64,000 nucleotides of DNA. Source: Aquisalinus flavus (GTDB lineage: Bacteria; Pseudomonadota; Alphaproteobacteria; Caulobacterales; Parvularculaceae). Position 1 is the stretch's first letter; each line of letters starts with the position of its first letter. A model generated the notes under the pieces. It did not search any database. It saw only the letters and a program-made list of their open reading frames with translations, and was not told where the DNA came from. Where the stretch lies: contig NZ_CP042288.1 in the NCBI RefSeq assembly GCF_022559625.1, forward strand, positions 1,808,155 through 1,872,154. The letters are read 5' to 3'. The translations under genes and the position numbers were made by a program. Shown in pieces: positions 1-64,000 of this stretch.

Positions 1-17
1 GGCCCGCTAACTGTATC

Positions 18-108
18 AAAAGGCGCACCTACTGGGTCTCAGCATGCAGCATCTTCAAGAAGTATTCAGGAGAAATTTAAGTCCGACGCTTCTGTTGCCA
101 GGTGCGCC
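18..108 (-). terminator. Possible ssrA 3' trailer structure or terminator
   Basis: A perfect 9-bp inverted repeat links the 3' part of the tmRNA coding piece (AGGTGCGCC at 100-108) with the trailer (GGCGCACCT at 22-30). On the minus strand it is followed by TTTT (21-18). The loop of about 70 nt is long for an intrinsic terminator, so it may instead fold the precursor for processing. Confidence 0.35.
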
Positions 109-402
109 GGGAAACCCCGCCCAGGCCTTGATAAGAGGCGTGGGGCTTTTAAAAGCGAGTTACACGCGCTGCATTACGCTGCGAGTGCGAACTCTTCATC
201 GTAGTTGTCATTTGCAACTATAATAATGGCCCAATAACGGAAGCCATCCGGGCGAAAGCAGAGCCTTTACACGTTCGTCGATCCTATTTCGGCCCCGCCG
301 CAAGACCCGAAATGACTGATGTCTATCAGCTATCAGGTCCTCTGGTGGAGCCGCCGGGTACCGCCCCCGGGTCCGATCCGCTTATTATGAACGCCTTTTA
401 TC
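80..402 (-). ncRNA. ssrA: tmRNA, circularly permuted two-piece form
   Basis: Transfer-messenger RNA for trans-translation of stalled ribosomes. Read on the minus strand, the acceptor piece comes first and ends in CGGCTCCACCA, with the CCA end at 343. An intervening segment (342-297) follows, then the coding piece starts GGGGCCGAAATAGG at 296. The GGGGCCG and CGGCTCC ends form a 7-bp acceptor stem with a G-U third pair, the alanine identity signal. The tag is read from the resume codon GCA at 215 to TAA at 174: ANDNYDEEFALAA. GAACG/CGTTC (272-276 and 389-393) can pair to join the two pieces. This permuted order is known for alphaproteobacteria. The outer ends (about 80 and 402) are estimates, because processing sites cannot be read from the DNA. 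Confidence 0.95.
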
Positions 403-485
403 GCCATAGCCGGTTGCCCGGCAAACACAGATATAGGGGTAAACCGCCGCGATTTGAAGCCATTCCGGCAGAAGAAAACTTCAAT

Positions 486-496
486 ATTGTAACAAT
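486..496. promoter_or_regulatory. Operator-like palindrome ATTGT-A-ACAAT
   Basis: ATTGT and ACAAT form an inverted repeat around one central base, 55 bp before the start codon of the HTH regulator at 552. A dyad in this position would suit autoregulation by that protein. This is inferred from position only. Confidence 0.3.
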
Positions 497-551
497 AGCG
501 CAATAAATGCGCGGTATAACGCTTTATGAAAACCGGGTAAGGTTGAAAAGT

Positions 552-860
552 ATGGAATCTTCAGATTTCAAAAAGTGGCGTAAATCGCTTGATATGTCGC
601 AGAAGGACGCCGCCCACGCGCTTGGGCTGAAGCGACGCATGATCCAGTATTACGAGAAGGGCGAACGCAATGGCGACAAGGTCGTCATCCCCCTGACCGT
701 GCGCCTTGCCTGCTATGCCGTGGCAGAGGGCGTCGAGGACTATCGCGGTCCCCATCGCAAGGTCCACCGCCGCGACAAGGACGAGAAACCGACCAAGGCC
801 GATGTGCCGCTGACCGTTGGCGAGCTGGAAAAGGCCAATGAGGGCGTCGACGGCGACTAG
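552..860 (+). CDS. XRE-family helix-turn-helix regulator
   Basis: Small DNA-binding protein of 102 residues. Residues 5-40 carry an XRE-type helix-turn-helix: a WRKSLDMSQKDAAHALGL stretch followed by KRRMIQYYEKGER. A basic and acidic hydrophilic tail follows. The ATG at 552 is preferred over the upstream in-frame ATG at 507, because the fold starts immediately after it. A small palindrome (486-496) lies in front. The stop overlaps by three bases the stop of the convergent membrane-protein gene. The target is unknown; it may be only its own promoter. Confidence 0.8.
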   Translation: MESSDFKKWRKSLDMSQKDAAHALGLKRRMIQYYEKGERNGDKVVIPLTVRLACYAVAEGVEDYRGPHRKVHRRDKDEKPTKADVPLTVGELEKANEGVDGD

Positions 861-1945
861 CTCGCCAGCACGCCAACAGCACTGACAACCAATGGCAGGA
901 CGGCACACAGGCCCGTCAGCACGACCAGCAGTGGCGCGAGTGGTGCCATCCACTGCTTGCGGAAAAAGGGCTGTGACAGAACACCCGCCAGCAAGAACAC
1001 GCAGAGCGCGATCAGCACCAGCGTGGACAGGCTGAGTGTGCCGGCACCAATCGGCCCGGCCCCTTGGTCGGCAACCACCCAATATGAACAATAAAGCAGC
1101 GCCCCGAGAATGAAGGGCGTCAGACTCATCATCAGACGCAAGAACAGGCCCGGCGCCCGCATGTGGCCGGTCTGATATATCAACAAAGCAGACACAGCGA
1201 TGACGAGTGGCAGCCAGCCGAGGGCCGCCATGCCAAAAGGTCCCGTTCCCGTGGGACTCAGGGCGACATTGCCGATGAGCACCAGGCTGATCACGAGAGC
1301 AACGGGCAGCACGAATTGCGCGGCCCAGATCAGGGCATAGCGCACGGCGCCGATCAGAACGCGCTGGCGGCGGACAAAGGCAGCCAACAGCCCGGCAACC
1401 GCCAGCCCTCCGGCGACGAGCACAATCCCGATGCCCGCCGCTTCCTGCATCTCGATATCGCCTATATCCATGATCGCGAGCGCCGGAATGGTCACCAGGG
1501 CGGCGATGAACGCAAACATCAAAACTGTCACGGGTATTGCGACGAGGCGGGCAAAGACAATCGGCCAGTCAGGCCAAAGGCTGCTCGTCTTGCCGCGTTG
1601 GTCGACGATTCCCGCGGCGAGCGCGACTGCCGGGAGCCAGACGAGGCCCGCGAGCATCACATGACCAAGCCAGACCCAGGTGCCGCACAGGGACCCGATC
1701 GTCAGTGCCGCGATCAGGGATTTCCGCCACCGCCCCTTCCCGCCGAGAAAGAAAAGGGTCGCGGCGACGGCAGCCCCGGCCGCCCAGAACACGATGCCGA
1801 CCCGCTGGTCAGAAGAGGTCGGTGTCGCCTCGGGAAAGAAAACCGACGCTGCCGCAAACAGTACCAGCGCCCCGGCGGCGCTGACCGGCAGCCAGTAGCT
1901 GAAAACTCCCCCCAAGGGTTCGCGCTCTTCCCGCGTGACGAACAT
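857..1945 (-). CDS. Polytopic membrane protein, function unknown
   Basis: Protein of 362 residues made almost entirely of hydrophobic segments. Roughly ten membrane helices can be seen, separated by short polar loops such as GGKGRWRK (about 70-75), the DIGDIEMQE loop (about 155-165) and RRQR. There is no signal peptide and no obvious catalytic motif. The repeated paired-helix pattern resembles DUF4153-like bacterial membrane proteins, but I cannot assign a family with certainty. It is transcribed away from thyA, from which it is separated by a 148-bp divergent promoter region with no motif that I recognise. Confidence 0.7.
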
Positions 1946-2093
1946 GTACTCAAAACCCCATTCCAGCGGCGATACTATCGCAGCCGAGGGCGCGCGTCAC
2001 CTGCCCTGGCACATGCCGGATCGGCGCAGCCGCGGGAGAAAATGTGAGAAACTCTCCCTCGCCAAGCGGCGCCGAATCCGCGAGTTTGGCGCC

Positions 2094-2888
2094 ATGCAGC
2101 AATATCTCGACCTTCTTGCCCATGTGCGCGACCACGGCATTGAGCGTGGCGACCGCACCGGCACCGGCACGCGCTCCGTCTTCGGCTATCAGATGCGGTT
2201 CGACCTGTCGGACGGCTTTCCCATGGTCACGACCAAGAAGTTGCATAGCCGGTCCATCGTGCATGAGCTTCTGTGGTTTCTCTCCGGCGAGACCAATATC
2301 GGCTATCTCAAGGACAACAAGGTCACGATCTGGGATGAGTGGGCCGACGAGAATGGCGATCTCGGCCCGGTCTATGGCGCGCAATGGCGGTCCTGGCCCT
2401 CCCATAAAGGTGGCACGATCGACCAGATCGCGTGGCTTCTGGGCGAGATCGGGACCAACCCGAATTCCCGCCGCCTCGTCGTGTCGGCGTGGAACCCGGC
2501 GCAGCTTGACGAGATGGCGCTGGCGCCCTGCCACTGTCTGTTCCAGTTCTATGTCGCCGATGGCAAGCTGTCCTGCCAGCTTTATCAGCGCTCTGCCGAC
2601 ATCTTCCTCGGCGTGCCGTTCAACATCGCCTCCTATGCGCTGCTGACGCATATGATCGCGCAGGTCTGCGGGCTGGAGGCAGGCGATTTCGTCCATACGC
2701 TGGGCGACGCACATCTCTATCTCAACCATCTGGAACAGGCGGATGAGCAGCTGTCGCGCTCGCCGCTGCCCCTGCCCCGGCTGGTACTCAACCCTGACGT
2801 AAAAGACCTGTTCGCCTTCACTTTCGATGATATAAGGATCGAAGGCTATGAGGCGCACCCCTCCATCAAGGCGCCGATTGCCGTTTAG
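2094..2888 (+). CDS. thyA: Thymidylate synthase
   Basis: Makes dTMP from dUMP with 5,10-methylene-THF as both carbon donor and reductant. The protein has 264 residues, the same length as the E. coli enzyme. Visible motifs are RTGTGT (21-26, phosphate-binding Arg21), the NSRR segment (124-127), the nucleophile in PCHC with Cys146, and [17 protein letters not shown], which holds the dUMP-binding Arg, Ser, Asp and Asn. The start at 2094 is chosen because [11 protein letters not shown] is the family N-terminus; the open frame continues upstream to 1935 without similarity. folA follows 41 bp downstream and recycles the dihydrofolate made here. Confidence 0.97.
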
Positions 2889-2929
2889 CTTAGGCAAAAT
2901 AAGCGGACCCGAGGGCAGGAACAGAGCAC

Positions 2930-3457
2930 ATGATCGACAGACAGACGAATATCCGCCTTGCCATCGTCGTGGCCATGGCCCGCAATTACGTGATCGGCAA
3001 GGATGACGGCCTGCCCTGGCAATTGCCCGACGACCTGAAATGGTTCCGCCAGGTGACCATGGGCAAGCCGATCATCATGGGCCGGGTGACGTTCGACTCC
3101 ATCGGCAAGGCGTTGCCGGGGCGGGACAATATCGTCATTAGCCGGAACAATGACTTCCAGGAAGGGAATGTGACCGTCGCCGGCGACATGGAAGACGCGA
3201 TCGCCATCGCCGAGGCCTTCGCCATTGCCCGCGACGTGAACGAGATCGCAATCATCGGCGGAGCGCAGATCTATGCCGAAGCGCTGCCCAATGTCTCGCG
3301 CCTCTATCTGACCGAGATCGACGCGGATATCGAGGGTGACACCTTCTTCCCGACATTTTCCATGGATGAGTGGGACCGGTCGGTGGCGCAGGAGATCACG
3401 TCCGACGACCGCAACCAGTATGCCGCGCGCATGCTGACGCTGGACCGCAAGGCCTGA
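2930..3457 (+). CDS. folA: Dihydrofolate reductase
   Basis: Reduces dihydrofolate to tetrahydrofolate with NADPH. The protein has 175 residues, slightly longer than E. coli FolA because of about eight extra N-terminal residues (MIDRQTNI). The family signature is present: VIGKDDGLPWQLPDDLKWF, with the catalytic acid at Asp35. So are the NADPH-binding segments IIMGRVTFDSI and IIGGAQIY and the C-terminal DTFFP. It follows thyA on the same strand, so the two probably form a folate-recycling operon. It converges with the lysoplasmalogenase gene. Confidence 0.96.
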   Translation: MIDRQTNIRLAIVVAMARNYVIGKDDGLPWQLPDDLKWFRQVTMGKPIIMGRVTFDSIGKALPGRDNIVISRNNDFQEGNVTVAGDMEDAIAIAEAFAIARDVNEIAIIGGAQIYAEALPNVSRLYLTEIDADIEGDTFFPTFSMDEWDRSVAQEITSDDRNQYAARMLTLDRKA

Positions 3458-3466
3458 CGTCCCAAA

Positions 3467-4108
3467 CTATACGGAGGCGGCGAACAAGAGCTGCGCACCG
3501 AAATAGAGCGGCGTGATGATCAGGAAATTGACCGGCGCCGAGGCGACGAAGCGGTCGCGCCCGACCATCATGTCCGACAGGGCGAACATCACCGCGGCCA
3601 GCGGCACGGTCCAGCCGCCCGGCGTGCTCGCGCCAAAGGCAGTGATCACCATGACATTGATGACAGCGGTATAGGCACCGACCTGCGCCTTGAAGTCCGG
3701 CGCCAGCCGGGCGCTGATATAGCGCCAGTATATGAACGTCACCCCCGCCATGATAAGGGCCCCGGGCACCATCGGCATCAGCGACAGCCCGGCGCTGGCA
3801 AAGGCGGCGATATAGACGATATGGCCGAGCAGGAACACGCCGATACCGGCCTTGAACAGCGCCTCGCGGTCACGGATGATCAGGACCACGTCACCGATGA
3901 GGCACAGCACCAGCGCGGCAAGGACGAGACTGCCATAGAGTGAGCCGAACGCGCCCAGCAGTACCGCTTGCGTGACGAACATCAGCGAGGCGAGCGGCTT
4001 GAACGCCCATTGCCCGGCGTGCCAGCCACGCATCTCGGCAATTGTCAGCCCGGCAGCGGCGGCAACGCAGACAAGCGCCGGCCAATAGAGTATCAGGACC
4101 TCAGCCAT
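3467..4108 (-). CDS. YhhN family membrane protein (lysoplasmalogenase-like)
   Basis: Integral membrane protein of 213 residues with about seven to eight helices. It carries the YhhN/TMEM86 family marks: KPLAS (about 37-41), LCLIGDVVLI (about 69-78), GHIVYIAAF, SDMMVGRDRF near the C-terminus, and PLYFGAQ at the end. Characterised family members hydrolyse the vinyl-ether bond of lysoplasmalogens; bacterial substrates are mostly unproven, so the activity here is inference. The start is preceded by a GGGGG tract. It is divergent from the isomerase gene, so the 104-bp gap (4109-4212) probably holds both promoters. Confidence 0.85.
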   Translation of the reverse strand: MAEVLILYWPALVCVAAAAGLTIAEMRGWHAGQWAFKPLASLMFVTQAVLLGAFGSLYGSLVLAALVLCLIGDVVLIIRDREALFKAGIGVFLLGHIVYIAAFASAGLSLMPMVPGALIMAGVTFIYWRYISARLAPDFKAQVGAYTAVINVMVITAFGASTPGGWTVPLAAVMFALSDMMVGRDRFVASAPVNFLIITPLYFGAQLLFAASV

Positions 4109-4212
4109 TTATCCCCCGCGCCCGTTAGTGATCTATGATGCCGGGCTGTTGTTCATCATTGTCTGGCAGAAAGGCATAGGCCATTCTGTGGCACAGGAAA
4201 ATGGAGACGCGC

Positions 4213-5091
4213 ATGAGCGAGACCCGCGACTGGCACTGCTTCGAGATCGCGACCGACGATCACGGAATCGCCCATATCACCCTCAACCGCCCGGAAAAGC
4301 GCAATGCGATGACCCGCGCCTTCTGGGACGAATTGCCCGAAGCGATCCGTATGCTGGACAAGTCCGGCACCGTGCGGGTGATCGTTATCTCATCCACCGG
4401 ACCGCATTTCACCGCCGGGATCGACCTCACCGGCTTTGCCGACATGACCGGCAATCTCGGCGCGGGCGACAGCGACATCCACCGCGAGGCCAATCGCGGG
4501 CTCGATTTCTACGCCATGGCCAGGCGCATGCAGCAGGCCTTCACTGCGCTCGAAGCCGCCCGTGTGCCGGTCATCGCCGCGATCCAGGGCGGCTGTATCG
4601 GCGGCGGTGTCGACATGGTGTCGGCCTGCGACATGCGGTTCTGTACCGAGGACGCCTATTTCACCGTCTACGAGATCAATATCGGCATGACCGCCGATGT
4701 CGGCACCTTCCCGCGCCTGCTCAACCTGTTGCCTGAAGGCGTGGTGCGCGAGCTGTCCTATACCGGCCGCAAGATGGATGCTGAGGAAGCGGCCCGCTAT
4801 GGCCTCGCCAACAAGGTGTACACGGACCACGCCGCTATGATGGACGGCGTGATGGAAATGGCCCGGGAAATCGCCGCCAAGGCACCGATGGCCGTGCATG
4901 GGATCAAGAATATCATCACCCATGCCCGCGACCACAAGACCGACGAGACGCTGGACTATATCGCGCTGTGGAACGCGTCCATGCTGAAACAATCAGAAGT
5001 GATGACGGCTATGATGGTGAAACAGTCCGGCGAGCCGGGCAAGTTCGCGCCACTGCCGCCGCTAAAGAAAGTCTCCGGCGGGGAGGCATGA
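4213..5091 (+). CDS. Delta(3,5)-delta(2,4)-dienoyl-CoA isomerase (crotonase family)
   Basis: Shifts double bonds of 3,5-dienoyl-CoA to the 2,4 position during beta-oxidation of unsaturated fatty acids. The protein has 292 residues with a crotonase fold; the oxyanion-hole segments are FTAGIDL (about 66-72) and GGCIGGGVDMV. Asp134, Glu154 and Asp162 match the spacing (20 and 8 residues) of the three acidic active-site residues of rat ECH1, which sets it apart from a plain enoyl-CoA hydratase. The start at 4213 is preferred to 4201 because GGAG lies six bases before it. Its stop overlaps the start region of the aldehyde dehydrogenase, so the two are translationally coupled. Confidence 0.88.
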   Translation: MSETRDWHCFEIATDDHGIAHITLNRPEKRNAMTRAFWDELPEAIRMLDKSGTVRVIVISSTGPHFTAGIDLTGFADMTGNLGAGDSDIHREANRGLDFYAMARRMQQAFTALEAARVPVIAAIQGGCIGGGVDMVSACDMRFCTEDAYFTVYEINIGMTADVGTFPRLLNLLPEGVVRELSYTGRKMDAEEAARYGLANKVYTDHAAMMDGVMEMAREIAAKAPMAVHGIKNIITHARDHKTDETLDYIALWNASMLKQSEVMTAMMVKQSGEPGKFAPLPPLKKVSGGEA

Positions 5092-6512
5092 TGGAGGCTT
5101 CATCGGATGCCGCCGTCGACCAACTCGACGCGCTGTTTCAGCGCCAGCGCGAAGCGTTCTCCTTTGCCAGCGCACCCTCGATCGCGCAGCGCCGGGAGGC
5201 GCTGAAAAAGCTGGAAAGCCTGATTGCATCGTACAAGGACCGCATCGTCGAGGCGATCAATGCCGATTTCGGCACGCGGTCGTCGGTCGAGACACTCTCG
5301 TCGGAAGTCGCGCTGACGATCACCAACTCCAGGCACATCCGCAAGAATCTCCATCGCTGGGCAAAGACGCGCTCGGTCTGGAACCATTCCTCGATCCCCG
5401 GCAAGACGCAGCTGCAATACCAGCCCAAGGGCGTGGTCGGGATTATCTCGCCATGGAATTATCCGTTCCAGCTGGCCATGGTGCCGCTCATCACCGCGCT
5501 CGCTGCCGGGAACCGTGTGCTGCTCAAGCCATCCGAGATCACGCCGAACACGTCGGACCTCATGAAGCGCCTGCTGGCGGAGATGTTCGACGAGACAGAA
5601 GTTGCCGTGATCACCGGCGGACCGGATGTCGGCGAAGCCTTCTCCGCCCTGCCCTTCGATCATCTGTTCTATACAGGCTCGACCCGGGTCGGGCGGCTGA
5701 TCGCCATGGCTGCGGCGAAAAACCTGACGCCGGTGACGCTGGAGCTCGGCGGCAAATCACCCGCTATCATGCTGCGCGATGCCGACATGGCCAAGTCGGC
5801 CACCACGCTGTCCTTCGGCAAGTTCTACAATGCCGGCCAGACCTGCGTCGCGCCGGATTACCTCTTGGTGCCCGAGGGCAAGGGCAAGGCGTGGGCCGAT
5901 GCCCTGATGGGCGCCGTCGCCGATAGCTTCGAGGACCTTGTCACGGACACGGACTATTCCGGCATCATCTCCGGCCAGCATTACCAGCGCCTGACCGGCA
6001 TGATCGAGGAAGCGCGGCAGGGCGGCGCCACCATCATACAACCGCCCCATGATGCAGAGGCGATGCAGGCCGCCCGCAAGCTGGCGCCGACGATCGTGCT
6101 CAACCCGCCGGAACAGGCCGCGCTCCTCCAGGAGGAAATCTTCGGGCCGATCCTGCCCATTATCGAAAAACCCACGACAGCCGACATGATCGACTACGTC
6201 ACCGCCCGCGATCATCCGCTGGCGCTCTATGTCTATTCAAAGGACAGCCGCGCTGCCGACGAGGTGTTGACGAAGACGACCTCTGGCGGGGTCTGCGTCA
6301 ATGGCACGATACTGCATCTTGCGGTCGAGGACCTGCCCTTTGGCGGGGTCGGCAAATCCGGCTATGGCGCCTATCACGGCGAGCGGGGCTTCAGGGAATT
6401 CTCGCACGAACGCTCGATCTTCCGCCTGCCCGGCTGGCTGCCGGCGGGGCTGCTCGCCCCGCCCTATTCAGGCCTGATGAAGAAGTTCATCAATTGGCAG
6501 ATCGGGAAATAG
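5088..6512 (+). CDS. Aldehyde dehydrogenase, coniferyl-aldehyde dehydrogenase type
   Basis: NAD(P)-dependent oxidation of an aldehyde to the acid; the protein has 474-475 residues. Visible are the Rossmann entry PWNYPFQLAM, the cofactor stretch KPSEITPNTS, FYTGSTRVGR, the general base in LELGGKSP and the nucleophile in GQTCVAPDYLLV. The PDY after the catalytic Cys and the short C-terminus are typical of the coniferyl aldehyde dehydrogenase/CalB branch, and of fatty-aldehyde dehydrogenases related to it. Two ATGs (5088 and 5091) are possible; GGGGAGG just upstream fits 5091 better. It overlaps the isomerase stop, which suggests that it removes aldehydes in lipid breakdown. Confidence 0.9.
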   Translation: MMEASSDAAVDQLDALFQRQREAFSFASAPSIAQRREALKKLESLIASYKDRIVEAINADFGTRSSVETLSSEVALTITNSRHIRKNLHRWAKTRSVWNHSSIPGKTQLQYQPKGVVGIISPWNYPFQLAMVPLITALAAGNRVLLKPSEITPNTSDLMKRLLAEMFDETEVAVITGGPDVGEAFSALPFDHLFYTGSTRVGRLIAMAAAKNLTPVTLELGGKSPAIMLRDADMAKSATTLSFGKFYNAGQTCVAPDYLLVPEGKGKAWADALMGAVADSFEDLVTDTDYSGIISGQHYQRLTGMIEEARQGGATIIQPPHDAEAMQAARKLAPTIVLNPPEQAALLQEEIFGPILPIIEKPTTADMIDYVTARDHPLALYVYSKDSRAADEVLTKTTSGGVCVNGTILHLAVEDLPFGGVGKSGYGAYHGERGFREFSHERSIFRLPGWLPAGLLAPPYSGLMKKFINWQIGK

Positions 6513-6514
6513 GC

Positions 6515-6670
6515 CTAATCCTTGTACTGAGGTGCCACAACGAGCGCGCTTGACTCCTGCTCGAAGGCGGCCTGATCCTTGGCTTCTGCACCGTGTACGG
6601 CGCAATACAGGGCAAAGACGGCAATGCCGAATAAAAGTCGGCCCGAAAGTGTACGAAAATAGCTGAGCAT
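6515..6670 (-). CDS. Small exported or membrane-anchored peptide, unknown
   Basis: Peptide of 51 residues. The start at 6670 is supported by a perfect AGGAGG five bases upstream. Residues 1-28 look like a signal peptide or single anchor: a basic start with two arginines, then LLFGIAVFALYCAVHGAEA, with a possible cleavage site after AEA. The remaining 23 residues are polar (KDQAAFEQESSALVVAPQYKD). It lies just downstream of the convergent aldehyde dehydrogenase, with stops two bases apart. I do not recognise a family. Confidence 0.6.
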   Translation of the reverse strand: MLSYFRTLSGRLLFGIAVFALYCAVHGAEAKDQAAFEQESSALVVAPQYKD

Positions 6671-6748
6671 ATGAACCTCCTGTGACGGAGAAAAATATAC
6701 CTGCAAGCCGATGTATGTCCCTTCCCTGTTCAGGGGAGATGACGCAAA

Positions 6749-8011
6749 TCAGGCCTTGGCGGCGGCCTCATCCGGATTTTCGTCCGTCGCGCGCGGGTCG
6801 ATCTCGAAGACCGCCGGGGCTGCCCCTGCCGGAACCGAGACGAAATCTTCCGTCTTCTCTTCCACCGGCACCGGTTTGCGCTGGGTCAGGCGATACAGCC
6901 CGAAAATGGTGAGCAGCCCATAGACTACAGCATTGTAGAAAAACAGGGACGACGGTCCGAACCCCTTCATCACGAAGGGCGCGATGATTGGCCCCGTCAC
7001 CGCGCCAAAGCCATAAAGCAGCAACAGCCCGCCATTGATCGAGACGAAATCCTCGGCCTCTGCGAAGTCATTGGCATTGGCAACGCCGAGACCATAAAGC
7101 GGCAGGTGGAACATGCCGAGCATCAGGGCAAAGGCGATCAGCAGGTTCTGCGAGTCCGGTCCGAACAGGCTGATCAGCGTGGCTCCCGCCCCGGCCAGGA
7201 ACGCGGTGCCGACGATCACCCGGCGGCGGTCGGTCCGGTCCGACAGCCAGCCAATCGGAAACTGCGCCATCGCGCCGCCGAAAATGATCGCGCTCATGAA
7301 CAGGGCGACCACGCTGACGTCGTAGCCGATATCCTGGATGAAGACCGGCGCCAGCGCCCAGAAGGCGCTGCCCGAGGCGCCCGCCGCGACGACTGCGCCG
7401 CAGGCGAGCGGCGACAGGGTCCACAGTTTGGGAATATTCAACTTGGCCGACTTGATCGGCCTTGGCGCAGCAGCGGTTGTGAGCGCCACCGGCACCAGCG
7501 ACAGGGAGATGAGGATCGAGACGCCGACGAACAGGACGAACCCCGCGGGGTCAGCGACGTTCAGCATGAACTGCCCGGCGGTGACGGCGGTGAAGTCGGC
7601 GATGCGATAGACTGACAGGACGGTGCCACGGTTCTCGTTGGTCGCACGCTCGTTCAGCCAGCTTTCGATGATCATGTGCAGCCCGGCAAAGCAGAACCCG
7701 GCCAGCGCCCGCATGATCAGCCATGAGACCGGCTCCACGAACAGGATATGCGCCAGTGTCGCCGCAGACGCGACCGAGGCGAGCGCGGTGAACGCCCTTA
7801 TGTGGCCGACATTCTTGATGAAACGCGGCGCGTAGCGGCAGCCGAGGATGAAGCCGACGAAATAGGCCGAGGTGAGAAAGCCGATCGCCGACAGCGGAAA
7901 TCCCTCAATATTCGCCCGCAGCGACAGCAGGGTCGATTGCAGCCCATTGGCGCCAAGCAGAATGGCAGCGGCGACCAGCAAGGAGAACACAGAGAGGATG
8001 GCATTTCTCAT
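6749..8011 (-). CDS. MFS transporter, YcaD-like, copy 1
   Basis: Twelve-helix major facilitator protein of 420 residues. The loop after helix 2 carries GCRYAPRFIKNVGHIRAF, and the central loop GWLSDRTDRRRVIV is the MFS motif A equivalent of the second half. FVSINGGLLLLYGFGAVTGPIIAP is typical of the YcaD type. The start at 8011 is favoured by AGGTGG and by agreement with the paralogue just upstream; the longer frame to 8050 has no support. The hydrophilic C-terminal tail is rich in Val, Pro and Glu. The substrate is unknown. Confidence 0.88.
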   Translation of the reverse strand: MRNAILSVFSLLVAAAILLGANGLQSTLLSLRANIEGFPLSAIGFLTSAYFVGFILGCRYAPRFIKNVGHIRAFTALASVASAATLAHILFVEPVSWLIMRALAGFCFAGLHMIIESWLNERATNENRGTVLSVYRIADFTAVTAGQFMLNVADPAGFVLFVGVSILISLSLVPVALTTAAAPRPIKSAKLNIPKLWTLSPLACGAVVAAGASGSAFWALAPVFIQDIGYDVSVVALFMSAIIFGGAMAQFPIGWLSDRTDRRRVIVGTAFLAGAGATLISLFGPDSQNLLIAFALMLGMFHLPLYGLGVANANDFAEAEDFVSINGGLLLLYGFGAVTGPIIAPFVMKGFGPSSLFFYNAVVYGLLTIFGLYRLTQRKPVPVEEKTEDFVSVPAGAAPAVFEIDPRATDENPDEAAAKA

Positions 8012-8092
8012 GGTCCACCTTCTATGCCATGTCGGGCCCGGCGCAACCACCCGGCCATCATGTTTTTATGCAGACCAGCCCCGGTAACACCG

Positions 8093-9388
8093 TCAGATGA
8101 CAGCGGAATCCTTGATGGCTTCGCCGTCGGCTTGCGCCTCTGCGCCCGTCTCCTCGGCTTTGCCATCATGGCGCAGGCCGACATCGTAGACCGCCGGCGC
8201 GGGCCCGGACGGCACGCTGCGATAATCGCCGCGATCTTCCTGGGGGACGGATTTTCTGCGGGTCATGCGGTAGAGGCTGAAGCCGGCCACTAGCGCATAG
8301 ACCGTGGCGCAGTAGTAGAACAGGGACTGCGCCCCACCGGCGCCCATCACGAGGGGCGCGAGGATCGGGCCAAGCACCGCCCCGACCCCGTACAGCAGCA
8401 GCAGGCCGCCATTGATCGACACGAAATCGTCTTCTTCGGCGTAGTCGTTTGCATGGGCAATACCAAGCCCGAACAGCGGCAGGTGGAACGCACCGATGAA
8501 AAAGCCGGCGGCGACCAGCAGGCCCTGCGAAACCGTGGCAAGGAAGGCAATGGCGATCATTGCCAGCGCCGCCCCGCCGGCAATGGCGATGATGACGAGC
8601 CGCCGGTCGAGCCGGTCAGACAGCATGCCGACCGGCCATTGCGACACGGCGCCGCCGAGGATCAGCGCGCTCATGAACAGGGCGACGGTGCTGACCCTAT
8701 AGCCGAGATCCTGGATCACGACCGGAATGAGTGCCCAGAAGGCACTGCCGGCGATGCCGAACCCCAGCACGGCAGCAACGGCCAGCGGCGACACCCGCCA
8801 TAGCCTGCCAAGGTCCAGCCGGGCCGATTTGATCGGTCGCGGCTGGGCCGATGTCGTCAGGGCGACAGGGACCAGCGAGATAGAAATCAGGACCGACACG
8901 ATGATGAACAGGACGAAACCGCTTGGATCGGCGAGGTTGAGCAGGAACTGGCCCGCCGTCACCGCCGTGAAATCGGAAATGCGATAGACCGACAGGATCT
9001 GGCCGCGATTGGCATTCGACGCCTTTTCGTTCAGCCAGCTCTCTATGATCATCTGCAGCCCGGCAAAACAGAACCCGGCAATGACGCGCAGGACCAGCCA
9101 GACCGCCGGCTCCACCAGGATCGAGTGGAGAAGCGTGATCGCCGAGGCGATGGAGGCAAAGGCGGTGAAGGCGCGGACATGGCCGACATTCATGATGAAG
9201 CGCGGCGCGAAGCGGCATCCGGCAATGAAGCCGCCGAAAAAGGCAGAGGTCAGGAATCCGATCCAGGCCAGCGAGAACCCTTCCATGTTCGCGCGCAGCG
9301 ACAGGAGGGTGTTTTGCAGGCCATTGGCCCCGAGCAGGATGGCGGCGGCAATCAGCAGCGACAGGACAGGAAGCAGGGTCTTTCTCAT
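8093..9388 (-). CDS. MFS transporter, YcaD-like, copy 2
   Basis: Protein of 431 residues that aligns over its whole length with the next gene (6749-8011): the same LLGANGLQNTLLSLRANMEGF N-terminus, GCRFAPRFIMNVGHVRAFTAF loop, FVSINGGLLLLYG segment and SVPSGPAPAVYD tail motif. The pair is an old tandem duplication, diverged at many positions, with 81 bp between the copies. Both are on the minus strand and probably co-transcribed. Why both are kept is unknown; they may carry related substrates or form a heteromer. Confidence 0.88.
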   Translation of the reverse strand: MRKTLLPVLSLLIAAAILLGANGLQNTLLSLRANMEGFSLAWIGFLTSAFFGGFIAGCRFAPRFIMNVGHVRAFTAFASIASAITLLHSILVEPAVWLVLRVIAGFCFAGLQMIIESWLNEKASNANRGQILSVYRISDFTAVTAGQFLLNLADPSGFVLFIIVSVLISISLVPVALTTSAQPRPIKSARLDLGRLWRVSPLAVAAVLGFGIAGSAFWALIPVVIQDLGYRVSTVALFMSALILGGAVSQWPVGMLSDRLDRRLVIIAIAGGAALAMIAIAFLATVSQGLLVAAGFFIGAFHLPLFGLGIAHANDYAEEDDFVSINGGLLLLYGVGAVLGPILAPLVMGAGGAQSLFYYCATVYALVAGFSLYRMTRRKSVPQEDRGDYRSVPSGPAPAVYDVGLRHDGKAEETGAEAQADGEAIKDSAVI

Positions 9389-9437
9389 TGGAAAAACCTA
9401 AATGCTGCACCGCAAAATGCAAATTTTCGGGCCGGAA

Positions 9438-10244
9438 TTACTGGCTTTCAGGGCTTTTGAAGGAGTGAGCATGGTTCAGGGGTCCATTACCCGAACCCAG
9501 CCCCGGCGCCGTCTTGATCGCCATCCAGACATAATCGAGCGCGCGGGTCACCGCCTGGTCGATATCGAGCCCCTGGGCGAGCCCCGCCGCGATCGCCGAG
9601 GCGAGCGTGCAACCGGTGCCGTGGGTATTGGTCGAGCGGATACGCGGCTTGAGGAAGGCGCGCGGCGGATGATCTCTCGTACACAGAACATCCGTCACCG
9701 TGTCGGCGCCGCCATGACCGCCCTTGACGAGGGCTGCCTGGGCCCCTGCCCGGACCAGGGCCTGGCCGGCGAGCTTCTGGGTCGCCTCGCCGGTCACGGT
9801 CAGGCCGGTCAAGGCTTCAGCCTCCGGCATGTTGGGTGTGACGAGCGTTGTGAGAGCCAACAGCCTATCCTGAATGAAGGCAGCAACATCGCTGTCGCCA
9901 AGAGCATCGCCGGATGTCGCCACCAGCACTGGATCGAGCACCGCCGGGATGGCCGGGTTGGCCTTCAGCACTGCCTCGATGATCCCGGCTGTCGAGACCG
10001 ACCCGATCATGCCGATCTTGATCACGTCAGCGCCGATATCGGACAGAACGGCGTCGATCTGGCCGCTGATAATGTCGGGAGGGATCGCGTGAATGCCGGT
10101 GACGCCCAGCGTGTTCTGCACCGTCACCGCCGTGATCGCCGTCGCCGCATAGGCGCCAAGCGCCGTCACGGCCTTGATATCGGCCTGGATGCCCGCCCCG
10201 CCGGAGGGATCGGACCCGGCAATGATCAGGACACGGCCTTTCAT
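9438..10244 (-). CDS. thiD: Hydroxymethylpyrimidine/phosphomethylpyrimidine kinase
   Basis: Phosphorylates HMP and HMP-phosphate in thiamine synthesis. The ribokinase-like fold has 268 residues. It begins VLIIAGSDPSGGAGIQADIK (HMP binding) and has QNTLGVTG, IKIGMIGS, DPVLVATSGD and near the C-terminus the anion-hole motif GTGCTLASAIAAGLA with the catalytic Asp/Cys neighbourhood. Its ATG overlaps the TGA of the upstream membrane-protein gene (ATGA), so the two are translationally coupled. thiE lies elsewhere in the window (27.9 kb). No TPP riboswitch motif is visible upstream. Confidence 0.95.
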   Translation of the reverse strand: MKGRVLIIAGSDPSGGAGIQADIKAVTALGAYAATAITAVTVQNTLGVTGIHAIPPDIISGQIDAVLSDIGADVIKIGMIGSVSTAGIIEAVLKANPAIPAVLDPVLVATSGDALGDSDVAAFIQDRLLALTTLVTPNMPEAEALTGLTVTGEATQKLAGQALVRAGAQAALVKGGHGGADTVTDVLCTRDHPPRAFLKPRIRSTNTHGTGCTLASAIAAGLAQGLDIDQAVTRALDYVWMAIKTAPGLGSGNGPLNHAHSFKSPESQ

Positions 10245-10768
10245 TTCTTATCCGTCCTGAGTTTATTGGTTATCGGTATACGAAAAAATATGAGTGCAAC
10301 TCCCAAAATGGCTTTCACCAATGCAGATATCGTGGATTCAATAAGTGTATCGGGAAAAAGAGGCGGTGTTTTCTGCATATCGGCGCCATGATTACGGGCC
10401 AGATCAGGAATTTGCGACAGGTATAGCGATACCCATCGCCAGAGTTCCGGCGCAAATTCTGATAGTGCCGATACGATGAAATATACTCCCAATAGAGCTG
10501 ATCCAACCGTAATAAGCGTTTCTTCGCTAACTGGTTCCTGTTCTGCCGAGCCGAGCCCTTTTCCAACCAATCGGCCGAACGGACCCGATACGACAATGAG
10601 CACCAGACCCAATAGAAGACCTGCCGCTCCATAGACGATCAAACTGATGCTCTGCGACGGATCGCTTGTCGTCGACAGATAAACACCCCAGGAAATCGTA
10701 TAGATGGCATTGATGATGAAACTGACCGCCAGCACGCGCAGCAGGACGACTGCTATACCCTTGACCAT
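10241..10768 (-). CDS. Small membrane protein, unknown
   Basis: Protein of 175 residues with about four hydrophobic helices: near 5-25, 38-60, 80-102 and 145-165. The loop between the last two is polar and probably periplasmic (LARNHGADMQKTPPLFPDTL). The C-terminus is basic (ITNKLRTDKK). The start at 10768 is set by AGGAGAGG upstream. It shows lower GC and less biased codon use than its neighbours, which may mark it as a recent arrival. It overlaps thiD by four bases, but nothing in the sequence links it to thiamine. Confidence 0.7.
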   Translation of the reverse strand: MVKGIAVVLLRVLAVSFIINAIYTISWGVYLSTTSDPSQSISLIVYGAAGLLLGLVLIVVSGPFGRLVGKGLGSAEQEPVSEETLITVGSALLGVYFIVSALSEFAPELWRWVSLYLSQIPDLARNHGADMQKTPPLFPDTLIESTISALVKAILGVALIFFRIPITNKLRTDKK

Positions 10769-10813
10769 ATGCCTCTCCTCTTGTCGAGGAAAGCCTAGCA
10801 AGTCAGGGTTGTC

Positions 10814-12184
10814 TTAGCCAATCGCTTCTTCGAGCGCCGCGACGATATCCTTCACGCCGCGCCTGACCAGGGTTTCGTCCTCGCCTTCGGCCATGACACG
10901 GATGACCGGCTCGGTACCGGATTTGCGGATGACGACGCGGCCCTTGCCGTTGAACGCGGCTTCGGCCTCTTCAATGGCTTTCTTGACCTGCTTGTCATCC
11001 AGCGGATCGCCGGCCTTGTAATGGACGTTCTCCAGCAGGCTCGGAAATGGCTTGAAGCGGTTGCAGACTTCCGAGACCGGCTTGTCTTCCGCGGCGACGA
11101 CGGCGAGCACCTGCAGCGCCGTGATGAGGCCGTCGCCCGTCGTTGCGTAGTCTGTCAGAATGACGTGGCCGGACGGTTCGCCGCCGATATTGGCTTCGCT
11201 CTCGCGCATCGCTTCGACAACATAGCGGTCGCCGACTTTCGTCCGTGTCAGGCCAAGGCCGAGGCCTTCGAGATATTTTTCGAACCCCATATTGGCCATG
11301 ATGGTGGAGATGACCTTGCCGCCGCGCAGGCGCCCGCGCTCATGCCAATGGGCCGCGACCGTTGCCATCATCTGGTCGCCATCGATGATACGGCCCTTCT
11401 CGTCGCAGATGATGACGCGGTCGGCGTCGCCGTCGAGGGCGATGCCGATATCGGCGCGGTATTCCTCGACCGCCTCCTGCATCGCTTTCGGTGCCGTGGA
11501 GCCGACGCCGCGATTGATGTTATAGCCGTTCGGCGCAACGCCGATGGTCTTCACATCCGCGCCGAGTTCCCACAGCACGCTGGGGGCGACCTTGTAGGCG
11601 GCGCCATTGGCGCAATCGAGCACGACACGCAGGCCTTCCAGTGACAGGTGGCGCGGGAACGTGCCCTTGGCAAATTCGATATAGCGCGCACCGGCATCTT
11701 CAATGCGCTTGGCCCGGCCAAGATCCTGCGCCTCGGCGAGGCCTACGTCAGGACTATCGCCCATCAGGCGCTCGATCTCCAGTTCGACATCGTCGGACAG
11801 CTTGTAGCCGTCAGGGCCGAAAAACTTGATACCATTATCATGATACGGATTATGGGAGGCGGAAATCATCACGCCGATATCGGCACGCAAGGAGCGTGTC
11901 AGCATCGCCATCGCCGGCGTCGGCAGCGGGCCAAGCAGGAAGACATCCATGCCGGCGGCGGTGAAACCGGCGGTCAGCGCAGGTTCGATCATGTAACCCG
12001 AGAGCCGCGTATCCTTGCCGATGACGACCCGGTGGCGATGCTCGCCCCGGCGAAAGACGCGGCCCGCGGCCATGCCGATGCGCAATATATTGGCCGGCGT
12101 CATGGCGCCGGCATTGGCCAGTCCGCGCACACCATCCGTGCCGAAGATTTCGCGTTCCGGTGTCTTTGCTTCGTCGCCGCGCAT
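10814..12184 (-). CDS. glmM: Phosphoglucosamine mutase
   Basis: Converts glucosamine-6-phosphate to glucosamine-1-phosphate for UDP-GlcNAc, peptidoglycan and LPS synthesis. With the ATG at 12184 the protein has 456 residues. It has the N-terminal FGTDGVRG, the active-site serine loop [16 protein letters not shown], the metal-binding DGDADR loop, GGEPSGH, and the phosphate-binding [12 protein letters not shown] near the C-terminus. A TTG at 12217 with GAGG five bases upstream would add a lysine-rich [10 protein letters not shown] extension. It lies downstream of folP and ftsH on the same strand, as in many alphaproteobacteria. Confidence 0.95.
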
Positions 12185-12331
12185 GGCTTTCTCTTTATGT
12201 TTTTTCTTCTTACCCAAAATGACCTCGCAAAAGCGGTCATGGCGTGTCTAGCAGGAGGCACACCCGAATTCGAGCGCATCCTACATCACAAATTACGACG
12301 AACGGTTAACGATCCATACTCCTTGTTTGCC

Positions 12332-12375
12332 GCGTTTCCTGACGGTGAACCGGTTTCCACTTCACCGGGAAACGC
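12332..12375. promoter_or_regulatory. Stable hairpin between folP and glmM
   Basis: GCGTTTCC (12332-12339) pairs with GGAAACGC (12368-12375), and inside it CGGTGAA (12343-12349) pairs with TTCACCG (12361-12367). This gives 15 bp in all, with a TGA bulge and an 11-base loop. No T-run follows on either side, so it is not a standard terminator. It starts directly after the folP stop and may stabilise the folP mRNA or separate it from glmM. Confidence 0.45.
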
Positions 12376-12376
12376 T

Positions 12377-13177
12377 TCAGGGGCGTTCTATCGCCGAAAA
12401 GATGGCGAGAGCCTGGCGCGTGGCGGCGACATCATGGACACGGAAGATGCTGGCCCCTCGGGTTGCTCCCGCGAGCACGGCAGCGAGCGACCCGCCGAGA
12501 CGCTTGTCGGCCGGCATGTCCCGGTCAAGCGTGGAGATGAACCGCTTGCGCGAGGCGCCAAGCAGCACCGGGCAGCCAAGCGCGGCGAGATGCTCCAGTC
12601 CCGCGAGCAAGGCGATATTGTGCTGCACGGTCTTGCCAAAGCCGATGCCGGGATCGACGAGGAGTCGGTCTTTCGCAATTCCAGCGGCCCCACACGCCTC
12701 GATCCGGCCGCCGAGCCAATCGCGCACCTCCGCGACGACATCGCCATAAACAGGGTTCTGCTGCATGGTCTTCGGATCGCCTTGGGCGTGCATCAGGACG
12801 ATAGGGATGGCGAGGTCCGCTGCCGTCTCAAGGCTGTCCTCGGCATAGGTCAGGGCGGAGACATCATTCCAGATATGCGCCCCGGCGGCGCGAGCGGCGC
12901 GGGCGACGGCTGGCTTGCGGGTGTCGATGGACACGCTGGCATCTGTCTGGCTCACCAGCCCCTCGATCACCGGCACGACGCGGGCGATCTCTTCATCGGC
13001 CGGAACATCGTCCGCGCCCGGACGGGTTGATTCCCCGCCAATATCGAGAATATGGGCCCCCTCCTCCACGAGCTGCAAGCCATGCTCGATCGCGCGGGCC
13101 GCATCGGCAAAGCGCCCGCCATCGGAAAAGCTGTCCGGGGTGACGTTGACGATCCCCATGATCCGGAAATTGCTCAT
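12377..13177 (-). CDS. folP: Dihydropteroate synthase
   Basis: Joins p-aminobenzoate to dihydropterin pyrophosphate in folate synthesis; it is the sulfonamide target. The protein has 266 residues in a TIM barrel. Signature segments are IMGIVNVTPDSFSDGG at the N-terminus, DIGGESTRPGAD, SIDTRKP, WNDVSAL, LMHAQGDPKTMQ, DPGIGFGKT, LLGASRKRF and the C-terminal GASIFRVHDV. The start at 13177 follows GGAGGG; the ATG at 13192 would place that ribosome site inside the gene. It is separated from ftsH by an intrinsic terminator, so it needs its own promoter or readthrough. Confidence 0.96.
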   Translation of the reverse strand: MSNFRIMGIVNVTPDSFSDGGRFADAARAIEHGLQLVEEGAHILDIGGESTRPGADDVPADEEIARVVPVIEGLVSQTDASVSIDTRKPAVARAARAAGAHIWNDVSALTYAEDSLETAADLAIPIVLMHAQGDPKTMQQNPVYGDVVAEVRDWLGGRIEACGAAGIAKDRLLVDPGIGFGKTVQHNIALLAGLEHLAALGCPVLLGASRKRFISTLDRDMPADKRLGGSLAAVLAGATRGASIFRVHDVAATRQALAIFSAIERP

Positions 13178-13190
13178 AAGCCCTCCAAAC

Positions 13191-13226
13191 AAAAAAGCCG
13201 CATGCGGAGAACATGCGGCTTTTTCG
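13191..13226 (-). terminator. Intrinsic terminator of ftsH
   Basis: AAAAAGCCGCATG (13192-13204) pairs with CATGCGGCTTTTT (13212-13224) around the loop CGGAGAA. On the minus strand the stem ends in TTTTTT, 18 bases after the ftsH stop codon. The A-tract on the other side could also make it work in reverse. Confidence 0.9.
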
Positions 13227-13243
13227 GGATTGGTTCAATTCCT

Positions 13244-15175
13244 TCAGGCGTTTTGCGGCTCGCCGTCCGGCGCATCGCCTTCCTTGCCCTTGCTGCCGTC
13301 CGAAGACGGTGCACCGGTGCTCGGGACGGAGGATGGCGGATCCTGCGGCTTGTCGAACGGATCATCGCGCACGATCTTGCCGCCATTCAGGAGCTGGTTG
13401 ATCTCCTCGCCGGTCAGCGTCTCGTATTCCAGCAGTGCTGCAGCGATTGCCTGCCAGCCATCGCGTCGCTCTGTGAGGATCCGCTTGGCTTCGAGATAGC
13501 CGTCATTGACGAGGCGCTTGACCTCCTCATCGATCAGCTGGGCCGTCTCCTCGGAGATATTCTGTGTACGCGACACGGAATGGCCGAGGAACACCTCGTC
13601 CTGGTTCTCGCCATAGGCAACGAAGCCGAGCTTGTCGGAATAACCCCATTGCGTGACCATGCGGCGAGCGAGCTTGGTCGCCTGTTCGATGTCGGAGGCG
13701 GCACCAGAGGTGACCTGCTCCTTGCCGAACTGTAATTCCTCGGCGACACGGCCGCCCATCATGACCGCAAGACGCGATGTCATCTGGACGTAGTTCATGG
13801 AGTATTTATCCGCTTCCGGCAGCTGCATGACAAGGCCGAGGGCCCGGCCGCGCGGGATGATGGTTGCCTTATGCACGGGATCGGATTCCGGCACCGTCAG
13901 CGCGACGATGGCGTGACCGGCCTCGTGATAAGCGGTGTTGCGCTTTTCCTTCTCGCTCATGACCATGGAGCGGCGCTCCGCTCCCATCATGATCTTGTCC
14001 TTGGCGTCCTCGAATTCCTTGTTGGTGACGAGACGCTTGTTGCGCCGTGCCGCCAGCAGGGCAGCCTCGTTGACGAGGTTGGCGAGATCGGCACCGGAAA
14101 AGCCCGGCGTGCCGCGCGCGATGGTGCGGATATTCACATCGGGACCAAGCGGCACTTTCTTGATATGAACGGAGAGAATCTTCTCGCGCCCGACAAGGTC
14201 CGGGTTCGGCACGACGACCTGGCGGTCGAAACGGCCCGGGCGCAGCAGCGCCGGGTCGAGAACGTCCGGCCGGTTGGTCGCGGCGATGAGGATGATGCCT
14301 TCATTGGTCTCGAAACCGTCCATCTCGACGAGCAGCTGGTTCAGGGTCTGCTCACGTTCGTCATTGCCGCCGCCAAGGCCGGCGCCGCGGGAACGGCCGA
14401 CCGCATCGATCTCGTCAATGAAGATAATGCAGGGCGCGTTTTTCTTGGCCTGCTCGAACATGTCGCGGACCCGGGATGCACCGACGCCGACGAACATTTC
14501 AACGAAGTCCGAGCCGGAGATGGTGAAGAACGGCACGTTGGCCTCCCCCGCAATGGCGCGGGCAAGCAGCGTCTTACCGGTACCCGGCGGGCCGACGAGA
14601 AGTGCGCCTTTCGGAATCTTGCCGCCAAGGCGCTGGAAGCGCATCGGATCCTTCAGATAATCGACGATCTCTTCGAGCTCTTCCTTGGCTTCGTCGATAC
14701 CGGCGACGTCATCGAAGGTGATCCGGCCATGGCGCTCGGTCAGCAGCTTGGCGCGCGATTTGCCGAAGCCCATGGCTTTGCCATTACCGCCTTGCATCTG
14801 CCGCATGGCGAAGAACAGGAGCGCCAGCAGGAGCGCAAAGGGCAGAAGGTTGATGAAGATGGACAAGAGCAGCGGCATGTCCTCTTCCGGCTTGAACTCG
14901 ACATTGATGCCGCTCGCTTCGGCGCGGTCCGCCACGGTAGGCTGGATCGTCTGCGGCACGGCAACGATATAGGCATCGCCACCGGCTGTCGTGCCCGTAG
15001 CCTTCTCGCCTTCGAAAGTGATGGAACTGATGTTGCCGCTATCGAGCTGTTCGGAGAACTGCGAATAGGTCAGCCTGTCGACGCTGGTGCTGGGACCGCT
15101 GGACGAAACATAGTGCACCATCAAGAGGAGCACGAGGAACATCACAGCCCAGATCAGCCAGTTACGTCCATTCAT
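13244..15175 (-). CDS. ftsH: ATP-dependent zinc metalloprotease FtsH
   Basis: Membrane-bound AAA+ protease that removes misassembled membrane proteins and regulatory proteins, including LpxC in Gram-negatives. The protein has 643 residues: membrane helix 5-22, periplasmic domain, membrane helix about 101-125, Walker A GPPGTGKT (195-202), Walker B FIDEID (252-257), second region of homology [20 protein letters not shown], and zinc site HEAGH (417-421). The C-terminal tail is Pro/Ser/Asp-rich. The start at 15175 (MNGRNWLIW) follows AGGA and fits the family; the open frame upstream to 15520 overlaps tilS and is not coding. It is 65 bp from tilS. Confidence 0.97.
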
Positions 15176-15240
15176 TGAAAAATCCTGTTCTTGCTTCGGG
15201 TCTTGTTTCGGGTCTTGGTTTTGGCTCTGGCCAGCGCCAT

Positions 15241-16575
15241 TCAGAAGCGAATGATCCGGCGGAAAAGTCGTTCTTCGGTTAACGCTTCTACATGTAAGTC
15301 GGCGCCGGCCTGGTTCCAAGGCGCAGCCGCATGCCAAAGCATTGTTTTTGCGTAAGACGGCACTGCAATTAACCGGCCATCTCGCCACAGTCCCGGCATC
15401 GTAGAGGCAAGGCGGGTTCTTGTCACCGGGCCGCTGGCTGAAAGTGCGATGGGAGCGAGAGAAAAACCGCTTTGATTCCGGGTATTTGCGGGGATTGCGA
15501 CGATAAACCGCCGGTCCCACAGGAGCCGGTCCGGCGCGTCTGGTCCGATCTCGATCACTGCCCCGCCGCCAGCGCCGTCCGCGCGCCCATTGAGGGCCGC
15601 CGGCTCGCGCATGATAATCAAATCGTCTCCCTCAGGCGCGCACAATGCGCCGCCCAGGGTCATGGCGGTCTCGCGCCAGCCGCCAGGCATTTCGGCCGGG
15701 GCGACGGGCATGTCGCTGCCGCCGACGGCCTCGACCGAGCGGGCGAGCAGCCTGGTGGCGAACAGGTCGGGCAGGCCCTCAAGCCGTTTACGCGACAGGA
15801 CGATTGCACCGGCGCCCGTCAGCCATCCGCCGCAGGCGCGGAAGGTCTCTGCCAGCTGCGACTCCTGCAGAGCCACGGTGTCCGCGAGCGATGCCGCCAT
15901 GCGGTTGAGCGCATCGACGCCGAGAAAGTCCTGAACGCCGGTGGCCGCGAGGAAGGCCCGGCGGCGCACCCGCTCATAGGCCGGGTCATCATTGGACGGA
16001 TCGTCGGCGACCGGCAGCCCGTTGGCGGCGGCAATCCCGCGCAAGGCCGACCGCCGCCATGACAGGAGCGGACGCAGCAGCCGGACTGGCAGCCCCGCCC
16101 CTGCGGCGATCAGCCTCTCCCGCGGCATGGCTGCGAGCCCGTCGACGCCGCTGCCGCGCGCCAGCCGGGCAAAGACGGTTTCGGCCTGGTCGTCGGCATG
16201 GTGGGCGGTCATCAGCACGCGCACGCCTTTTTCGTTGCAGGCTCGGGCAAGCAGCCCGTACCGCATGGCCCGCGCGGCCGCCTGGATGCCTGTGACGGGC
16301 TTGTCGCCGGTCCATTGCAATGTCTCGTGTGCGATCCCCTGCGCCATGCACCATTCGGCGACCATTGCCGCTTCGCCAGCCGATCCGGCGCGTAAGCCGT
16401 GATCGACGGTCAGGGCGAGGATGCAGTCTTTCGGAACGGCTTGCGCCACGGCCCAGAGCAGCGCCATGGAATCGGCGCCGCCCGAGACCGCAACAGCAAG
16501 ACGCTCGCCCCTGTCGGGGGTGAGCGCTTCGGTCACCTGCTCGATGAGCTTTGTGTCGTCGTCGTCGCTCAGCAC
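15241..16575 (-). CDS. tilS: tRNA(Ile)-lysidine synthetase
   Basis: Adds lysine to C34 of the AUA-reading tRNA(Ile), an essential modification. The protein has 444 residues, with the PP-loop SGGADS at 31-36, LTVDHGLR, a [21 protein letters not shown] segment typical of TilS, and RPLLSWRR. The C-terminal half is poorly conserved, as usual in alphaproteobacteria. The start is GTG at 16575, with AAGG four bases upstream, and overlaps the ybgF stop by seven bases. It keeps its usual alphaproteobacterial place between ybgF and ftsH. Confidence 0.93.
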
Positions 16576-17675
16576 CCGGCCTTGCCGCGTTCGATCGCCA
16601 TGCGGTCCCGCAGGGCCGGCGTCATGTTGGGATATTTGCTGCCCATGACCGAGTAGATCTGGCAGGCCTCGGCATTCTTGCCCAGACGGTTATAGGAGAT
16701 GCCGAGCTTGAGATAGCTTTCCGGTGCCCTCGCGTCATCAGGCCATTTCTTGATGTGGTCAAGAAAGGCGACAGCCGCGCGTGAATTGGCACCGGTCGCC
16801 AGATAGATCTCGCCCAGCCGGTACTGCGCATCGGCCGCGCGCGGGTCGTCCGGATAATCGGCAAGGAATTGCGAGAAGCCTTCTTCCGCCTCCTGATAAT
16901 TGCCACTGAGAAGCGCGTCGAAGGCGCCTTCATAGGCGGCGTCAGGGTCCATCAGCCGGTCTTCCGCGTCGTTGATGACGGGAAAAGGACTATCGACACC
17001 CGGCGGCAACCCGGTTTCCACACCAGTGTTCCGGCCGGAATTCTGGCCATTATTCATCGTGCCGCCATTGCCGCCATCGGCAGGACGCACAGGCGCGCGG
17101 CCGCGAAGGTCCGAGGGACCGCCGGTGGCACCGCCGCCATATTGGGCCGACGAATCGTCTTCATACAGAAGGCCGGACCCGTCATCATAGGGCCCGTCAC
17201 CATAGCCGCCCTGCGAGCCTGTCTCGGCCTGTTGCTGGCCCATTACCGACAAGGCCTGCGTCAGCGACTCGATACGGCGATTGTTCTGGTCGATCTCATA
17301 GCGCAGACGTTCGACGTCGCCGGTCAGGGTCTGCAGCTCGCGTTCGATCTGGCTGACCCGGACGGTCATCGACGCCGCCGAACTGTCAGGCCCCTGCGGA
17401 AGGCCGGACTGGCCCGTGACGCTGGATGGATCGAAACGAACGCCCTCGGCGGAATAGACCACGCCTTGCAGGTCAGAAATCGCCCGCTCGATCCGGCTTA
17501 ACCGTTCCGGCGTCACTCCCTGCTGCTGGGCGCTGGCCGTGCCACTCACAGCGGTGGACAGCCCGATGCCTGAAAAGGCAAGAACCGTCAGCACACAGGC
17601 CTTTTTCAAGGCATGGCGAAAGTGCCTGGTGTTAGACCCGATACTTGGCATCGTCAGGGGCATGGTCGACCTCAT
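16569..17675 (-). CDS. ybgF: Tol-Pal system protein YbgF/CpoB
   Basis: Periplasmic partner of TolA that coordinates outer-membrane constriction with peptidoglycan synthesis. The protein has 368 residues. A long basic N-terminal segment leads into a signal peptide ending near SGTASAQQQ. An N-terminal coiled coil (about 45-170, with IERAISDLQGV and SQIERELQTLTGDVERLRYEIDQ type heptads) is the trimerisation domain. A low-complexity Gly/Asp/Ser/Pro linker follows, then three TPR-like repeats (AYEGAFDALLSGNYQEAEEGF, AADAQYRLGEIYL and PESYLKLGISYNRLG). The start at 17675 has AGGA upstream; the ATGs at 17663 and 17651 are alternatives. Confidence 0.92.
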   Translation of the reverse strand: MRSTMPLTMPSIGSNTRHFRHALKKACVLTVLAFSGIGLSTAVSGTASAQQQGVTPERLSRIERAISDLQGVVYSAEGVRFDPSSVTGQSGLPQGPDSSAASMTVRVSQIERELQTLTGDVERLRYEIDQNNRRIESLTQALSVMGQQQAETGSQGGYGDGPYDDGSGLLYEDDSSAQYGGGATGGPSDLRGRAPVRPADGGNGGTMNNGQNSGRNTGVETGLPPGVDSPFPVINDAEDRLMDPDAAYEGAFDALLSGNYQEAEEGFSQFLADYPDDPRAADAQYRLGEIYLATGANSRAAVAFLDHIKKWPDDARAPESYLKLGISYNRLGKNAEACQIYSVMGSKYPNMTPALRDRMAIERGKAGC

Positions 17676-17762
17676 CTGTTTCCTGCGGTTCACAATAGTC
17701 AGCGTTACCGTGTCAGGCAACGATGGTAAAACTGTGACAGACGGTTTTGCCGTCATCATCAT

Positions 17763-17796
17763 AAAAAATGCGCCAGAGCAGGTCTGGCGCATTTCA
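17763..17796 (-). terminator. Intrinsic terminator of pal
   Basis: AAATGCGCCAGA (17766-17777) and TCTGGCGCATTT (17783-17794) form a 12-bp stem with loop GCAGG. On the minus strand it ends in TTTTTTA, 33 bases after the pal stop. It separates the tol-pal transcript from ybgF-tilS. Confidence 0.88.
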
Positions 17797-17826
17797 TTTC
17801 AGCCACAATGGCGATCACGGGACGCC

Positions 17827-18354
17827 TTAGGCGCCGGTGGTGACCAGCATGGTGGTGGCGTTACGGTTCTGGGCCCATGCCTGCGGATTTGAACCAGTCT
17901 CGATCGGGCGTTCCTTGCCGTAGGAAATGGTGGTGATGCGCGATCCATCGACACCGAGGCTCGTCAGATAAGCCTTGGCAGAGTTGGCACGGCGGGCACC
18001 GAGTGCCAGGTTGTATTCACGGGTGCCGCGCTCGTCGCAGTTACCGGCGATACGCACGCGCGCTTCCGGATATTGCTTGAGCCAGGCAGCCTGGCGGGCC
18101 AGCTGGGCCTGAGCTTCGCTGGTCAGGTTGTACTCGTCGTACCCGAAGAAAACGCGGTGACCGACATTCTCTTCCAGGTCTTCCTGCGAACCAGGAACGA
18201 CTGAGGAAGTTTCAACCGTATCTCTCGGTGTGACGACTTCACGGGTCGGTGTCGTGTCAGCGACTTCCGTCTCTTCCGGCGTAGAAGAACAGGCAGCGAC
18301 GGCCGCGAGGGCTACAACGATACCGGTGTTGATAAGAAATTTTTTAATAGGCAT
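17827..18354 (-). CDS. pal: Peptidoglycan-associated lipoprotein Pal
   Basis: Outer-membrane lipoprotein that binds peptidoglycan and TolB. The protein has 175 residues. The signal peptide ends in a lipobox AVAAC with the lipidated Cys22. A short Thr/Glu-rich linker follows, then the OmpA-like domain (about 70-175) with GYDEYNLT, the diaminopimelate-binding NCDERGTREYN, ALGARRANSAK and ISYGKERP. The start at 18354 gives a normal signal peptide; a GTG six codons upstream (18372) is less likely. It is the last gene of the tolQRAB-pal set. Confidence 0.97.
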   Translation of the reverse strand: MPIKKFLINTGIVVALAAVAACSSTPEETEVADTTPTREVVTPRDTVETSSVVPGSQEDLEENVGHRVFFGYDEYNLTSEAQAQLARQAAWLKQYPEARVRIAGNCDERGTREYNLALGARRANSAKAYLTSLGVDGSRITTISYGKERPIETGSNPQAWAQNRNATTMLVTTGA

Positions 18355-18529
18355 TTTAAACTTCAGCTCCACTTTGCGTTCTGCAAGGCTGTTTGAGGCG
18401 TTGAAGATCCCTCTAAAGCCCCCTTAATGCAGGGTTAGGCTCCCCATAAGCCTGTTGACCGCGACGAATCTACTCTTATTCCAGCTTTTTTCAATAAGCT
18501 CTGAACATTGTTGCTAAAACTTCACCCAT

Positions 18530-19864
18530 TTACGGCAGCAGCGGCGACCAGGCAGGGTCGGATGCTTCACCCGGCGTCGTGACCTGGCGCAGATTCTGCC
18601 CCGTCAAATCGACAGACCACAGCGAAACCGGACCGCCGGGATTTGATTCACGCGAGAACATGATGACCCGGCCATTCGGCGCCCAGGTCGGGCCTTCGGC
18701 GAGATAGCTTTCGGCCAGCAACCGCTCGCCCGTGCCATCCGGCCGCACGACGCCGATATAGAAGCGCCCCTGGTGCTGGCGGGTAAAGGCGATCAGATCA
18801 CCCCGGGGCGACCAGACCGGCGTGCCATAACGCCCTTCCTTGAAGGTGATTCGGCGCTGGTTGGAGCCATCGGCATTCATGATATAGATCTGCTCCGAAC
18901 CGCCGCGGTCGGACGAAAACGCGATCTGCGAGCCATCCGGCGACATCGAAGGCGAGGTGTCGATCGCCGGGTTATCCGTCAACTGAGTTGCCTGGCGGGT
19001 GCGCAGGTCCATGATCGAGATGTCGGAATTGCCGTTGCGTTCGGAACTGAGCACTACCTTGGTGCCGTCCGGCGAGAAGCGCGGGGCGAAAGTCATGCCG
19101 CGGAAGGAGCCGAGCGCCTCTTGCTCACCAGTTTCGATATTGAAAAGGTAGATCTGGGCCGGGCGGTAATCGAACAGGGCGAGATAGGTAATCTGCTGCT
19201 GGGTCGGCGAGAAGCGCGGCGTCAGCACGTCATAGTCGAGCCCGTCGGTAAGCGGCACGGGGTTGGCGCCGTCCTGATCCATGATCATCAGCCGCTTGAC
19301 CCGGTCGGTCTTCGGACCCGATTCGCCGACGAACACGACGCGGGTATCGAAATAGCCCTTCTCGCCGGTCAGCTGTTCATAGGTGAAGTCGGCGACCTTG
19401 TGCGCGGCGCGGCGCCAGTTTTCCGCCGGCGTCTTGAAGGCGATGGAGGCAAGCTGCTGGTTGCCATAGACGTCCCACAGACGGGTGTTGACCTGGATGC
19501 GGCCGTCATCGGTCGGCAGCACCTCGCCCGCGATCAGCACCTGGGCATTGATGATGCGCCAATCCTCGAAGCGCGGACGCTCGTGAATGGTCTCAAGTTT
19601 CTGCACATAGGCGCGCTGGTCGATCGGCGAGAACAGGCCGGACCGCTCGAGGTCGGCCATGATGACATTGGTCAGGTCCTGCGCGAGGGCGGATGTTTCC
19701 GATCCCGCCGAGAGATAGGTCGGCACTGCAACCGGCATCGGATCGACCGTCCCTTGCGTGATATCGATCTCGACCTGGGCACTCGCCGGCCCTGCGACAG
19801 AAATCATGGCCCCGGTGAGGAGCGCTGCAGTCATGGCAAGAAACTTATTCATTTTACGGATCAT
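18530..19864 (-). CDS. tolB: Tol-Pal system beta-propeller protein TolB
   Basis: Periplasmic protein that binds Pal and, through its N-terminus, TolA. The protein has 444 residues. The signal peptide is cleaved near AGPASAQ (about residue 29); the TolB_N domain spans about 30-170. A six-bladed propeller follows, marked by repeated SPDG/FSSDRGG type PD40 motifs: [38 protein letters not shown] and [15 protein letters not shown]. The start at 19864 has GAGA upstream; the ATG at 19852 is an alternative. It is 108 bp from tolA. Confidence 0.97.
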
Positions 19865-19972
19865 CTTTTTCTCTCGTATCCCGGTCGGTTTGCACCAGCT
19901 TCCGCCAGAAGCGTGGCCAAAGTTAGACTCTCACAGCGTTTTTCTCGACTTACAATCTCGTCACCGATTTGT

Positions 19973-20881
19973 TTAGTTGACGCCGCCCATCTGCGACGGG
20001 TCGAAATTGAGAATGAAGGTCTGGGAATAGCGTTCCTGCGGGAGGAAATCATAGGGCGCGCATTTGACCACCGCAGAGACGGCCTCGCGCTGCGCCACGA
20101 CCCAGAACGGATTACCGGATGTCCTGATCTGCAGGGCATTCAATACCTTCGGCTCGTTCTTCAGCTGGCCCGAGGAGGTCAGCTCGAACTGGACGCGAAC
20201 CAGCAGCTTCTCTGGCTCAGGCGCCCCCGCGGTCGCATTGATATTCCAGCACGGCTGCATGCGCGACTTGAACATCGCCTCCTCGCTCGCCGTCAGCTTG
20301 TCACCGAGGCCGACCTGGTTGCGGTCGCGGTCCGACTGCTGTGCCTGACCGGTCTCTGCCGGCGCTTCGCGCGGCGCATTGGTCTCCTCGCGGTCAAGGT
20401 CGGTCAGCGCACTTTCCAGCGCAGACAGGTCAAGCTCAGGCTCCTTTGGCTTCGGCTCCTGTTTTGGCTCTTCTTTTTTGGGTTCTTCTTTTTTCGGCTC
20501 TTCTTTCGGTTGCTCGGGCTCGGGCTCGGGTTCCGGCTCTGGCTCTGGCTCCGGCTCCTGTGCTTCGGTTTCCGGCGGCAGCTGTACCGGCTCTGGTTCC
20601 GGTTCGGGCTGTTGTTCTTCCGGCTGCGGCTCAGGCTGTGTCGTGGGAACGGGGGGCTGCGCCTCGATCTCTTCCGGTGCAGGCTGCTCTATCGCCTCGG
20701 CTTCCGGCTCCTTGCGGGTTTCCACGACGGACAGGCGGTCTGACAGCTCAGCCTCTGAGATGATCTCGATTGGCACGATCGGATCCGATGGCGCCACGGG
20801 CCGCCAGCTCGGCGGCACGATGAACCAGACGCCGACCGCCGCGACATGCAGCAAGGCTGATATGAGGGTGGCAAAACGCAT
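19973..20881 (-). CDS. tolA: TolA-like energy transducer
   Basis: Inner-membrane protein linking TolQR to TolB and Pal. The protein has 302 residues: a short cytoplasmic start, a membrane helix at about 5-24 (LISALLHVAAVGVWFIV), a long periplasmic middle (about 55-165), and a C-terminal domain (about 195-302) with paired cysteines around CWNINATAG and VVKCAPYDFLPQERY. The middle is not the usual Ala/Lys helix but EP-rich and KKEEP-rich repeats, probably an extended polyproline rod. The assignment rests on operon position and architecture more than on sequence. Confidence 0.92.
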   Translation of the reverse strand: MRFATLISALLHVAAVGVWFIVPPSWRPVAPSDPIVPIEIISEAELSDRLSVVETRKEPEAEAIEQPAPEEIEAQPPVPTTQPEPQPEEQQPEPEPEPVQLPPETEAQEPEPEPEPEPEPEPEQPKEEPKKEEPKKEEPKQEPKPKEPELDLSALESALTDLDREETNAPREAPAETGQAQQSDRDRNQVGLGDKLTASEEAMFKSRMQPCWNINATAGAPEPEKLLVRVQFELTSSGQLKNEPKVLNALQIRTSGNPFWVVAQREAVSAVVKCAPYDFLPQERYSQTFILNFDPSQMGGVN

Positions 20882-20908
20882 CGCCTGGAAACTGCCTCCT
20901 GGGCCGGA

Positions 20909-21325
20909 TTATTCGGTAACCAGCGCCATGCGGGTGAAGCCGGCCGCTTTCATGCGCCCCATCACCTTGGCAACGCGGTCATACACAACGGTCTTGTCGG
21001 CCCGGATATAGATGTCCTGCTGATAGCCTGCCTGTGCCACGGCCTGCAGATGCGGGACGAGATTGTCGTAATCGATCGCCGTTTCCTGCACATAGATCGC
21101 GCCATCGGCACGGATCGTGATCGTCAGCGGCTCGACCGAGCTGTTGATCGCCGTCGCCTCGGTTTCAGGGGCATCGACTTCGATGCCGACGGTCAGCAGG
21201 GGCGCCGCGACCATGAAGATGATCAGCAGCACGAGCATCACGTCGACCATGGGCGTGACGTTGATTTCCGCGACCGGCTTGTTGCGGCCACGGCCATTGC
21301 GGTTGTTGCCGACGCTCATGCCCAT
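20909..21325 (-). CDS. tolR: Tol-Pal proton channel subunit TolR (ExbD family)
   Basis: Protein of 138 residues. A short cytoplasmic arm precedes one membrane helix (about 24-44), VDVMLVLLIIFMVAAPLL, which contains the proton-carrying Asp in MVDVML. The periplasmic domain ends with VYDRVAKVMGRMKAAGF, typical of ExbD/TolR. The start at 21325 directly follows the tolQ stop; the ATG at 21319 is an alternative. It forms the proton channel with TolQ. Confidence 0.96.
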   Translation of the reverse strand: MGMSVGNNRNGRGRNKPVAEINVTPMVDVMLVLLIIFMVAAPLLTVGIEVDAPETEATAINSSVEPLTITIRADGAIYVQETAIDYDNLVPHLQAVAQAGYQQDIYIRADKTVVYDRVAKVMGRMKAAGFTRMALVTE

Positions 21326-22045
21326 CTACTTGGCCCTTTCATCGAACTGGCGCGACAGGATGGTGGCGAACTCGTCGGCAAAACCCTGCAGCCTGACGGC
21401 GTAGGAATTCAAGGCCGAAGAATAATGGTTGTAGCCCATGACCGCCGGGATGGCGGCGACGAGGCCGAGGGCCGTGGCGAACAGCGCCTCGGCAATACCG
21501 GGGGCAACGGCAATCAGCGAAGTGTCGCCCTGCTGCGCGATTGCCTGGAAGGCGTTCATGATGCCCCAGACGGTGCCGAACAGGCCGATGAACACGGCGG
21601 CCGACCCGATGGTAGCGAGTATCGACAGTCCGGTCTCGGCCTTTTCCAGCTCGCGATTGATGGTGAGGTTCATCACCTTCTCGATCCTGTCCTGCGCGCT
21701 GACGACGAGAGCGGAGGATTTGACCATAGACTTGGTGCGGTCCCACTCGCCCATGGCGGCGACGAAGACGCGGGCCATGGGGTGATCGGCCTTGTCGCGC
21801 TGCTTCATATACATCTCGTCGAGCGGCTTGCCAGACCAGAACGCATCCTCGAACTTTGACGACTTGCTCTTCAGCTTGCCCAGCAGCAGCGACTTGTCGA
21901 TCATGATCGCCCACGACCAGATGGAGGCCAGCACCAGGATGACCATGACCGCTTTGACCAGCGGATCGGCCTGCATGAACATGCCCCAGATGCTGAAATC
22001 GTGACCCAGCGCGGCGTCCGTCGTGGTGGACACTTCAGTCTGCAT
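21326..22045 (-). CDS. tolQ: Tol-Pal proton channel subunit TolQ
   Basis: MotA/TolQ/ExbB family protein of 239 residues with three membrane helices: near 25-45, about 140-160 and about 175-195. The family core LATIGSAAVFIGLFGTVWGIMNAF and the helix GIAEALFATALGLVAAIPAVMGYNHY are clear. With TolR it uses the proton gradient to energise TolA. The start at 22045 is supported by GAGGGG; the frame to 22096 is longer without support. It adjoins tolR with no gap. Confidence 0.97.
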   Translation of the reverse strand: MQTEVSTTTDAALGHDFSIWGMFMQADPLVKAVMVILVLASIWSWAIMIDKSLLLGKLKSKSSKFEDAFWSGKPLDEMYMKQRDKADHPMARVFVAAMGEWDRTKSMVKSSALVVSAQDRIEKVMNLTINRELEKAETGLSILATIGSAAVFIGLFGTVWGIMNAFQAIAQQGDTSLIAVAPGIAEALFATALGLVAAIPAVMGYNHYSSALNSYAVRLQGFADEFATILSRQFDERAK

Positions 22046-22219
22046 GGAAGACCCCTCAAAAATTGCGGCGCTGCAGCGCCTGTTAACCGTAATCATGCCC
22101 GTCTAGCACATCTGACGGCATTTAGTACGACACTTGTAGGACAAAATAAGGCAAACGGCAGCCTCAACAGGCCGCCTGACAATGATTTAATCCATGATGA
22201 ATAAGCGGTTAACGGCAGC

Positions 22220-22645
22220 TCAGCCCTCGCCGCTGCCTTCAGGCGCAAGGCGTGCCATCAGATCCGCCGGCAGACGACGCGGTTTGCCATCGAGGGAGAT
22301 ACAGGCGATCTCGACCCCGGCGCTCGCCAGCTGCTCCGCGCCGCGCCAGATTTCCTGCGAAAACCAGAGCCTTGCGCCCTTTGCGGCGGTCACCGTGCTG
22401 CGCACCTGCAACAGGTCATCGATGCGGGCGGGACGGATAAACTCGACGGTAAGGCGCCGCGCGGTGAAGGCCAGCTTGTCCTCCCCCTCCAGCAGCGCTG
22501 CATGACCGATGCCGGTTTCACGCAGGGCTTCGGTGCGGCCGCGTTCGAAGAATTTCAGGTAATTGGCGTGATAGACGACGCCCGAGAAATCTGTGTCTTC
22601 ATAATAGACCCTGACTTCGATTGTGGAGGGGGTGATCGATGGCAT
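22220..22645 (-). CDS. ybgC: Tol-Pal associated acyl-CoA thioesterase YbgC
   Basis: Hotdog-fold thioesterase of 141 residues. The 4HBT signature YYEDTDFSGVVYHANYLKFFERGRTE lies at about 14-39, with the catalytic Asp in EDTD. Family members hydrolyse short acyl-CoA or act on acyl-ACP in phospholipid synthesis. Its position just before tolQ is conserved across proteobacteria. It is divergent from the PH-domain gene, with 101 bp between them. The 174-bp gap to tolQ shows no clear terminator. Confidence 0.95.
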   Translation of the reverse strand: MPSITPSTIEVRVYYEDTDFSGVVYHANYLKFFERGRTEALRETGIGHAALLEGEDKLAFTARRLTVEFIRPARIDDLLQVRSTVTAAKGARLWFSQEIWRGAEQLASAGVEIACISLDGKPRRLPADLMARLAPEGSGEG

Positions 22646-22746
22646 GATGGGAACCGCCCTTCGGCAAATCTGTTTCCCCTGTGATCCGGCATTTGCCGGC
22701 GAATGGCAAGCCGCCAGCGGCGGCCGACCGGGAGGGACAAAGCCTA

Positions 22747-23295
22747 ATGACCAGCTATGTGCGCCAGAGTCTGACCCATGACGAGCAACTGCTCGCCGAG
22801 GGCAATTTTCCCTGGCCCTATCACGCGCTGTCGTGGATCGCGCTGTTCACACTCGGCTGGGTGCTGATCGGCATTTATATCTGGGCGCGGATGCAGATCC
22901 ATTTCGCGGTAACCGAAGTCGGTGTCACCTCCCAACGGGTGCTGATCAAGCGTGGCCTGTTCAACAAGTGGACGATGGAGCTGGGCCTCGCCAGTGTCGA
23001 ACAGGTGGAGGTGCGCCAGAGTCTCATCGGCCAGATCTTCAATTTCGGCACGCTGGAAATGCATGGCTCCGGTGAAGGCGAGCTGACCAGCCCTCCGATC
23101 GCCAGGCCCGTGGCCTTCAGGCGTGTCCTGTCGGAGGCGATTTTCCATGCCCGCAACCCGAAGGTGAAGATCGACCATGAGGGGGAGTTTACCGTGCCAC
23201 ACGGCGCGGGCGCCGAAGGCCAGACCGCCAGCAATAGCATCACTGTTCCGCTGGGCCCGAAAACCAGGCGGAAACCGGCAGCCCATGGCCGTTAA
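22747..23295 (+). CDS. Bacterial PH domain (DUF304/bPH2) membrane protein
   Basis: Protein of 182 residues. Hydrophobic segment 26-45 (ALSWIALFTLGWVLIGIYIW) is probably one or two membrane passes. Residues about 50-140 form a bacterial PH domain: FAVTEVGVTSQRVLIKRGLFNKWTMELGLASVEQVEV, then an IFNFGTLEMHGSGEGELTS strand pair. The C-terminus is basic (GPKTRRKPAAHGR). The start at 22747 has GGGAGGG upstream with rather long spacing. It is the only plus-strand gene within the 11-27 kb minus-strand block. Function unknown. Confidence 0.85.
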   Translation: MTSYVRQSLTHDEQLLAEGNFPWPYHALSWIALFTLGWVLIGIYIWARMQIHFAVTEVGVTSQRVLIKRGLFNKWTMELGLASVEQVEVRQSLIGQIFNFGTLEMHGSGEGELTSPPIARPVAFRRVLSEAIFHARNPKVKIDHEGEFTVPHGAGAEGQTASNSITVPLGPKTRRKPAAHGR

Positions 23296-23720
23296 TACCT
23301 GTCCTTGACCGGGATCACCAGTTTCAGCCCGGACCAGACCTCGTCGAGCGCGCATTTCTTGATGTCGACCAGCCCGTTCTGCAGCGCCGAATTGCGCGCG
23401 ACATGTTCATCGACCGATGTTTCCATGCCGGATTTTTTCTTTGGCCAGCTCAGCCAGATCATGCCGTCCTGCGCCAGCTGGTCGCGCATGATCGCCATAT
23501 AGACCTGCAGCTTGTCGGCGCGGGTGACGAAGACATGGATCAGGTCGAACGGCCCGCCGGACAGGCCGCGCCAGGTCTTGACCAGCTTGCGCGCCGCGAA
23601 TTCATCGTAGCCGGACAATTGCGGCAGGGTCTCTGGCACATTCATCAACAGCGCCCGCTGGCCATGGCGATAGCCGAGCTTCCTCAGCAAGGGGGTGCCG
23701 GAATAGCCTGCTTCGGTCAA
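23292..23720 (-). CDS. DUF3052 family protein
   Basis: Protein of 142 residues starting AGYSGTPLLRKLGYRHGQRALLMNVP, the typical DUF3052 beginning. Later come FDLIHVFVTRADKLQVYM, DGMIWLSWPKKKSGMETSVDE and a C-terminal WSGLKLVIPVKDRY. The start is TTG at 23720 with AGGAG six bases upstream; its TTGA overlaps the TGA of the HD-domain gene, so the two are coupled. Family function is unknown. The ends overlap by four bases with the convergent PH-domain gene. Confidence 0.85.
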   Translation of the reverse strand: MTEAGYSGTPLLRKLGYRHGQRALLMNVPETLPQLSGYDEFAARKLVKTWRGLSGGPFDLIHVFVTRADKLQVYMAIMRDQLAQDGMIWLSWPKKKSGMETSVDEHVARNSALQNGLVDIKKCALDEVWSGLKLVIPVKDRY

Positions 23721-24199
23721 AAGACGCTCCTGATCGCTTCCACTGTTTCGGCCGGCAAGACGTCCGCCAGCATTGCCAGTGCCTTGCGGTATTTCGCTTC
23801 CATTCTGGCACGTTTGACCGGGTCTTCGATCTGAGCGGCTTTCGCCAGATTGTCAGTGGAGTCGGCAAACTTGACCACTTGCGATATCGGATTCATCAAT
23901 ACACGGGCCATATAATCGTCGAAATACTCTTCGTCCGGCCGATGAGTCATTGCCTCTACGCCGCGACAGATCTCCTTGCCGAACAATTCCTCTATCTCCT
24001 CAAGGCTCGCCTCCGTGTCTTCAACTGAATCGTGAAGAGCAGCGACGATTTCGTATTCAGGTCCGAAGGATCTCACTCTCCGCGCGACGTCCAGCACGTG
24101 ATGTAGATAAGGATTTCCCGCCTTGTCCCTCTGACTACCATGGTTTGCAGCAGCGAATTCATAGGCCCGGGCAATCTTTTTTGCAGTTGCTTTTGTCAT
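23717..24199 (-). CDS. HD-domain phosphohydrolase, RelA/SpoT hydrolase-like
   Basis: Protein of 160 residues covering only an HD domain of the SpoT type: AAANHGSQRDKAGNPYLHHVLDVARRV (metal-binding His pair) and IVAALHDSVEDTEAS (HD motif), then an EELFGKEICRGVEAMTHR helix and a KFADSTDN segment. Free-standing members of this type hydrolyse (p)ppGpp or related nucleotides (Mesh1-like); the substrate here is inferred. There is no synthetase domain. Strong AGGAGG upstream. It is coupled to DUF3052 and sits between ruvB and ybgC, where most relatives have no such pair. Confidence 0.8.
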   Translation of the reverse strand: MTKATAKKIARAYEFAAANHGSQRDKAGNPYLHHVLDVARRVRSFGPEYEIVAALHDSVEDTEASLEEIEELFGKEICRGVEAMTHRPDEEYFDDYMARVLMNPISQVVKFADSTDNLAKAAQIEDPVKRARMEAKYRKALAMLADVLPAETVEAIRSVF

Positions 24200-24252
24200 C
24201 TATCCTCCTGATCCCGAAGAAACCACAAATGGCGGTTATTCCAGAATGGTTG

Positions 24253-25299
24253 TTATTTCCCGAACAGGTCCTGACCGGGATTGTTCGGGGCCTGCAGGCC
24301 GAGATGGGTCCATGCGCGGGGCGCGAGCAGGCGGCCGCGCGGGGTGCGCTGGATCAGGCCCTGCTGCAGCAGGAAGGGTTCGATGACATCCTCCACGGCA
24401 TCGCGGGCCTCGGCCAGCGACGCCGCGATGGTCTCGACCCCGACCGGACCGCCACCGAAATGCTCTGCAATCAGACGAAGATAGCGCCGGTCGAGCACGT
24501 CGAGGCCGAGCGTGTCGACTTCAAGGCGCGTGAGGGCGCGGTCGGCGACCTCGCGGTCGATGATGGCGGCATCCTCGACCAGTGCGACATCGCAGACCCG
24601 GCGCAAGAGGCGGCCGGCGACGCGGGGCGTGCCGCGTGAGCGGCGGGCGATTTCCCGGGCGCCACCCTCGGCCATCTCCGCGCCCAGCTTGCCGGCGCCG
24701 CGGGTGACGATCTGGGTCAGTTCGTTCTCGTCATAAAAATCAAGCCGCACCGGAATGCCGAAGCGGTCGAGCAGCGGCTTGGACAACAGCCCGGAGCGCG
24801 TCGTCGCGCCGATCAGGGTGAAGCGCGGCAGGTCGATCTTGACCGAGCGGGCGGACGGCCCCTCCCCGATCATGAGATCAAGCTCGAAATCCTCCATCGC
24901 CGGATAGAGCACTTCCTCCACCGCCGGGCTCAGCCGGTGGATCTCATCGATGAAGAGCACGTCTTTTTCTTCAAGATTGGTCAGCAGCGCGGCGAGGTCG
25001 CCCGCCTTGGTGATGACCGGGCCCGACGTGGCACGGAAATTCACGCCCAGCTCGTTGGCGACGATATGGGCGAGCGTCGTCTTGCCGAGGCCGGGCGGCC
25101 CGTGGAACAGGACGTGGTCCATCGCCTGGCCGCGCCGCGCCGCCGCCTCGACGAAGACCGACAGATTGTCCTTGGCCTGGCGCTGGCCGACAAAGTCCGA
25201 CAGGCGCTTGGGCCGCAGCGCTGCGTCCGCGTCCACTCTGGCGTCTTCCGGGCGGCGCTCGCCATCGATGATCCTGTCTTCTGGCGCGGTACTACTCAT
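24253..25299 (-). CDS. ruvB: Holliday junction branch migration ATPase RuvB
   Basis: Motor of Holliday junction migration in recombinational repair. The protein has 348 residues: [11 protein letters not shown], Walker [35 protein letters not shown] (Walker B), sensor [18 protein letters not shown] and the C-terminal winged-helix region [15 protein letters not shown]. It overlaps ruvA by four bases, so ruvC-ruvA-ruvB is one operon read from the right. No LexA box is apparent by eye in front of ruvC. Confidence 0.97.
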
Positions 25300-25955
25300 A
25301 CGCTAGCCAGCTCTTTCAGGGCGGCCTTGATCAGCGCCTGAACATCCGCCTGCGGATTGTCGGCGGCAGCCCGCGTCACCGCCTGACGCGCCACGGTCGG
25401 ATCATAGCCGAGATTGCCGAGCGCCGAGATCGCATCGGCCTTTGCGCCTGTGGGTGCGGCTGGCATAACGGGATCGGCAACATCCGCCGGCGCCTTGCCG
25501 CCCTTGCCCGCCAGCGCTTTGGCGAGACCGGCCTTGCCCGCGACCACCGCCATCAGGTCCGGCGCCTTACCGGAAAGCTCGGTGACGATCCGTGTCGCGA
25601 TCTTCTTGCCGACGCCCTGCGCCCGCGCGATGGCGGCATCGTCACCGACCGAGATCGCATCGAGCAGGCCCGCCGGGTCGAGCACCTGCAGGATCGCGAG
25701 CGCTGCCTTGGCGCCAACGCCACTGACCGTCTGCAACAAGCGGAAACAATGGCGTTCGGCCTCGTTCGCAAACCCGTAAAGCCGGATGAAATCCTCGCGC
25801 ACCACCGTGTCGATCGACAGGCTCGCCGCCTCGCCCGGCTGCAGCCGGTCGAGCATCCGCGCCGTGCCATTGACCTCATAGCCGACGCCATGGACATCGA
25901 TGATCGCCGTCTCGGTCGCGACGCTCAGCACAGTACCTTTTAGATGACCGATCAT
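25296..25955 (-). CDS. ruvA: Holliday junction DNA helicase subunit RuvA
   Basis: Tetrameric junction-binding subunit of 219 residues. Domain I (about 1-65) begins [12 protein letters not shown]; domain II has two helix-hairpin-helix motifs, [17 protein letters not shown] (about 72-88) and [16 protein letters not shown] (about 110-125). Domain III at the C-terminus ([16 protein letters not shown]) contacts RuvB. The linker is Ala/Gly/Pro-rich. It overlaps both ruvC and ruvB by four bases. Confidence 0.97.
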
Positions 25956-26470
25956 GCCGACCTCCTTGCCTGCGCGCCGACGCGCGCTGCGCCAGCATGG
26001 TGGGAATGGCAGATGGCGACGGCGAGCGCGTCGGCCGCGTCCGAACCCTGATTGCCGGCCTTGGGCAGCAGCACCCGGATCATCGCCTGGACCTGGCGCT
26101 TGTCGGCATGGCCGACGCCGGTTACCGCCTTCTTGATCGAATTGGCCGGATATTCCGCCACCGGCAGACCGGCGCTTGCCGGGGCCATCAGGCAGACGCC
26201 GCGCGCCTGTCCGAGCAGCAAGGCCGAGCGCGGATTGGCGTTGACGAAGGTCTCCTCCACCGCAGCCATCGCCGGGCGGAATTCGGCGAGCACGGCCATC
26301 AGCGCCTCGTGCAGGCAGGCAAGCCGCGCGCCCATGTCGAGCTTGGCGTCGGGCTTGATCTCCCCCGCCGCGACGAAGGCGAGCCGTCCGGCGGCATCGG
26401 CCTCGATCACACCCCAGCCGGCCGAGCGCAGCGCCGGGTCGATGCCCAGAATTCGAATCATTTCACTCAT
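25952..26470 (-). CDS. ruvC: Holliday junction resolvase RuvC
   Basis: Endonuclease that cuts Holliday junctions. The protein is 172 residues with the ATG at 26470, or 169 with 26461. It has ILGIDPALRSAGWGVIE (first catalytic Asp), AVEETFVNANPRSALLLGQARG (catalytic Glu), YPANSIKKAVTGVGHADKRQVQAMI and SDAADALAVAICH (the last two Asp). The ATG at 26461 would place the first Asp at residue 7, as in E. coli; neither start has a strong ribosome site. It is first in the ruvCAB operon. Confidence 0.95.
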   Translation of the reverse strand: MSEMIRILGIDPALRSAGWGVIEADAAGRLAFVAAGEIKPDAKLDMGARLACLHEALMAVLAEFRPAMAAVEETFVNANPRSALLLGQARGVCLMAPASAGLPVAEYPANSIKKAVTGVGHADKRQVQAMIRVLLPKAGNQGSDAADALAVAICHSHHAGAARVGAQARRSA

Positions 26471-26547
26471 CTGGACAGCATAGGGGAGTTCGAACACAAG
26501 GCGAACACTTTGCGCGATCTTTTACAAAAAGCAGGGACTTCAGGCAA

Positions 26548-27765
26548 TCAATCGCGCAGCTTGCGGCGCTTCGGCTTGTCATCCTCTCCCGCGTCCTCAT
26601 CCTCTTCCGGCTCCACGGAAGCGACACGGGTTTCCTGCGGCTGGGCGCGGACAGGTGTTTCGACGGAAGGTGTTTGCGCAGCGAGGGTCTGCGGTGCCTG
26701 CAGCGTTTGTTCGTTCCGGGGCTGAGGGCGAACCGTGCGCTGGGCGATCAGCATCTCCTCCAGCTGATCGCGCAGCCCGGTACGCTCGGCGACCACTTCC
26801 TGCGGCTCGCCTGCCGAGGAAGCGACGGATTTCTCGGCCCAGTCGAGTGCCTTGGTCAGGTCCTGCGACCGGCCTGTTCCTTCGGCCAGCGCGACAGCGT
26901 AGAGAAACTGCCCTTCCGCATCGCCGCCTTCGGCCGCCTTCTCGAACCAGTCGGCAGCCTCTTTGGACGATTGCGGCATGCCCTTGCCGTTATAGGCGAG
27001 CAGGCCGAGCGAGGTATAGGCCGGCAGGAGGCCCTGCGCCGCTGCTTGTTTGAGCCAATAGACAGCGCGTTCAGGATTGCTCTCGATACCAAGCCCGGCT
27101 TCGAGGATCAGGGCGAGATTGTACTGACTGTCGGCATCGCCCTGCTCGGCGGCCTGTTCGAACCAGTTTGCCGCCTGGGCATAGCTGTGCGGCTTGCCCG
27201 TGCCGGTCAGGTAGGCAAGACCGAGATGATATTGCGCCGCGGGCTCGCCCGCGTCGGCGGCCTGTTCGAACAGCTCGGCCGCACGATTGGCGTCTTCAGG
27301 CACGCCCTGGCCGGTGGAATAGAGATAGCCGAGCCTGACCATGGCGAGGGTGTGACCCGACTCCGCCGCCTTGGCATACCAGCCAGCGGCGCGGTTGTAG
27401 TTCTGTTGCACGCCGTCGCCCCTGAAGGCCAGCTCGCCCAGCGCATATTGCGCGTAAGGGTGTCCGGCCATGGCTGATTTGACATAGAGCGTGCGGGCGG
27501 CAGGCTTATCCTGCGGTCCGCCAAGGCCATTCTCGTTCAGCTGCGCCATCAGGAATTGCGCGTCCGGATCGTCCATGGCAACGAGTGGCGCCGCGAGCCT
27601 GCGGGCCTCTTCGTAGTTTTTGGCACGATACGCCTCGAGCGCCGGGCGCAGGGAATTGGCCTGTGCGGCACCTTGCGCCGGAACAGCCTGCACGGCGCCC
27701 GCGGCAGGAACCGCGAGGGTGAGGCTGAACGGCAGCAGGGCCACAAAGATCAGGCTTTTACGCAT
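26548..27765 (-). CDS. Exported Sel1-repeat protein
   Basis: Protein of 405 residues. The signal peptide covers about residues 1-24, cleaved near VPAAGAV. From about 40 to 320 there are seven or so Sel1-like repeats of 36 residues, with motifs such as AQYALGELAFRGDGVQQNYNRAAGWYAKAAESG, AMVRLGYLYSTGQGVPEDANRAAELFEQAADAG and SQYNLALILEAGLGIESNPERAVYWLKQAA. The tail (about 340-405) is Gln/Pro-rich, then acidic and ends KPKRRKLRD. Sel1 proteins are scaffolds in envelope or signalling complexes; the partner is unknown. Confidence 0.85.
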   Translation of the reverse strand: MRKSLIFVALLPFSLTLAVPAAGAVQAVPAQGAAQANSLRPALEAYRAKNYEEARRLAAPLVAMDDPDAQFLMAQLNENGLGGPQDKPAARTLYVKSAMAGHPYAQYALGELAFRGDGVQQNYNRAAGWYAKAAESGHTLAMVRLGYLYSTGQGVPEDANRAAELFEQAADAGEPAAQYHLGLAYLTGTGKPHSYAQAANWFEQAAEQGDADSQYNLALILEAGLGIESNPERAVYWLKQAAAQGLLPAYTSLGLLAYNGKGMPQSSKEAADWFEKAAEGGDAEGQFLYAVALAEGTGRSQDLTKALDWAEKSVASSAGEPQEVVAERTGLRDQLEEMLIAQRTVRPQPRNEQTLQAPQTLAAQTPSVETPVRAQPQETRVASVEPEEDEDAGEDDKPKRRKLRD

Positions 27766-27856
27766 ATCCGCTGCACATGCTCATGATTCAGGGGCAAAAG
27801 AATAGCCAAACAGTGGCACTCAATGCCTCAAGCGTTAACGGGTCGCTAACGCCCCG

Positions 27857-28504
27857 TCAGGGTCTTGGCCCCAGCACCGCAGCGAACCGGCCCATCGCCG
27901 CCACCGGACCATCGGACGCATTCCAGAGCGCGCTGGAAACGGCAATGAAATCCGCACCAGCCTCGATCAGCGGCGCGGCATTGTCCGGCGTGATGCCGCC
28001 TATCGCGACGCAGGGTACGGTCGTCGCCCTCGACCAGAAATCGAGGATATCCGGATCGGCCCTGTGCACGACGTCCTTCGTCTCCGTCGGATAGAAGGCG
28101 CCAAAGGCGACATAGTCAGCCCCGGCCTCGCCGGCCTCCATCGCCAGATGGGTCGAGTTGTGACAGGTCACACCGATGCTGGCGTCGGGCCCCAGAATTT
28201 TCCGCGCTTCGTCATAGGGCGTGTCGCTCTGGCCGATATGAACGCCATCGGCGCCGGCCTTTCTCGCAAGGTGCGGATGATCGTTGATCAGCAGCGCCAC
28301 ATCGAATCGCCGGCACAGCGGCAGCAGCGCCTCTGCAGCGCGCAGGATCGTCTCTTCCGTCACATCCTTGAGCCGCAATTGCAGGCACGCAACCTGCGCA
28401 GGCGTATCGGCCCCGGCAGTGAGAACATCGGCATAGAGGTGCGCAAAGCCATCGAGGTTGTCGATTGCCGGTGGCGTGATCAGATAGAGCTGACAGTCGG
28501 TCAT
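27857..28504 (-). CDS. thiE: Thiamine phosphate synthase
   Basis: Couples HMP-pyrophosphate with hydroxyethylthiazole phosphate. The TIM barrel has 215 residues: QLYLITPP at the N-terminus, CLQLRLKDVTEE (pyrophosphate-binding Arg/Lys), LLINDHPHLARKAGADGVHIGQSD, IGVTCHNSTH, ADYVAFGAFYPTETK, CVAIGGITPDNAAPLIEAGADFIAVSSALW. The cofactor-binding ND and the final G-G-I-T segment are intact. It is 64 bp downstream of the MAPEG gene, on the same strand. Confidence 0.94.
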   Translation of the reverse strand: MTDCQLYLITPPAIDNLDGFAHLYADVLTAGADTPAQVACLQLRLKDVTEETILRAAEALLPLCRRFDVALLINDHPHLARKAGADGVHIGQSDTPYDEARKILGPDASIGVTCHNSTHLAMEAGEAGADYVAFGAFYPTETKDVVHRADPDILDFWSRATTVPCVAIGGITPDNAAPLIEAGADFIAVSSALWNASDGPVAAMGRFAAVLGPRP

Positions 28505-28568
28505 GGCGCTGATTAAGGCGCAATCGCCGCTCGGCGCAAGGGTTACCCCACAGAACGGGAGTCTATCC

Positions 28569-28967
28569 TCAGGACAAGATCAGACGCTGGAACAGGAACA
28601 GGGCCCACATCGCGAAAATGGCGAGGAAGTTGATGGTGAAGACCAGTCCGCGGCGGATGATGTCCGCCGACAAGGTCGCGACATAAAAGTGCCAGAGCCG
28701 CCCGACGATGAAGACCCACGCCAGGATAAAATAAAGGCTGTTGACCATCTCTCCCGCCCACACCATCGCGACGAGCGCGTAGAACAGCACAGGCGCCTCG
28801 AACTGGTTGGAAAGGGTGGCGCTGACCCGCGCCTCCAGTGCCCTGACGTCGCGGCCCTCGCGCTGATGCTTTCGCACCAGCGAGAGCCAGGCATAGAGAA
28901 AGACGATCAGTGCCAGATGGACCGCCACCGGCCAGAGGATCAGGTCACGGTCTATCTGGATCAGCAT
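28569..28967 (-). CDS. MAPEG family membrane protein
   Basis: Protein of 132 residues with four membrane helices, near 10-28, 60-75, 77-95 and 112-130. The MAPEG signature is present: REGRDVRALEARVSATLSNQFEAPVLFYAL and WVFIVGRLWHFYV. The family includes microsomal glutathione transferases and eicosanoid enzymes; bacterial members are mostly uncharacterised. GAGG lies five bases before the ATG. It starts 20 bases after the aldolase stop and is probably co-transcribed with it. Confidence 0.85.
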   Translation of the reverse strand: MLIQIDRDLILWPVAVHLALIVFLYAWLSLVRKHQREGRDVRALEARVSATLSNQFEAPVLFYALVAMVWAGEMVNSLYFILAWVFIVGRLWHFYVATLSADIIRRGLVFTINFLAIFAMWALFLFQRLILS

Positions 28968-28987
28968 CAGGTCCTCGTTGTCAGCAC

Positions 28988-29881
28988 TCAGCCAGCCTTG
29001 GAGGCTTCACAGATGGAGTCAATCGCCGCCGTGAGTGTCGCGTTGAACTCCTCGTCCGATTGCTGCGCAGACAGGCCCTCGGTCAGCCCCCTGGAAAAAG
29101 ACGCGATCATGCCGGCATTCTGCGCCAGCTTCCCGTTCGCCTCGTCACGGGCATAACCGCCGGACAGGGCAACGACCCGCATGACCTTCTCATGCTCGAT
29201 CAGCGGACGGTAGTGGTTGGCCCTTGTCGGCAGCGAGAGCTTCAGCATCACCTGAGTGTTTTCAGGTAACTTGTTGAGATGGTTTGATATCTCTTCGAGA
29301 AGAATGTCTTCCGCGTCCGCCTTGTCGGCAATGGTGATCGTCACCTCCGGCTCCAGTATCGGCATCAGGCCGTGGCGGCGTATCTGCTCACCAACCTCGA
29401 ATTGCTGGGCGACGATAGCGGCAATGCCATCCCGGTTCGCCACGTCGATAACAGAGCGCATCTTGGTGCCGAAAATGCCCTTGGCGACCGCTCGCTCGCA
29501 CAGGGCATCGAGTCCGCCGATGGGCTTCATCAGCTTGACGCCGTCCCTTGCCTCTTCCAGCCCCTTGTCGACCTTGAGAAACGGCACGACGCCGCATTGT
29601 TCCCACAGATACTGCGCACTCGGCGTGCCGTCGATCTCGCCATCCATCGTCCTTTCGAACAGGATCGCGCCGATGACCTTTTCGCCGGTAAAGGCGGGCG
29701 ACTTGATGATCCGCGCCCGCATCTCGTGCATCAGCGCAAACATGTCCTCGTCATTGCTCCAGGCGGTCTCGTCGAGGCCATAGCCCTTCAGCGCTTTCGG
29801 CGTCGAGCCGCCGGACTGATCGAGCGCGGCAATGAAGCCGGCTTTGCCGGCCATCTGGGCCGCCATGTCAATCTTGTTCAT
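28988..29881 (-). CDS. Class I fructose-bisphosphate aldolase
   Basis: Cleaves fructose-1,6-bisphosphate by a Schiff-base mechanism. The protein has 297 residues, the length of the small bacterial class I type. It has GFIAALDQSGGSTPKAL at the N-terminus, GAILFERTMDGEIDG, VVPFLKVDKGLEE, KWR-like region replaced by GTKMRSVID, PILEPEV, VMLKLSLPTRANHY (Schiff-base Lys in LKLSLP) and ALSGGYARDEAN. The start at 29881 follows GGAGG; the frame to 29953 is unsupported. Two palindromes (30092-30107, 30112-30127) lie about 210-250 bp upstream and predict regulation together with tkt. Confidence 0.93.
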   Translation of the reverse strand: MNKIDMAAQMAGKAGFIAALDQSGGSTPKALKGYGLDETAWSNDEDMFALMHEMRARIIKSPAFTGEKVIGAILFERTMDGEIDGTPSAQYLWEQCGVVPFLKVDKGLEEARDGVKLMKPIGGLDALCERAVAKGIFGTKMRSVIDVANRDGIAAIVAQQFEVGEQIRRHGLMPILEPEVTITIADKADAEDILLEEISNHLNKLPENTQVMLKLSLPTRANHYRPLIEHEKVMRVVALSGGYARDEANGKLAQNAGMIASFSRGLTEGLSAQQSDEEFNATLTAAIDSICEASKAG

Positions 29882-30091
29882 GGCAGCCTCCGCATACAGA
29901 TTTCTTGGTCGAAAGTTGACACGCAACCGCGTGCAGGGCGCACCGGGCGCCACAGGGCAGGATCGTCTCCATACGCTCTCTCCAGTTATCGGGTCCGGGC
30001 AGCTCTTTTCGCCGGTGAGGACGTGGCCGCTTACAAACCCTCATAGGCAAGGAGCGTGCAGTGCACCATAGTGCGGGCTGCAGAAATTTCG

Positions 30092-30107
30092 TTGTTAGCG
30101 CTACAAT
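30092..30107. promoter_or_regulatory. LacI-type operator, fba site 1
   Basis: TTGTTAGCGCTACAAT: palindromic core TAGCGCTA (30096-30103) with a central CG, as in LacI-family operators. Its centre is 21 bp from that of the next site, two helical turns, so two dimers would bind the same DNA face. Confidence 0.6.
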
Positions 30108-30111
30108 GATC

Positions 30112-30127
30112 AATGTTAGCGCTATTC
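30112..30127. promoter_or_regulatory. LacI-type operator, fba site 2
   Basis: AATGTTAGCGCTATTC with the same core TAGCGCTA (30117-30124). It lies between the pgk stop (30171) and the aldolase start (29881). The same TGTTAGCGCTA half recurs in front of tkt. Confidence 0.6.
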
Positions 30128-30170
30128 TGATATCAGTGGCCTACGGAATGTCGGGGAGCCCGGCGCGCGC

Positions 30171-31367
30171 TCAAACCTCCAGCGCCTTCACGCCTGGTAG
30201 TACCTTGCCCTCCATCCACTCCAGGAAGGCACCGCCGGCGGTCGAGACATAGGTGAAGTCGTCGACGACGCCTGCCATGTTGAGCGCGGAGACCGTGTCC
30301 CCGCCCCCGGCGACGGCGACAAGTTTGCCTTCCCTGGCCAGTTTCGCGGCAAATCTGGAAGCCTCGACCGTCGCGACATGGAAAGGCTCCGTCTCGAACG
30401 CGCCGAGCGGCCCGTTCCACACCAGCGTCCGGCAGCTTTCGAGCAGCTCGGCGATATGATCGACACTGTCGGGGCCAAGATCGAGCACCATCTCGTCAGC
30501 CGCGACATTGTCGGCGGCCTTGACCTCGGATTTCGCGCCCGCCTTGAATTCCTTGGCGACGACGACATCCTTCGGCAGGATGATCTGGCAGCCGGCACCG
30601 CTGGCTTTCGCCATGATCTCATTCGCGGTGCCGACAAGGTCCGGCTCCGCCAGAGACTTGCCGACATCCATGCCCATGGCGAGCAGGAAGGTGTTGGCCA
30701 TGCCACCCCCGACAACGAGATATTGCGCCTTTTCGATCAGATTGGTCAGCACGTCGAGTTTGGAGGAAACCTTCGCACCGCCGACAACGGCCATCATCGG
30801 CTGTTTCGGATCTGCGAGCGCCTGTGTCAGGTAATCGAGTTCGCGTTCCATCGCCTTGCCGGCAGCCGAGGGCAGGATATGCGCCAGCCCCTCTGTCGAA
30901 GCATGGGCGCGGTGCGCGGCGGAAAAAGCATCGTTGACGTAAAGGTCACCATTGGCTGCAAGCGCCTTGGCGAAGTCAGGGTCATTCTCTTCTTCGCCCT
31001 TGTGGAAGCGGGTATTTTCCAGAACAACGATATCGCCCGATCCGGCAGCCGATACGGCAGCCTTTGCTTGATTGCCGATGCAATCGGCACCGAAATAGAC
31101 GCGCTCGCGCATGATCTCTTCCAGTCTCTTGGCGACCGGCTCCAGCGACATCGACTGGACCCGCTCGCCCTTGGGACGGCCGAAATGGGACAAGAGGATG
31201 ACCTTGGCGCTGCGGTCGATCAGGGCACGGATCGTCGGCAGCGCCCGCTCGATCCGGGTGACGTCGGTAATCTCGCCCTTGTCGTTCATCGGCACGTTGA
31301 AATCGACCCGAACGAGGACGCGCTTGCCTGCTAGTTCCTTGAAATCACTGATGGTCCTGTAGCTCAT
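30171..31367 (-). CDS. pgk: Phosphoglycerate kinase
   Basis: Reversible transfer of phosphate from 1,3-bisphosphoglycerate to ADP. The protein has 398 residues: RVLVRVDFNVPM, LLSHFGRPKG, VLENTRFHKGEE, NDAFSAAHRAHAST, the VVGGAKVSSKLDVL hinge, KDVVVAKEF, WNGPLGAFE and the C-terminal AGGGDTVSAL and FTYVSTAGGAFLEWMEG nucleotide loops. The start at 31367 has GGAG upstream. In many proteobacteria pgk follows gap directly; here an exported RraA-like gene and a lipoprotein gene lie between them. Confidence 0.97.
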   Translation of the reverse strand: MSYRTISDFKELAGKRVLVRVDFNVPMNDKGEITDVTRIERALPTIRALIDRSAKVILLSHFGRPKGERVQSMSLEPVAKRLEEIMRERVYFGADCIGNQAKAAVSAAGSGDIVVLENTRFHKGEEENDPDFAKALAANGDLYVNDAFSAAHRAHASTEGLAHILPSAAGKAMERELDYLTQALADPKQPMMAVVGGAKVSSKLDVLTNLIEKAQYLVVGGGMANTFLLAMGMDVGKSLAEPDLVGTANEIMAKASGAGCQIILPKDVVVAKEFKAGAKSEVKAADNVAADEMVLDLGPDSVDHIAELLESCRTLVWNGPLGAFETEPFHVATVEASRFAAKLAREGKLVAVAGGGDTVSALNMAGVVDDFTYVSTAGGAFLEWMEGKVLPGVKALEV

Positions 31368-31430
31368 GATCGCGTCTCCGGTCTGGTGTTGGGTTACGTT
31401 GCCCATGATGTAGACCGGGCAGCGGCGGAA

Positions 31431-31473
31431 TAAAAGGGCCGTTGCACCCCCCGTTAAGGGGATCAGCGGCCCT
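31431..31473 (-). terminator. Intrinsic terminator of the RraA-like gene
   Basis: AGGGCCG (31435-31441) pairs with CGGCCCT (31467-31473), with an inner CCCC/GGGG stem. On the minus strand a TTTTA run follows. It lies 41 bases after the RraA-like stop and before pgk. Confidence 0.75.
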
Positions 31474-31514
31474 CCCTGCCCTTGGTAACAATCCCGGTGA
31501 AAGAATGTTGCGTC

Positions 31515-32351
31515 CTATTCGACAGACGGATCAAGATCACGTCCCATGCGCTCATAGAGATCGCGGCGTCCGGCCTTGTCGGAGTCGAGGATCTTGTGCG
31601 CGAAGCCGGCAACGTCGAGCGCCACGGCACGGGGCACGACGATCACCCCGTCGCCATCGGCGACGATGACATCGCCCGGATAGACCAGCACACCACCGAC
31701 CACGACAGGCATATTGACGGATTCGATCTCGTTGCGGCCCGGACGGATACCACGGCCCGGCTTGCGCAGATAGAGCGGCACTTCCTGGGTAATGATTTCA
31801 TCCGTATCGCGGGCCGTCGCATCGGTGACGACACCGACGGCGCCGGCCTCCTGCCATGCCATGATATTGTAGGACCCGATCGAGCCGACATCAGCGTCCG
31901 GCGCTTCGTCGAGGATCAGCGCAGTGCCTTCGCGGATCAGTTCGGCGAAGGGTTCGGAGGAATATTCATTGTACCAATTGCCTTCCCACGCGCGGTAGTC
32001 GTCATAGGACAGCCCCTGCTGCGGCAGCGGCTTTTGCGTTGGCACATAGCGGGCGGTGACGGCAATGCCGATGAAGCGATGCTTGAAGGTCTCCGTGTCC
32101 TTCCAAAGGGCGTGGATTTCCGGATCCACCAGCCCGGTATCGAACAGGCCGACGAAGTCCATGCCGTCGGAGACATCGGCAACGCGCAGCCCCTCAAATG
32201 CGGCCAGGATTTCACGGTCCTCGGCGTCGGAATAGACTTCCGTCTCAAGGAAGCTCCTGCCCGCGCGCAAGTCTTCCTGCGCCGATACCGGTGTCAGCAA
32301 GGGGCTGAAAAAAGCGGCCGCAGCGGCCAGAGTCCTGAAATGGCTGATCAT
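31515..32351 (-). CDS. Exported RraA-family (HMG/CHA aldolase fold) protein
   Basis: Protein of 278 residues. The Sec signal peptide at 1-24 ends LLTPVSAQ. The rest is RraA-like: FEGLRVADVSDGMDF, SIGSYNIMAWQEAGAVGVVTDATARDTDEI (the Arg-Asp pair conserved in HMG/CHA aldolases), and PVVVGGVLVYPGDVIVADGDGVIVVP. Cytoplasmic RraA inhibits RNase E; relatives are 4-hydroxy-4-methyl-2-oxoglutarate aldolases. An exported copy cannot meet RNase E, so an enzymatic role in the periplasm is more likely, but no substrate can be named. GGGAGG supports the start. Confidence 0.82.
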   Translation of the reverse strand: MISHFRTLAAAAAFFSPLLTPVSAQEDLRAGRSFLETEVYSDAEDREILAAFEGLRVADVSDGMDFVGLFDTGLVDPEIHALWKDTETFKHRFIGIAVTARYVPTQKPLPQQGLSYDDYRAWEGNWYNEYSSEPFAELIREGTALILDEAPDADVGSIGSYNIMAWQEAGAVGVVTDATARDTDEIITQEVPLYLRKPGRGIRPGRNEIESVNMPVVVGGVLVYPGDVIVADGDGVIVVPRAVALDVAGFAHKILDSDKAGRRDLYERMGRDLDPSVE

Positions 32352-32435
32352 GATCCATCCTCCCGTTTTTTATGGTTGGGAATATAGGACCAGAGAAGAC
32401 GCGGAACGGCAAGGTGCCGGTTTGACGGCGAGCTA

Positions 32436-32954
32436 TTATTCTCCCGGTTGTCCCATCGCACAACGCGTCCATGTAACGGTGCCCTGGGCGGAGGTCTTGG
32501 TCAGCGTATCGCCTTCGACCGCGATCTCGACGACCTCCTCATAGGGATCGCCCTCGCCGGTGCAGCGCAGGCCGGCCTCGTAGCGGCTCATCTCATCGTC
32601 GATGGCCGACAGCTCGAACATGTAGCAGGAATTTTCGAGGCCGGTGATGGTGCGGCCCTCGATCAGGACCGGTGCGTCCATGGACGTGCCTGGTTCCAGC
32701 GAGCAGTCGGTGAAGTCGCTCGCCCACAGGCCCTGGAACGGATAGACGCCATCGGCCGGACGGACGCCGCCAGAAGCAGGGTTGCCGCCGGGGTCAGCTT
32801 CAGGGTCTGGCACCGCGTCGCCTTCATTAGGCGGCACATCCGCCGGGATGTCCTCCACCGGGTATTCTTCTGCACTATCCGGCGAATATGACGGCTCCTC
32901 CCCTCCGCCACAGGCGGCAAGGGCCAGAAGGATGAAGGGGAGGAAGCGTTTCAT
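32436..32954 (-). CDS. Putative lipoprotein, unknown
   Basis: Protein of 172 residues. The N-terminus MKRFLPFILLALAACGGG has a lipobox LAAC, with the lipid-accepting Cys at about residue 15. An acidic Pro/Asp/Glu-rich linker follows (about 20-60), then a compact domain with four cysteines (FTDCSLEP, ENSCYMF, LRCTGEG, WTRCAMG) that could form two disulfides. It starts eight bases after the gap stop with no clear ribosome site, so translation is probably coupled to gap. No family recognised. Confidence 0.72.
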   Translation of the reverse strand: MKRFLPFILLALAACGGGEEPSYSPDSAEEYPVEDIPADVPPNEGDAVPDPEADPGGNPASGGVRPADGVYPFQGLWASDFTDCSLEPGTSMDAPVLIEGRTITGLENSCYMFELSAIDDEMSRYEAGLRCTGEGDPYEEVVEIAVEGDTLTKTSAQGTVTWTRCAMGQPGE

Positions 32955-32962
32955 GGTGTTTT

Positions 32963-33970
32963 TTACAGGAACTTGCCCATGGCAAGAGCGGTATCGGTCA
33001 TGCGGGTCGAGAAGCCCCACTCATTGTCGTACCAGCTCAGCACACGGATGAGCTTGCCTTCCAGGATCTGCGTCTGCGGCGCAGCGAAGGTCGAGGAATG
33101 CGGGTTGTGGTTAAAGTCCGACGAGACCAGCGGTGCCTCGGTATAGCCGAGAACGCCCTTCATCGCGCCTTCGGAGGCTTCCTTCATCGCGGCATTGACC
33201 TCTTCGACCGTCGTGTCGCGTTTCGGCGTACAGACGAGGTCGACGACCGAGACGTTCGGGGTCGGGACGCGGATCGAGGAACCGTCGAGCTTGCCATTGA
33301 GGTCCGGCAGGACGAGGCCGACGGCCTTTGCGGCACCGGTCGACGTCGGAATCATGTTCAGGCCGGCGGCGCGGGCGCGGTAGAGATCCTTGTGCATCGT
33401 GTCGAGTGTCGGCTGGTCGCCGGTATAGGAGTGGATCGTCGTCATGTAGCCGCGTTCGATCCCGACCGTGTCGTGCAGCACCTTGGCAATCGGCGCCAGG
33501 CAGTTGGTCGTGCATGACGCGTTGGAGACAATCATGTCCGTCTCGGTCAGGACGTTGTGGTTGACGCCATAGACGATGGTCTTGTCGGCGCCGGATGCCG
33601 GGGCGGAAACCAGCACGCGCTTGGCACCCGCTTCCAGGTGCAGGGCCGCCTTTTCGCGGGCGGTGAAGATGCCGGTGCATTCGAACACAATGTCGATGCC
33701 CATCTGGCCCCAGGGCAGGTCGGCCGGGTTGCGCTCGGACAGGACCTTGATCGGCCCGGTACCGGCGTCGATCGTGTCCTCGGTCGTCCTGACCTCGCCC
33801 GGGAACATGCCGTGCACGGAATCATAGCGCAGCAAATGAGCGTTGGTCTCGACAGGGCCGAGATCGTTGATCGCGACGACTTCGATGCCGTCGCGCTTGT
33901 TCTCGATCATGGAACGCAGCGCAAGGCGCCCGATACGGCCGAAGCCATTGATGGCTACACGAAGGGTCAT
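32963..33970 (-). CDS. gap: Glyceraldehyde-3-phosphate dehydrogenase, type I
   Basis: Oxidises glyceraldehyde-3-phosphate to 1,3-bisphosphoglycerate. The protein has 335 residues: Rossmann start [44 protein letters not shown], catalytic [17 protein letters not shown] (Cys about 152), [36 protein letters not shown], and the C-terminal [17 protein letters not shown] lies eight bases before the ATG. tkt ends 11 bases upstream, so tkt-gap-lipoprotein is one operon. Confidence 0.98.
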
Positions 33971-33981
33971 TCTGTCTCTCC

Positions 33982-35973
33982 TTATGACAATAATTCTTTT
34001 GCCTTGGCGGCGATGGCGGCGCTGGTGATGCCGAAATGCTCGAACAGCTCCTCGCCCTTGCCGCTGGCGCCAAAGCCGGTCATGCCGACAAAGGCACCCT
34101 TGCCCTTGCCCGCGGTGTAGATGATGCGGTCCCAGCTCTGCTGGATGCCGGCCTCGGCAACGACGCGGGGACCATCCCCCAAGACATCCGCTATATAGGC
34201 GTCATCCTGGTCCATGAACAGGTCAAGGCACGGCACGGAGACGACGGCGGCCGTGACGCCATCCTTTTCCAGCTCTGTCTTGGCTTCCATCGCCAGTTCG
34301 ACCTCAGAGCCGGATGCGATCAGTGTCACGTCGCGCTTCTTGCCGCCGGAGAGGATATAGCCGCCCTTCTCGCACGGATTGCCTTCAGCCATTTCGGTGC
34401 GCAGCTGGGTCAGGTTCTGGCGCGTCAGCGCGATGCCGCTCGGCTTGTCGGTCATGTTCAGCGCCACTTCCCAGCACTCTGCCGTTTCGACCACGTCGCA
34501 CGGCCGGAACATGTAGAAGTTCGGGATCGCCCGCAGCGCGGACATGTGTTCGACCGGCTGGTGGGTCGGGCCGTCTTCACCAAGGCCGATGGAATCATGG
34601 GTCAGCACATGGATGACCCGGATGCCCATCAGCGCGGCGAGGCGCAGCGACGGACGGCAGTAATCCGAAAAGATCAGGAAGCCGCCGGAATACGGGATCA
34701 CCCCGCCATGCAGCGCCATGCCGTTCATCATCGCGGCCATGCCATGCTCGCGAATGCCGTAATGGATATACCGACCGGTCGGGTCTTCCGCCGTCAGCGC
34801 CACGGTCTGCGAGGTCTTGGTATTGTTCGAGCCGGTCAGGTCGGCGGAACCGCCGAGGGTGAACGGGATTGCCTCGTTGATCACTTCCAGCGCCATTTCC
34901 GACGCCTTGCGGGTCGCAACTTTCTTGGGGTCGGCGATAAGGCCGGAGATGTATTGCGAGATCGCGTTGCGAAGGTCTTCCTTCACATCGCCGGAAAGCG
35001 CTTTCTTGTATTCGGCAGCCTTGTCGGATTTGGCCATGCGCGCATCCCACTCGCCGCGGGCGGCAGCGCCCTTCTGGCCTGTCTGGCGCCAGGCGTCGAG
35101 CACGTCGGACGGGACGTCGAACGGCTCATGGGTCCAGTCGAGGCTGGTGCGGGCGAAGGCGATTTCCTCGGCGCCCAGCGGGGCACCATGGGCGGATTTG
35201 GTGCCGGCCTTCTTGTTGGCGCCCTTGCCGATGACCGTCTTGCAAGCGATCAGCGACGGCGTGTCGGATTTCTGCGCGGCCTCGATGGCCTTGGCGACCG
35301 CTTCCATGTCGTGTCCATCGACGCGGGTGACATCCCAGCCGGACGCCTCGAAGCGCTTCAGCTGGTCGGTCGAGTCGGCCAGGGAGACGGCGCCGTCGAT
35401 GGTGATGTTGTTGTCGTCCCACAGCACGATCAGCTTGTTCAGCTTCAGGTGACCGGCGAGCGACAGCGCTTCCTGGCTGATGCCTTCCATCAGGCAGCCA
35501 TCGCCGGCGATCGTGTAGGTGAAGTGGTTGCAGATATCCTCGCCATAGCGCGCGCGGCAATGCGCCTCGGCGATCGCCATGCCGACCGCATTGCCGAAGC
35601 CCTGGCCGAGCGGACCGGTTGTGGTCTCCACGCCCGGTACATGGCCGTATTCCGGGTGACCGGCTGTCTTCGAGCCCAGCTGCCGGAAATTCTTGAGGTC
35701 ATCGATGGTCATGCCTTGATAGCCGTTGAGATAGCTGAGCGAGTAGATCAGCATCGAGCCATGGCCGGCGGACAGGACGAAGCGGTCGCGGTCCGGCCAG
35801 TTCGGGGCGGACGCGTCGAATTTCAGGAAGCGGGTGAACAGTGTCGTTGCGACATCCGCCATGCCCATCGGCATGCCCGGGTGACCGGAATTGGCCTGTT
35901 CGACGGCATCCATCGACAGGGTGGCGATGGCGGCGGACATGCGTTTTTGCAGTTCGGGAGAAAAATCGGTCAC
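33982..35973 (-). CDS. tkt: Transketolase
   Basis: Thiamine-diphosphate enzyme moving two-carbon units in the pentose phosphate pathway. The protein has 663 residues: [64 protein letters not shown] and [13 protein letters not shown] (ThDP/Mg site), then [27 protein letters not shown] (catalytic Glu) and [19 protein letters not shown]. The start is GTG at 35973, with GGGG upstream. A strong TTAGCGCTAA palindrome lies about 90 bp upstream, like those at fba. It is first in the tkt-gap operon and divergent from the DUF4164 gene. Confidence 0.97.
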
Positions 35974-36051
35974 GGATGGGTCCCCTCTCTATGTGGCGGG
36001 CTTATCTGATGCCGCTTCTCTTGCACCCGACCGGGCGAATTTTCAACCCTG

Positions 36052-36067
36052 ATGTTAGCGCTAAACC
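36052..36067. promoter_or_regulatory. LacI-type operator in front of tkt
   Basis: ATGTTAGCGCTAAACC contains the perfect 10-bp palindrome TTAGCGCTAA (36055-36064). It matches the fba sites through TGTTAGCGCTA. It lies between tkt and the divergent DUF4164-zapA genes. Confidence 0.65.
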
Positions 36068-36080
36068 GGTCAGAAATCGA

Positions 36081-36096
36081 TTGTTAGCGGTGTCAG
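36081..36096. promoter_or_regulatory. Weaker LacI-type half operator in front of tkt
   Basis: TTGTTAGCGGTGTCAG: the left half matches the other sites exactly, while the right half is degenerate. Its centre is 29 bp from that of the strong site. It could be a secondary site. Confidence 0.35.
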
Positions 36097-36160
36097 AGTT
36101 CAATGCTGGACAGAAGCCGTACCGGGCAGATAAGGTCACTGAAAACAAGAGGTTTACCCC

Positions 36161-36442
36161 ATGGCCACACTGGAAAGTTCGGTTCGCGATCTGAAAGTGG
36201 CGCTCGATGATCTGAGCGCCCGGGTGGAGCGGCGCTCACTGACCCTCGCCGACCAGACCGAAACCCTGTCCAACATGCGCGATCAAGCGGGCTCCGCCCA
36301 GAAATATGCCGGCAAGGCAGCGCTTGACCTAGCCTCGGTCATCGACGACCTGCGCTCGCTTCTGGACGAGGACGAGAGCGAGCAGGTCGAGGCCCCCGAT
36401 GATTCCAGTAACAGTAACAGTGACCCCGAAGAGGATGCGTAA
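36161..36442 (+). CDS. DUF4164-like coiled-coil protein
   Basis: Protein of 93 residues, mostly one amphipathic helix: LESSVRDLKVALDDLSARVERR at the N-terminus and LDLASVIDDLRSLLDEDES further on. The tail is acidic and Ser/Asn-rich (DDSSNSNSDPEEDA). It resembles the small coiled-coil proteins found just before zapA in alphaproteobacteria. Its stop codon overlaps the zapA start (TAATG), so translation is coupled and a link to ZapA or cell division is plausible but unproven. Confidence 0.72.
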   Translation: MATLESSVRDLKVALDDLSARVERRSLTLADQTETLSNMRDQAGSAQKYAGKAALDLASVIDDLRSLLDEDESEQVEAPDDSSNSNSDPEEDA

Positions 36443-36774
36443 TGGGACAGGTGACGATCGCGATCAATGGCCAGAACTACAATGTCACCTGCGATGATGG
36501 CCAGGAAGAGCGGCTGAAGGAACTCGCCAATTATTTTGACGGCCATGTCAGCCGCCTCGCCGCCCAGATCGGCAATATCGCCGACTCCCGCCTGATGCTC
36601 CTCGCCGGGCTGACGGTCTGCGACGAGTTGAAGGAAGCGCAGCTCCTGATCCGCGATCTGGAGGATGAATCCGGCCTTACCAGCGAGAAGGGCGCGGCGG
36701 AGATCATTAAATCGGTGACAGACCGCGTACATGAAATCGCGGAGAGGCTTGAAGAACCCTCCACAACGGCCTAG
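36442..36774 (+). CDS. zapA: Cell division protein ZapA
   Basis: Promotes FtsZ bundling at the division ring. The protein has 110 residues. The N-terminal head is VTIAINGQNYNVTCDDGQEERLKELANYFDGHVSRLA, with the family pattern of a beta strand, the CxxGQExxL helix and the dimer region; IADSRLMLLAGLTVCDELKEA follows, then a C-terminal coiled coil to residue 105. It is followed by the 6S RNA and the 5-formyl-THF cyclo-ligase, the conserved proteobacterial order. Confidence 0.92.
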   Translation: MGQVTIAINGQNYNVTCDDGQEERLKELANYFDGHVSRLAAQIGNIADSRLMLLAGLTVCDELKEAQLLIRDLEDESGLTSEKGAAEIIKSVTDRVHEIAERLEEPSTTA

Positions 36775-36775
36775 A

Positions 36776-36950
36776 TATCGTGATCGCTGCCCGGCTCGTC
36801 AGGATACTTTCCCCGGGGCCTTAAATTCTCAAATGGGAGCTACCTCTGCCCGGATCGTGGTCCGGTGCACGCGGCGCCCACCTGGTCCATCGGGTCCAGG
36901 GCGAACGCAAATCCAACGGCCAGGGCGGCACTTTATTTCAGCGGGGACCA
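36776..36950 (+). ncRNA. ssrS: 6S RNA (RNA polymerase regulator)
   Basis: The 176 bases between zapA and fau have no ORF and carry the alphaproteobacterial 6S pattern: GGGGCCTTAAATTCTCAAATG, then GGGAGCTACCTCTGCCCGG, GTGGTCCGGTGCACGCGGCGCCCACCTGG, and a returning arm with CCAGGGCG. The segment can fold into a long rod with a central bubble that mimics an open promoter and binds sigma-70 polymerase. The zapA-6S-fau order is conserved. The ends are approximate. Confidence 0.75.
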
Positions 36951-37544
36951 ATGCCGAAGCTGACTGACTTTCTGCCGGACCCGTTCGGCAAGGACATTTA
37001 TCGCCTGAACGCCAAGAAGGCGCGCGAGGATGCCCATCTCCGCCGTCCCCACGCCGCCCGCCAGGCCGCGGCCCATTTCATCGCTTCCGTTCCCTTCGCC
37101 ACCCGCAAATGCATCGCCGTCTATTATCCGGCGGGCACTGAACTTCATACCTGGCCGCTGGTCGAGGAGTTGCAGGCGGAGGGCAAGACCGTCTGCCTGC
37201 CGGTCGTTACCGATACAAACAAGCCGCTGATTTTCCGCACCTACACGCCGGAAATGCCGCTCGAAAAAGGACCGTACGGCATCATGGCGCCCTCCACCGC
37301 GGCGCCGGTGTGCCATCCGGATCTGCTGATCGTGCCGCTTCTGGCCTTCCGCCGCGATGGCGGGCGCCTCGGCATGGGCGGTGGCTATTACGACCGCTCG
37401 CTACATCAATTACGCCGTGAACGGAACGTCCTTGCCGTTGGCTATGCCTATGCCGATCAGGAGATGGAGAAATTCCCCGTCGACCGCCACGACCAGCCGC
37501 TTGACTGGATCGTCACGGAACGCGAAGCGATCAAGGTGCGTTAG
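36951..37544 (+). CDS. fau: 5-formyltetrahydrofolate cyclo-ligase
   Basis: ATP-dependent conversion of 5-formyl-THF to 5,10-methenyl-THF. The protein has 197 residues. It has a basic N-terminal helix, IAVYYPAGTELHTWPLVEEL, VCLPVVTD, GPYGIMAPS, DLLIVPLLAFRRDGGRLGMGGGYYDRSL (the family signature with the ATP-binding glycines) and VGYAYADQEMEKFPVDRHDQPLDWIVTE. It is downstream of 6S RNA and may share its transcript. It converges with the next gene, with stops overlapping by four bases. Confidence 0.94.
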   Translation: MPKLTDFLPDPFGKDIYRLNAKKAREDAHLRRPHAARQAAAHFIASVPFATRKCIAVYYPAGTELHTWPLVEELQAEGKTVCLPVVTDTNKPLIFRTYTPEMPLEKGPYGIMAPSTAAPVCHPDLLIVPLLAFRRDGGRLGMGGGYYDRSLHQLRRERNVLAVGYAYADQEMEKFPVDRHDQPLDWIVTEREAIKVR

Positions 37545-38800
37545 TCGGCCTGCGCCGGCTCAAGCGCCCCGGCAATATCATAGGCCGTCCCGCCCCACGG
37601 TGTCAGCGGCGCAGACCCCTGAAACAGGACGGCGTAATCGGTCGCCTCGCTCGCGCTGCCCTCTATGTCGAAGGTCTCGGTCATCATGGTGATGATCCCT
37701 TGCGCCTGCACCAGCTTGCCGCCTTGCGCATAGGGCGTACCCTCGCCATCGAGGTTGAAAACGCCTACAGGCGCATCGCCGGTGGCTTTTTTCAGCGGGT
37801 GGATGCCGCGCAAATAGTACAGATAGGTCTGGTCGTAGTTTGCCGGCAGCAGCACGTAGTCGTCCCCGTTCGGCCCGCGGGCCGGTTCGGGCAGATAGGC
37901 CGACGGCATCATCATTAACGATCCCTCTGCATAAAGCGCCATCAGGCTGACCACGCCCGGCTGGAAGGCAGGCAATTCCGCCAGCCGCATCGCCAGGGGC
38001 CGAGATCCGTTGACGGTTGTTTCCATGCCGTGAAACAGCCCCCACATGCCATACAGCTTCTCACCGGCCAGCAGGTCACTGGCCATGGCCGTCTCGATAT
38101 TGGCGAGAATGACCCCATACCGGCTGGCGCCCTGTGCATTCGCCGCGATGGTCTGGGTCAGCAGGGCCTGCTGCAGCGCCATCACGGCAAGGCGCCGCGA
38201 TGATGACCCCGCCTCACCGGCCATGGCGAATTGCTCGGCCAGCAGGTCGCCCTGCGTGACGGCGAAATCGGTCTCGGTGAGATAGTCGACGCCGATGAAC
38301 CAGATTTTCCGGTCATCGGGCAGCGCCATGTTCAGGGCCCTGATCTTCTCCAGCTTGGCGAAGAATTCCTTGTTGCCCCACTGGGCTTTCTGGGCGGCGA
38401 AATCGTCGAAGACCTGTCGTGCCTGCGCATCGTCGCCGGTTTCCAGATAGTGGTTGAAGGCAAACGCCGCCGAGGGCGGCAGTTCGGCAAGATAGTAGCG
38501 CACCCCTGCCCGCTCGTTCAGATGACGCAGCAGGGCGAAATCGAAATCCTGCGGCGCGCCATAGCCATGCATCTCGGCAAACAGGAACAGCCGGTTATCG
38601 TAGAAGCTGTCGTCGAAGGCGAATTCGGGTGCCTCCGCCAATGGATCGAGCGAAAACCCGTTCCGTTCGAGATAGGCGACATCGCTGCCCTCGCTGAGCT
38701 TGTCCTGAAGGACCGCGATCCAGGGCCAGCCGGCCAGAACGACAACCAGGCCAAGCAGGCCCAAGAACAGCCACTTGATGGCCCCGAGAATGAATTTCAT
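37541..38800 (-). CDS. Membrane-anchored erythromycin-esterase/ChaN-like protein
   Basis: Protein of 419 residues. One membrane helix (about 7-27) anchors it; the rest is probably periplasmic. Residues about 68-110 hold LFLFAEMHGYGAPQDFDFALLRHLNERAGVRYYLAELPPS, which resembles the E-x-H-G and later Glu motifs of the erythromycin-esterase/TraB/ChaN fold, whose members use these acidic and His residues for hydrolysis or metal/haem binding. The C-terminal half has no familiar motif. GAGGGG supports the start. The assignment is tentative. Confidence 0.6.
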   Translation of the reverse strand: MKFILGAIKWLFLGLLGLVVVLAGWPWIAVLQDKLSEGSDVAYLERNGFSLDPLAEAPEFAFDDSFYDNRLFLFAEMHGYGAPQDFDFALLRHLNERAGVRYYLAELPPSAAFAFNHYLETGDDAQARQVFDDFAAQKAQWGNKEFFAKLEKIRALNMALPDDRKIWFIGVDYLTETDFAVTQGDLLAEQFAMAGEAGSSSRRLAVMALQQALLTQTIAANAQGASRYGVILANIETAMASDLLAGEKLYGMWGLFHGMETTVNGSRPLAMRLAELPAFQPGVVSLMALYAEGSLMMMPSAYLPEPARGPNGDDYVLLPANYDQTYLYYLRGIHPLKKATGDAPVGVFNLDGEGTPYAQGGKLVQAQGIITMMTETFDIEGSASEATDYAVLFQGSAPLTPWGGTAYDIAGALEPAQAD

Positions 38801-38854
38801 ATGCCCCTCAGACTGTCGTCAAACCTATAGTAAGCCTTAAACAGTGCGCGGTCG

Positions 38855-40630
38855 CTAGCTTTTTTGCTCCTCGATCCAGGTCTTGATGTGGTCTTCCAGC
38901 ACTGACAGCGGCACGCCGCCATTTCCCAGCACGGCGTCATGGAACAGGCGGATGTCGAAATCCTCGCCCAGCTCTTCCTCGGCCAGTGCCCGCAATTCCT
39001 TAATCTTCAGCTCGCCGGTCTTGTAGGCGAGCGCCTGACCCGGCCAGGTGATGTAGCGGTCGACCTCGGTGGTGATGTTGTTCATCGACAGGGCCGAGTT
39101 CTCGGCCATGAAGTCGATCGCCTGCTGGCGCGTCCAGCCCTTGGCGTGGATGCCGGTGTCAACGACGAGGCGGCAGGCGCGCCACATCTCGTAGGAGAGC
39201 TGGCCGAACTTAGTATACGGCGTTTCGTAGAAGCCTGCCTCCTCGCCAAGACTTTCGGCATAGAGCCCCCAGCCCTCCACAAAAGCAGTGAAGAAGGTGA
39301 AGCGCCGGAACGGCGGCATGTCGAGCTGTTGGGCCAGCGCGATCTGGTGGTGGTGGCCCGGCACTGCCTCGTGCAGGGTCAGCGCCTCCAGCTCATAGAG
39401 GGGCCGCGTATCGAGCTTTGTCGTGTTGACGAAATAGAAGCCCGCCCGCGTCCCGTCGCCCGCCCCCGGCTGGTAATAGGCCGTGGTCGTCTTTTCCGCA
39501 ATATCAAGGGGAATTTCCTTCAGACCATAGGGCAGGCTTGGCAGCGTCGCGAAGAGTTTCGGCATTTCGCCATCCATCTTCTTGGCAATGCGGGCTGCCT
39601 CGACCATGCGCTCGTCGCCAGTCTGCGGATAGAATTGCGGGTCGGTGCGCAGGAAATTGAGCCATTCCTCGAACGTGCCGTCGAACTCCGCCGCCTCGAT
39701 CACTTTCTCCATTTCGGCGCGAATACGGGCGACTTCCGACAGACCGCGCTGGTGGATTTCCTCCGGCGTCGCATCGGTCGTCGTAAAGCTGCGGGCGAGA
39801 TAGGCGTAGTAGTCCTGCCCGCCTTCGACCGAGCCGATCCCGTCGATCTCGCGGCAGGCGGGCTGGTATTCTTGCCGGTAAAAGGTCTCGAACTCTTCCA
39901 GCGCCGGGATGATCTCGGTCTCGACAATATCGCTCGCCTGCGCCTTCAGTTCGTCGAACCGCGCCTGCGCCATCGTCGCTGGCTTGGCCGCGAAGGGGGC
40001 GAGGAAGACGCTGTCGGCGGCATCGTCGACGATATGGGTCGTGATGGAGTCCTCATAGCCCTCCATCGACGCGCAGGGCTGGGTCCAGCCGCCTTCGATC
40101 CCGGTACGGATCGTTTCTGTCGCCGTTTCGATATACTCATCCATCTTGCCGAGCCTTGCGACATAGGACGCAAAATCATCGGCATCGAAGAAGGGCAGCA
40201 GGTCCGGCAGGCCGGTCATGTCGAGATGCGGCCCGCCGCGATTGGAAATGAGGATATATTTGCCGGGAAAATCGCCCGCCTCGATCTCGTCTTCCAGCTG
40301 CTGGGTCAGCAGCGCGTAATTCAGCTGATTGTCGTCGCTCAGCGTGGCCGGGTTGATCGCCTGAAGCTTGCCCAGAAAGGCCTTCCTGTCCTCGACGGCG
40401 GCATCATAGGCGGCGATGGACGGATCGCCCAACTCGTCACCGGCAACATCCTCGCCCAGCATGGTCGCATAGGCCGGGTTCTGCTCCAGATACCATTGCC
40501 AGTGAGCCTCCATCACCTGCTCGAAGCGTTCATCAGCCTCCTGCGCAATCGCGGGCGCAGCAGCGCACAAAGCGATGGCGGCAACGCCAAGGGACAGAGC
40601 TAGCGAACGGGATCTGGTGGCTATTTGCAT
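38855..40630 (-). CDS. Exported DUF885 family protein (putative metallopeptidase)
   Basis: Protein of 591 residues with a Sec signal peptide cleaved near APAIAQ (about residue 29). The DUF885 core is visible: GPHLDMTGLPDLLPF, EYQPACREIDGIGSVEGGQDYYAYLARSFTT, YYQPGAGDGTRAGFYFVNT, LTLHEAVPGHHHQIALAQ (the HEAVPGH metal-site motif), FVEGWGLYAESLGEE and TGELKIKELRA. The fold is related to M32-type carboxypeptidases; DUF885 members are mostly uncharacterised, so peptidase activity is inferred. GGAG lies before the ATG. It is divergent from the YmdB-like gene. Confidence 0.87.
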   Translation of the reverse strand: MQIATRSRSLALSLGVAAIALCAAAPAIAQEADERFEQVMEAHWQWYLEQNPAYATMLGEDVAGDELGDPSIAAYDAAVEDRKAFLGKLQAINPATLSDDNQLNYALLTQQLEDEIEAGDFPGKYILISNRGGPHLDMTGLPDLLPFFDADDFASYVARLGKMDEYIETATETIRTGIEGGWTQPCASMEGYEDSITTHIVDDAADSVFLAPFAAKPATMAQARFDELKAQASDIVETEIIPALEEFETFYRQEYQPACREIDGIGSVEGGQDYYAYLARSFTTTDATPEEIHQRGLSEVARIRAEMEKVIEAAEFDGTFEEWLNFLRTDPQFYPQTGDERMVEAARIAKKMDGEMPKLFATLPSLPYGLKEIPLDIAEKTTTAYYQPGAGDGTRAGFYFVNTTKLDTRPLYELEALTLHEAVPGHHHQIALAQQLDMPPFRRFTFFTAFVEGWGLYAESLGEEAGFYETPYTKFGQLSYEMWRACRLVVDTGIHAKGWTRQQAIDFMAENSALSMNNITTEVDRYITWPGQALAYKTGELKIKELRALAEEELGEDFDIRLFHDAVLGNGGVPLSVLEDHIKTWIEEQKS

Positions 40631-40773
40631 TGGGTTCTCCTCTACTCAGGCGTAATCGTGCGTATGCCCTCCGCCATAAGTCAAGCGGGCGGCCGCTTCC
40701 AAAGACGGCGCTTGCGTTCGCCCCTGATCGCTCGCATATAGCGCTCACCTCAAGCTGCAGGAATTTTCTTTTC

Positions 40774-41598
40774 ATGCGTCTAGCGTTTTTCGGCGATGTG
40801 ATGGGCCGCTCCGGCCGCAAGGCCCTGTCCGATCACCTGCCACGCCTGCGCCGCCGCCTCGCCCTCGATTTCATCGTCGTCAACGCCGAAAACGCCGCCG
40901 GCGGCTTTGGCGTGACCGAGGCAATTTGCGAGGAGATCTTCGACCTTGGCGCCGATGTCATCACTACCGGCAACCACGCCTATGACCAGCGCGACAGCCT
41001 CGACATGTTCGACCGGGAGCGGCGCCTGTTGCGCCCGGCGAACTTTCCAGCCTCCAATCCCGGCCGTGGCGCGGGTCTTTACGGAGCCGGCGACGGACGC
41101 AGCGTTCTCGTCGTGCATCTGCATGGCCAGCGCTTCATGAACCCGATGGACGACCCGGTCCCGGCGCTGGAACGCGAGATGGAAGGGCTGATGCTGGGCC
41201 GCGAGGCCGATGCCATCATCGTCGACATGCATGCCGAAGCCTCGTCGGAGAAATATTCGCTGGGCCAGTACCTCGATGGCAGGGTCAGCCTCGTTGTCGG
41301 CACGCACACCCATGTGCCTACCGCCGACACCCAGATTTTCCCGCGCGGCACGGCGTTCCAGTGCGACGCGGGCATGTGCGGCGACTATGACAGCGTCATC
41401 GGCATGGAAAAGGACGGACCCGTCGCCCGGTTCACGACAAAGCTGCCGGGCAACCGCCTGCAGCCCGCGTCCGGCGAGGGTACTGTCTGCGGTGTCTATG
41501 TCGTGACCGATGACCGGACCGGGCTTGCGGTCCATGCCGAGCCGATCCGTGTCGGCGGGCGCCTCATCGAACAGCAACCGGCACCCGTCGAACGTTAG
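40774..41598 (+). CDS. YmdB family (TIGR00282) metallophosphoesterase
   Basis: Protein of 274 residues. The calcineurin-like core is MRLAFFGDVMGRSGR (metal-binding Asp), FIVVNAENAAGGFGVT, ITTGNHAYDQ, ANFPASNPGRGAGLY, IIVDMHAEASSEKY and VVGTHTHVPTADTQIFPRGTAFQCDAGMCGDYDSVIGME. YmdB of Bacillus is a 2',3'-cyclic nucleotide phosphodiesterase affecting RNA decay and biofilm; that role is only inferred here. The start at 40774 has AGGA upstream; the open frame to 40630 overlaps the neighbour's promoter region. Confidence 0.93.
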   Translation: MRLAFFGDVMGRSGRKALSDHLPRLRRRLALDFIVVNAENAAGGFGVTEAICEEIFDLGADVITTGNHAYDQRDSLDMFDRERRLLRPANFPASNPGRGAGLYGAGDGRSVLVVHLHGQRFMNPMDDPVPALEREMEGLMLGREADAIIVDMHAEASSEKYSLGQYLDGRVSLVVGTHTHVPTADTQIFPRGTAFQCDAGMCGDYDSVIGMEKDGPVARFTTKLPGNRLQPASGEGTVCGVYVVTDDRTGLAVHAEPIRVGGRLIEQQPAPVER

Positions 41599-41651
41599 TC
41601 TGACAGCGTCTTGCCAGTTTTGGTAAATAAGGCGTTTCTTTTTCCGGCAGC

Positions 41652-41674
41652 TCGACTAGATTTGGATTAGTCGA
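41652..41674. promoter_or_regulatory. Inverted repeat upstream of the LysR regulator
   Basis: TCGACTA (41652-41658) and TAGTCGA (41668-41674) flank a nine-base spacer and contain a T-N11-A element, the LysR-type box form. It lies 48 bp before the regulator start codon and suggests autoregulation. Confidence 0.5.
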
Positions 41675-41721
41675 AGAATAACGTGTGATTTCACTCGTTT
41701 ATTGCCGTTGGGAGAACAGAC

Positions 41722-42678
41722 ATGGGCCAGCTCGAAGATATGGAAATCTTCACCGAGATCGTTCGTGCGGGCGGGATCACCCATGCTGCCGACCGCCTGA
41801 ACATTGCTCCGTCCGCTGTCTCCCGCCGCCTGAAGGATATCGAAGCCCGTCTTGGCGTGCAATTGATGAACCGCACCACCCGACAGATGGCGCTGACGGA
41901 AACCGGCCGTGCCTATCTTGCCCATGCCGAGCGGATTCTCAGCGATGTCGAGGAGGCCAACAACGAAATCACCCGCGCCAGCGGCGAATTATCGGGCGCG
42001 ATCCGCATCGCCGCGCCCCTGTCCTTCGGCCTGTCGCATCTGGCGGGCGATCTTTCCGACTTCATGAGGAAGCACCCCCAGATCACCCTTGATATCGACC
42101 TGTCGGACCGTCGTGTCGACCTGGTGCAGGAGGGCTATGACCTCGCCATCCGTATCGGCAATCTGCCCGACTCCTCCCTGCGCGGGCGCAAGATTACCGG
42201 TATCAAGACCGTATTGGTGGCAAGCCCGGATTTTATCGACAGATATGGGCCCCTTTCCTCACCCGCCGACCTCGATGGGCTGCCGGGGTTCGTCTATACC
42301 GGCGATGCCAGCGCCGGGAACTGGTCCTGCCGGTCCCCCTCCGGAGAGGACTTCAGGTTTCGCATCAAGCCATCGATGCTCTGCAACAATGGTGACCTGA
42401 TGCGCGAAGCATCGACGCGGGGTCTTGGCCTGTTGAAGGTGCCCTCCTTCATCGTCGAGGACAGCCTCCGGTTCGGCTCGCTCATCTCGCTGTTCTCGGA
42501 CCATGACTGGGGCAGCGTCGGGTTGCATATCCTGTGGCCGCCGACGCGCCACCTGTCCGCCAGAACGAGGGCCCTGATCGACCATCTTGCCGATACGCTG
42601 GCCAGGAACTGCCAGACCGGACCCGCGGCAAAATCCAGGCCCGGGAAAAGCAAAGGCGGCTCGAGGGCAATTGGTTAA
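41722..42678 (+). CDS. LysR-family transcriptional regulator
   Basis: Protein of 318 residues. The N-terminal winged helix-turn-helix is MEIFTEIVRAGGITHAADRLNIAPSAVSRRLKDIEARLGVQLMNRTTRQMALTETGRAYL (about 7-65). The effector domain (about 90-300) has GAIRIAAPLSFGL, DLSDRRVDLVQEGYDLAIRIGNLPDSSL and VASPDFIDRYGP, typical of the large group near DsdC/LeuO-like aromatic-stress regulators. The C-terminal tail is basic. GGGAG lies seven bases upstream. There is no divergent target gene, so the regulated genes cannot be told from context. Confidence 0.93.
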   Translation: MGQLEDMEIFTEIVRAGGITHAADRLNIAPSAVSRRLKDIEARLGVQLMNRTTRQMALTETGRAYLAHAERILSDVEEANNEITRASGELSGAIRIAAPLSFGLSHLAGDLSDFMRKHPQITLDIDLSDRRVDLVQEGYDLAIRIGNLPDSSLRGRKITGIKTVLVASPDFIDRYGPLSSPADLDGLPGFVYTGDASAGNWSCRSPSGEDFRFRIKPSMLCNNGDLMREASTRGLGLLKVPSFIVEDSLRFGSLISLFSDHDWGSVGLHILWPPTRHLSARTRALIDHLADTLARNCQTGPAAKSRPGKSKGGSRAIG

Positions 42679-42758
42679 TTTTTTATGAATATCTGGTAAT
42701 GCCGGGAGTGTATGGTTAACCTGCCGTGTAAGGGGAGCGGAACAAGGAGGGGATTATC

Positions 42759-43118
42759 ATGCTGTCTCAAATTCTGAACGATCTTGGCACCGCGATTTCC
42801 ATGGTGCTCGACTTCAACAACATCTTCATGGTGATCGCCGTTCTGGTGATCAGCGTCTTCACCGGCCTGCGTATGGGCAATTACGGCAACGTCTTCGGTG
42901 CCGTGATGGAGAGCACCGTGCTGCTCGCCATCGTCACCTATCTGTGGAACTGGCTGTCGACACCCGGTCGCTTCAACGTGACCGTCTGGGAATCGGAAAC
43001 GATCCTGGCCTGGAACAATCTGATGGGCCTGACCGGTATGGCCCTGGTCGGTTACCTGTGCGTCTTCTTCATCCTGGTCTCTGCGGTCTACCTCATCAAG
43101 GCGATCGCCAGCCGCTAA
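42759..43118 (+). CDS. Small membrane protein, unknown
   Basis: Protein of 119 residues with three hydrophobic segments: near 20-37 (NIFMVIAVLVISVFTGL), 47-65 (AVMESTVLLAIVTYLWNWL) and 90-114 (LTGMALVGYLCVFFILVSAVYLI). The N-terminus is an amphipathic helix (LSQILNDLGTAISMVLDF). The loop between the last two has GRFNVTVWESETILAWNN. Strong AGGAGGGG upstream implies good translation. No family recognised. Confidence 0.7.
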   Translation: MLSQILNDLGTAISMVLDFNNIFMVIAVLVISVFTGLRMGNYGNVFGAVMESTVLLAIVTYLWNWLSTPGRFNVTVWESETILAWNNLMGLTGMALVGYLCVFFILVSAVYLIKAIASR

Positions 43119-43162
43119 GGTATATGGTCTCGCACACTTGAACCGGTCTCCAAGCCGCGCTA

Positions 43163-43197
43163 GATGGCTGAAACTTTTGTCGAAGCTTTCAGCCATC
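43163..43197 (+). promoter_or_regulatory. Leader hairpin of yebC
   Basis: GATGGCTGAAA (43163-43173) and TTTCAGCCATC (43187-43197) form a perfect 11-bp stem around a 13-base loop. The stem ends 16 bases before the yebC ATG and three bases before its AGGA ribosome site (43201). No T-run follows, so it is not an ordinary terminator. Confidence 0.55.
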
Positions 43198-43213
43198 AGC
43201 AGGATACATCGTC

Positions 43214-43957
43214 ATGGCCGGTCACTCTAAATGGGCAAACATCCAGCATCGCAAGGGGCGCCAGGACGCCAAGCGGTCGAAGATGTTCTCCAAATTGTCG
43301 AAGGAAATCACCGTCGCTGCCAAGATGGGCACGCCGGATCCGGACATGAATCCGCGCCTGCGCCTTGCCGTCGCCAACGCCAAGGCAGTGTCCATGCCCA
43401 AGGACAATATCGAGCGCGCCATCAACAAGGCGGCCGAGGCCGGCGGCGATGACTATGAAGAAGTGCGCTATGAAGGCTTCGGGCCCGAGGGCGTCGGTAT
43501 CATCGTCGAGGCGCTGACAGACAACCGCAACCGCACCGCCTCGGACGTGCGCTCGACCTTCTCCAAGAATGGCGGCAATCTCGGCGAGACCGGCGCGGTT
43601 TCGTTCGGCTTCGACCGGGTCGGCCAGATTCGCTATGCTGGCGATGTCGCGACCGAAGACGAGATGATGGAAGCGGCGATCGAGGCCGGTGCCGACGATG
43701 TCGTCTCCTCCGGGGATGGCCACGAAATCTATACCGCCATCGAGGATCTCAACGATGTCTCGCGGGCTCTGGAAGAACGCTTCGGCGAGGCCCAGGGCAC
43801 CGCGCTCATCTGGCGGCCGCAGAACCTTGTTCCGGTCGAGGGCGAAAAGGCAGGCACGGTGTTCAAGCTGGTCAACACACTGGACGATCTCGACGACGTT
43901 CAGAACGTGTATGCCAATTTCGACATCTCCGACGAAGACATCGAAAAATACGCCTGA
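43214..43957 (+). CDS. yebC: YebC/PmpR family regulator / translation factor
   Basis: Protein of 247 residues. The family start [39 protein letters not shown] is complete; next come [28 protein letters not shown]-type and [44 protein letters not shown] segments and the C-terminal acidic domain. Members were described as DNA-binding regulators, and recent work on the family also links them to relief of ribosome stalling. It lies close to efp (2 kb away), another stall-relief factor. A strong hairpin precedes the start. Confidence 0.95.
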
Positions 43958-43977
43958 TTTCACGTCTCTGGGCAAAG

Positions 43978-44005
43978 CCGGCCGAGCGCCGACAGGCCGG
44001 TTTTT
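43978..44005 (+). terminator. Intrinsic terminator of yebC
   Basis: CCGGCC (43978-43983) and GGCCGG (43995-44000) form the stem, followed directly by TTTTT (44001-44005), 21 bases after the yebC stop. Confidence 0.75.
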
Positions 44006-44019
44006 CCGCAACCTCATTT

Positions 44020-44033
44020 ACTAAATATTTAGT
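44020..44033. promoter_or_regulatory. BlaI-type operator in front of the DUF2807 gene
   Basis: ACTAAATATTTAGT is a perfect 14-bp palindrome of the form ACTA-N6-TAGT, the core of BlaI/MecI dyads (known sites read TACTACA..TGTAGTA). It lies 64 bp before the ATG at 44097; a TATACT hexamer (44053-44058) that may be the -10 element lies just downstream. The same pattern occurs twice in front of the blaI-like gene 2.2 kb away. Confidence 0.65.
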
Positions 44034-44096
44034 TGCTGGTAAAAGGTGATTATATACTGTTTGCTGAGGGGAAATATTCCGAAGGAGGAGCGAGCA

Positions 44097-45170
44097 ATGA
44101 TTAACCGTCCAACAATCGGCCGCCAGGCAAGGGTGGCCATCTCCGCTGGCCTGTTTGTATCGGTCCTCGGCATCGGATGCGCGCAGGCAGAGGTGAAGAC
44201 CAGCGACTTCAGCGGTTTCGACAGGGTGATGCTGGAGGGTTTCATCGGCACCGTCAGCGTTACGATTGGCGACGGCGATGCCATGTCCGTCACCATCGAT
44301 GACCGGAACGGCGGCAAGGAGCCCGTCCTCGTCGAAAAGAACGGTGCGACCGTGCGGGTCTACAGCCGCGACGAACCTGACCACAAGGATATCTGGCGGC
44401 AGTTGAACTGGCAGCGCGACGGCAGCAAGGCCTTCCGCAATTTCCTCACTGATTATCCTGTCATCCAGATCACCCTGCCCGCCGGAACCGATCTCGTCGC
44501 CGACGATCTCGCCGCCTTCGTGACCATTGGTAATCTGGACAGCGACCTGACGATCGAGAGTACGATTTACATGGAAGGCACGATCGGGAACCTCGCCAAT
44601 GTCGACATCAATATTTCCGGTGCCGGGGACCTGATGCTCGCGAATGTGACAGGCGGCATGAACAGCAATATCGCCGGGTCCGGCAGCCTGAAATTCGATA
44701 CCGTAGGATCGGCGGCCATTGCCATCGCCGGCTCGGGCGATGTCTCCGTGCGCCGCGTCAGCGGGCCGGCAGAAGTCGATATCCGGGGCTCCGGCGACGT
44801 CTTCCTCGGTGAAATCGGCGCGAGCGCGGATCTGGACATCGCTGGCTCAGGCGATATCGAGGCCGGCGATGTGAGTGGCGGCCTGACCGTCAAGATCAGG
44901 GGGTCGGGCGATATTTCCGTCGGCAGCATCAACGGCCCGACGGAGGTCGATATCGTCGGCAATGGCGATGTCAGCATCAAGGATGGCGATGCCGCCGATA
45001 TGCGCGTCAATATCAGCGGGTCCGGCGATCTCGATTTCGGGGGCATCGCCTCCAATCCCAGCGTGTCGATCCGCGGGTCCGGCGATGTCTATATCCGCGA
45101 TTATACGGGCAAGGTCTCGACCAATGGCTCAGGGGACATCACCATCGGCAATATCGTCATCGACGACTGA
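44097..45170 (+). CDS. Exported DUF2807 (head GIN) adhesin-like protein
   Basis: Protein of 357 residues. The signal peptide ends near GIGCAQAE (about residue 30). Residues about 30-150 are a mixed start (FSGFDRVMLEGFIGTVSVTIGDGD). From about 165 to the end, about 17-residue repeats of the type xxIxGSGDVxxxxxxG give a beta-solenoid: AIAGSGDVSVRRVSG, DIRGSGDVFLGEIG, DIAGSGDIEAGDVSG and KIRGSGDISVGSING. DUF2807 proteins are secreted or surface-bound in many bacteria; function is unknown. GGAGGAG supports the start. A BlaI-type palindrome overlaps its promoter region. Confidence 0.85.
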   Translation: MINRPTIGRQARVAISAGLFVSVLGIGCAQAEVKTSDFSGFDRVMLEGFIGTVSVTIGDGDAMSVTIDDRNGGKEPVLVEKNGATVRVYSRDEPDHKDIWRQLNWQRDGSKAFRNFLTDYPVIQITLPAGTDLVADDLAAFVTIGNLDSDLTIESTIYMEGTIGNLANVDINISGAGDLMLANVTGGMNSNIAGSGSLKFDTVGSAAIAIAGSGDVSVRRVSGPAEVDIRGSGDVFLGEIGASADLDIAGSGDIEAGDVSGGLTVKIRGSGDISVGSINGPTEVDIVGNGDVSIKDGDAADMRVNISGSGDLDFGGIASNPSVSIRGSGDVYIRDYTGKVSTNGSGDITIGNIVIDD

Positions 45171-45192
45171 TCGCCGCCCGGAATCATCCCCC

Positions 45193-45223
45193 AAAAAGCC
45201 GGGCGCCCTGCCCGGCGTTTTTT
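45193..45223 (+). terminator. Intrinsic terminator of the DUF2807 gene
   Basis: GCCGGGC (45198-45204) and GCCCGGC (45210-45216) with loop GCCCT, followed by TTTTTT (45218-45223), 28 bases after the stop. The A-tract before the stem could allow action in both directions. Confidence 0.88.
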
Positions 45224-45235
45224 GTGGCCACGAAT

Positions 45236-45274
45236 GAAAAAGCCGGACCGCGCGATGTCGCTGCAGGTCCGGCT
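45236..45274 (-). terminator. Orphan intrinsic terminator facing the minus strand
   Basis: AGCCGGACC (45241-45249) and GGTCCGGCT (45266-45274) form a 9-bp stem with a 16-base loop. On the minus strand the stem is followed by TTTTT (45241-45237). No minus-strand gene lies upstream of it before kdsB, so it must end an unannotated transcript or act as a backstop. Confidence 0.6.
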
Positions 45275-45322
45275 GATTAGTGGACGTTTCCCATCCCTTT
45301 ATATGCCTGCCACTTTCTTGAT
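45237..45322 (-). ncRNA. Candidate small RNA ending at the orphan terminator
   Basis: On the minus strand a TATAAC hexamer (45329-45324) with TTGCCG 19 bases upstream (45354-45349) could start a transcript near 45320 that would run about 85 nt to the terminator at 45236-45274. The spacing is long and the element overlaps a plus-strand -10, so support is weak. No conserved RNA family is recognised. Confidence 0.25.
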
Positions 45323-45561
45323 TGTTATAATGTGACAGTTTTTAGTCACGGCAATACACCCCATGTCAGGATGAAAAACAAGACAGAATCGTCGCTGCAA
45401 TGCAACAATTCTGCAACATTATGGCAACGAACCCTGCGCGCGGGCACCGGATTGTTTCTGTTGCAAGGAAATGGGCAACATGCCACAAGCACGCGCACCG
45501 TTTAGGCATGGCCGGCATCAGCCTGGCCCGTCCGTAAACCACGACAGCAGCAGGAAAAAGC
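45275..45561 (+). promoter_or_regulatory. efp promoter region and long leader
   Basis: This gene-free stretch contains TGTTATAAT (45323-45331), a perfect extended -10 element, and directly after it the inverted repeat GTGAC (45332-45336)/GTCAC (45345-45349), which would overlap the transcription start. If used, the efp leader is about 220 nt. The rest (45350-45561) contains several GCAAC words and a 3' AGGAA in front of the ATG; I see no riboswitch or conserved leader fold. Confidence 0.4.
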
Positions 45562-46125
45562 ATGAAGATCAACGGCAACGAAGTACGTCCCGGCAACGTC
45601 ATCCAGCATCAGGATTCCCTCTGGGTCGCGGTCAGGACCGAAGCCGTGAAGCCCGGCAAGGGCCCGGCCTATGCCCAGGTCGAACTGAAAAACCTGCTCG
45701 ACGGGCGCAAGCTGAACGAGCGTTTCCGCGCCTCCGAGACCGTCGAGCGCGTGCGCCTTGAGCAGAAGGACCATACTTACCTGTACAAGGAAGGCGAACT
45801 TCTGATCTTCATGGATTCTGAAAGCTACGAGCAGATTTCGATCCCGGCCGACATGATCGGCGAACGCACGGCGTTCCTGCAGGACAATATGCCGGTCGTG
45901 CTCGACATGCATGAAGGCACGCCGATCGGCGTACAATTGCCCCAGTATGTCACGCTGGAGATCGTCGAGACCGAGCCGACCGTCAAAGGTCAGACGGCGT
46001 CGTCGTCGTACAAACCCGCCATTACCGATAATGGCGTGCGCGTGATGGTGCCCCCCTATATGACGACGGGCGAGCGCATCGTCGTCGACACTGAGACGGT
46101 CGCATACGTCAAACGCGCCGAGTAA
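45562..46125 (+). CDS. efp: Translation elongation factor P
   Basis: Relieves ribosome stalling at polyproline motifs. The protein has 187 residues: an N-terminal KOW-like domain with [16 protein letters not shown], domain II with [34 protein letters not shown], and C-terminal [24 protein letters not shown]. Lys33 in PGKGPA is the site that EpmAB-type enzymes modify; Lys rather than Arg argues against the EarP rhamnosylation system. The modification genes are not in this window. Confidence 0.97.
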
Positions 46126-46177
46126 CCCTCTCCCCCTCGCCCGAAATGGCGCAGCTGCCGCTTCAGGCTGAAATGTT

Positions 46178-46191
46178 ACTAAATGGATAGT
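46178..46191. promoter_or_regulatory. BlaI-type operator 1 of blaI-M56
   Basis: ACTA-AATGGA-TAGT: inverted ACTA/TAGT with six bases between, the BlaI/MecI dyad core. Its centre is 44 bp from that of operator 2, close to four helical turns. Confidence 0.65.
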
Positions 46192-46221
46192 TTCGGAGGC
46201 AGCGGATTCCGAATATCCTGA

Positions 46222-46235
46222 ACTATAAGCTTAGT
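46222..46235. promoter_or_regulatory. BlaI-type operator 2 of blaI-M56
   Basis: ACTA-TAAGCT-TAGT, ten bases before the blaI ATG at 46246. It contains a TATAAG hexamer that may be the -10 element, so bound repressor would block polymerase and perhaps the ribosome site GAGG (46237-46240) region. Confidence 0.65.
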
Positions 46236-46245
46236 CGAGGATATC

Positions 46246-46626
46246 ATGCCGCGAAAACCGTCTCCCATTCTGACCGAAGCCGAGCAGCGCGTGATGCAGG
46301 CGCTGTGGGAGTTGAAGGAAGCTTCCGTGCGCGATGTACATGAGAAGCTGAACGGTATCAGGAAGGTCGCCTACACCACCGTGCTGACGGTCCTGAAAAT
46401 CCTGCACGACAAGGGCTATGCCAACTATCGCAAGGAAGGGCGCGCCTTTGTCTATTATCCGGTGCTGAGCCAGAAGGAGGCACGCCAGCGGGCTTTGTCG
46501 CAGCTGGTCAGCCGGTTCTTCGAGGGCTCACCGCAGGCGCTTGCCGAACATCTCGTCGAACTCGACGAAATCGACATCGACGACCTCCAGGCCTTGAAGA
46601 AGGAAATGGACGACACAACATCCTGA
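46246..46626 (+). CDS. BlaI/MecI/CopY-family transcriptional repressor
   Basis: Protein of 126 residues. The winged helix (about 8-75) has LTEAEQRVMQALWELKEASVRDVHEKLNGIRKVAYTTVLTVLKILHDKGYANYRKEGRAFVYYPVLS, typical of BlaI. The C-terminal dimerisation part has SQLVSRFFEGSPQALAEHLVE, which in BlaI/MecI contains the proteolysis-sensitive site. GAGG is five bases before the ATG. The gene is followed 36 bp later by an M56 peptidase, the usual receptor partner, and is preceded by two matching operators, so autoregulation is likely. Confidence 0.93.
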   Translation: MPRKPSPILTEAEQRVMQALWELKEASVRDVHEKLNGIRKVAYTTVLTVLKILHDKGYANYRKEGRAFVYYPVLSQKEARQRALSQLVSRFFEGSPQALAEHLVELDEIDIDDLQALKKEMDDTTS

Positions 46627-46662
46627 AGCACAGAGGGCGTGCCGGACTAGGGGAATAGGGAC

Positions 46663-48354
46663 ATGGATCTACCCGGCCTTTTTACTGAAATTGCCTTTCG
46701 CCATCTGTGGCAGGGTCTTCTCATCATTGGTATTGTCAGCCTGCTGCTCGCCGGCAAGCGGTTCTGGAGCGCCGAGCATCGCTCCTGGTTATGGACGGCA
46801 GGTCTCGTCCTGTCCGCGATCCTGCCGGTAGCGACGCTGATCGATATCCCGACGATCCAAGTCGCCAGCGCCGCCGCGCCGGGCGCAGGCATGGCGGTGC
46901 CGGCTGCTGCTGCCCCGGCGATTCATCCGGTTCAGGTCAAGGTCTTCGCGCCGCTGGCTGGCGCCCTCGAAATGCTGCCGCTGCCGCTGATCCTCGCCGC
47001 GCTCGTCTCCATCTGGATCGGCGTCGGTGTCTGGAAGATTTTCCGCATCGTGTCGGCCGCACGCCAGACCCATGACCTCGTCCAGACGCTGAAGCCCTGC
47101 CCGCTGTCGACGGACATGCTGCCCCGCGACTGGCCGGAAGAGATCGATGTGATGCAGGCCGAGGGCGTGAGGACGCCGATGGCGATCGGCCTGTTCAGCT
47201 ATCGCGTGATCCTGCCGGCAAGCCTCGTCGCCAGCCTGCCGACCCATCAGATCCGTCATGTCCTGTCCCATGAGCTTGCCCATATCCGGCGCGGCGATCT
47301 GCAATTCGCGCTGGTCCAGCGCCTGATCGAAGCCGTGTTCTGGTGGAGCCCGCTGACCGCTTTCATCGGGGCGCGCCTGCGCGAAGAACGGGAAATGGCC
47401 TGTGACGACCGGGCCGTCGCCATGAATGGCTGCTCACGCCAATATGCCAGCGCCCTTCTGGAAAGCGTGACCCTGCTCGTTGCCGACAAGCGCAAACATG
47501 GATACGGCCATCTGCATGGCAAAAGCTGCAGCGACATGCTCGCCCTGTCCGCTTTTGACCACCAGTCGCGCGGTGCTTTCCGCGCCCGCATCCGCCGCCT
47601 GATCGGCCAGGGCTATCGTGCCCGTGTCGATATCGGCCGCATACAGATTGCCGGGGTCTCGATGGCCGGCGTTGCTGTGCTCGGCCTGTTCCTGCTTTCC
47701 CCGCGCGGCGTGCTCAGCTCAGGCCTCGACACTGCCGTGGAGCGCCCCTATCTGACCGCCGGCATGGAGTCGTCGATGCCGGATAAAGGTTTCGCCATGT
47801 CAGATGCAAGTCTGCAGGCGCTGCTGAACGACCTGCGGGCAGCGAGCCCCGAGGCCATCCGTATCGAGATGATCCCCGCCTTCGCGGAAATTCCCCTGCC
47901 CCGGCTCGCCATCGCGGCGGCCCCGGGCCCCGAGAGCTTGCCTGCCGTCGGCAAATCGGGCCTGAGACATCCTGAAGAGCAGTGTCAGGACCCGCATCAT
48001 CACGACCATGATGCCGATTTCCATATGGATATGGATAGCCACCATGACATCGATATCGACGTGAACACCATAACCGCCATGGCCACATCTGCCCGTATCG
48101 AGATCGAGAAGCTGGAAATGACGAGCGAGGTGGTGAACCCGTCACCCGAAAGGACGACGGAAGTCATCGTCATCACCCGCGAAGGCAACAGCAACCGGGT
48201 CGTCAAGCAGGTCATCCGTCACCGCGACGCCCAGAGCCTGAGCATCGCCTCGCGCGACGGCCGTACGCTGACAATGACGCTGCAGGAGGGCATGGACGGC
48301 ACCTTTGCCTACCAGATGTCCGGCGGCGTCGGTGAAATCGTCACCGTTCAATGA
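46663..48354 (+). CDS. M56 family (BlaR1-like) membrane metallopeptidase
   Basis: Protein of 563 residues. Membrane helices lie near 15-30, 41-60, 105-128 and 328-346. The zinc site HELAH is at 203-207 in a cytoplasmic loop, with the third-ligand region EEREMACDDRAV at about 241-252. The C-terminal part (about 350-563) is periplasmic and has no penicillin-binding domain; instead it carries a His/Asp-rich stretch at 445-467 (HHHDHD, HMDMDSHHDIDIDV) and a final beta-rich segment. By family precedent it should cleave or inactivate the neighbouring BlaI-like repressor after sensing an envelope signal, perhaps a metal. Confidence 0.9.
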   Translation: MDLPGLFTEIAFRHLWQGLLIIGIVSLLLAGKRFWSAEHRSWLWTAGLVLSAILPVATLIDIPTIQVASAAAPGAGMAVPAAAAPAIHPVQVKVFAPLAGALEMLPLPLILAALVSIWIGVGVWKIFRIVSAARQTHDLVQTLKPCPLSTDMLPRDWPEEIDVMQAEGVRTPMAIGLFSYRVILPASLVASLPTHQIRHVLSHELAHIRRGDLQFALVQRLIEAVFWWSPLTAFIGARLREEREMACDDRAVAMNGCSRQYASALLESVTLLVADKRKHGYGHLHGKSCSDMLALSAFDHQSRGAFRARIRRLIGQGYRARVDIGRIQIAGVSMAGVAVLGLFLLSPRGVLSSGLDTAVERPYLTAGMESSMPDKGFAMSDASLQALLNDLRAASPEAIRIEMIPAFAEIPLPRLAIAAAPGPESLPAVGKSGLRHPEEQCQDPHHHDHDADFHMDMDSHHDIDIDVNTITAMATSARIEIEKLEMTSEVVNPSPERTTEVIVITREGNSNRVVKQVIRHRDAQSLSIASRDGRTLTMTLQEGMDGTFAYQMSGGVGEIVTVQ

Positions 48355-48370
48355 TCGTCGCAATTGTCTG

Positions 48371-48404
48371 AAAAAGCGGGCGGCTCAAGGGCCGCCCTTT
48401 TTTT
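48371..48404. terminator. Bidirectional intrinsic terminator
   Basis: GGGCGGC (48378-48384) and GCCGCCC (48391-48397) with loop TCAAGG; TTTTTTT follows on the plus strand and AAAAA precedes the stem. It lies between the convergent M56 and kdsB genes and can serve both. Confidence 0.88.
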
Positions 48405-48421
48405 GAGCGCGACAGGCGACT

Positions 48422-49219
48422 TCATCCTGTCCCGGCAAGTCGTTGCTTGAAGGCCGCAAAATCAGCCGGCGTGTCGATGCCCGGTGCGGCCTGCGGCACG
48501 ATCGCCGCGGCAATGCGTTCGCCGGCTTCGAGGATGCGCAACTGTTCCAACTTCTCGATCGCCTCCAGCCGCCCGGCGGGCAGGCTGTCATAGGCTCTCA
48601 GGCTGGCGGCAGAGAAGGCGTAGATGCCGATATGCAGGTAATAGACGGTCGGATCGCTCACCCTGCCACCGTCATCGCGGGGGTAAGGCGTCAGCGCCCG
48701 GCTGAAATAGAGCGCATCGCAGCCGCCATCGGCGCGCGGATGGCCGAGTAGCGCCTTGACGCAGGACGGATCCTGCGGCGAGCCCGGCCCGTCGACCGGT
48801 TCCGGCGCGAACGGGCAGACCAGCGTCGAGACGAAGGCCGGCCGGTCGCCTGCGAGCGCGGCCCGGTGGACGGCGATCAGCGCGTCGAGATGGGCCGGAT
48901 CAGTCTCCGGTTCATCGCCCTGCATGTTGACGACGATATCGACCGGCTCCCCCTCCCCGGCAATCCTGTCGGCAGCCTCGGCGACGCGCGCCGTCCCGGT
49001 CTGGTGATCGGCGGAGGTCATCACCGCTTCGCCGCCAAAGTCCTGCACGGTCTTCAGGATGCGCTCGTCATCGGTTGCGACAATGACCCGGTCGGCCGAA
49101 GAGCCTGCGGCCTTTTCATAGGTATGCTGAATCAACGGCTTGCCCCCGGCAACCAGCAGCGGCTTGCCCGGCAGGCGCGACGACGCAAACCGCGCCGGGA
49201 TGACAATCATGGCTTTCAT
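48422..49219 (-). CDS. kdsB: 3-deoxy-manno-octulosonate cytidylyltransferase
   Basis: Activates Kdo as CMP-Kdo for LPS inner-core synthesis. The protein has 265 residues: MIVIPARFASSRLPGKPLLVAGGKPLIQHTYEKA, VIVATDDERILKTV, GEAVMTSADHQTGTARVAEAAD, VVNMQGDEPE, DALYFSRALTPYPRDDGG, HIGIYAFSAASLRAYDSLP and LEAIEKLEQLRILEAGERIAA. Its start overlaps the stop of the VanZ-like gene (ATGA), so it is coupled to galE-VanZ. Confidence 0.96.
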   Translation of the reverse strand: MKAMIVIPARFASSRLPGKPLLVAGGKPLIQHTYEKAAGSSADRVIVATDDERILKTVQDFGGEAVMTSADHQTGTARVAEAADRIAGEGEPVDIVVNMQGDEPETDPAHLDALIAVHRAALAGDRPAFVSTLVCPFAPEPVDGPGSPQDPSCVKALLGHPRADGGCDALYFSRALTPYPRDDGGRVSDPTVYYLHIGIYAFSAASLRAYDSLPAGRLEAIEKLEQLRILEAGERIAAAIVPQAAPGIDTPADFAAFKQRLAGTG

Positions 49220-49659
49220 CGTCTCACCGTTTTCCTGCCGAACCGGTCATTGAGGGCCAGCGTCAGGCCGACGACCAGCATCCCGGCCGTCACGCCGGCG
49301 GCGTTGGCGAGCATGTCTGCGATGTCGGCCTGGCGTGCGCCGCCAATACCCTGAAGCACTTCAATGAGACCGCTATAGGCGATGAGCAGCACCGGCAGCA
49401 ATACAACTCTGCCGAAAGGACGCAACGCGGCGAGAACCGCCGTGCCGCCGAGCGCGCCATAGGCGATGAAATGGGACATCTTGTCGGCATAGTCTTCCGT
49501 GCCGAACAGCAGACCTGACAGCCAGCGGCTGAAGTCCGGCCCGCCGGGCACGTCATCCGGATTGGGAATGAGGCTGAGAAGGGTCACGACGACAAGGAGA
49601 AGGGCGAAACAGACGCGCATGGACAGTACGAACCATCGCGCCCGGGCAAAGTCGATCAT
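49216..49659 (-). CDS. VanZ-like family membrane protein
   Basis: Protein of 147 residues with four hydrophobic segments (about 11-30, 67-82, 88-103 and 120-137). The VanZ marks are YADKMSHFIAYGALGG, GLIEVLQGIGGARQADIADMLANAAGV. VanZ gives low-level teicoplanin resistance in enterococci, but most bacterial relatives have no proven role. It starts directly after the galE-like stop and overlaps kdsB, so all three form a surface-polysaccharide operon. Confidence 0.87.
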   Translation of the reverse strand: MIDFARARWFVLSMRVCFALLLVVVTLLSLIPNPDDVPGGPDFSRWLSGLLFGTEDYADKMSHFIAYGALGGTAVLAALRPFGRVVLLPVLLIAYSGLIEVLQGIGGARQADIADMLANAAGVTAGMLVVGLTLALNDRFGRKTVRR

Positions 49660-50643
49660 TCAGGCAGCATCTCTCTGCTTGACGAAGCTTTCCCATTTGA
49701 TCGCGCTACGGACGATGTATTCCAGATCGTCATAGCGCGGCACCCAGTCGAGCACGGCGCGAATCTCGGCATTGTCGGCGATCAGCAGGGGCGGGTCGCC
49801 GACGCGCCGCGAGACGATTTCCGACGGCAGCTTCTGTCCCGTCACCTGCTCGACGGCGGAGATGACATCGAGAACAGATGCGCCAAAGCCGTAACCGCAA
49901 TTCAGCGTAACGCTCGCCCCGCCATGGCGCAGATATTCAAGGGCACTCAGATGGGCTTCGGCCATGTCGGAAACATGAACATAGTCACGAATGCACGTAC
50001 CGTCCGGGGTCGGATAATCATTGCCAAAGATTTGCAATTTCTCCCGGCGCGTGCCGACGGCGATCTGCGCGGCGATCTTGATCAGGTGGCGCGGCCCGCC
50101 CTCCTCGCCCGCACGGCCATCGGGGTCTGCCCCGGCGAGGTTGAAATAGCGCAACACGGCAGCGCCGACACCGTTCGCCTCGGCGATATCGCGCACCATG
50201 CGCTCGGCCATCGACATGGATGACCCGAACGGCGTGATCGGATCAAGCGGCGTCTCCTCCCGGATCGGCATGCGGTCCGGCACGCCATAGACCGATGCGG
50301 TCGATGAAAAGACGATCCGGCGAATGCCGGCGGCGGTTGCCGCTTTCACCAGATTATAGGTCGCGATCGTATTCTCTTCGTAATGCGTGGCTGGATTGCT
50401 TTGCTGGGCCTTGGGCAGCCGCTCGCCGGTGAAATGGACGATCTCGTCGATCGACCTCGCCTTGAACAAGCGTGTCAGCTTGGCAATGTCGGACAGATCA
50501 GTGCGCACGACATCGACGCTTCCCAATGCCGGGGGCAGCTTGGCCTCCGGCTCCAGTGCGATGAAATCCTCGCCTGCATCCATCAGGCTCAGGAGCATGT
50601 GGGTGCCGGGATAGCCACCGGCATTTGTCACGGCAATGGTCAC
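49660..50643 (-). CDS. GalE-like NAD(P)-dependent epimerase homologue lacking YxxxK
   Basis: Extended short-chain dehydrogenase of 327 residues. It aligns with UDP-glucose 4-epimerase: VFSSTASVYG, RYFNLAGADPDG, IAAQIAVGTRREKLQIFGNDYPTPDGTCIRDYVHVSDMAEAHLSALEYL and LNCGYGFGASVLDVI. The glycine-rich loop is altered (TNAGGYPGTH instead of the usual TGGAGYIGSH). The catalytic Tyr and Lys are Phe139 and Met143 in PFGSSMSMAE. The GTG start at 50643 has GGGAGG upstream; the open frame to 50943 is not supported. It may be a pseudo-enzyme or may use other chemistry. Confidence 0.85.
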   Translation of the reverse strand: MTIAVTNAGGYPGTHMLLSLMDAGEDFIALEPEAKLPPALGSVDVVRTDLSDIAKLTRLFKARSIDEIVHFTGERLPKAQQSNPATHYEENTIATYNLVKAATAAGIRRIVFSSTASVYGVPDRMPIREETPLDPITPFGSSMSMAERMVRDIAEANGVGAAVLRYFNLAGADPDGRAGEEGGPRHLIKIAAQIAVGTRREKLQIFGNDYPTPDGTCIRDYVHVSDMAEAHLSALEYLRHGGASVTLNCGYGFGASVLDVISAVEQVTGQKLPSEIVSRRVGDPPLLIADNAEIRAVLDWVPRYDDLEYIVRSAIKWESFVKQRDAA

Positions 50644-50746
50644 GGCGTCCTCCCTGGGGACCAAGGTTAACCTAAGTGAATTTCCGCGGAACACAAAGTG
50701 TTGTTGATCAAGGTTTCGAAAAATTGAACATTGCAATGCAATAAAT

Positions 50747-51526
50747 ATGTCATCCAAGAGACATGAAGTATGGTATGCCGCGATGATGATGTTCAGGCAG
50801 AAGCAGGAAAAGAGAGAATTCGCGGCAAGGGCACCGGATGGCGTCAGGATATATGCCATCGGCGATATCCACGGCCGTAACGACCTGCTGCTGGATCTGA
50901 TGGAGCGGATTGATCGCGACGCGGACATGCCGCACCGCATCATTTTTCTCGGCGATTATGTCGACCGCGGAGAAACCTCCGCCGACGTCATCGAACACCT
51001 CATCGCGCTGAAACGCGAGCGCGGTGACGACATCGTGCTGTTACGCGGCAATCACGAACAGGCCATGCTGGATTTCATCGCTGCCCCCGAGGAGACGGCC
51101 AACTGGATCGAATGGGGCGGCGGCGCGACTCTGGAAAGCTATGGCCTCGACAAGGTTGCCGGCGAGGACCCGGAAGATCTGCGTGACAGGTTGACCGAAA
51201 GGCTGCCCGACAGCCATTTCCGTTTCCTGATGGATCTCGTCAACTGGCACATCGAGCGGGATTATATCTTCGTCCATGCCGGTATGCGCGCCGGCATCCC
51301 GCTGGAACAGCAGCGCGAGGAAGATCTGCTGTGGATCCGCAATGCCTTTTTCGACCAGAAGCCCGGGGCGTTCGGGCAGACCTGTATTGTCCATGGCCAT
51401 ACACCGAATGAGGAAACCCCGCTCGATGTCGGCTGGCGGATCAATGTCGATACGGGTGCCGTGTGGACTGGCAAGCTCACCGCCGTGGCGCTGGAGGGCA
51501 CCGACCGGCGGTTCATCTCCACGTGA
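50747..51526 (+). CDS. Serine/threonine-type metallophosphatase (PPP family)
   Basis: Protein of 259 residues (or 247 if started at 50783). The PPP motifs are complete: YAIGDIHGRNDLLLDLMERI, IFLGDYVDRGETSADVIE, VLLRGNHEQAMLDFI, FVHAGMRAG, VHGHTP and GWRINVDTGAVWTG, which hold the two-metal site. Members of the PrpA/Ap4A-hydrolase-like group act on phosphoproteins or dinucleotides. Neither start has a clear ribosome site. It converges with the methyltransferase gene. Confidence 0.9.
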   Translation: MSSKRHEVWYAAMMMFRQKQEKREFAARAPDGVRIYAIGDIHGRNDLLLDLMERIDRDADMPHRIIFLGDYVDRGETSADVIEHLIALKRERGDDIVLLRGNHEQAMLDFIAAPEETANWIEWGGGATLESYGLDKVAGEDPEDLRDRLTERLPDSHFRFLMDLVNWHIERDYIFVHAGMRAGIPLEQQREEDLLWIRNAFFDQKPGAFGQTCIVHGHTPNEETPLDVGWRINVDTGAVWTGKLTAVALEGTDRRFIST

Positions 51527-51535
51527 GACGGCCGA

Positions 51536-52861
51536 TCAGGTTCCGGTACTGACCGTGATCAACTGCGGGCGCTGCATCGAGGCGAGAACGGCGCGCAACG
51601 TGTCGACACTGCCGGGGCCATCGGTGACGGCCAGTGCCTTGCCAAGCTCAGTGCCGTAATTGGCATCATCCACGATTGACAGGTCAGGCGACAGGAAGAC
51701 CAGCCGTGCGCCGTCGAAGATCGCCTCGCGCCAGTGCTCCAGGGCCTCGCGGCGATGGGCGGCCGAGGCGATGATGATGTCCGGCACCGGCAACGACAGT
51801 TCACGCTCGCACAGAACCTCTACGGACGGCCCCTGCCCCAGCGCGATATGACTGCCATGAAGGTCGCCATCGCGGGTGATCAGGGCGGAAACCACGGAGC
51901 CGTCAATACCGAACCAGTCGAGCATCGCCAGCATCGGCGCGTCGGCACCGATGACATGGGCGTGCTGGTTGAAACGGCTTGCATCATCAAAGAAGGACTG
52001 GACCCGCGCCCGGTTACGCTCCATGCGCCAGGAGAAGGCCTGGCAGGTCTGCGCGCTGGTCAGGGCAAGCGCGTTCTCCTCGTCCCACAGGCGGGCGAGC
52101 TGGCTCAGCCATTGTGTATCGTCATAGCCATGGTAATCGGCATGGGTCAGGAAGACCCGAAGCGCACCGCCATCGGTTTCCGTCATCCCGCCACGGATGA
52201 TTTTCAGGCCGGCTGACCGGGCGAGATGTTCCAGCACCGTCAGCGTGTAGACGCCTTTCGCCTCGGCATGAAACGCCGCCGGATTGTTGCGCATGAGGGC
52301 GAGAGACGCATAGGCTGTCTCGATCACCACAAGGCCATCCTTCGCCAGCAAGCCTTTTACCGCCTGGAGGAATTCTTTCGGGGCATCCTGTTCACCGAAG
52401 GTCGACACGGCGCTGACCACGTCGAACTTCTCGCCATCGAGTCTGTCATTGAGCATGTCGAGCACGGTACGGTCCGGGAAATTGCCGCGAATGGCCGTGC
52501 CCCATTTCTCCTCTCCCGCCGCGAGACGATGGCGATCGACACCGACGCCATCGATCCAGCGCGGCAGGTAGGACAGGAACGTGCCGTCGCCGCAGCCGAT
52601 ATCGAGCGCGCGGGCATCGCGTGCACTGAGCATTTCCAACAGGCAGGTGACAGTGGCTCGCAGGCGATGGCGCACCGTGCGACAGGCCGCGTGATCATGC
52701 ACCGGCAATGCCGGCATATCCCAACCGCGCTGAAGCAGGCCGCAAGCGGTCGCATCTTTTTCAGGATCGCAGATCACCCAGCCATTATCACCGCCAAGGG
52801 TGAAAGCCGGCGTCAAGGCCCTGGAGCCGCATACGCGGCAATGTTCGGTCTTCTTACTCAT
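51536..52861 (-). CDS. Zinc-ribbon class I methyltransferase, C-methyltransferase-like
   Basis: Protein of 441 residues. The N-terminal Cys cluster (HCRVCGSRALTPAFTLGG, then VICDPEKDATACGLLQ) resembles the zinc domain of NDP-hexose C-methyltransferases. The SAM-binding core begins ARALDIGCGDGTFLSYLPRW (about 85-105), with FDVVSAVSTFGEQDAPKEFLQAVKGLLAKDGLVVIETAY, then a C-terminal domain with GADAPMLAMLDWFGIDGSVVSALITRDG. This three-part form fits sugar C-methylation in surface-polysaccharide synthesis. The start at 52861 is ATG; a TTG at 52900 is less likely. Confidence 0.82.
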   Translation of the reverse strand: MSKKTEHCRVCGSRALTPAFTLGGDNGWVICDPEKDATACGLLQRGWDMPALPVHDHAACRTVRHRLRATVTCLLEMLSARDARALDIGCGDGTFLSYLPRWIDGVGVDRHRLAAGEEKWGTAIRGNFPDRTVLDMLNDRLDGEKFDVVSAVSTFGEQDAPKEFLQAVKGLLAKDGLVVIETAYASLALMRNNPAAFHAEAKGVYTLTVLEHLARSAGLKIIRGGMTETDGGALRVFLTHADYHGYDDTQWLSQLARLWDEENALALTSAQTCQAFSWRMERNRARVQSFFDDASRFNQHAHVIGADAPMLAMLDWFGIDGSVVSALITRDGDLHGSHIALGQGPSVEVLCERELSLPVPDIIIASAAHRREALEHWREAIFDGARLVFLSPDLSIVDDANYGTELGKALAVTDGPGSVDTLRAVLASMQRPQLITVSTGT

Positions 52862-53053
52862 ACCTTTGCCCCAGACAGTTTTCTTTCGTCTTTCGGACAA
52901 TGCGCGCCACCCGCTTAAAGCGAAGTAAAGGCAGGTATCAGTTTTACTCCGTTTCCTGAATTATTGTGTAAGCAAACTCTTAAAATCGTCGAGATCTTCA
53001 GGCTTCGTTTACAAGGCTGAAAAGAGGGTAAACGGATTATCTGAAATTCTATC

Positions 53054-54208
53054 TCAGGAGGCCATGCGGGCAATGAGCCGGCGCATGAAATCGGTGCCCG
53101 CCCGCATCTGGTCGAGCGAGATAAATTCATTCGCCTGATGTGCCTGGTCGATGGAGCCTGGCCCGCAGATTACCGTCGACAGGCCCGCCTGCTGGAACTG
53201 TCCGGCTTCGGCGGCATAGGGCACGACTTCGGTATGGTTGTGGCCCGAGATCGCCTTGACCAGGTCGGCGGCGGGATTGTCCGCTCTCGGGGCAAGGCAT
53301 GGCGCCTTCGTCATCCACTCGGTCTCGATCGAGCAACCCGTGTCCCGCTTTTTCATCTGTGCCTCGATCTGGCGGGCATAGGCTGTGAAACGTGAATGGA
53401 TTTCCGCAGGATCGTCACCCGGGATCGAACGAAGGTCCCAGTCGAACGCGCAGTCAGCCGCCATGATATTCAGCTGCGTGCCTCCATTGATGACATTGAC
53501 TGTCATTGTCGTGTACGGAGGATCGAACGGGTTATCGACAGCATCGGCGCGCAACTCGCGCGCCATGTCCTCGATGAAGGTGACGAGCCGCGCCGCGACC
53601 ATGACGGCGGAGACACCGCGCTGGGTCTGGCTGGAATGGGTGGTGAAGCCCTTGACCCGGGTACGGAAAGACGAGATGCCCTTGTGGCCGTCGATCACCT
53701 TCATCATGGTCGGCTCGCCGACGATCACGGCAGCCGGACGCGGGACCTCGCGGATGATCTCGTCGATCATGTCGGGCGCGCCGAGACAGCCCACTTCCTC
53801 GTCATAAGACAGCGCGAAGATGAGCGGCTTTTTCAGGCCTGCCTGGAGCATTTCCGGCACCAGCGACAGACCGATGGCGGAGAAGGCTTTCATATCGCAG
53901 GTGCCACGGCCATAAAGCTTGCCGTCACGTTCGCTCACCGTAAACGGATCACTATCCCATGGCTGGCCCGTGACGGGCACGACATCGGTGTGGCCGGAGA
54001 GGACGACACCGCCCTCTTCCGCCGGGCCGACAATCGCATAGAGATTGGTCTTGCTGCCATCATGATTGGCGACGCGTTTGGTTTCAACGCCAAGGCCGTG
54101 CAGATAGGCCTCGACATCCTCGATCAGATTGAGGTTCGATCTCGATGATGTCGTATCATGGGCGACAAGGCGGGAAAGCCAGTCGATCTGGTGTTGTATA
54201 TCGGTCAT
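53054..54208 (-). CDS. argE: Acetylornithine deacetylase
   Basis: M20 metallohydrolase of 384 residues removing acetate from N-acetylornithine in arginine synthesis. It has VVLSGHTDVVPVTGQPWDSDPF, KLYGRGTCDMKAF (bridging Asp), IFALSYDEEVGCLGAPDMI (general-base Glu), GEPTMMKVIDGHKGISSFRTRVKGFTTHSS, GGTQLNIMAADCAFDWDLR and FQQAGLSTVICGPGSIDQAHQANEFI. The start at 54208 (MTDIQHQIDWLSRLV) fits the family; the frame to 54358 is unsupported. Other M20 amidases are possible, but the ArgE features are good. Confidence 0.9.
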   Translation of the reverse strand: MTDIQHQIDWLSRLVAHDTTSSRSNLNLIEDVEAYLHGLGVETKRVANHDGSKTNLYAIVGPAEEGGVVLSGHTDVVPVTGQPWDSDPFTVSERDGKLYGRGTCDMKAFSAIGLSLVPEMLQAGLKKPLIFALSYDEEVGCLGAPDMIDEIIREVPRPAAVIVGEPTMMKVIDGHKGISSFRTRVKGFTTHSSQTQRGVSAVMVAARLVTFIEDMARELRADAVDNPFDPPYTTMTVNVINGGTQLNIMAADCAFDWDLRSIPGDDPAEIHSRFTAYARQIEAQMKKRDTGCSIETEWMTKAPCLAPRADNPAADLVKAISGHNHTEVVPYAAEAGQFQQAGLSTVICGPGSIDQAHQANEFISLDQMRAGTDFMRRLIARMAS

Positions 54209-54263
54209 GAGCCTTAGATAGAATGTTCGCGGCAAGAGTAAAAGATGGTGGTTTGAAACGCGC

Positions 54264-55106
54264 CTATAGCATGCCGAGACGGTCAAGCACCCTGGCGGTG
54301 AAATCCTTTGCCGGGATACGGGGGTCAGAGACGCGAAGGGGTGGCGGATTGAGGCCACCGCGCCGCATCAGCCGGTTGAGGCGATAGATCCGCCGCTGGC
54401 GGTCGCTTTCCTCCGACCGCCAGGTGATGCTGAGCGAGATCGAGACCTGATCGCCATTCTGTACCCAGTGCGGCGCCTTGACGGGCACATAGAGAGCATC
54501 GCCCGGCAAGAGGGGCCAGGCGGTTGCCTTCGTTTCCATCGCCGGGTCGTAGGCAAGATTGCAATGACCGCCGGCGTGATACGCTTCGTGCTGGCGTGCA
54601 GAGACGATCGCCGGGTCATCGGCAGGGAAAAGATGCAGTGTCTTCTGCCCCCTGACCTGCAGCAGGATATTGTGCTCCGGGTCGAAATGAAATGGCGTCA
54701 CGGCCCCGGGGGATGAGGCGAAGATAAATCCTTCCGGCCGGTAAGCCCTGCCCGTGCGGTTTTCGGCCAGCGGCAGGATCGGCGACAGGCAGTCCATCAT
54801 CAGGCCGCGATAGTCCGGGTCCGTCTCGATATTGCGCAGGGCCACCCACGATCCCGCGCGGTCTATATTGGCCAGCGTTTCCGCGACCGTGAGCCCGTTT
54901 GCCGGTGTCGCAGCCGGGTCGGGCTGGCTGACATCGATGTTGCCGAGATTGTACTCGACCTGGTCGGCTGGCAGGCGCTCGCCGAGCAGGGCAAGACGAT
55001 CCGGTTCCAGCAATGGGTGGTTCAGCAGGCTGTGGCCGAGTTTCGTCGCGCAGCCGGGATAGGCTGACACGAAGGATTGCAGCGCCTCTGCGGAAAACAC
55101 CGTCAT
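54264..55106 (-). CDS. JmjC-like cupin domain protein
   Basis: Protein of 280 residues. The cupin_8/JmjC fold is recognised by FIFASSPGAVTPFHFDPEHNILLQVRGQKTLHLFPADDP, which contains the iron-binding HxD pair, and by LLPGDALYVPVKAPHWVQNGDQVSISLSITW, with the distal His. Such proteins are usually 2-oxoglutarate-dependent hydroxylases of proteins or other substrates. The C-terminal extension is Arg-rich (RIYRLNRLMRRGG). Its ATG overlaps the TGA of the acyltransferase gene, so the two are coupled. Confidence 0.85.
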   Translation of the reverse strand: MTVFSAEALQSFVSAYPGCATKLGHSLLNHPLLEPDRLALLGERLPADQVEYNLGNIDVSQPDPAATPANGLTVAETLANIDRAGSWVALRNIETDPDYRGLMMDCLSPILPLAENRTGRAYRPEGFIFASSPGAVTPFHFDPEHNILLQVRGQKTLHLFPADDPAIVSARQHEAYHAGGHCNLAYDPAMETKATAWPLLPGDALYVPVKAPHWVQNGDQVSISLSITWRSEESDRQRRIYRLNRLMRRGGLNPPPLRVSDPRIPAKDFTARVLDRLGML

Positions 55107-56329
55107 GTGCGCGTCTCCATGCCTTTCGGGGCTTTCATGTCCCTGGGGATTTCCATCGCGGGGGACAGCTTCCTGTGCGCCTGGCGTGGGCGGATGATCC
55201 GTGCTCCCGCGGCCGATGCCTGTTCCAGAAGCCGGGCAGCGGTCAGGGGCAGGCCATAGCGCAGTCCCTTGCGGGCAACGACCATCTGCACGATGGACAC
55301 CGACTGCACCCACAGGCCTTCCAGGGAGGTGTTGCCGCTGGCCGCACAGGAATCCACGAATCTGATCGATGGATCGCCGAGAAAGGTTTGCAGGCAATGA
55401 AACTCCAGCTGCATCCCCGGCGAGAAGCGGGAAAAGTCCGCGTCATACGCGACCTTGAGACAGAAAATCCTGTCCGCACTGCGCAGGTCGAAGGCATAGG
55501 CCACGCCCTTCCCGTCAACCGTCAGGCGGCTGAAGACCAGCTGGCCACGGCCCATCGCCGCTGCGGCGAGCTGGCGGAAGAAGACACTTTCCCCGGGCCG
55601 GCAGGTGATGGCGGTTCCCTCTTCGCCCTTCCAGCCCTTTCGTTCCAGCGTCAGGAACTCGTCGAGCCAGCGCTCGAGCTGATCCGCGTCCTGCAACTGT
55701 TCGAAGCGCACCTCCCCCATCTCTGCCAGCCTGCGGCCAAGCCGGCGCAGGCGTTTCTTGCGGCGGCTCGAGATATGGCTCTCGAGGTAGCTATCGGCAT
55801 CCTGGCTGGCATCGATGGCCGGACGGTGGCAGCGGTGGACGATATCGCAGCGGCGATTGTCCCCGAGGCAATAGGCTTCGAGAGCGGACCGGATCGCCGC
55901 CGCCTCTGACATATGAGTCAACCGGCAAAAGCTGACAGCGGCAGGCGCGCTGTCGAGCCAGGCGGTCAGCATGGCGGCGAAACGGCCCTCGCAGCCACGC
56001 CGGACAAGCGGCGTCGCCAGGAACTGGTGCGCATGCAGGTGCGACCGGTAATGGTCGAGCGGCAGGTGGGCATAGCTGGCATCGCGGGCAAAAATAACAA
56101 GGCCGATGAGCCTGCCCTCGGCAAGAAAGGCCGCGATATCCGCCTCGTCCGCTGCGATGATTTCCAGTGCTGCCTGCGCAAACCATGGCTCGAGAAAGAC
56201 ATTCGGGTCGCCCGCGCTGGCGGCAAGGTCTTCCCAGTCTGAGCGTAGCGAGGCGATGGTGGCATGCGAGAACGGCAGGATGCGAACGCCGTCGGCCGGG
56301 CCTGCCCTTTCTCTGTCGCTATAACCCAT
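55103..56329 (-). CDS. GNAT/FemAB-like (BioF2-like) acyltransferase
   Basis: Protein of 408 residues. The N-terminal half reads LRSDWEDLAASAGDPNVFLEPWF; the middle has DSYLESHISSRRKKRLRRLGRRLAEMGEVRFEQL and LDEFLTLERKGWKGEEGTAI, and the C-terminal GNAT half has LVFSRLTVDGKGVAYAFDLRSADRIFCLKVAYDADFSRFSPGMQLEFHCLQTF and FVDSCAASGNTSLEGLW. This is the BioF2-like/CelD architecture seen in exopolysaccharide loci. The start at 56329 has GGGAG upstream. It is divergent from the Wzx-type gene and coupled to the cupin gene. Confidence 0.83.
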   Translation of the reverse strand: MGYSDRERAGPADGVRILPFSHATIASLRSDWEDLAASAGDPNVFLEPWFAQAALEIIAADEADIAAFLAEGRLIGLVIFARDASYAHLPLDHYRSHLHAHQFLATPLVRRGCEGRFAAMLTAWLDSAPAAVSFCRLTHMSEAAAIRSALEAYCLGDNRRCDIVHRCHRPAIDASQDADSYLESHISSRRKKRLRRLGRRLAEMGEVRFEQLQDADQLERWLDEFLTLERKGWKGEEGTAITCRPGESVFFRQLAAAAMGRGQLVFSRLTVDGKGVAYAFDLRSADRIFCLKVAYDADFSRFSPGMQLEFHCLQTFLGDPSIRFVDSCAASGNTSLEGLWVQSVSIVQMVVARKGLRYGLPLTAARLLEQASAAGARIIRPRQAHRKLSPAMEIPRDMKAPKGMETRT

Positions 56330-56472
56330 GCGGCTCACTCCCACCCCTGTCCAGCTTCCCCATCCCGGCATTTCCAATCGGCTATTTCAGGCATCCGGAC
56401 CGGCCATATTAATCACTCTGAAGTCTTGGCTGCCTATAACCATACAAGAATTATGCCTAAGGACCGTTAACA

Positions 56473-57978
56473 ATGACCGGGAACCCGGAGCACAGCGCGC
56501 CAGAACAGGAGACCTCTCTCGGCGACAGGGTCGCCAGGGCGACAGCGTGGATCGTCGCCGGTCGCCTCGGCGTGCGTCTCGCCGGCTTCGTGAACATGCT
56601 GATCGTTGCGCGGCTGCTGGTGCCGGACGATTTCGGCCTCGTCGCCATCGGCCTGACCATGATGCAACTGCTGCAGAATGTCAGCGACATGGGTATCGCC
56701 CAGACGGTCATCCGCATGAAGAACGCGACCAAGGCCGATCTCGACACGCTGTTCACCCTGTCTGCTGCACGCGGCGTCGTCACGGCGCTTGTCCTTGTCG
56801 GTATCGCGCCTCTCGCCGTCACGGTTTATGGCGATGAACGGCTTTTCTCCGTATTCATGCTGATCGCGCTACACCCGCTGCTGACCGGTTTCGTCAATCC
56901 CCGTTTTTTCGAGTTCGAGCGCGACATTGATTTCTCCAAGGATTTCCGGGTCGCGCTGATGGCCAAGCTGATCGAGGTCGCTACCGCGATCACCATTGCC
57001 GTCATCTTCCGTAGCTATATCGCATTGATCGCCGGCCTCGTTGCCGGCGGCTGTGTGCGGCTGATCCTGTCCTATGTGATGCGCCCATGGCTGCCCGGGC
57101 TGGCGCTGACCTCGTTCCGCCAGGTCTTCGGCTTCATGGGCTGGCTGACCGGGATCAGCTTCGCTGCGGCACTCAACAACAAGCTCGATGCCTTGATCCT
57201 CGGACGGATCGTCGGCCCGGCCGGCACCGGGCTTTACTATGTCGGCGAGCAACTGGCAGAGCTTGCCACGCGTGAATCAGGCGAACCGATCGCCCGCGCG
57301 CTCTATCCGGGCTTTGCGACATTGAGCGGCACGCCGGAGCGAATGCGCGAGGTCTTCCTTCAGGGCGTCGCGGCGCTGGCCATCATTGCCCTGCCCGCCG
57401 CCATCGGCTTCGCGCTCGTCGCCGATCTCGCCGTACCGCTGATCCTCGGCACCCAATGGACCGAGGCCGTGCCGGTCATCCAGTTCATCGGGCCTGTGCT
57501 GGGCCTGCAATCGCTGGTACTGGCGACACAGAGCTATGCCATGGCGCAGGACCGCCCGCAGCTCGTCTTCTGGCGGGAGGTCGCGTTCTTCATGTTCCGT
57601 ACACCCATCTTCATTACCGGCGCGGTGATGTATGGCCTGATCGGGGCCATCGCTGCGACAGCCCTGACCGGTCTCGGCCATCTGTCGCTCAACCTGCATC
57701 TCTACCAGCGCCTGTCGGGCGCGCCGTTCTGGCAGCCCCTCTGGGTCGCCCGGCGCAGCCTGATCGGCGTCGCCGTCATGGCCGGCGTGCTCGCCGCCTT
57801 GCGGCCGGCGCTCGCTGGCCTGCCGGATTACGCGGCCCTTGCCATACTGATCGCTTCGGGCGGCAGCGCCTTTGCCGGCACCCTGATCACCTGCTGGTAC
57901 GCCGAGGGCAGGCCGGACGGGATCGAACGAACCATCCGCGACAAGGTCCTCGTCCGCCTGCTCCCCAAGGCCGCCTGA
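56473..57978 (+). CDS. Wzx-type polysaccharide flippase
   Basis: Membrane protein of 501 residues with about 12-14 helices (MOP exporter superfamily). The N-terminal part GDRVARATAWIVAGRLGVRLAGFVNMLIVARLLVPDDFGLVAIGL is typical of the polysaccharide-synthesis group, as is NNKLDALILGRIVGPAGTGLYYVGEQLAELATRESGEPIARALYPGFA. It would flip lipid-linked oligosaccharide units across the inner membrane. Together with the divergent acyltransferase/cupin pair and kdsB-VanZ-galE it marks a surface-polysaccharide region. No glycosyltransferase or Wzy is seen here. Confidence 0.9.
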   Translation: MTGNPEHSAPEQETSLGDRVARATAWIVAGRLGVRLAGFVNMLIVARLLVPDDFGLVAIGLTMMQLLQNVSDMGIAQTVIRMKNATKADLDTLFTLSAARGVVTALVLVGIAPLAVTVYGDERLFSVFMLIALHPLLTGFVNPRFFEFERDIDFSKDFRVALMAKLIEVATAITIAVIFRSYIALIAGLVAGGCVRLILSYVMRPWLPGLALTSFRQVFGFMGWLTGISFAAALNNKLDALILGRIVGPAGTGLYYVGEQLAELATRESGEPIARALYPGFATLSGTPERMREVFLQGVAALAIIALPAAIGFALVADLAVPLILGTQWTEAVPVIQFIGPVLGLQSLVLATQSYAMAQDRPQLVFWREVAFFMFRTPIFITGAVMYGLIGAIAATALTGLGHLSLNLHLYQRLSGAPFWQPLWVARRSLIGVAVMAGVLAALRPALAGLPDYAALAILIASGGSAFAGTLITCWYAEGRPDGIERTIRDKVLVRLLPKAA

Positions 57979-57983
57979 GCCAC

Positions 57984-58012
57984 AAAAAAGCCCCGCCGAA
58001 GCGGGGCTTTTA
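57984..58012 (+). terminator. Intrinsic terminator of the flippase gene
   Basis: AAAGCCCCGC (57987-57996), loop CGAA, GCGGGGCTTT (58001-58010), then TAT. A run of six A lies before the stem, so it may also stop minus-strand transcripts. Confidence 0.85.
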
Positions 58013-58034
58013 TAACTCTTGCGAGGGAGCGCTA

Positions 58035-58072
58035 GAGCAGCCTGCGTCCGGATGGACGCAGGGGAGCTGCTC
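58035..58072. repeat. Palindromic intergenic repeat A
   Basis: Nested hairpin: GAGCAGC (58035-58041) with GCTGCTC (58066-58072), and CTGCGTCC (58042-58049) with GGACGCAG (58054-58061) around GGAT. It has no T-run and no coding frame. It looks like a REP/MITE-type element and sits 15 bp from repeat B. Confidence 0.55.
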
Positions 58073-58087
58073 CAACACTTTGGAAGC

Positions 58088-58135
58088 GATCAACTTTCCT
58101 GCCTTCAAATGATTCCATTTGAAGGCAGGTTGATC
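58088..58135. repeat. Palindromic intergenic repeat B
   Basis: Almost perfect palindrome: GATCAAC (58088-58094) with GTTGATC (58129-58135), and CCTGCCTTCAAATG (58098-58111) with CATTTGAAGGCAGG (58116-58129). The last base touches the stop codon of the POT gene. Similar CAAATGATTCCATTTG-centred palindromes are familiar from alphaproteobacterial intergenic regions. Confidence 0.6.
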
Positions 58136-59937
58136 TAGTCCGCCCCGCGCATCGCCTTCTTGATGATCGGTGAAATCAGCAACATGACCACCGCAAGCCC
58201 CATCGAGACATAGGCGATGTTGGTATAGACCATCGCATAGGTCTCCTTCGCCGCGGCGATATTCGTGATCTGGCCGCCCAGTGTCTCGACGCCGGTCGAC
58301 GATGCGATGACGCCTGCGAGATAGTTGGACAAGCCCGAATACAGGAACCACGAGCCCATCGCCATGCCAACGACGCGCGCCGGAGCGAGCTTTGTCACGG
58401 CCGACAGGCCGACCGGCGAGACCATCAGTTCGCCCATTGTATGGATCCAGTAAATCAGGAAAACGAAGTAGACGGCGACGAGCCCGGTGCCGGATGAGGC
58501 GATGCCTGCATTCAGCGCGAGGAAGCCGAGACCCGCGAGGAACACACCGAAGGCGAACTTGACCGGGGTCGACGGATTATACTTGCCGAGCTTGATCCAC
58601 ACCCAGGCGAGGATCGGCGCGAAGATGAAGATGAAGCCCGCGTTCAGCGACTGGAAGACCGGCGCCGGGACCGGCATGCCGAACATGGTGCGGTCAACAA
58701 GGCGGTCGGTGAACAGGTTCAGCGACGAACCGGCCTGCTCGAACAGCGCCCAGAACGGCATCTGCGCAATGATGAAATAGAGCGCTGCCAGCATGCGCGA
58801 GCGTTCGTCGCCTTTCAGCTTCGCGATCGAGTAACCGATCAGGAAGATGAAGGTGGCGACACCGAGCATACCGACGAACCATTCCGGGATTAGCTGCGCA
58901 TTCATCACAAGCAGCATCGAGACGGCGATGATTATGATGCCGGTCAGATAGCACATCACCTCGACATTGAAGATCCCGAGAACCTTTTCCTTGAGCTTCT
59001 CGGGGTTTGGTGGTTCCGCATGGCCCTTCAGCCACGGCTGGCCGACGAGGAACACGATGAGGCCGAGCAGCATGCCGATACCGGCAAGGCCGAATCCGTA
59101 TTTCCAGCCATGGACGATGCCGAGATAGCCGCAGGCAAGAGACGCCAGGAACGAGCCGAGATTGATCCCCATGTAGAAAATGGTGAAGCCGGAATCCCGC
59201 CGCTTGTCGCCAAAGCCATAGAGCGCCCCGACAATCGTGGAGATATTGGCCTTCAGATAGCCAACGCCTGCGATGATCAGCGCCAGCGACAGGTAGAGAA
59301 TGTTGACATAAAGCTGTTCCTGCTCGATCCGGGTTTCATAGTCGCCGGTCGCAATTTCAGCGGGCAGGCCGACGGCCTCCGGGTTCTCGATCCTCATCGT
59401 CCCGCCGTCTTCGGAAAAGGAGATGAGCGAGCTCGCGTCGCCCGAAACGATCAGCTGGTTCGCATCGCCGCCGCGCCCGTCAAGCGTGACCTGATATTCA
59501 GCACCCTGATAGGTCAGGATTTCGCGCGAGCCCGCGCCCTCGAATGCCATGCCAAAATGGCCGAGCACCAGCAGGATGGCCCCGAAGGTGACGGCTTTTC
59601 TCTGGCCGAGATACCGGTCGGCCAGCGTGCCGCCGATGATCGTCATGACGTACACAAGCGCGGTGTACGCGCCATACATCACGGTCGAGCGCTCATCGGA
59701 GAACAGGAAGTGCTGGGTCAGATAGATGACCAGCAGGCCGCGCATGCCATAATAAGAGAAGCGCTCCCACATCTCGGTGAAGAACAGGACCGCCAGGCCC
59801 TTCGGGTGGCCGAAAAAGCTGGTATCGGTTTCGCCGCCCTTGGTATCATGGGAGCCGGATGGCTCATGCTGTTGCGGATCCGGAAATGGCTCATTGCCGA
59901 GTGGATCGTTCTTGTCGGTCCCGTTGGTATCAGACAT
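58135..59937 (-). CDS. POT/PTR family peptide:proton symporter
   Basis: Protein of 600 residues. A hydrophilic N-terminal tail (about 1-40, Pro/His/Asp-rich) precedes GHPKGLAVLFFTEMWERFSYYGMRGLLVIYL, the PTR2 signature with the ExxER-type motif (EMWERFSYYG). GGTLADRYLGQRKAV is the MFS motif A. An inserted extramembrane segment of about 75 residues (about 130-205, EILTYQGAEYQ to YETRIEQEQ) follows helix 4. Later come GWKYGFGLAGIGMLLGL, IAQMPFWALFEQAGSSLNLF and YWIHTMGELMVSPVGLSAVTKLAP. The start is ATG at 59937 after GAGGG. Confidence 0.94.
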   Translation of the reverse strand: MSDTNGTDKNDPLGNEPFPDPQQHEPSGSHDTKGGETDTSFFGHPKGLAVLFFTEMWERFSYYGMRGLLVIYLTQHFLFSDERSTVMYGAYTALVYVMTIIGGTLADRYLGQRKAVTFGAILLVLGHFGMAFEGAGSREILTYQGAEYQVTLDGRGGDANQLIVSGDASSLISFSEDGGTMRIENPEAVGLPAEIATGDYETRIEQEQLYVNILYLSLALIIAGVGYLKANISTIVGALYGFGDKRRDSGFTIFYMGINLGSFLASLACGYLGIVHGWKYGFGLAGIGMLLGLIVFLVGQPWLKGHAEPPNPEKLKEKVLGIFNVEVMCYLTGIIIIAVSMLLVMNAQLIPEWFVGMLGVATFIFLIGYSIAKLKGDERSRMLAALYFIIAQMPFWALFEQAGSSLNLFTDRLVDRTMFGMPVPAPVFQSLNAGFIFIFAPILAWVWIKLGKYNPSTPVKFAFGVFLAGLGFLALNAGIASSGTGLVAVYFVFLIYWIHTMGELMVSPVGLSAVTKLAPARVVGMAMGSWFLYSGLSNYLAGVIASSTGVETLGGQITNIAAAKETYAMVYTNIAYVSMGLAVVMLLISPIIKKAMRGAD

Positions 59938-60103
59938 CAAAAACCCTCATCGCGGGTCTGTCGCCCGCGTAAACTGTTGACAGATAAGCCGGAAACCGGC
60001 GCATTGCCGCGCAGTCTATGATACTTTCATGTCATGGCCAAAACTAATTCGGCGGGGCCTTTTGCCCGAATATGCCAAGCAAAAATGCGGGAAAATCAGA
60101 TAG

Positions 60104-60547
60104 ATGGCACGCTTTGATCTGGATGAGAGGCTGGACGCCGACACCCTGCCCGGCGGGATGTTGCAGCTGTGCATGCTGCGGGTGATGGACGATGCCCGGT
60201 TCGACTGGATCGTCATGGTGCCGCGCCGGGCAGGTCTAAGCGAACTGCACGACCTGCCGCCGCCCCTGCGCGCCATTCTCATGGAAGAGATCGTCGGCGT
60301 CTCCGACCGGCTGAAGGCGGCGACGGCTGCAAAGAAGATCAATGTCGCCATGTTCGGCAACATGGTGCCGCAGCTGCATATCCACGTCATCGCCCGGCAT
60401 GAAAACGACGCGGCCTGGCCCGGCGGCGCGGTCGGCTTTGGCACGCGCGCGCCGATGGATGAGGCGGCACGGAAAGAAAAACTCGACAGGCTGATGCCGG
60501 TGCTGCGGCCAGGCCTCAACACCGGTAGCCCGTCAGCGTTATTCTAG
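60104..60547 (+). CDS. HIT domain protein
   Basis: Protein of 147 residues, nucleotide-binding histidine-triad fold. WIVMVPRRAGLSELHDL and the C-terminal NMVPQLHIHVIARHENDAAWPG are visible; in the triad the first position is Gln and the other two His remain, which is usual for this bacterial branch. Members hydrolyse or transfer AMP from nucleotide conjugates. The stop overlaps the end of the DUF533 gene by four bases. Confidence 0.9.
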   Translation: MARFDLDERLDADTLPGGMLQLCMLRVMDDARFDWIVMVPRRAGLSELHDLPPPLRAILMEEIVGVSDRLKAATAAKKINVAMFGNMVPQLHIHVIARHENDAAWPGGAVGFGTRAPMDEAARKEKLDRLMPVLRPGLNTGSPSALF

Positions 60548-61242
60548 ATCTGGACCGGTGCCCGCTCGACCGAGTGGCCGACCTCGACATGCAGCTGGGC
60601 GACGAGATCGGGATCGAGCTCCAGCCGCGCGGCGAGCATGGCCAGATAGCCCTTCTCCGCCGGCCCGGTTTCGTCGAGGGCGATGAGCGAGGCCGTATAG
60701 AGCTCCACCGCCTCCTCCGGCGTCTCGGCGGACTTTGCCACCGCATCGACATCGAGCGGCTTGTCGAGCTCGGCAAAGACGAAATCGCGGTCCTTCGCGT
60801 CGAGGTCCATCTCGGCGAGCCGCGCATTGATGCGCTTGCGCTCGTCCGGCGTGATATGCCCGTCGGCCTTGGCGGCGGCGAGCATGGCACGGATCAGCTT
60901 GCGCGACAGCGCCTCCTGCGCCTCTTCAGGCCCCGGCAGGAAGATCGGCTGTCCGCCGCTGGCAGCACCCACCGATGCCGTGTCGAAAGCAAGGCGCTCA
61001 CCGGTGGTGATGCTCGGCTGCGGCGAGCCTTCGGCCTGCTTTTTCGCCTGCCAGTCCTGCCATGCCTTGTAGGCGAGCCCGCCGACAACAGCGACACCGG
61101 CGATCTTGGCCGTGTTCTTGACCATCTTGCGCCCGCCCTTGCCGCCGAGAACCAGCCCGGCAAGGCCACCCGTGGCGGCACCGCGGGCAAAGCCGCCCTT
61201 GTCGTCCCCAAGGAACTGGTCCAGCAGCGATTTCGAGCTCAT
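60544..61242 (-). CDS. DUF533 (YebE/TerB-like) protein
   Basis: Protein of 232 residues. The N-terminal 60 residues are Gly/Ala-rich with GGFARGAATGGLAGLVLGGKGGRKMVKNTAKIAGVAVVGGLAYKA, probably membrane-associating. The C-terminal part (about 105-225) is TerB-like: ALSRKLIRAMLAAAKADGHITPDERKRINARLAE (acidic metal-binding motif DGHITPDE) and ELYTASLIALDETGPAEKGYLAMLAARL. In enterobacteria the relative YebE is an envelope-stress gene. The ribosome site AGGAGG lies inside a 10-bp hairpin, see 61249-61278. Confidence 0.87.
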   Translation of the reverse strand: MSSKSLLDQFLGDDKGGFARGAATGGLAGLVLGGKGGRKMVKNTAKIAGVAVVGGLAYKAWQDWQAKKQAEGSPQPSITTGERLAFDTASVGAASGGQPIFLPGPEEAQEALSRKLIRAMLAAAKADGHITPDERKRINARLAEMDLDAKDRDFVFAELDKPLDVDAVAKSAETPEEAVELYTASLIALDETGPAEKGYLAMLAARLELDPDLVAQLHVEVGHSVERAPVQI

Positions 61243-61248
61243 TGTATT

Positions 61249-61278
61249 TCCTCCTGATGGTCAATGATATCAGGAGGA
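61249..61278 (-). promoter_or_regulatory. Hairpin sequestering the ribosome site of the DUF533 gene
   Basis: On the minus strand TCCTCCTGAT (61278-61269) pairs perfectly with ATCAGGAGGA (61258-61249) around a 10-base loop. The second arm contains the whole AGGAGG, six bases before the ATG at 61242. In the folded form the ribosome could not bind, as in RNA thermometers and translational switches. Confidence 0.7.
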
Positions 61279-61358
61279 TAAATAGGAATTGACGGCCCGC
61301 GTTCAATGATACCGAGGCCGCAATTGGTTCCCGGCGGATCCGATTTCCGGTTGTGACA

Positions 61359-62774
61359 TCAGGCCTGCATCGTCCAGCCTTCGACCCCCATGGCCGCCTG
61401 GCGCAGCGCTTCGCTGCGGGTCGGGTGCGGGTGCGACGTGCGGGCGATATCTTCCGACGAACCACCAAATTCCATGACGAGGGCCGCCTCGGCGATCATC
61501 TCGCCGACACCGGTGCCGATCATGTGGACGCCAAGCACGCGGTCGGTCTTGGCATCGGCCAGAACCTTCACGAAACCGTCCGTGTCGTGATTGGTCTTGG
61601 CGCGGGAGTTGGCTGCGAACGGGAACTTGCCGACCTTGTAGTCGACGCCCGCTTCCTTCAGCTGTTCCTCGGTCTTGCCGACATTGGCGACTTCCGGCCA
61701 GGTATAGACGACACCCGGGATCAGATTGTGGTCGACATGGCCCGGCTTGCCGGCGATGACCTCGACACAGGCGACGGCCTCGTCCTCCGCCTTGTGTGCC
61801 AGCATCGGCCCGTGGGTGACATCGCCGATGGCATAAATGCCGTCTACGGATGTCTTGAAATGCTCGGTCGGGATGAAGCCGCGCTTGTCGGTCTCGATCC
61901 CGACGGCTTCCAGCCCCAGCCCCTTGGTCACCGGGCGGCGGCCGATCGCGACCAGCACCGTATCGGCCTCGATCACCTCGCTGTCGCCGCCATCAGCCGG
62001 CTCGACGGAGACCTTGACCTTGCTCTTCAGCTTTTCGACGCCGGTCACCTTGGTCGACAGCTTGAAGTCCATCCCCTGTTTCTTCAGGATACGCTGGAAG
62101 CCCTTGGAAACCTCGCCATCCATGGTCGGCAGGATACGGTCGAGATATTCGACGACGGTTACCTTCGCGCCGAGGCGGCGCCAGACCGAGCCGAGCTCCA
62201 GCCCGATGACACCGCCGCCGATGACGACCAGATGCTTCGGCACGGATTTCAGGCTCAGCGCGCCGGTGGAGGAGACGACCTGCTGCTCGTCGATCTCGAC
62301 ATTCGGCAGCGGCGTGACCTCGGAACCCGTCGCGATGATGATGTTTTTCGCCTTCAGGTCTTCCGTGCCGCCATCGGATTTATGGACGGTGACCTTGCCT
62401 TTACCGGTAATCTCGCCGCGCCCGAGATAGCTCGTCGCCTTGTTCTTCTTGAGCAGATATTCTACACCCTTGGTCAGCCCGTCGACCGCCTCGTCCTTCT
62501 GCTTCAGCATCTGGTCGAGATCGAGAGAGACCTTGGCCTTGATCCCCAGCTTCTCGAAATCGTTTAGCGCAGCGCTGTACAGTTCGGAGGCATGTAGCAT
62601 CGCCTTGGACGGTATGCAGCCGACATTGAGGCAGGTACCGCCGAAAGCGCCGCTCTCGCGCATCTCGATACAGGCAACGCTCAGCCCCAGCTGCCCGGCC
62701 CTGATCGCTGCGTTGTAGCCACCCGGTCCGCCGCCGATTATCACGATGTCGAAATCCGTCGAATTGTCTGCCAT
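61359..62774 (-). CDS. lpdA: Dihydrolipoyl dehydrogenase (E3)
   Basis: FAD enzyme re-oxidising lipoamide in 2-oxoacid dehydrogenase complexes. The protein has 471 residues: [33 protein letters not shown] with the redox pair Cys48/Cys53, [13 protein letters not shown], the NAD site [41 protein letters not shown] and the active-site [11 protein letters not shown]. The start at 62774 (MADNSTDFD) resembles other alphaproteobacterial E3; the ATG at 62789 is an alternative. Together with odhB at the window end it points to the 2-oxoglutarate dehydrogenase complex. Confidence 0.97.
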
Positions 62775-62910
62775 AACTGTCGCATCCATGCTGAAGAGAG
62801 AGTTCAGGGTGGCTTAGACCTGTGCCCTCAGCGGGTCAACTGCAAGGGGCGCCGACCCTTTCGCCAGAAAGCAACAATGCCTATGTCTTCAGATGAACGA
62901 GGGAGGAAAA

Positions 62911-63525
62911 ATGAGACATCTTGCATTCTGGGCAGCGATCCTGACCGGCCTTGTCTGGCTCATCATGCTGATCGCGGGCGGGCTGACCTGGCCCGGTTAC
63001 AGCCATGTCAGCCAGTACATATCCGAGCTTGGCGCCATCGGCGCACCGCAGGCTTTCGCCGTCAACTGGTTCGGCTTCCTGCCGATCGGCATATTGATGA
63101 TCGTCTTCTGCCTGGCCGCTATCGCATCCTTGCCGAAAACTGCCGGCACGATCCTCGGCTTTGCCGGGCTGCTACTGTGGGCCGGCGGCTATATCATCTC
63201 GCCCTTCTTTCCGTGCGATTACGGCTGTCCCGTCGATGGAGACCAGACAGCCGCGCAGGTCATCCATAATCTCGGTGCGGTTGTCAGCTATCTGGCGGGC
63301 GCGGTCGGCCTGATCATGCTCGGCGGTGCCGCAAGGCAATGGCCTGGCAAGACCGGCGGTCTGGCCACCTTTGCGCTGGCCGCGGGCATCGTTTGCCTGG
63401 CGTGCTTCCTCTTCCTCGCACCGCATCCCTTTGTCGGCCTCGTCCAGCGGCTCGGCGAACTCGTCACCTTCGGCTGGATGATCGCCTGCGGCGCCTATCT
63501 GGTCCGGCAAATGAAAAACCCCTGA
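62911..63525 (+). CDS. DUF998 family membrane protein
   Basis: Protein of 204 residues with six hydrophobic segments. It has DUF998 marks: GYSHVSQYISELGAIGAPQAFAVNWFGFLPIGILMIVF, PFFPCDYGCPVDGDQTAAQVIHNLGAVVSYLAG and FVGLVQRLGELVTFGWM. The conserved acidic residues in SELG and the CDYGC loop face one side. GGAGG lies four bases before the ATG at 62911; 62893 is an alternative. It is inserted on the opposite strand between odhB and lpdA. Function unknown. Confidence 0.85.
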   Translation: MRHLAFWAAILTGLVWLIMLIAGGLTWPGYSHVSQYISELGAIGAPQAFAVNWFGFLPIGILMIVFCLAAIASLPKTAGTILGFAGLLLWAGGYIISPFFPCDYGCPVDGDQTAAQVIHNLGAVVSYLAGAVGLIMLGGAARQWPGKTGGLATFALAAGIVCLACFLFLAPHPFVGLVQRLGELVTFGWMIACGAYLVRQMKNP

Positions 63526-63547
63526 CGGCGGCACCGTCAGGGGCGTT
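63519..63547 (+). terminator. Intrinsic terminator of the DUF998 gene
   Basis: CCCCTGACGG (63519-63528) and CCGTCAGGGG (63534-63543) with loop CGGCA, followed by CGTTT. The gene's own TGA stop lies inside the left arm of the stem. The T-run is short. Confidence 0.6.
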
Positions 63548-63554
63548 TAATCCG

Positions 63555-63599
63555 CCCTCGTCCTTCGTGGGCTTCTTAGAAGCCACCTCAGGATGAGGG
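63555..63599. repeat. REP-like palindrome, left copy
   Basis: CCCTCGTCCTTCGTGG, then the tip GCTTC-TTA-GAAGC, then CCACCTCAGGATGAGGG. The arms pair imperfectly. The same arms occur in inverted orientation at 63619-63663. Sequences of the CCCTCATCCTGAGG..CGAAGGATGAGGG type are widespread in alphaproteobacterial intergenic DNA. Confidence 0.7.
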
Positions 63600-63618
63600 C
63601 TAGTCTAGTAAAAAAGAA

Positions 63619-63663
63619 CCCTCATCCTGAGGTGCTCGCGCAGCGAGCCACGAAGGACGGGGG
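63619..63663. repeat. REP-like palindrome, right copy (inverted)
   Basis: CCCTCATCCTGAGGTG, the tip CTCGC-GCA-GCGAG, then CCACGAAGGACGGGGG. It is the inverted partner of 63555-63599, with conserved arms but a different yet still self-complementary tip. The two copies are 19 bases apart. Confidence 0.7.
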
Positions 63664-63672
63664 TGTTATATT

Positions 63673-64000
63673 CTACAGATCCAGCAGCAGGCGCTGCGGG
63701 TCTTCCAGGTTTTCCTTCACGCGGACGAGGAAGGTGACCGCACCCTTGCCGTCGACGATGCGGTGATCATAGGACAGCGCCAGATACATCATCGGGCGGA
63801 TGACGATCTCGCCATCGACCACGACGGGACGATCCTCGATGCGGTGCATGCCGAGAATGCCCGACTGCGGCATGTTCAGGATCGGGGTCGACATCAGCGA
63901 GCCATAGATGCCGCCATTGGTGATCGTGAACGTGCCACCCTGCATCTCGTCCAGCTTGAGGTCTCCTTTTCTTGCGCGCGTGCCGTAATCGACGATCTGC
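63673..64000 (-). CDS. odhB: 2-oxoglutarate dehydrogenase E2 (dihydrolipoyl succinyltransferase), C-terminal part
   Basis: The last 109 codons of the gene; the start lies beyond the window edge. It has the end of the catalytic domain: [51 protein letters not shown], then [22 protein letters not shown], with the active-site His and Asp in [21 protein letters not shown] and the C-terminus [11 protein letters not shown] match succinyltransferases rather than acetyltransferases. It lies upstream of lpdA on the same strand, with the DUF998 gene and a repeat pair in between. Confidence 0.93.

Follow-up and report, generated by a model that had tools for sequence, protein, structure and literature searches.

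Candidate operators of a BlaI-M56 pair at its own operon, a TonB-dependent receptor gene and other envelope genes in Aquisalinus flavus

An autoregulated BlaI-M56 pair of Aquisalinus flavus is likely to control a TonB-dependent receptor (TBDR) and a handful of envelope or exported genes through ACTA-N6-TAGT dyads. The pair was found in a 64,000-nucleotide stretch of the genome, the whole of which is called the window here. In the proposed mechanism, a BlaI dimer would bind the dyads in promoter regions and repress its own operon, a TBDR and, in Aquisalinus, other envelope or exported genes, including one for a DUF2807 protein. With its periplasmic part, the M56 protein would sense an envelope or metal-related signal; the metalloprotease would then cleave BlaI, the dyads would be vacated and the gene set would be induced. 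This model draws on the dyads, their conservation and intergenic placement, the families of the neighbouring genes and an intact protease motif.

Dyads in the window and in the genome

The features of the window that are considered below are as follows.

44020-44033, no strand: operator-like dyad ACTAAATATTTAGT before the ATG of the DUF2807 gene (pattern search, conservation in G002)
44097-45170, + strand: exported DUF2807 protein (head GIN domain, putative beta-solenoid), 357 aa; Pfam PF10988, E 1.7e-16
45562-46125: elongation factor P gene, between the DUF2807 gene and blaI, without a dyad of its own
46178-46191, no strand: predicted blaI operator 1 (distal, -68), ACTAAATGGATAGT; a dyad stands here in 6/6 genomes of the genus and in many distant orthologues
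46222-46235, no strand: predicted blaI operator 2 (proximal, -24), ACTATAAGCTTAGT (pattern search, conservation in G002)
46246-46626, + strand: BlaI/MecI/CopY-family repressor, 126 aa; Pfam PF03965 (Penicillinase_R), 116 bits against a cut-off of 22.6
46663-48354, + strand: M56 (BlaR1-type) membrane metalloprotease, 563 aa; Pfam PF05569, HELAH at residues 203-207

The preliminary description had reported three dyads and, by eye, no fourth copy. Indeed, a pattern search of the full 64,000 nt returned exactly these three matches and no other, whereas 100 dinucleotide shuffles gave a mean of 0.03 matches and none of them reached three. The first base of the dyad lies 77 bp before the ATG of the DUF2807 gene, and 68 and 24 bp before that of blaI. 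Local repeat duplication was considered as the origin of the dyads and dropped; the three are alike in the core and unlike in spacer and flanks. A sigma-70 scan from 43900 to 46300 found a single promoter-like site where 1.1 were expected, and none at the dyads. A gene for a YebC protein (Pfam) is also among the neighbours in the window.

The whole genome (G000; one contig of 3,135,332 bases) contains 10 copies of ACTA-N6-TAGT, and 48 of the reversed pattern used as the control. All ten, seven outside and three inside the window, were intergenic according to a codon-usage gene caller, which was trained on the window and assigns 88.6% of it to genes. The dyads are rare, in agreement with the earlier view that they are no chance feature. 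Being trained on a GC-rich window, the caller misses genes in AT-richer relatives (the TBDR gene in L079 was missed), and "intergenic" is less sure there. Furthermore, a search with ACTAWWNNWWTAGT allowing one mismatch gave 15 places in G000 (5 exact, 3 with an exact core and one W departure, 7 with a changed core) and 21 places in the sister species G002 (5, 5 and 11, respectively). The changed-core places are spread over 24 possible core changes, and the exact core is therefore in excess.

The repressor, its own operators and the M56 protease

Upstream regions were compared for 80 loci with orthologues of blaI. In the 250 bp before the gene, an exact dyad was present at 47/80 loci against 5/4165 background windows, and a dyad with at most one mismatch at 60/80 against 91/4165; two or more dyads stood upstream at 41 of the 80. 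These counts, like those for the TBDR and DUF2807 genes below, treat related genomes as separate, and sister species are not independent samples. Among the 50 of the 80 loci that were listed, the dyad accompanies blaI in Alphaproteobacteria, Gammaproteobacteria and part of the Zixibacteria. Many distant orthologues again have a proximal dyad, at about -16 to -24, and Maricaulis, Colwellia and Pseudoalteromonas show both it and the distal one near -68. Within the genus, the proximal dyad was present in G000 and G002 only. The two dyads before the window blaI are probably its self-operators, and the expectation that the dyads would be conserved in relatives holds across phyla for these sites.

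The placement of the distal dyad was examined at 39 of the 80 loci, mostly from Alpha- and Gammaproteobacteria and picked after the dyad near -68 was known. Of these, 35 carry TAGTTG at this dyad, all outside Aquisalinus/Parvularculaceae, and only the four Aquisalinus/Parvularculaceae records (L187-L190) lack it. A -35 box would therefore be overlapped by the right arm in those 35 loci, a promoter overlap predicted from this 39-locus comparison. Since the window blaI dyad reads TAGTTTCG, which lacks TAGTTG as do the genus records, such an overlap is not supported at blaI here. The DUF2807 dyad of the window does read TAGTTG, the right arm of ACTAAATATTTAGT continuing into TTAGTTGCTG.

The strict form ACTAANNNNTTAGT, which would miss ATA-type sites, was present in 7/8 distant alphaproteobacterial genomes. 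It was located only at blaI in six of these, and at blaI and one other place in the seventh (G068). From the blaI dyads of distant orthologues and this mostly blaI-only distribution, autoregulation seems to be ancient and the broad regulon found for this BlaI clade seems to be an Aquisalinus feature.

There are three BlaI genes in G000. The two other paralogues are preceded by TGCGACACATGTCGCA and TGTGACATGTGTCACA and have no ACTA dyad; the ACTA dyads were accordingly assigned to the window BlaI by exclusion, not by proof. At the second BlaI locus of the genome (L093:1572-5085), blaI is followed by two M56 genes, of which the distal one encodes a C-terminal M23 peptidase domain.

The protease motif of the M56 protein is intact, and H203, E204, A206 and H207 were invariant in 21/21 aligned relatives. 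The score against the NCBIfam blaR1_generic model was 58.6 bits, the cut-off being 400. In a structure model, the N-terminal protease part was confident and residues 350-563 had a pLDDT below 50. No Pfam family, including any beta-lactam sensor domain, was matched by the C-terminal 234 aa. This region, from about residue 350, is rich in His and Asp in G000 and G002 and is not ankyrin, and the sensor place holds ankyrin repeats in G003 and G004 (Pfam) and in G001 and G005 (by eye). Among M56 partners of this BlaI clade, an M23-like C-terminus was also seen at L214 (tested with Pfam) and at L223, L224 and L244, and pentapeptide repeats were seen in the M56 protein of L256.

Among solved structures, MecI chains come closest to the window BlaI. 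Staphylococcal BlaR1 cuts BlaI between N101 and F102 (PMC9834060). N101-F102 of the MecI chain aligned without gaps to H102-L103 of the window BlaI, and L103 was invariant in 10/10 aligned sequences. Given this alignment and invariance, we infer that repression by dyad occupancy and induction through cleavage of BlaI by the M56 protein are most likely. As to the signal, a metal or envelope cue is our guess, because the predicted output resembles that of UzcR of Caulobacter crescentus and the ectodomain is rich in His and Asp. Zinc, copper and uranium are the metals to which UzcR responds (PMC8963506, PMC12864828).

Predicted targets beyond blaI

The best-conserved predicted distal target is the TBDR, a family recognised by its TonB plug (PF07715). 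A dyad precedes its gene in 6/6 genomes of the genus, with differing spacers. For a wider comparison, a BlaI-type dyad was taken as ACTA-N6-TAGT or a perfect palindrome around ACA-NN-TGT, at most 300 bp upstream of the match. Such a dyad was found before 17/30 TBDR loci (30 loci from 36 matching genomes), compared with 12/670 background windows taken elsewhere in the same loci and 4/30 DUF2807 loci; it was absent from the other 13 TBDR loci. The dyads occur in genera g1 (6/6), g2 (G006, G024, G030), g3 (G015, G020, G031), g10 (G037, G041), g16 (G049, G057) and g19 (G052). A further TBDR locus outside the 30 (L163 of G033) has no ACTA-type dyad. In three genomes (L191, L299, L300), blaI, M56 and TBDR genes are contiguous on the same strand. 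No paper describing a TonB receptor under the control of BlaI was found in a search that left most subscription journals and all preprints outside its range.

The form of the TBDR dyad in other genera suggests another BlaI clade. In g3, such a clade carries ACTACR-NN-YGTAGT before its own gene (G015, G020, G028, G034), and the same form stands before the TBDR gene in G015 and G020, with a near form in G031, and before the DUF2807 gene in G015. The TBDR genes of G006, G024 and G030 are preceded by GCGACA-NN-TGTCGC, which resembles the form of the G000 paralogue. An additional BlaI-type dyad of G015 (L164:1501-1514) lies 35 bp before the gene of a 236-aa exported protein without a Pfam family.

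Further sites were compared between G000 and G002, and the dyad was common to the two species in seven promoter regions. Eight of the ten G000 dyads keep 8/8 core bases at the matching place in G002, in flanks (up to 75 bp) that are 52-82% identical. These belong to blaI (two), the DUF2807 gene, the TBDR gene, a UrcA pair, an M3 peptidase, a 153-aa exported protein and a NodT/GH3 intergenic region. Under neutral drift with independent sites, the chance of 8/10 full conservation is about 5e-11 at 65% identity and 9e-5 at 82%, the pairs having been selected for an exact or near site in both species. Of the remaining dyads, the site at 2087129 keeps 6/8 core bases, and that at 2365101 has no evident counterpart among the G002 sites. 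Profile matches identified the dyad-bearing Peptidase_M3 gene, the NodT-type porin (TIGR01845, 211.9 bits against a cut-off of 210.05) and both small UrcA genes (TIGR04433); the 153-aa exported protein matched no family. The geometry is odd at some places: the M3 site lies 4 bp before the start codon, the UrcA site about 131 bp upstream and the NodT/GH3 site more than 200 bp from either gene. No beta-lactamase or PBP gene was recognised by a profile scan of seven G000 proteins around five sites, or by eye around site 2365101 and in the 287-aa gene near 2827315. In G001, G003, G004 and G005, the common targets recognised were blaI and the TBDR gene, and five exact sites lay inside called genes; for G001, ten of its 13 exact sites were examined.

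We did not count CCTATTGTATTAGT, a one-mismatch site conserved between G000 (C1:765643, L133) and G002 (L139), in the regulon, because the TrpR/YerC-like gene that it precedes, identified by eye, probably has its own operator. The site also stands before a hisG-like gene.

These results alter the regulon as first drawn, which was confined to the DUF2807 and blaI-M56 genes of this locus. The confinement was not borne out by the seven shared promoter regions. The idea of a BlaI-M56 regulon without a beta-lactamase held up in so far as the dyads are rare, intergenic and conserved and the sensor domain for beta-lactams was not matched; the role of main target then given to the DUF2807 protein did not. 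The DUF2807 gene occurs in all six genomes of the genus and is no more than about 6 kb away from blaI in G000, G002, G003, G004 and G005, and its dyad was present in G000 and G002 only. In G002, the nearest species, 8/8 core bases are kept and 2/6 spacer bases are changed, which favours membership of the regulon and conservation in a sister species. In addition, ACTACAAATGTAGT, the operator form of another BlaI clade, precedes the DUF2807 gene in G015. Nowhere else was the dyad conserved: none was found in G001, G003, G004 or G005, and 26 of 30 homologue loci (from 53 matching genomes) lacked a BlaI-type dyad, while one of the four present (G016, at -278) may be due to chance. The DUF2807 gene is accordingly placed as an accessory, lineage-limited candidate target, not as the core of the regulon. 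Another palindrome, ATTTGCATGTTGCAAAT or a near form, stands before the DUF2807 gene in G001, G004 and G005 (L050, L051, L052).

Outside the genus, a DUF2807 match (E 1e-5) was obtained at 1/80 BlaI loci, namely L247. At this locus (L247:8381-10681, Eremiobacterota), the M56 gene directly follows blaI and encodes a C-terminal DUF2807 domain (84.8 bits), and a gene for a DUF4097-type exported protein lies just upstream of blaI. No M56::DUF2807 fusion was detected at E 1e-15 in 100 genomes of the window's phylum, a set from which the known fusion holders are absent. Because DUF2807 is fused as the ectodomain in one distant M56 protein, the exported DUF2807 protein of Aquisalinus may be part of what the M56 receptor senses.

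Alternative explanations and comparison with known systems

A small local regulon, in which BlaI-M56 chiefly controls the exported DUF2807 protein, would agree with the dyad kept in G002, the proximity of the gene to blaI in G000 and G002-G005, ACTACAAATGTAGT in G015 and the DUF2807 end of the L247 M56 protein. We consider it unlikely, as the dyad is missing from four genomes of the genus and from most homologues, five further promoter regions carry it in both G000 and G002, and, among the 80 BlaI loci, DUF2807 accompanies BlaI outside the genus at L247 only. It is very improbable that the blaI dyads are genuine and the distal ones, including that of the DUF2807 gene, are chance matches. Two of the ten sites are indeed not conserved and some lie at odd distances; against this, the full conservation of the other eight is poorly explained by drift at either identity, and the exact core is commoner than its one-mismatch neighbours.

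Alternatively, the dyads might be sites of a different dimeric regulator whose palindrome is similar, and BlaI would be just one of its targets. For BlaI, MecI and CopY, an inner ACA/TGT and an operator core TACA/TGTA are reported in PMC7253601. The window dyads have ACTA/TAGT without the inner ACA/TGT, so the TACA/TGTA core is absent; the ACTACR-NN-YGTAGT of the other BlaI clade in g3 comes near to it. Moreover, the UrcA, TBDR, NodT and metallopeptidase genes resemble the set of Caulobacter UzcR, an activator of genes for UrcA, TBDRs, metallopeptidases and efflux (PMC8963506, PMC12864828). This explanation is nevertheless quite improbable. The UzcR half sites, CATTAC-N6-TTAA (PMC8963506), differ; the dyad accompanies blaI in Alphaproteobacteria, Gammaproteobacteria and part of the Zixibacteria, as the operator of an autoregulator would; and in other BlaI clades the corresponding position is taken by dyads of their own. 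An autoregulated BlaI-M56 pair with a TBDR and several envelope genes as its predicted targets thus remains our preferred reading.

We also propose, tentatively, a broader picture in which BlaI-M56 pairs would form a general system for envelope sensing, switched by proteolysis, in this alphaproteobacterial order, with one TBDR family as the ancestral output. BlaI clades with drifting operators (ACTA-N6-TAGT, ACTACA-NN-TGTAGT, GCGACA-NN-TGTCGC) would have alternated at the TBDR promoter, and the M56 sensor domain would have been freely exchanged (ankyrin, M23, pentapeptide, His/Asp-rich, DUF2807).

Taken together, the findings offer evidence from sequence that one BlaI-M56 branch may control outer-membrane import and exported proteins. 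The predicted operators are precise enough for direct testing, with a single conserved receptor gene to follow, and provide a route to learning what non-penicillin M56 receptors sense. They also make the DUF2807 and UrcA proteins part of a candidate response of the envelope.

BlaI-M56 pairs owe their name to the sensing of beta-lactams. The present pair shares with staphylococcal BlaI-BlaR1 and MecI-MecR1 the repressor family, an adjacent HExxH M56 protein and dyads before the repressor's own operon, and the outer letters ACTA/TAGT fit the mec dyad. It differs from them in that no beta-lactam sensor domain was found in the M56 protein and no beta-lactamase was recognised among the targets, the inner operator letters are different and the predicted targets are envelope proteins. 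With CopY/TcrY it shares the DNA-binding family, which scored best for the window BlaI among the NCBIfam models (68.7 bits, below the cut-off of 121.95). CopY has a C-terminal CXC metal motif, as described in PMC7253601, whereas the window BlaI has no cysteine, hence no CXC, and is paired with a protease. The functional mix of the UzcRS targets matches that of the dyad-bearing genes here; UzcRS is a two-component activator acting at another site, and the analogy is one of output only. Compared with these systems, the pair described here is a known kind of switch with new wiring.
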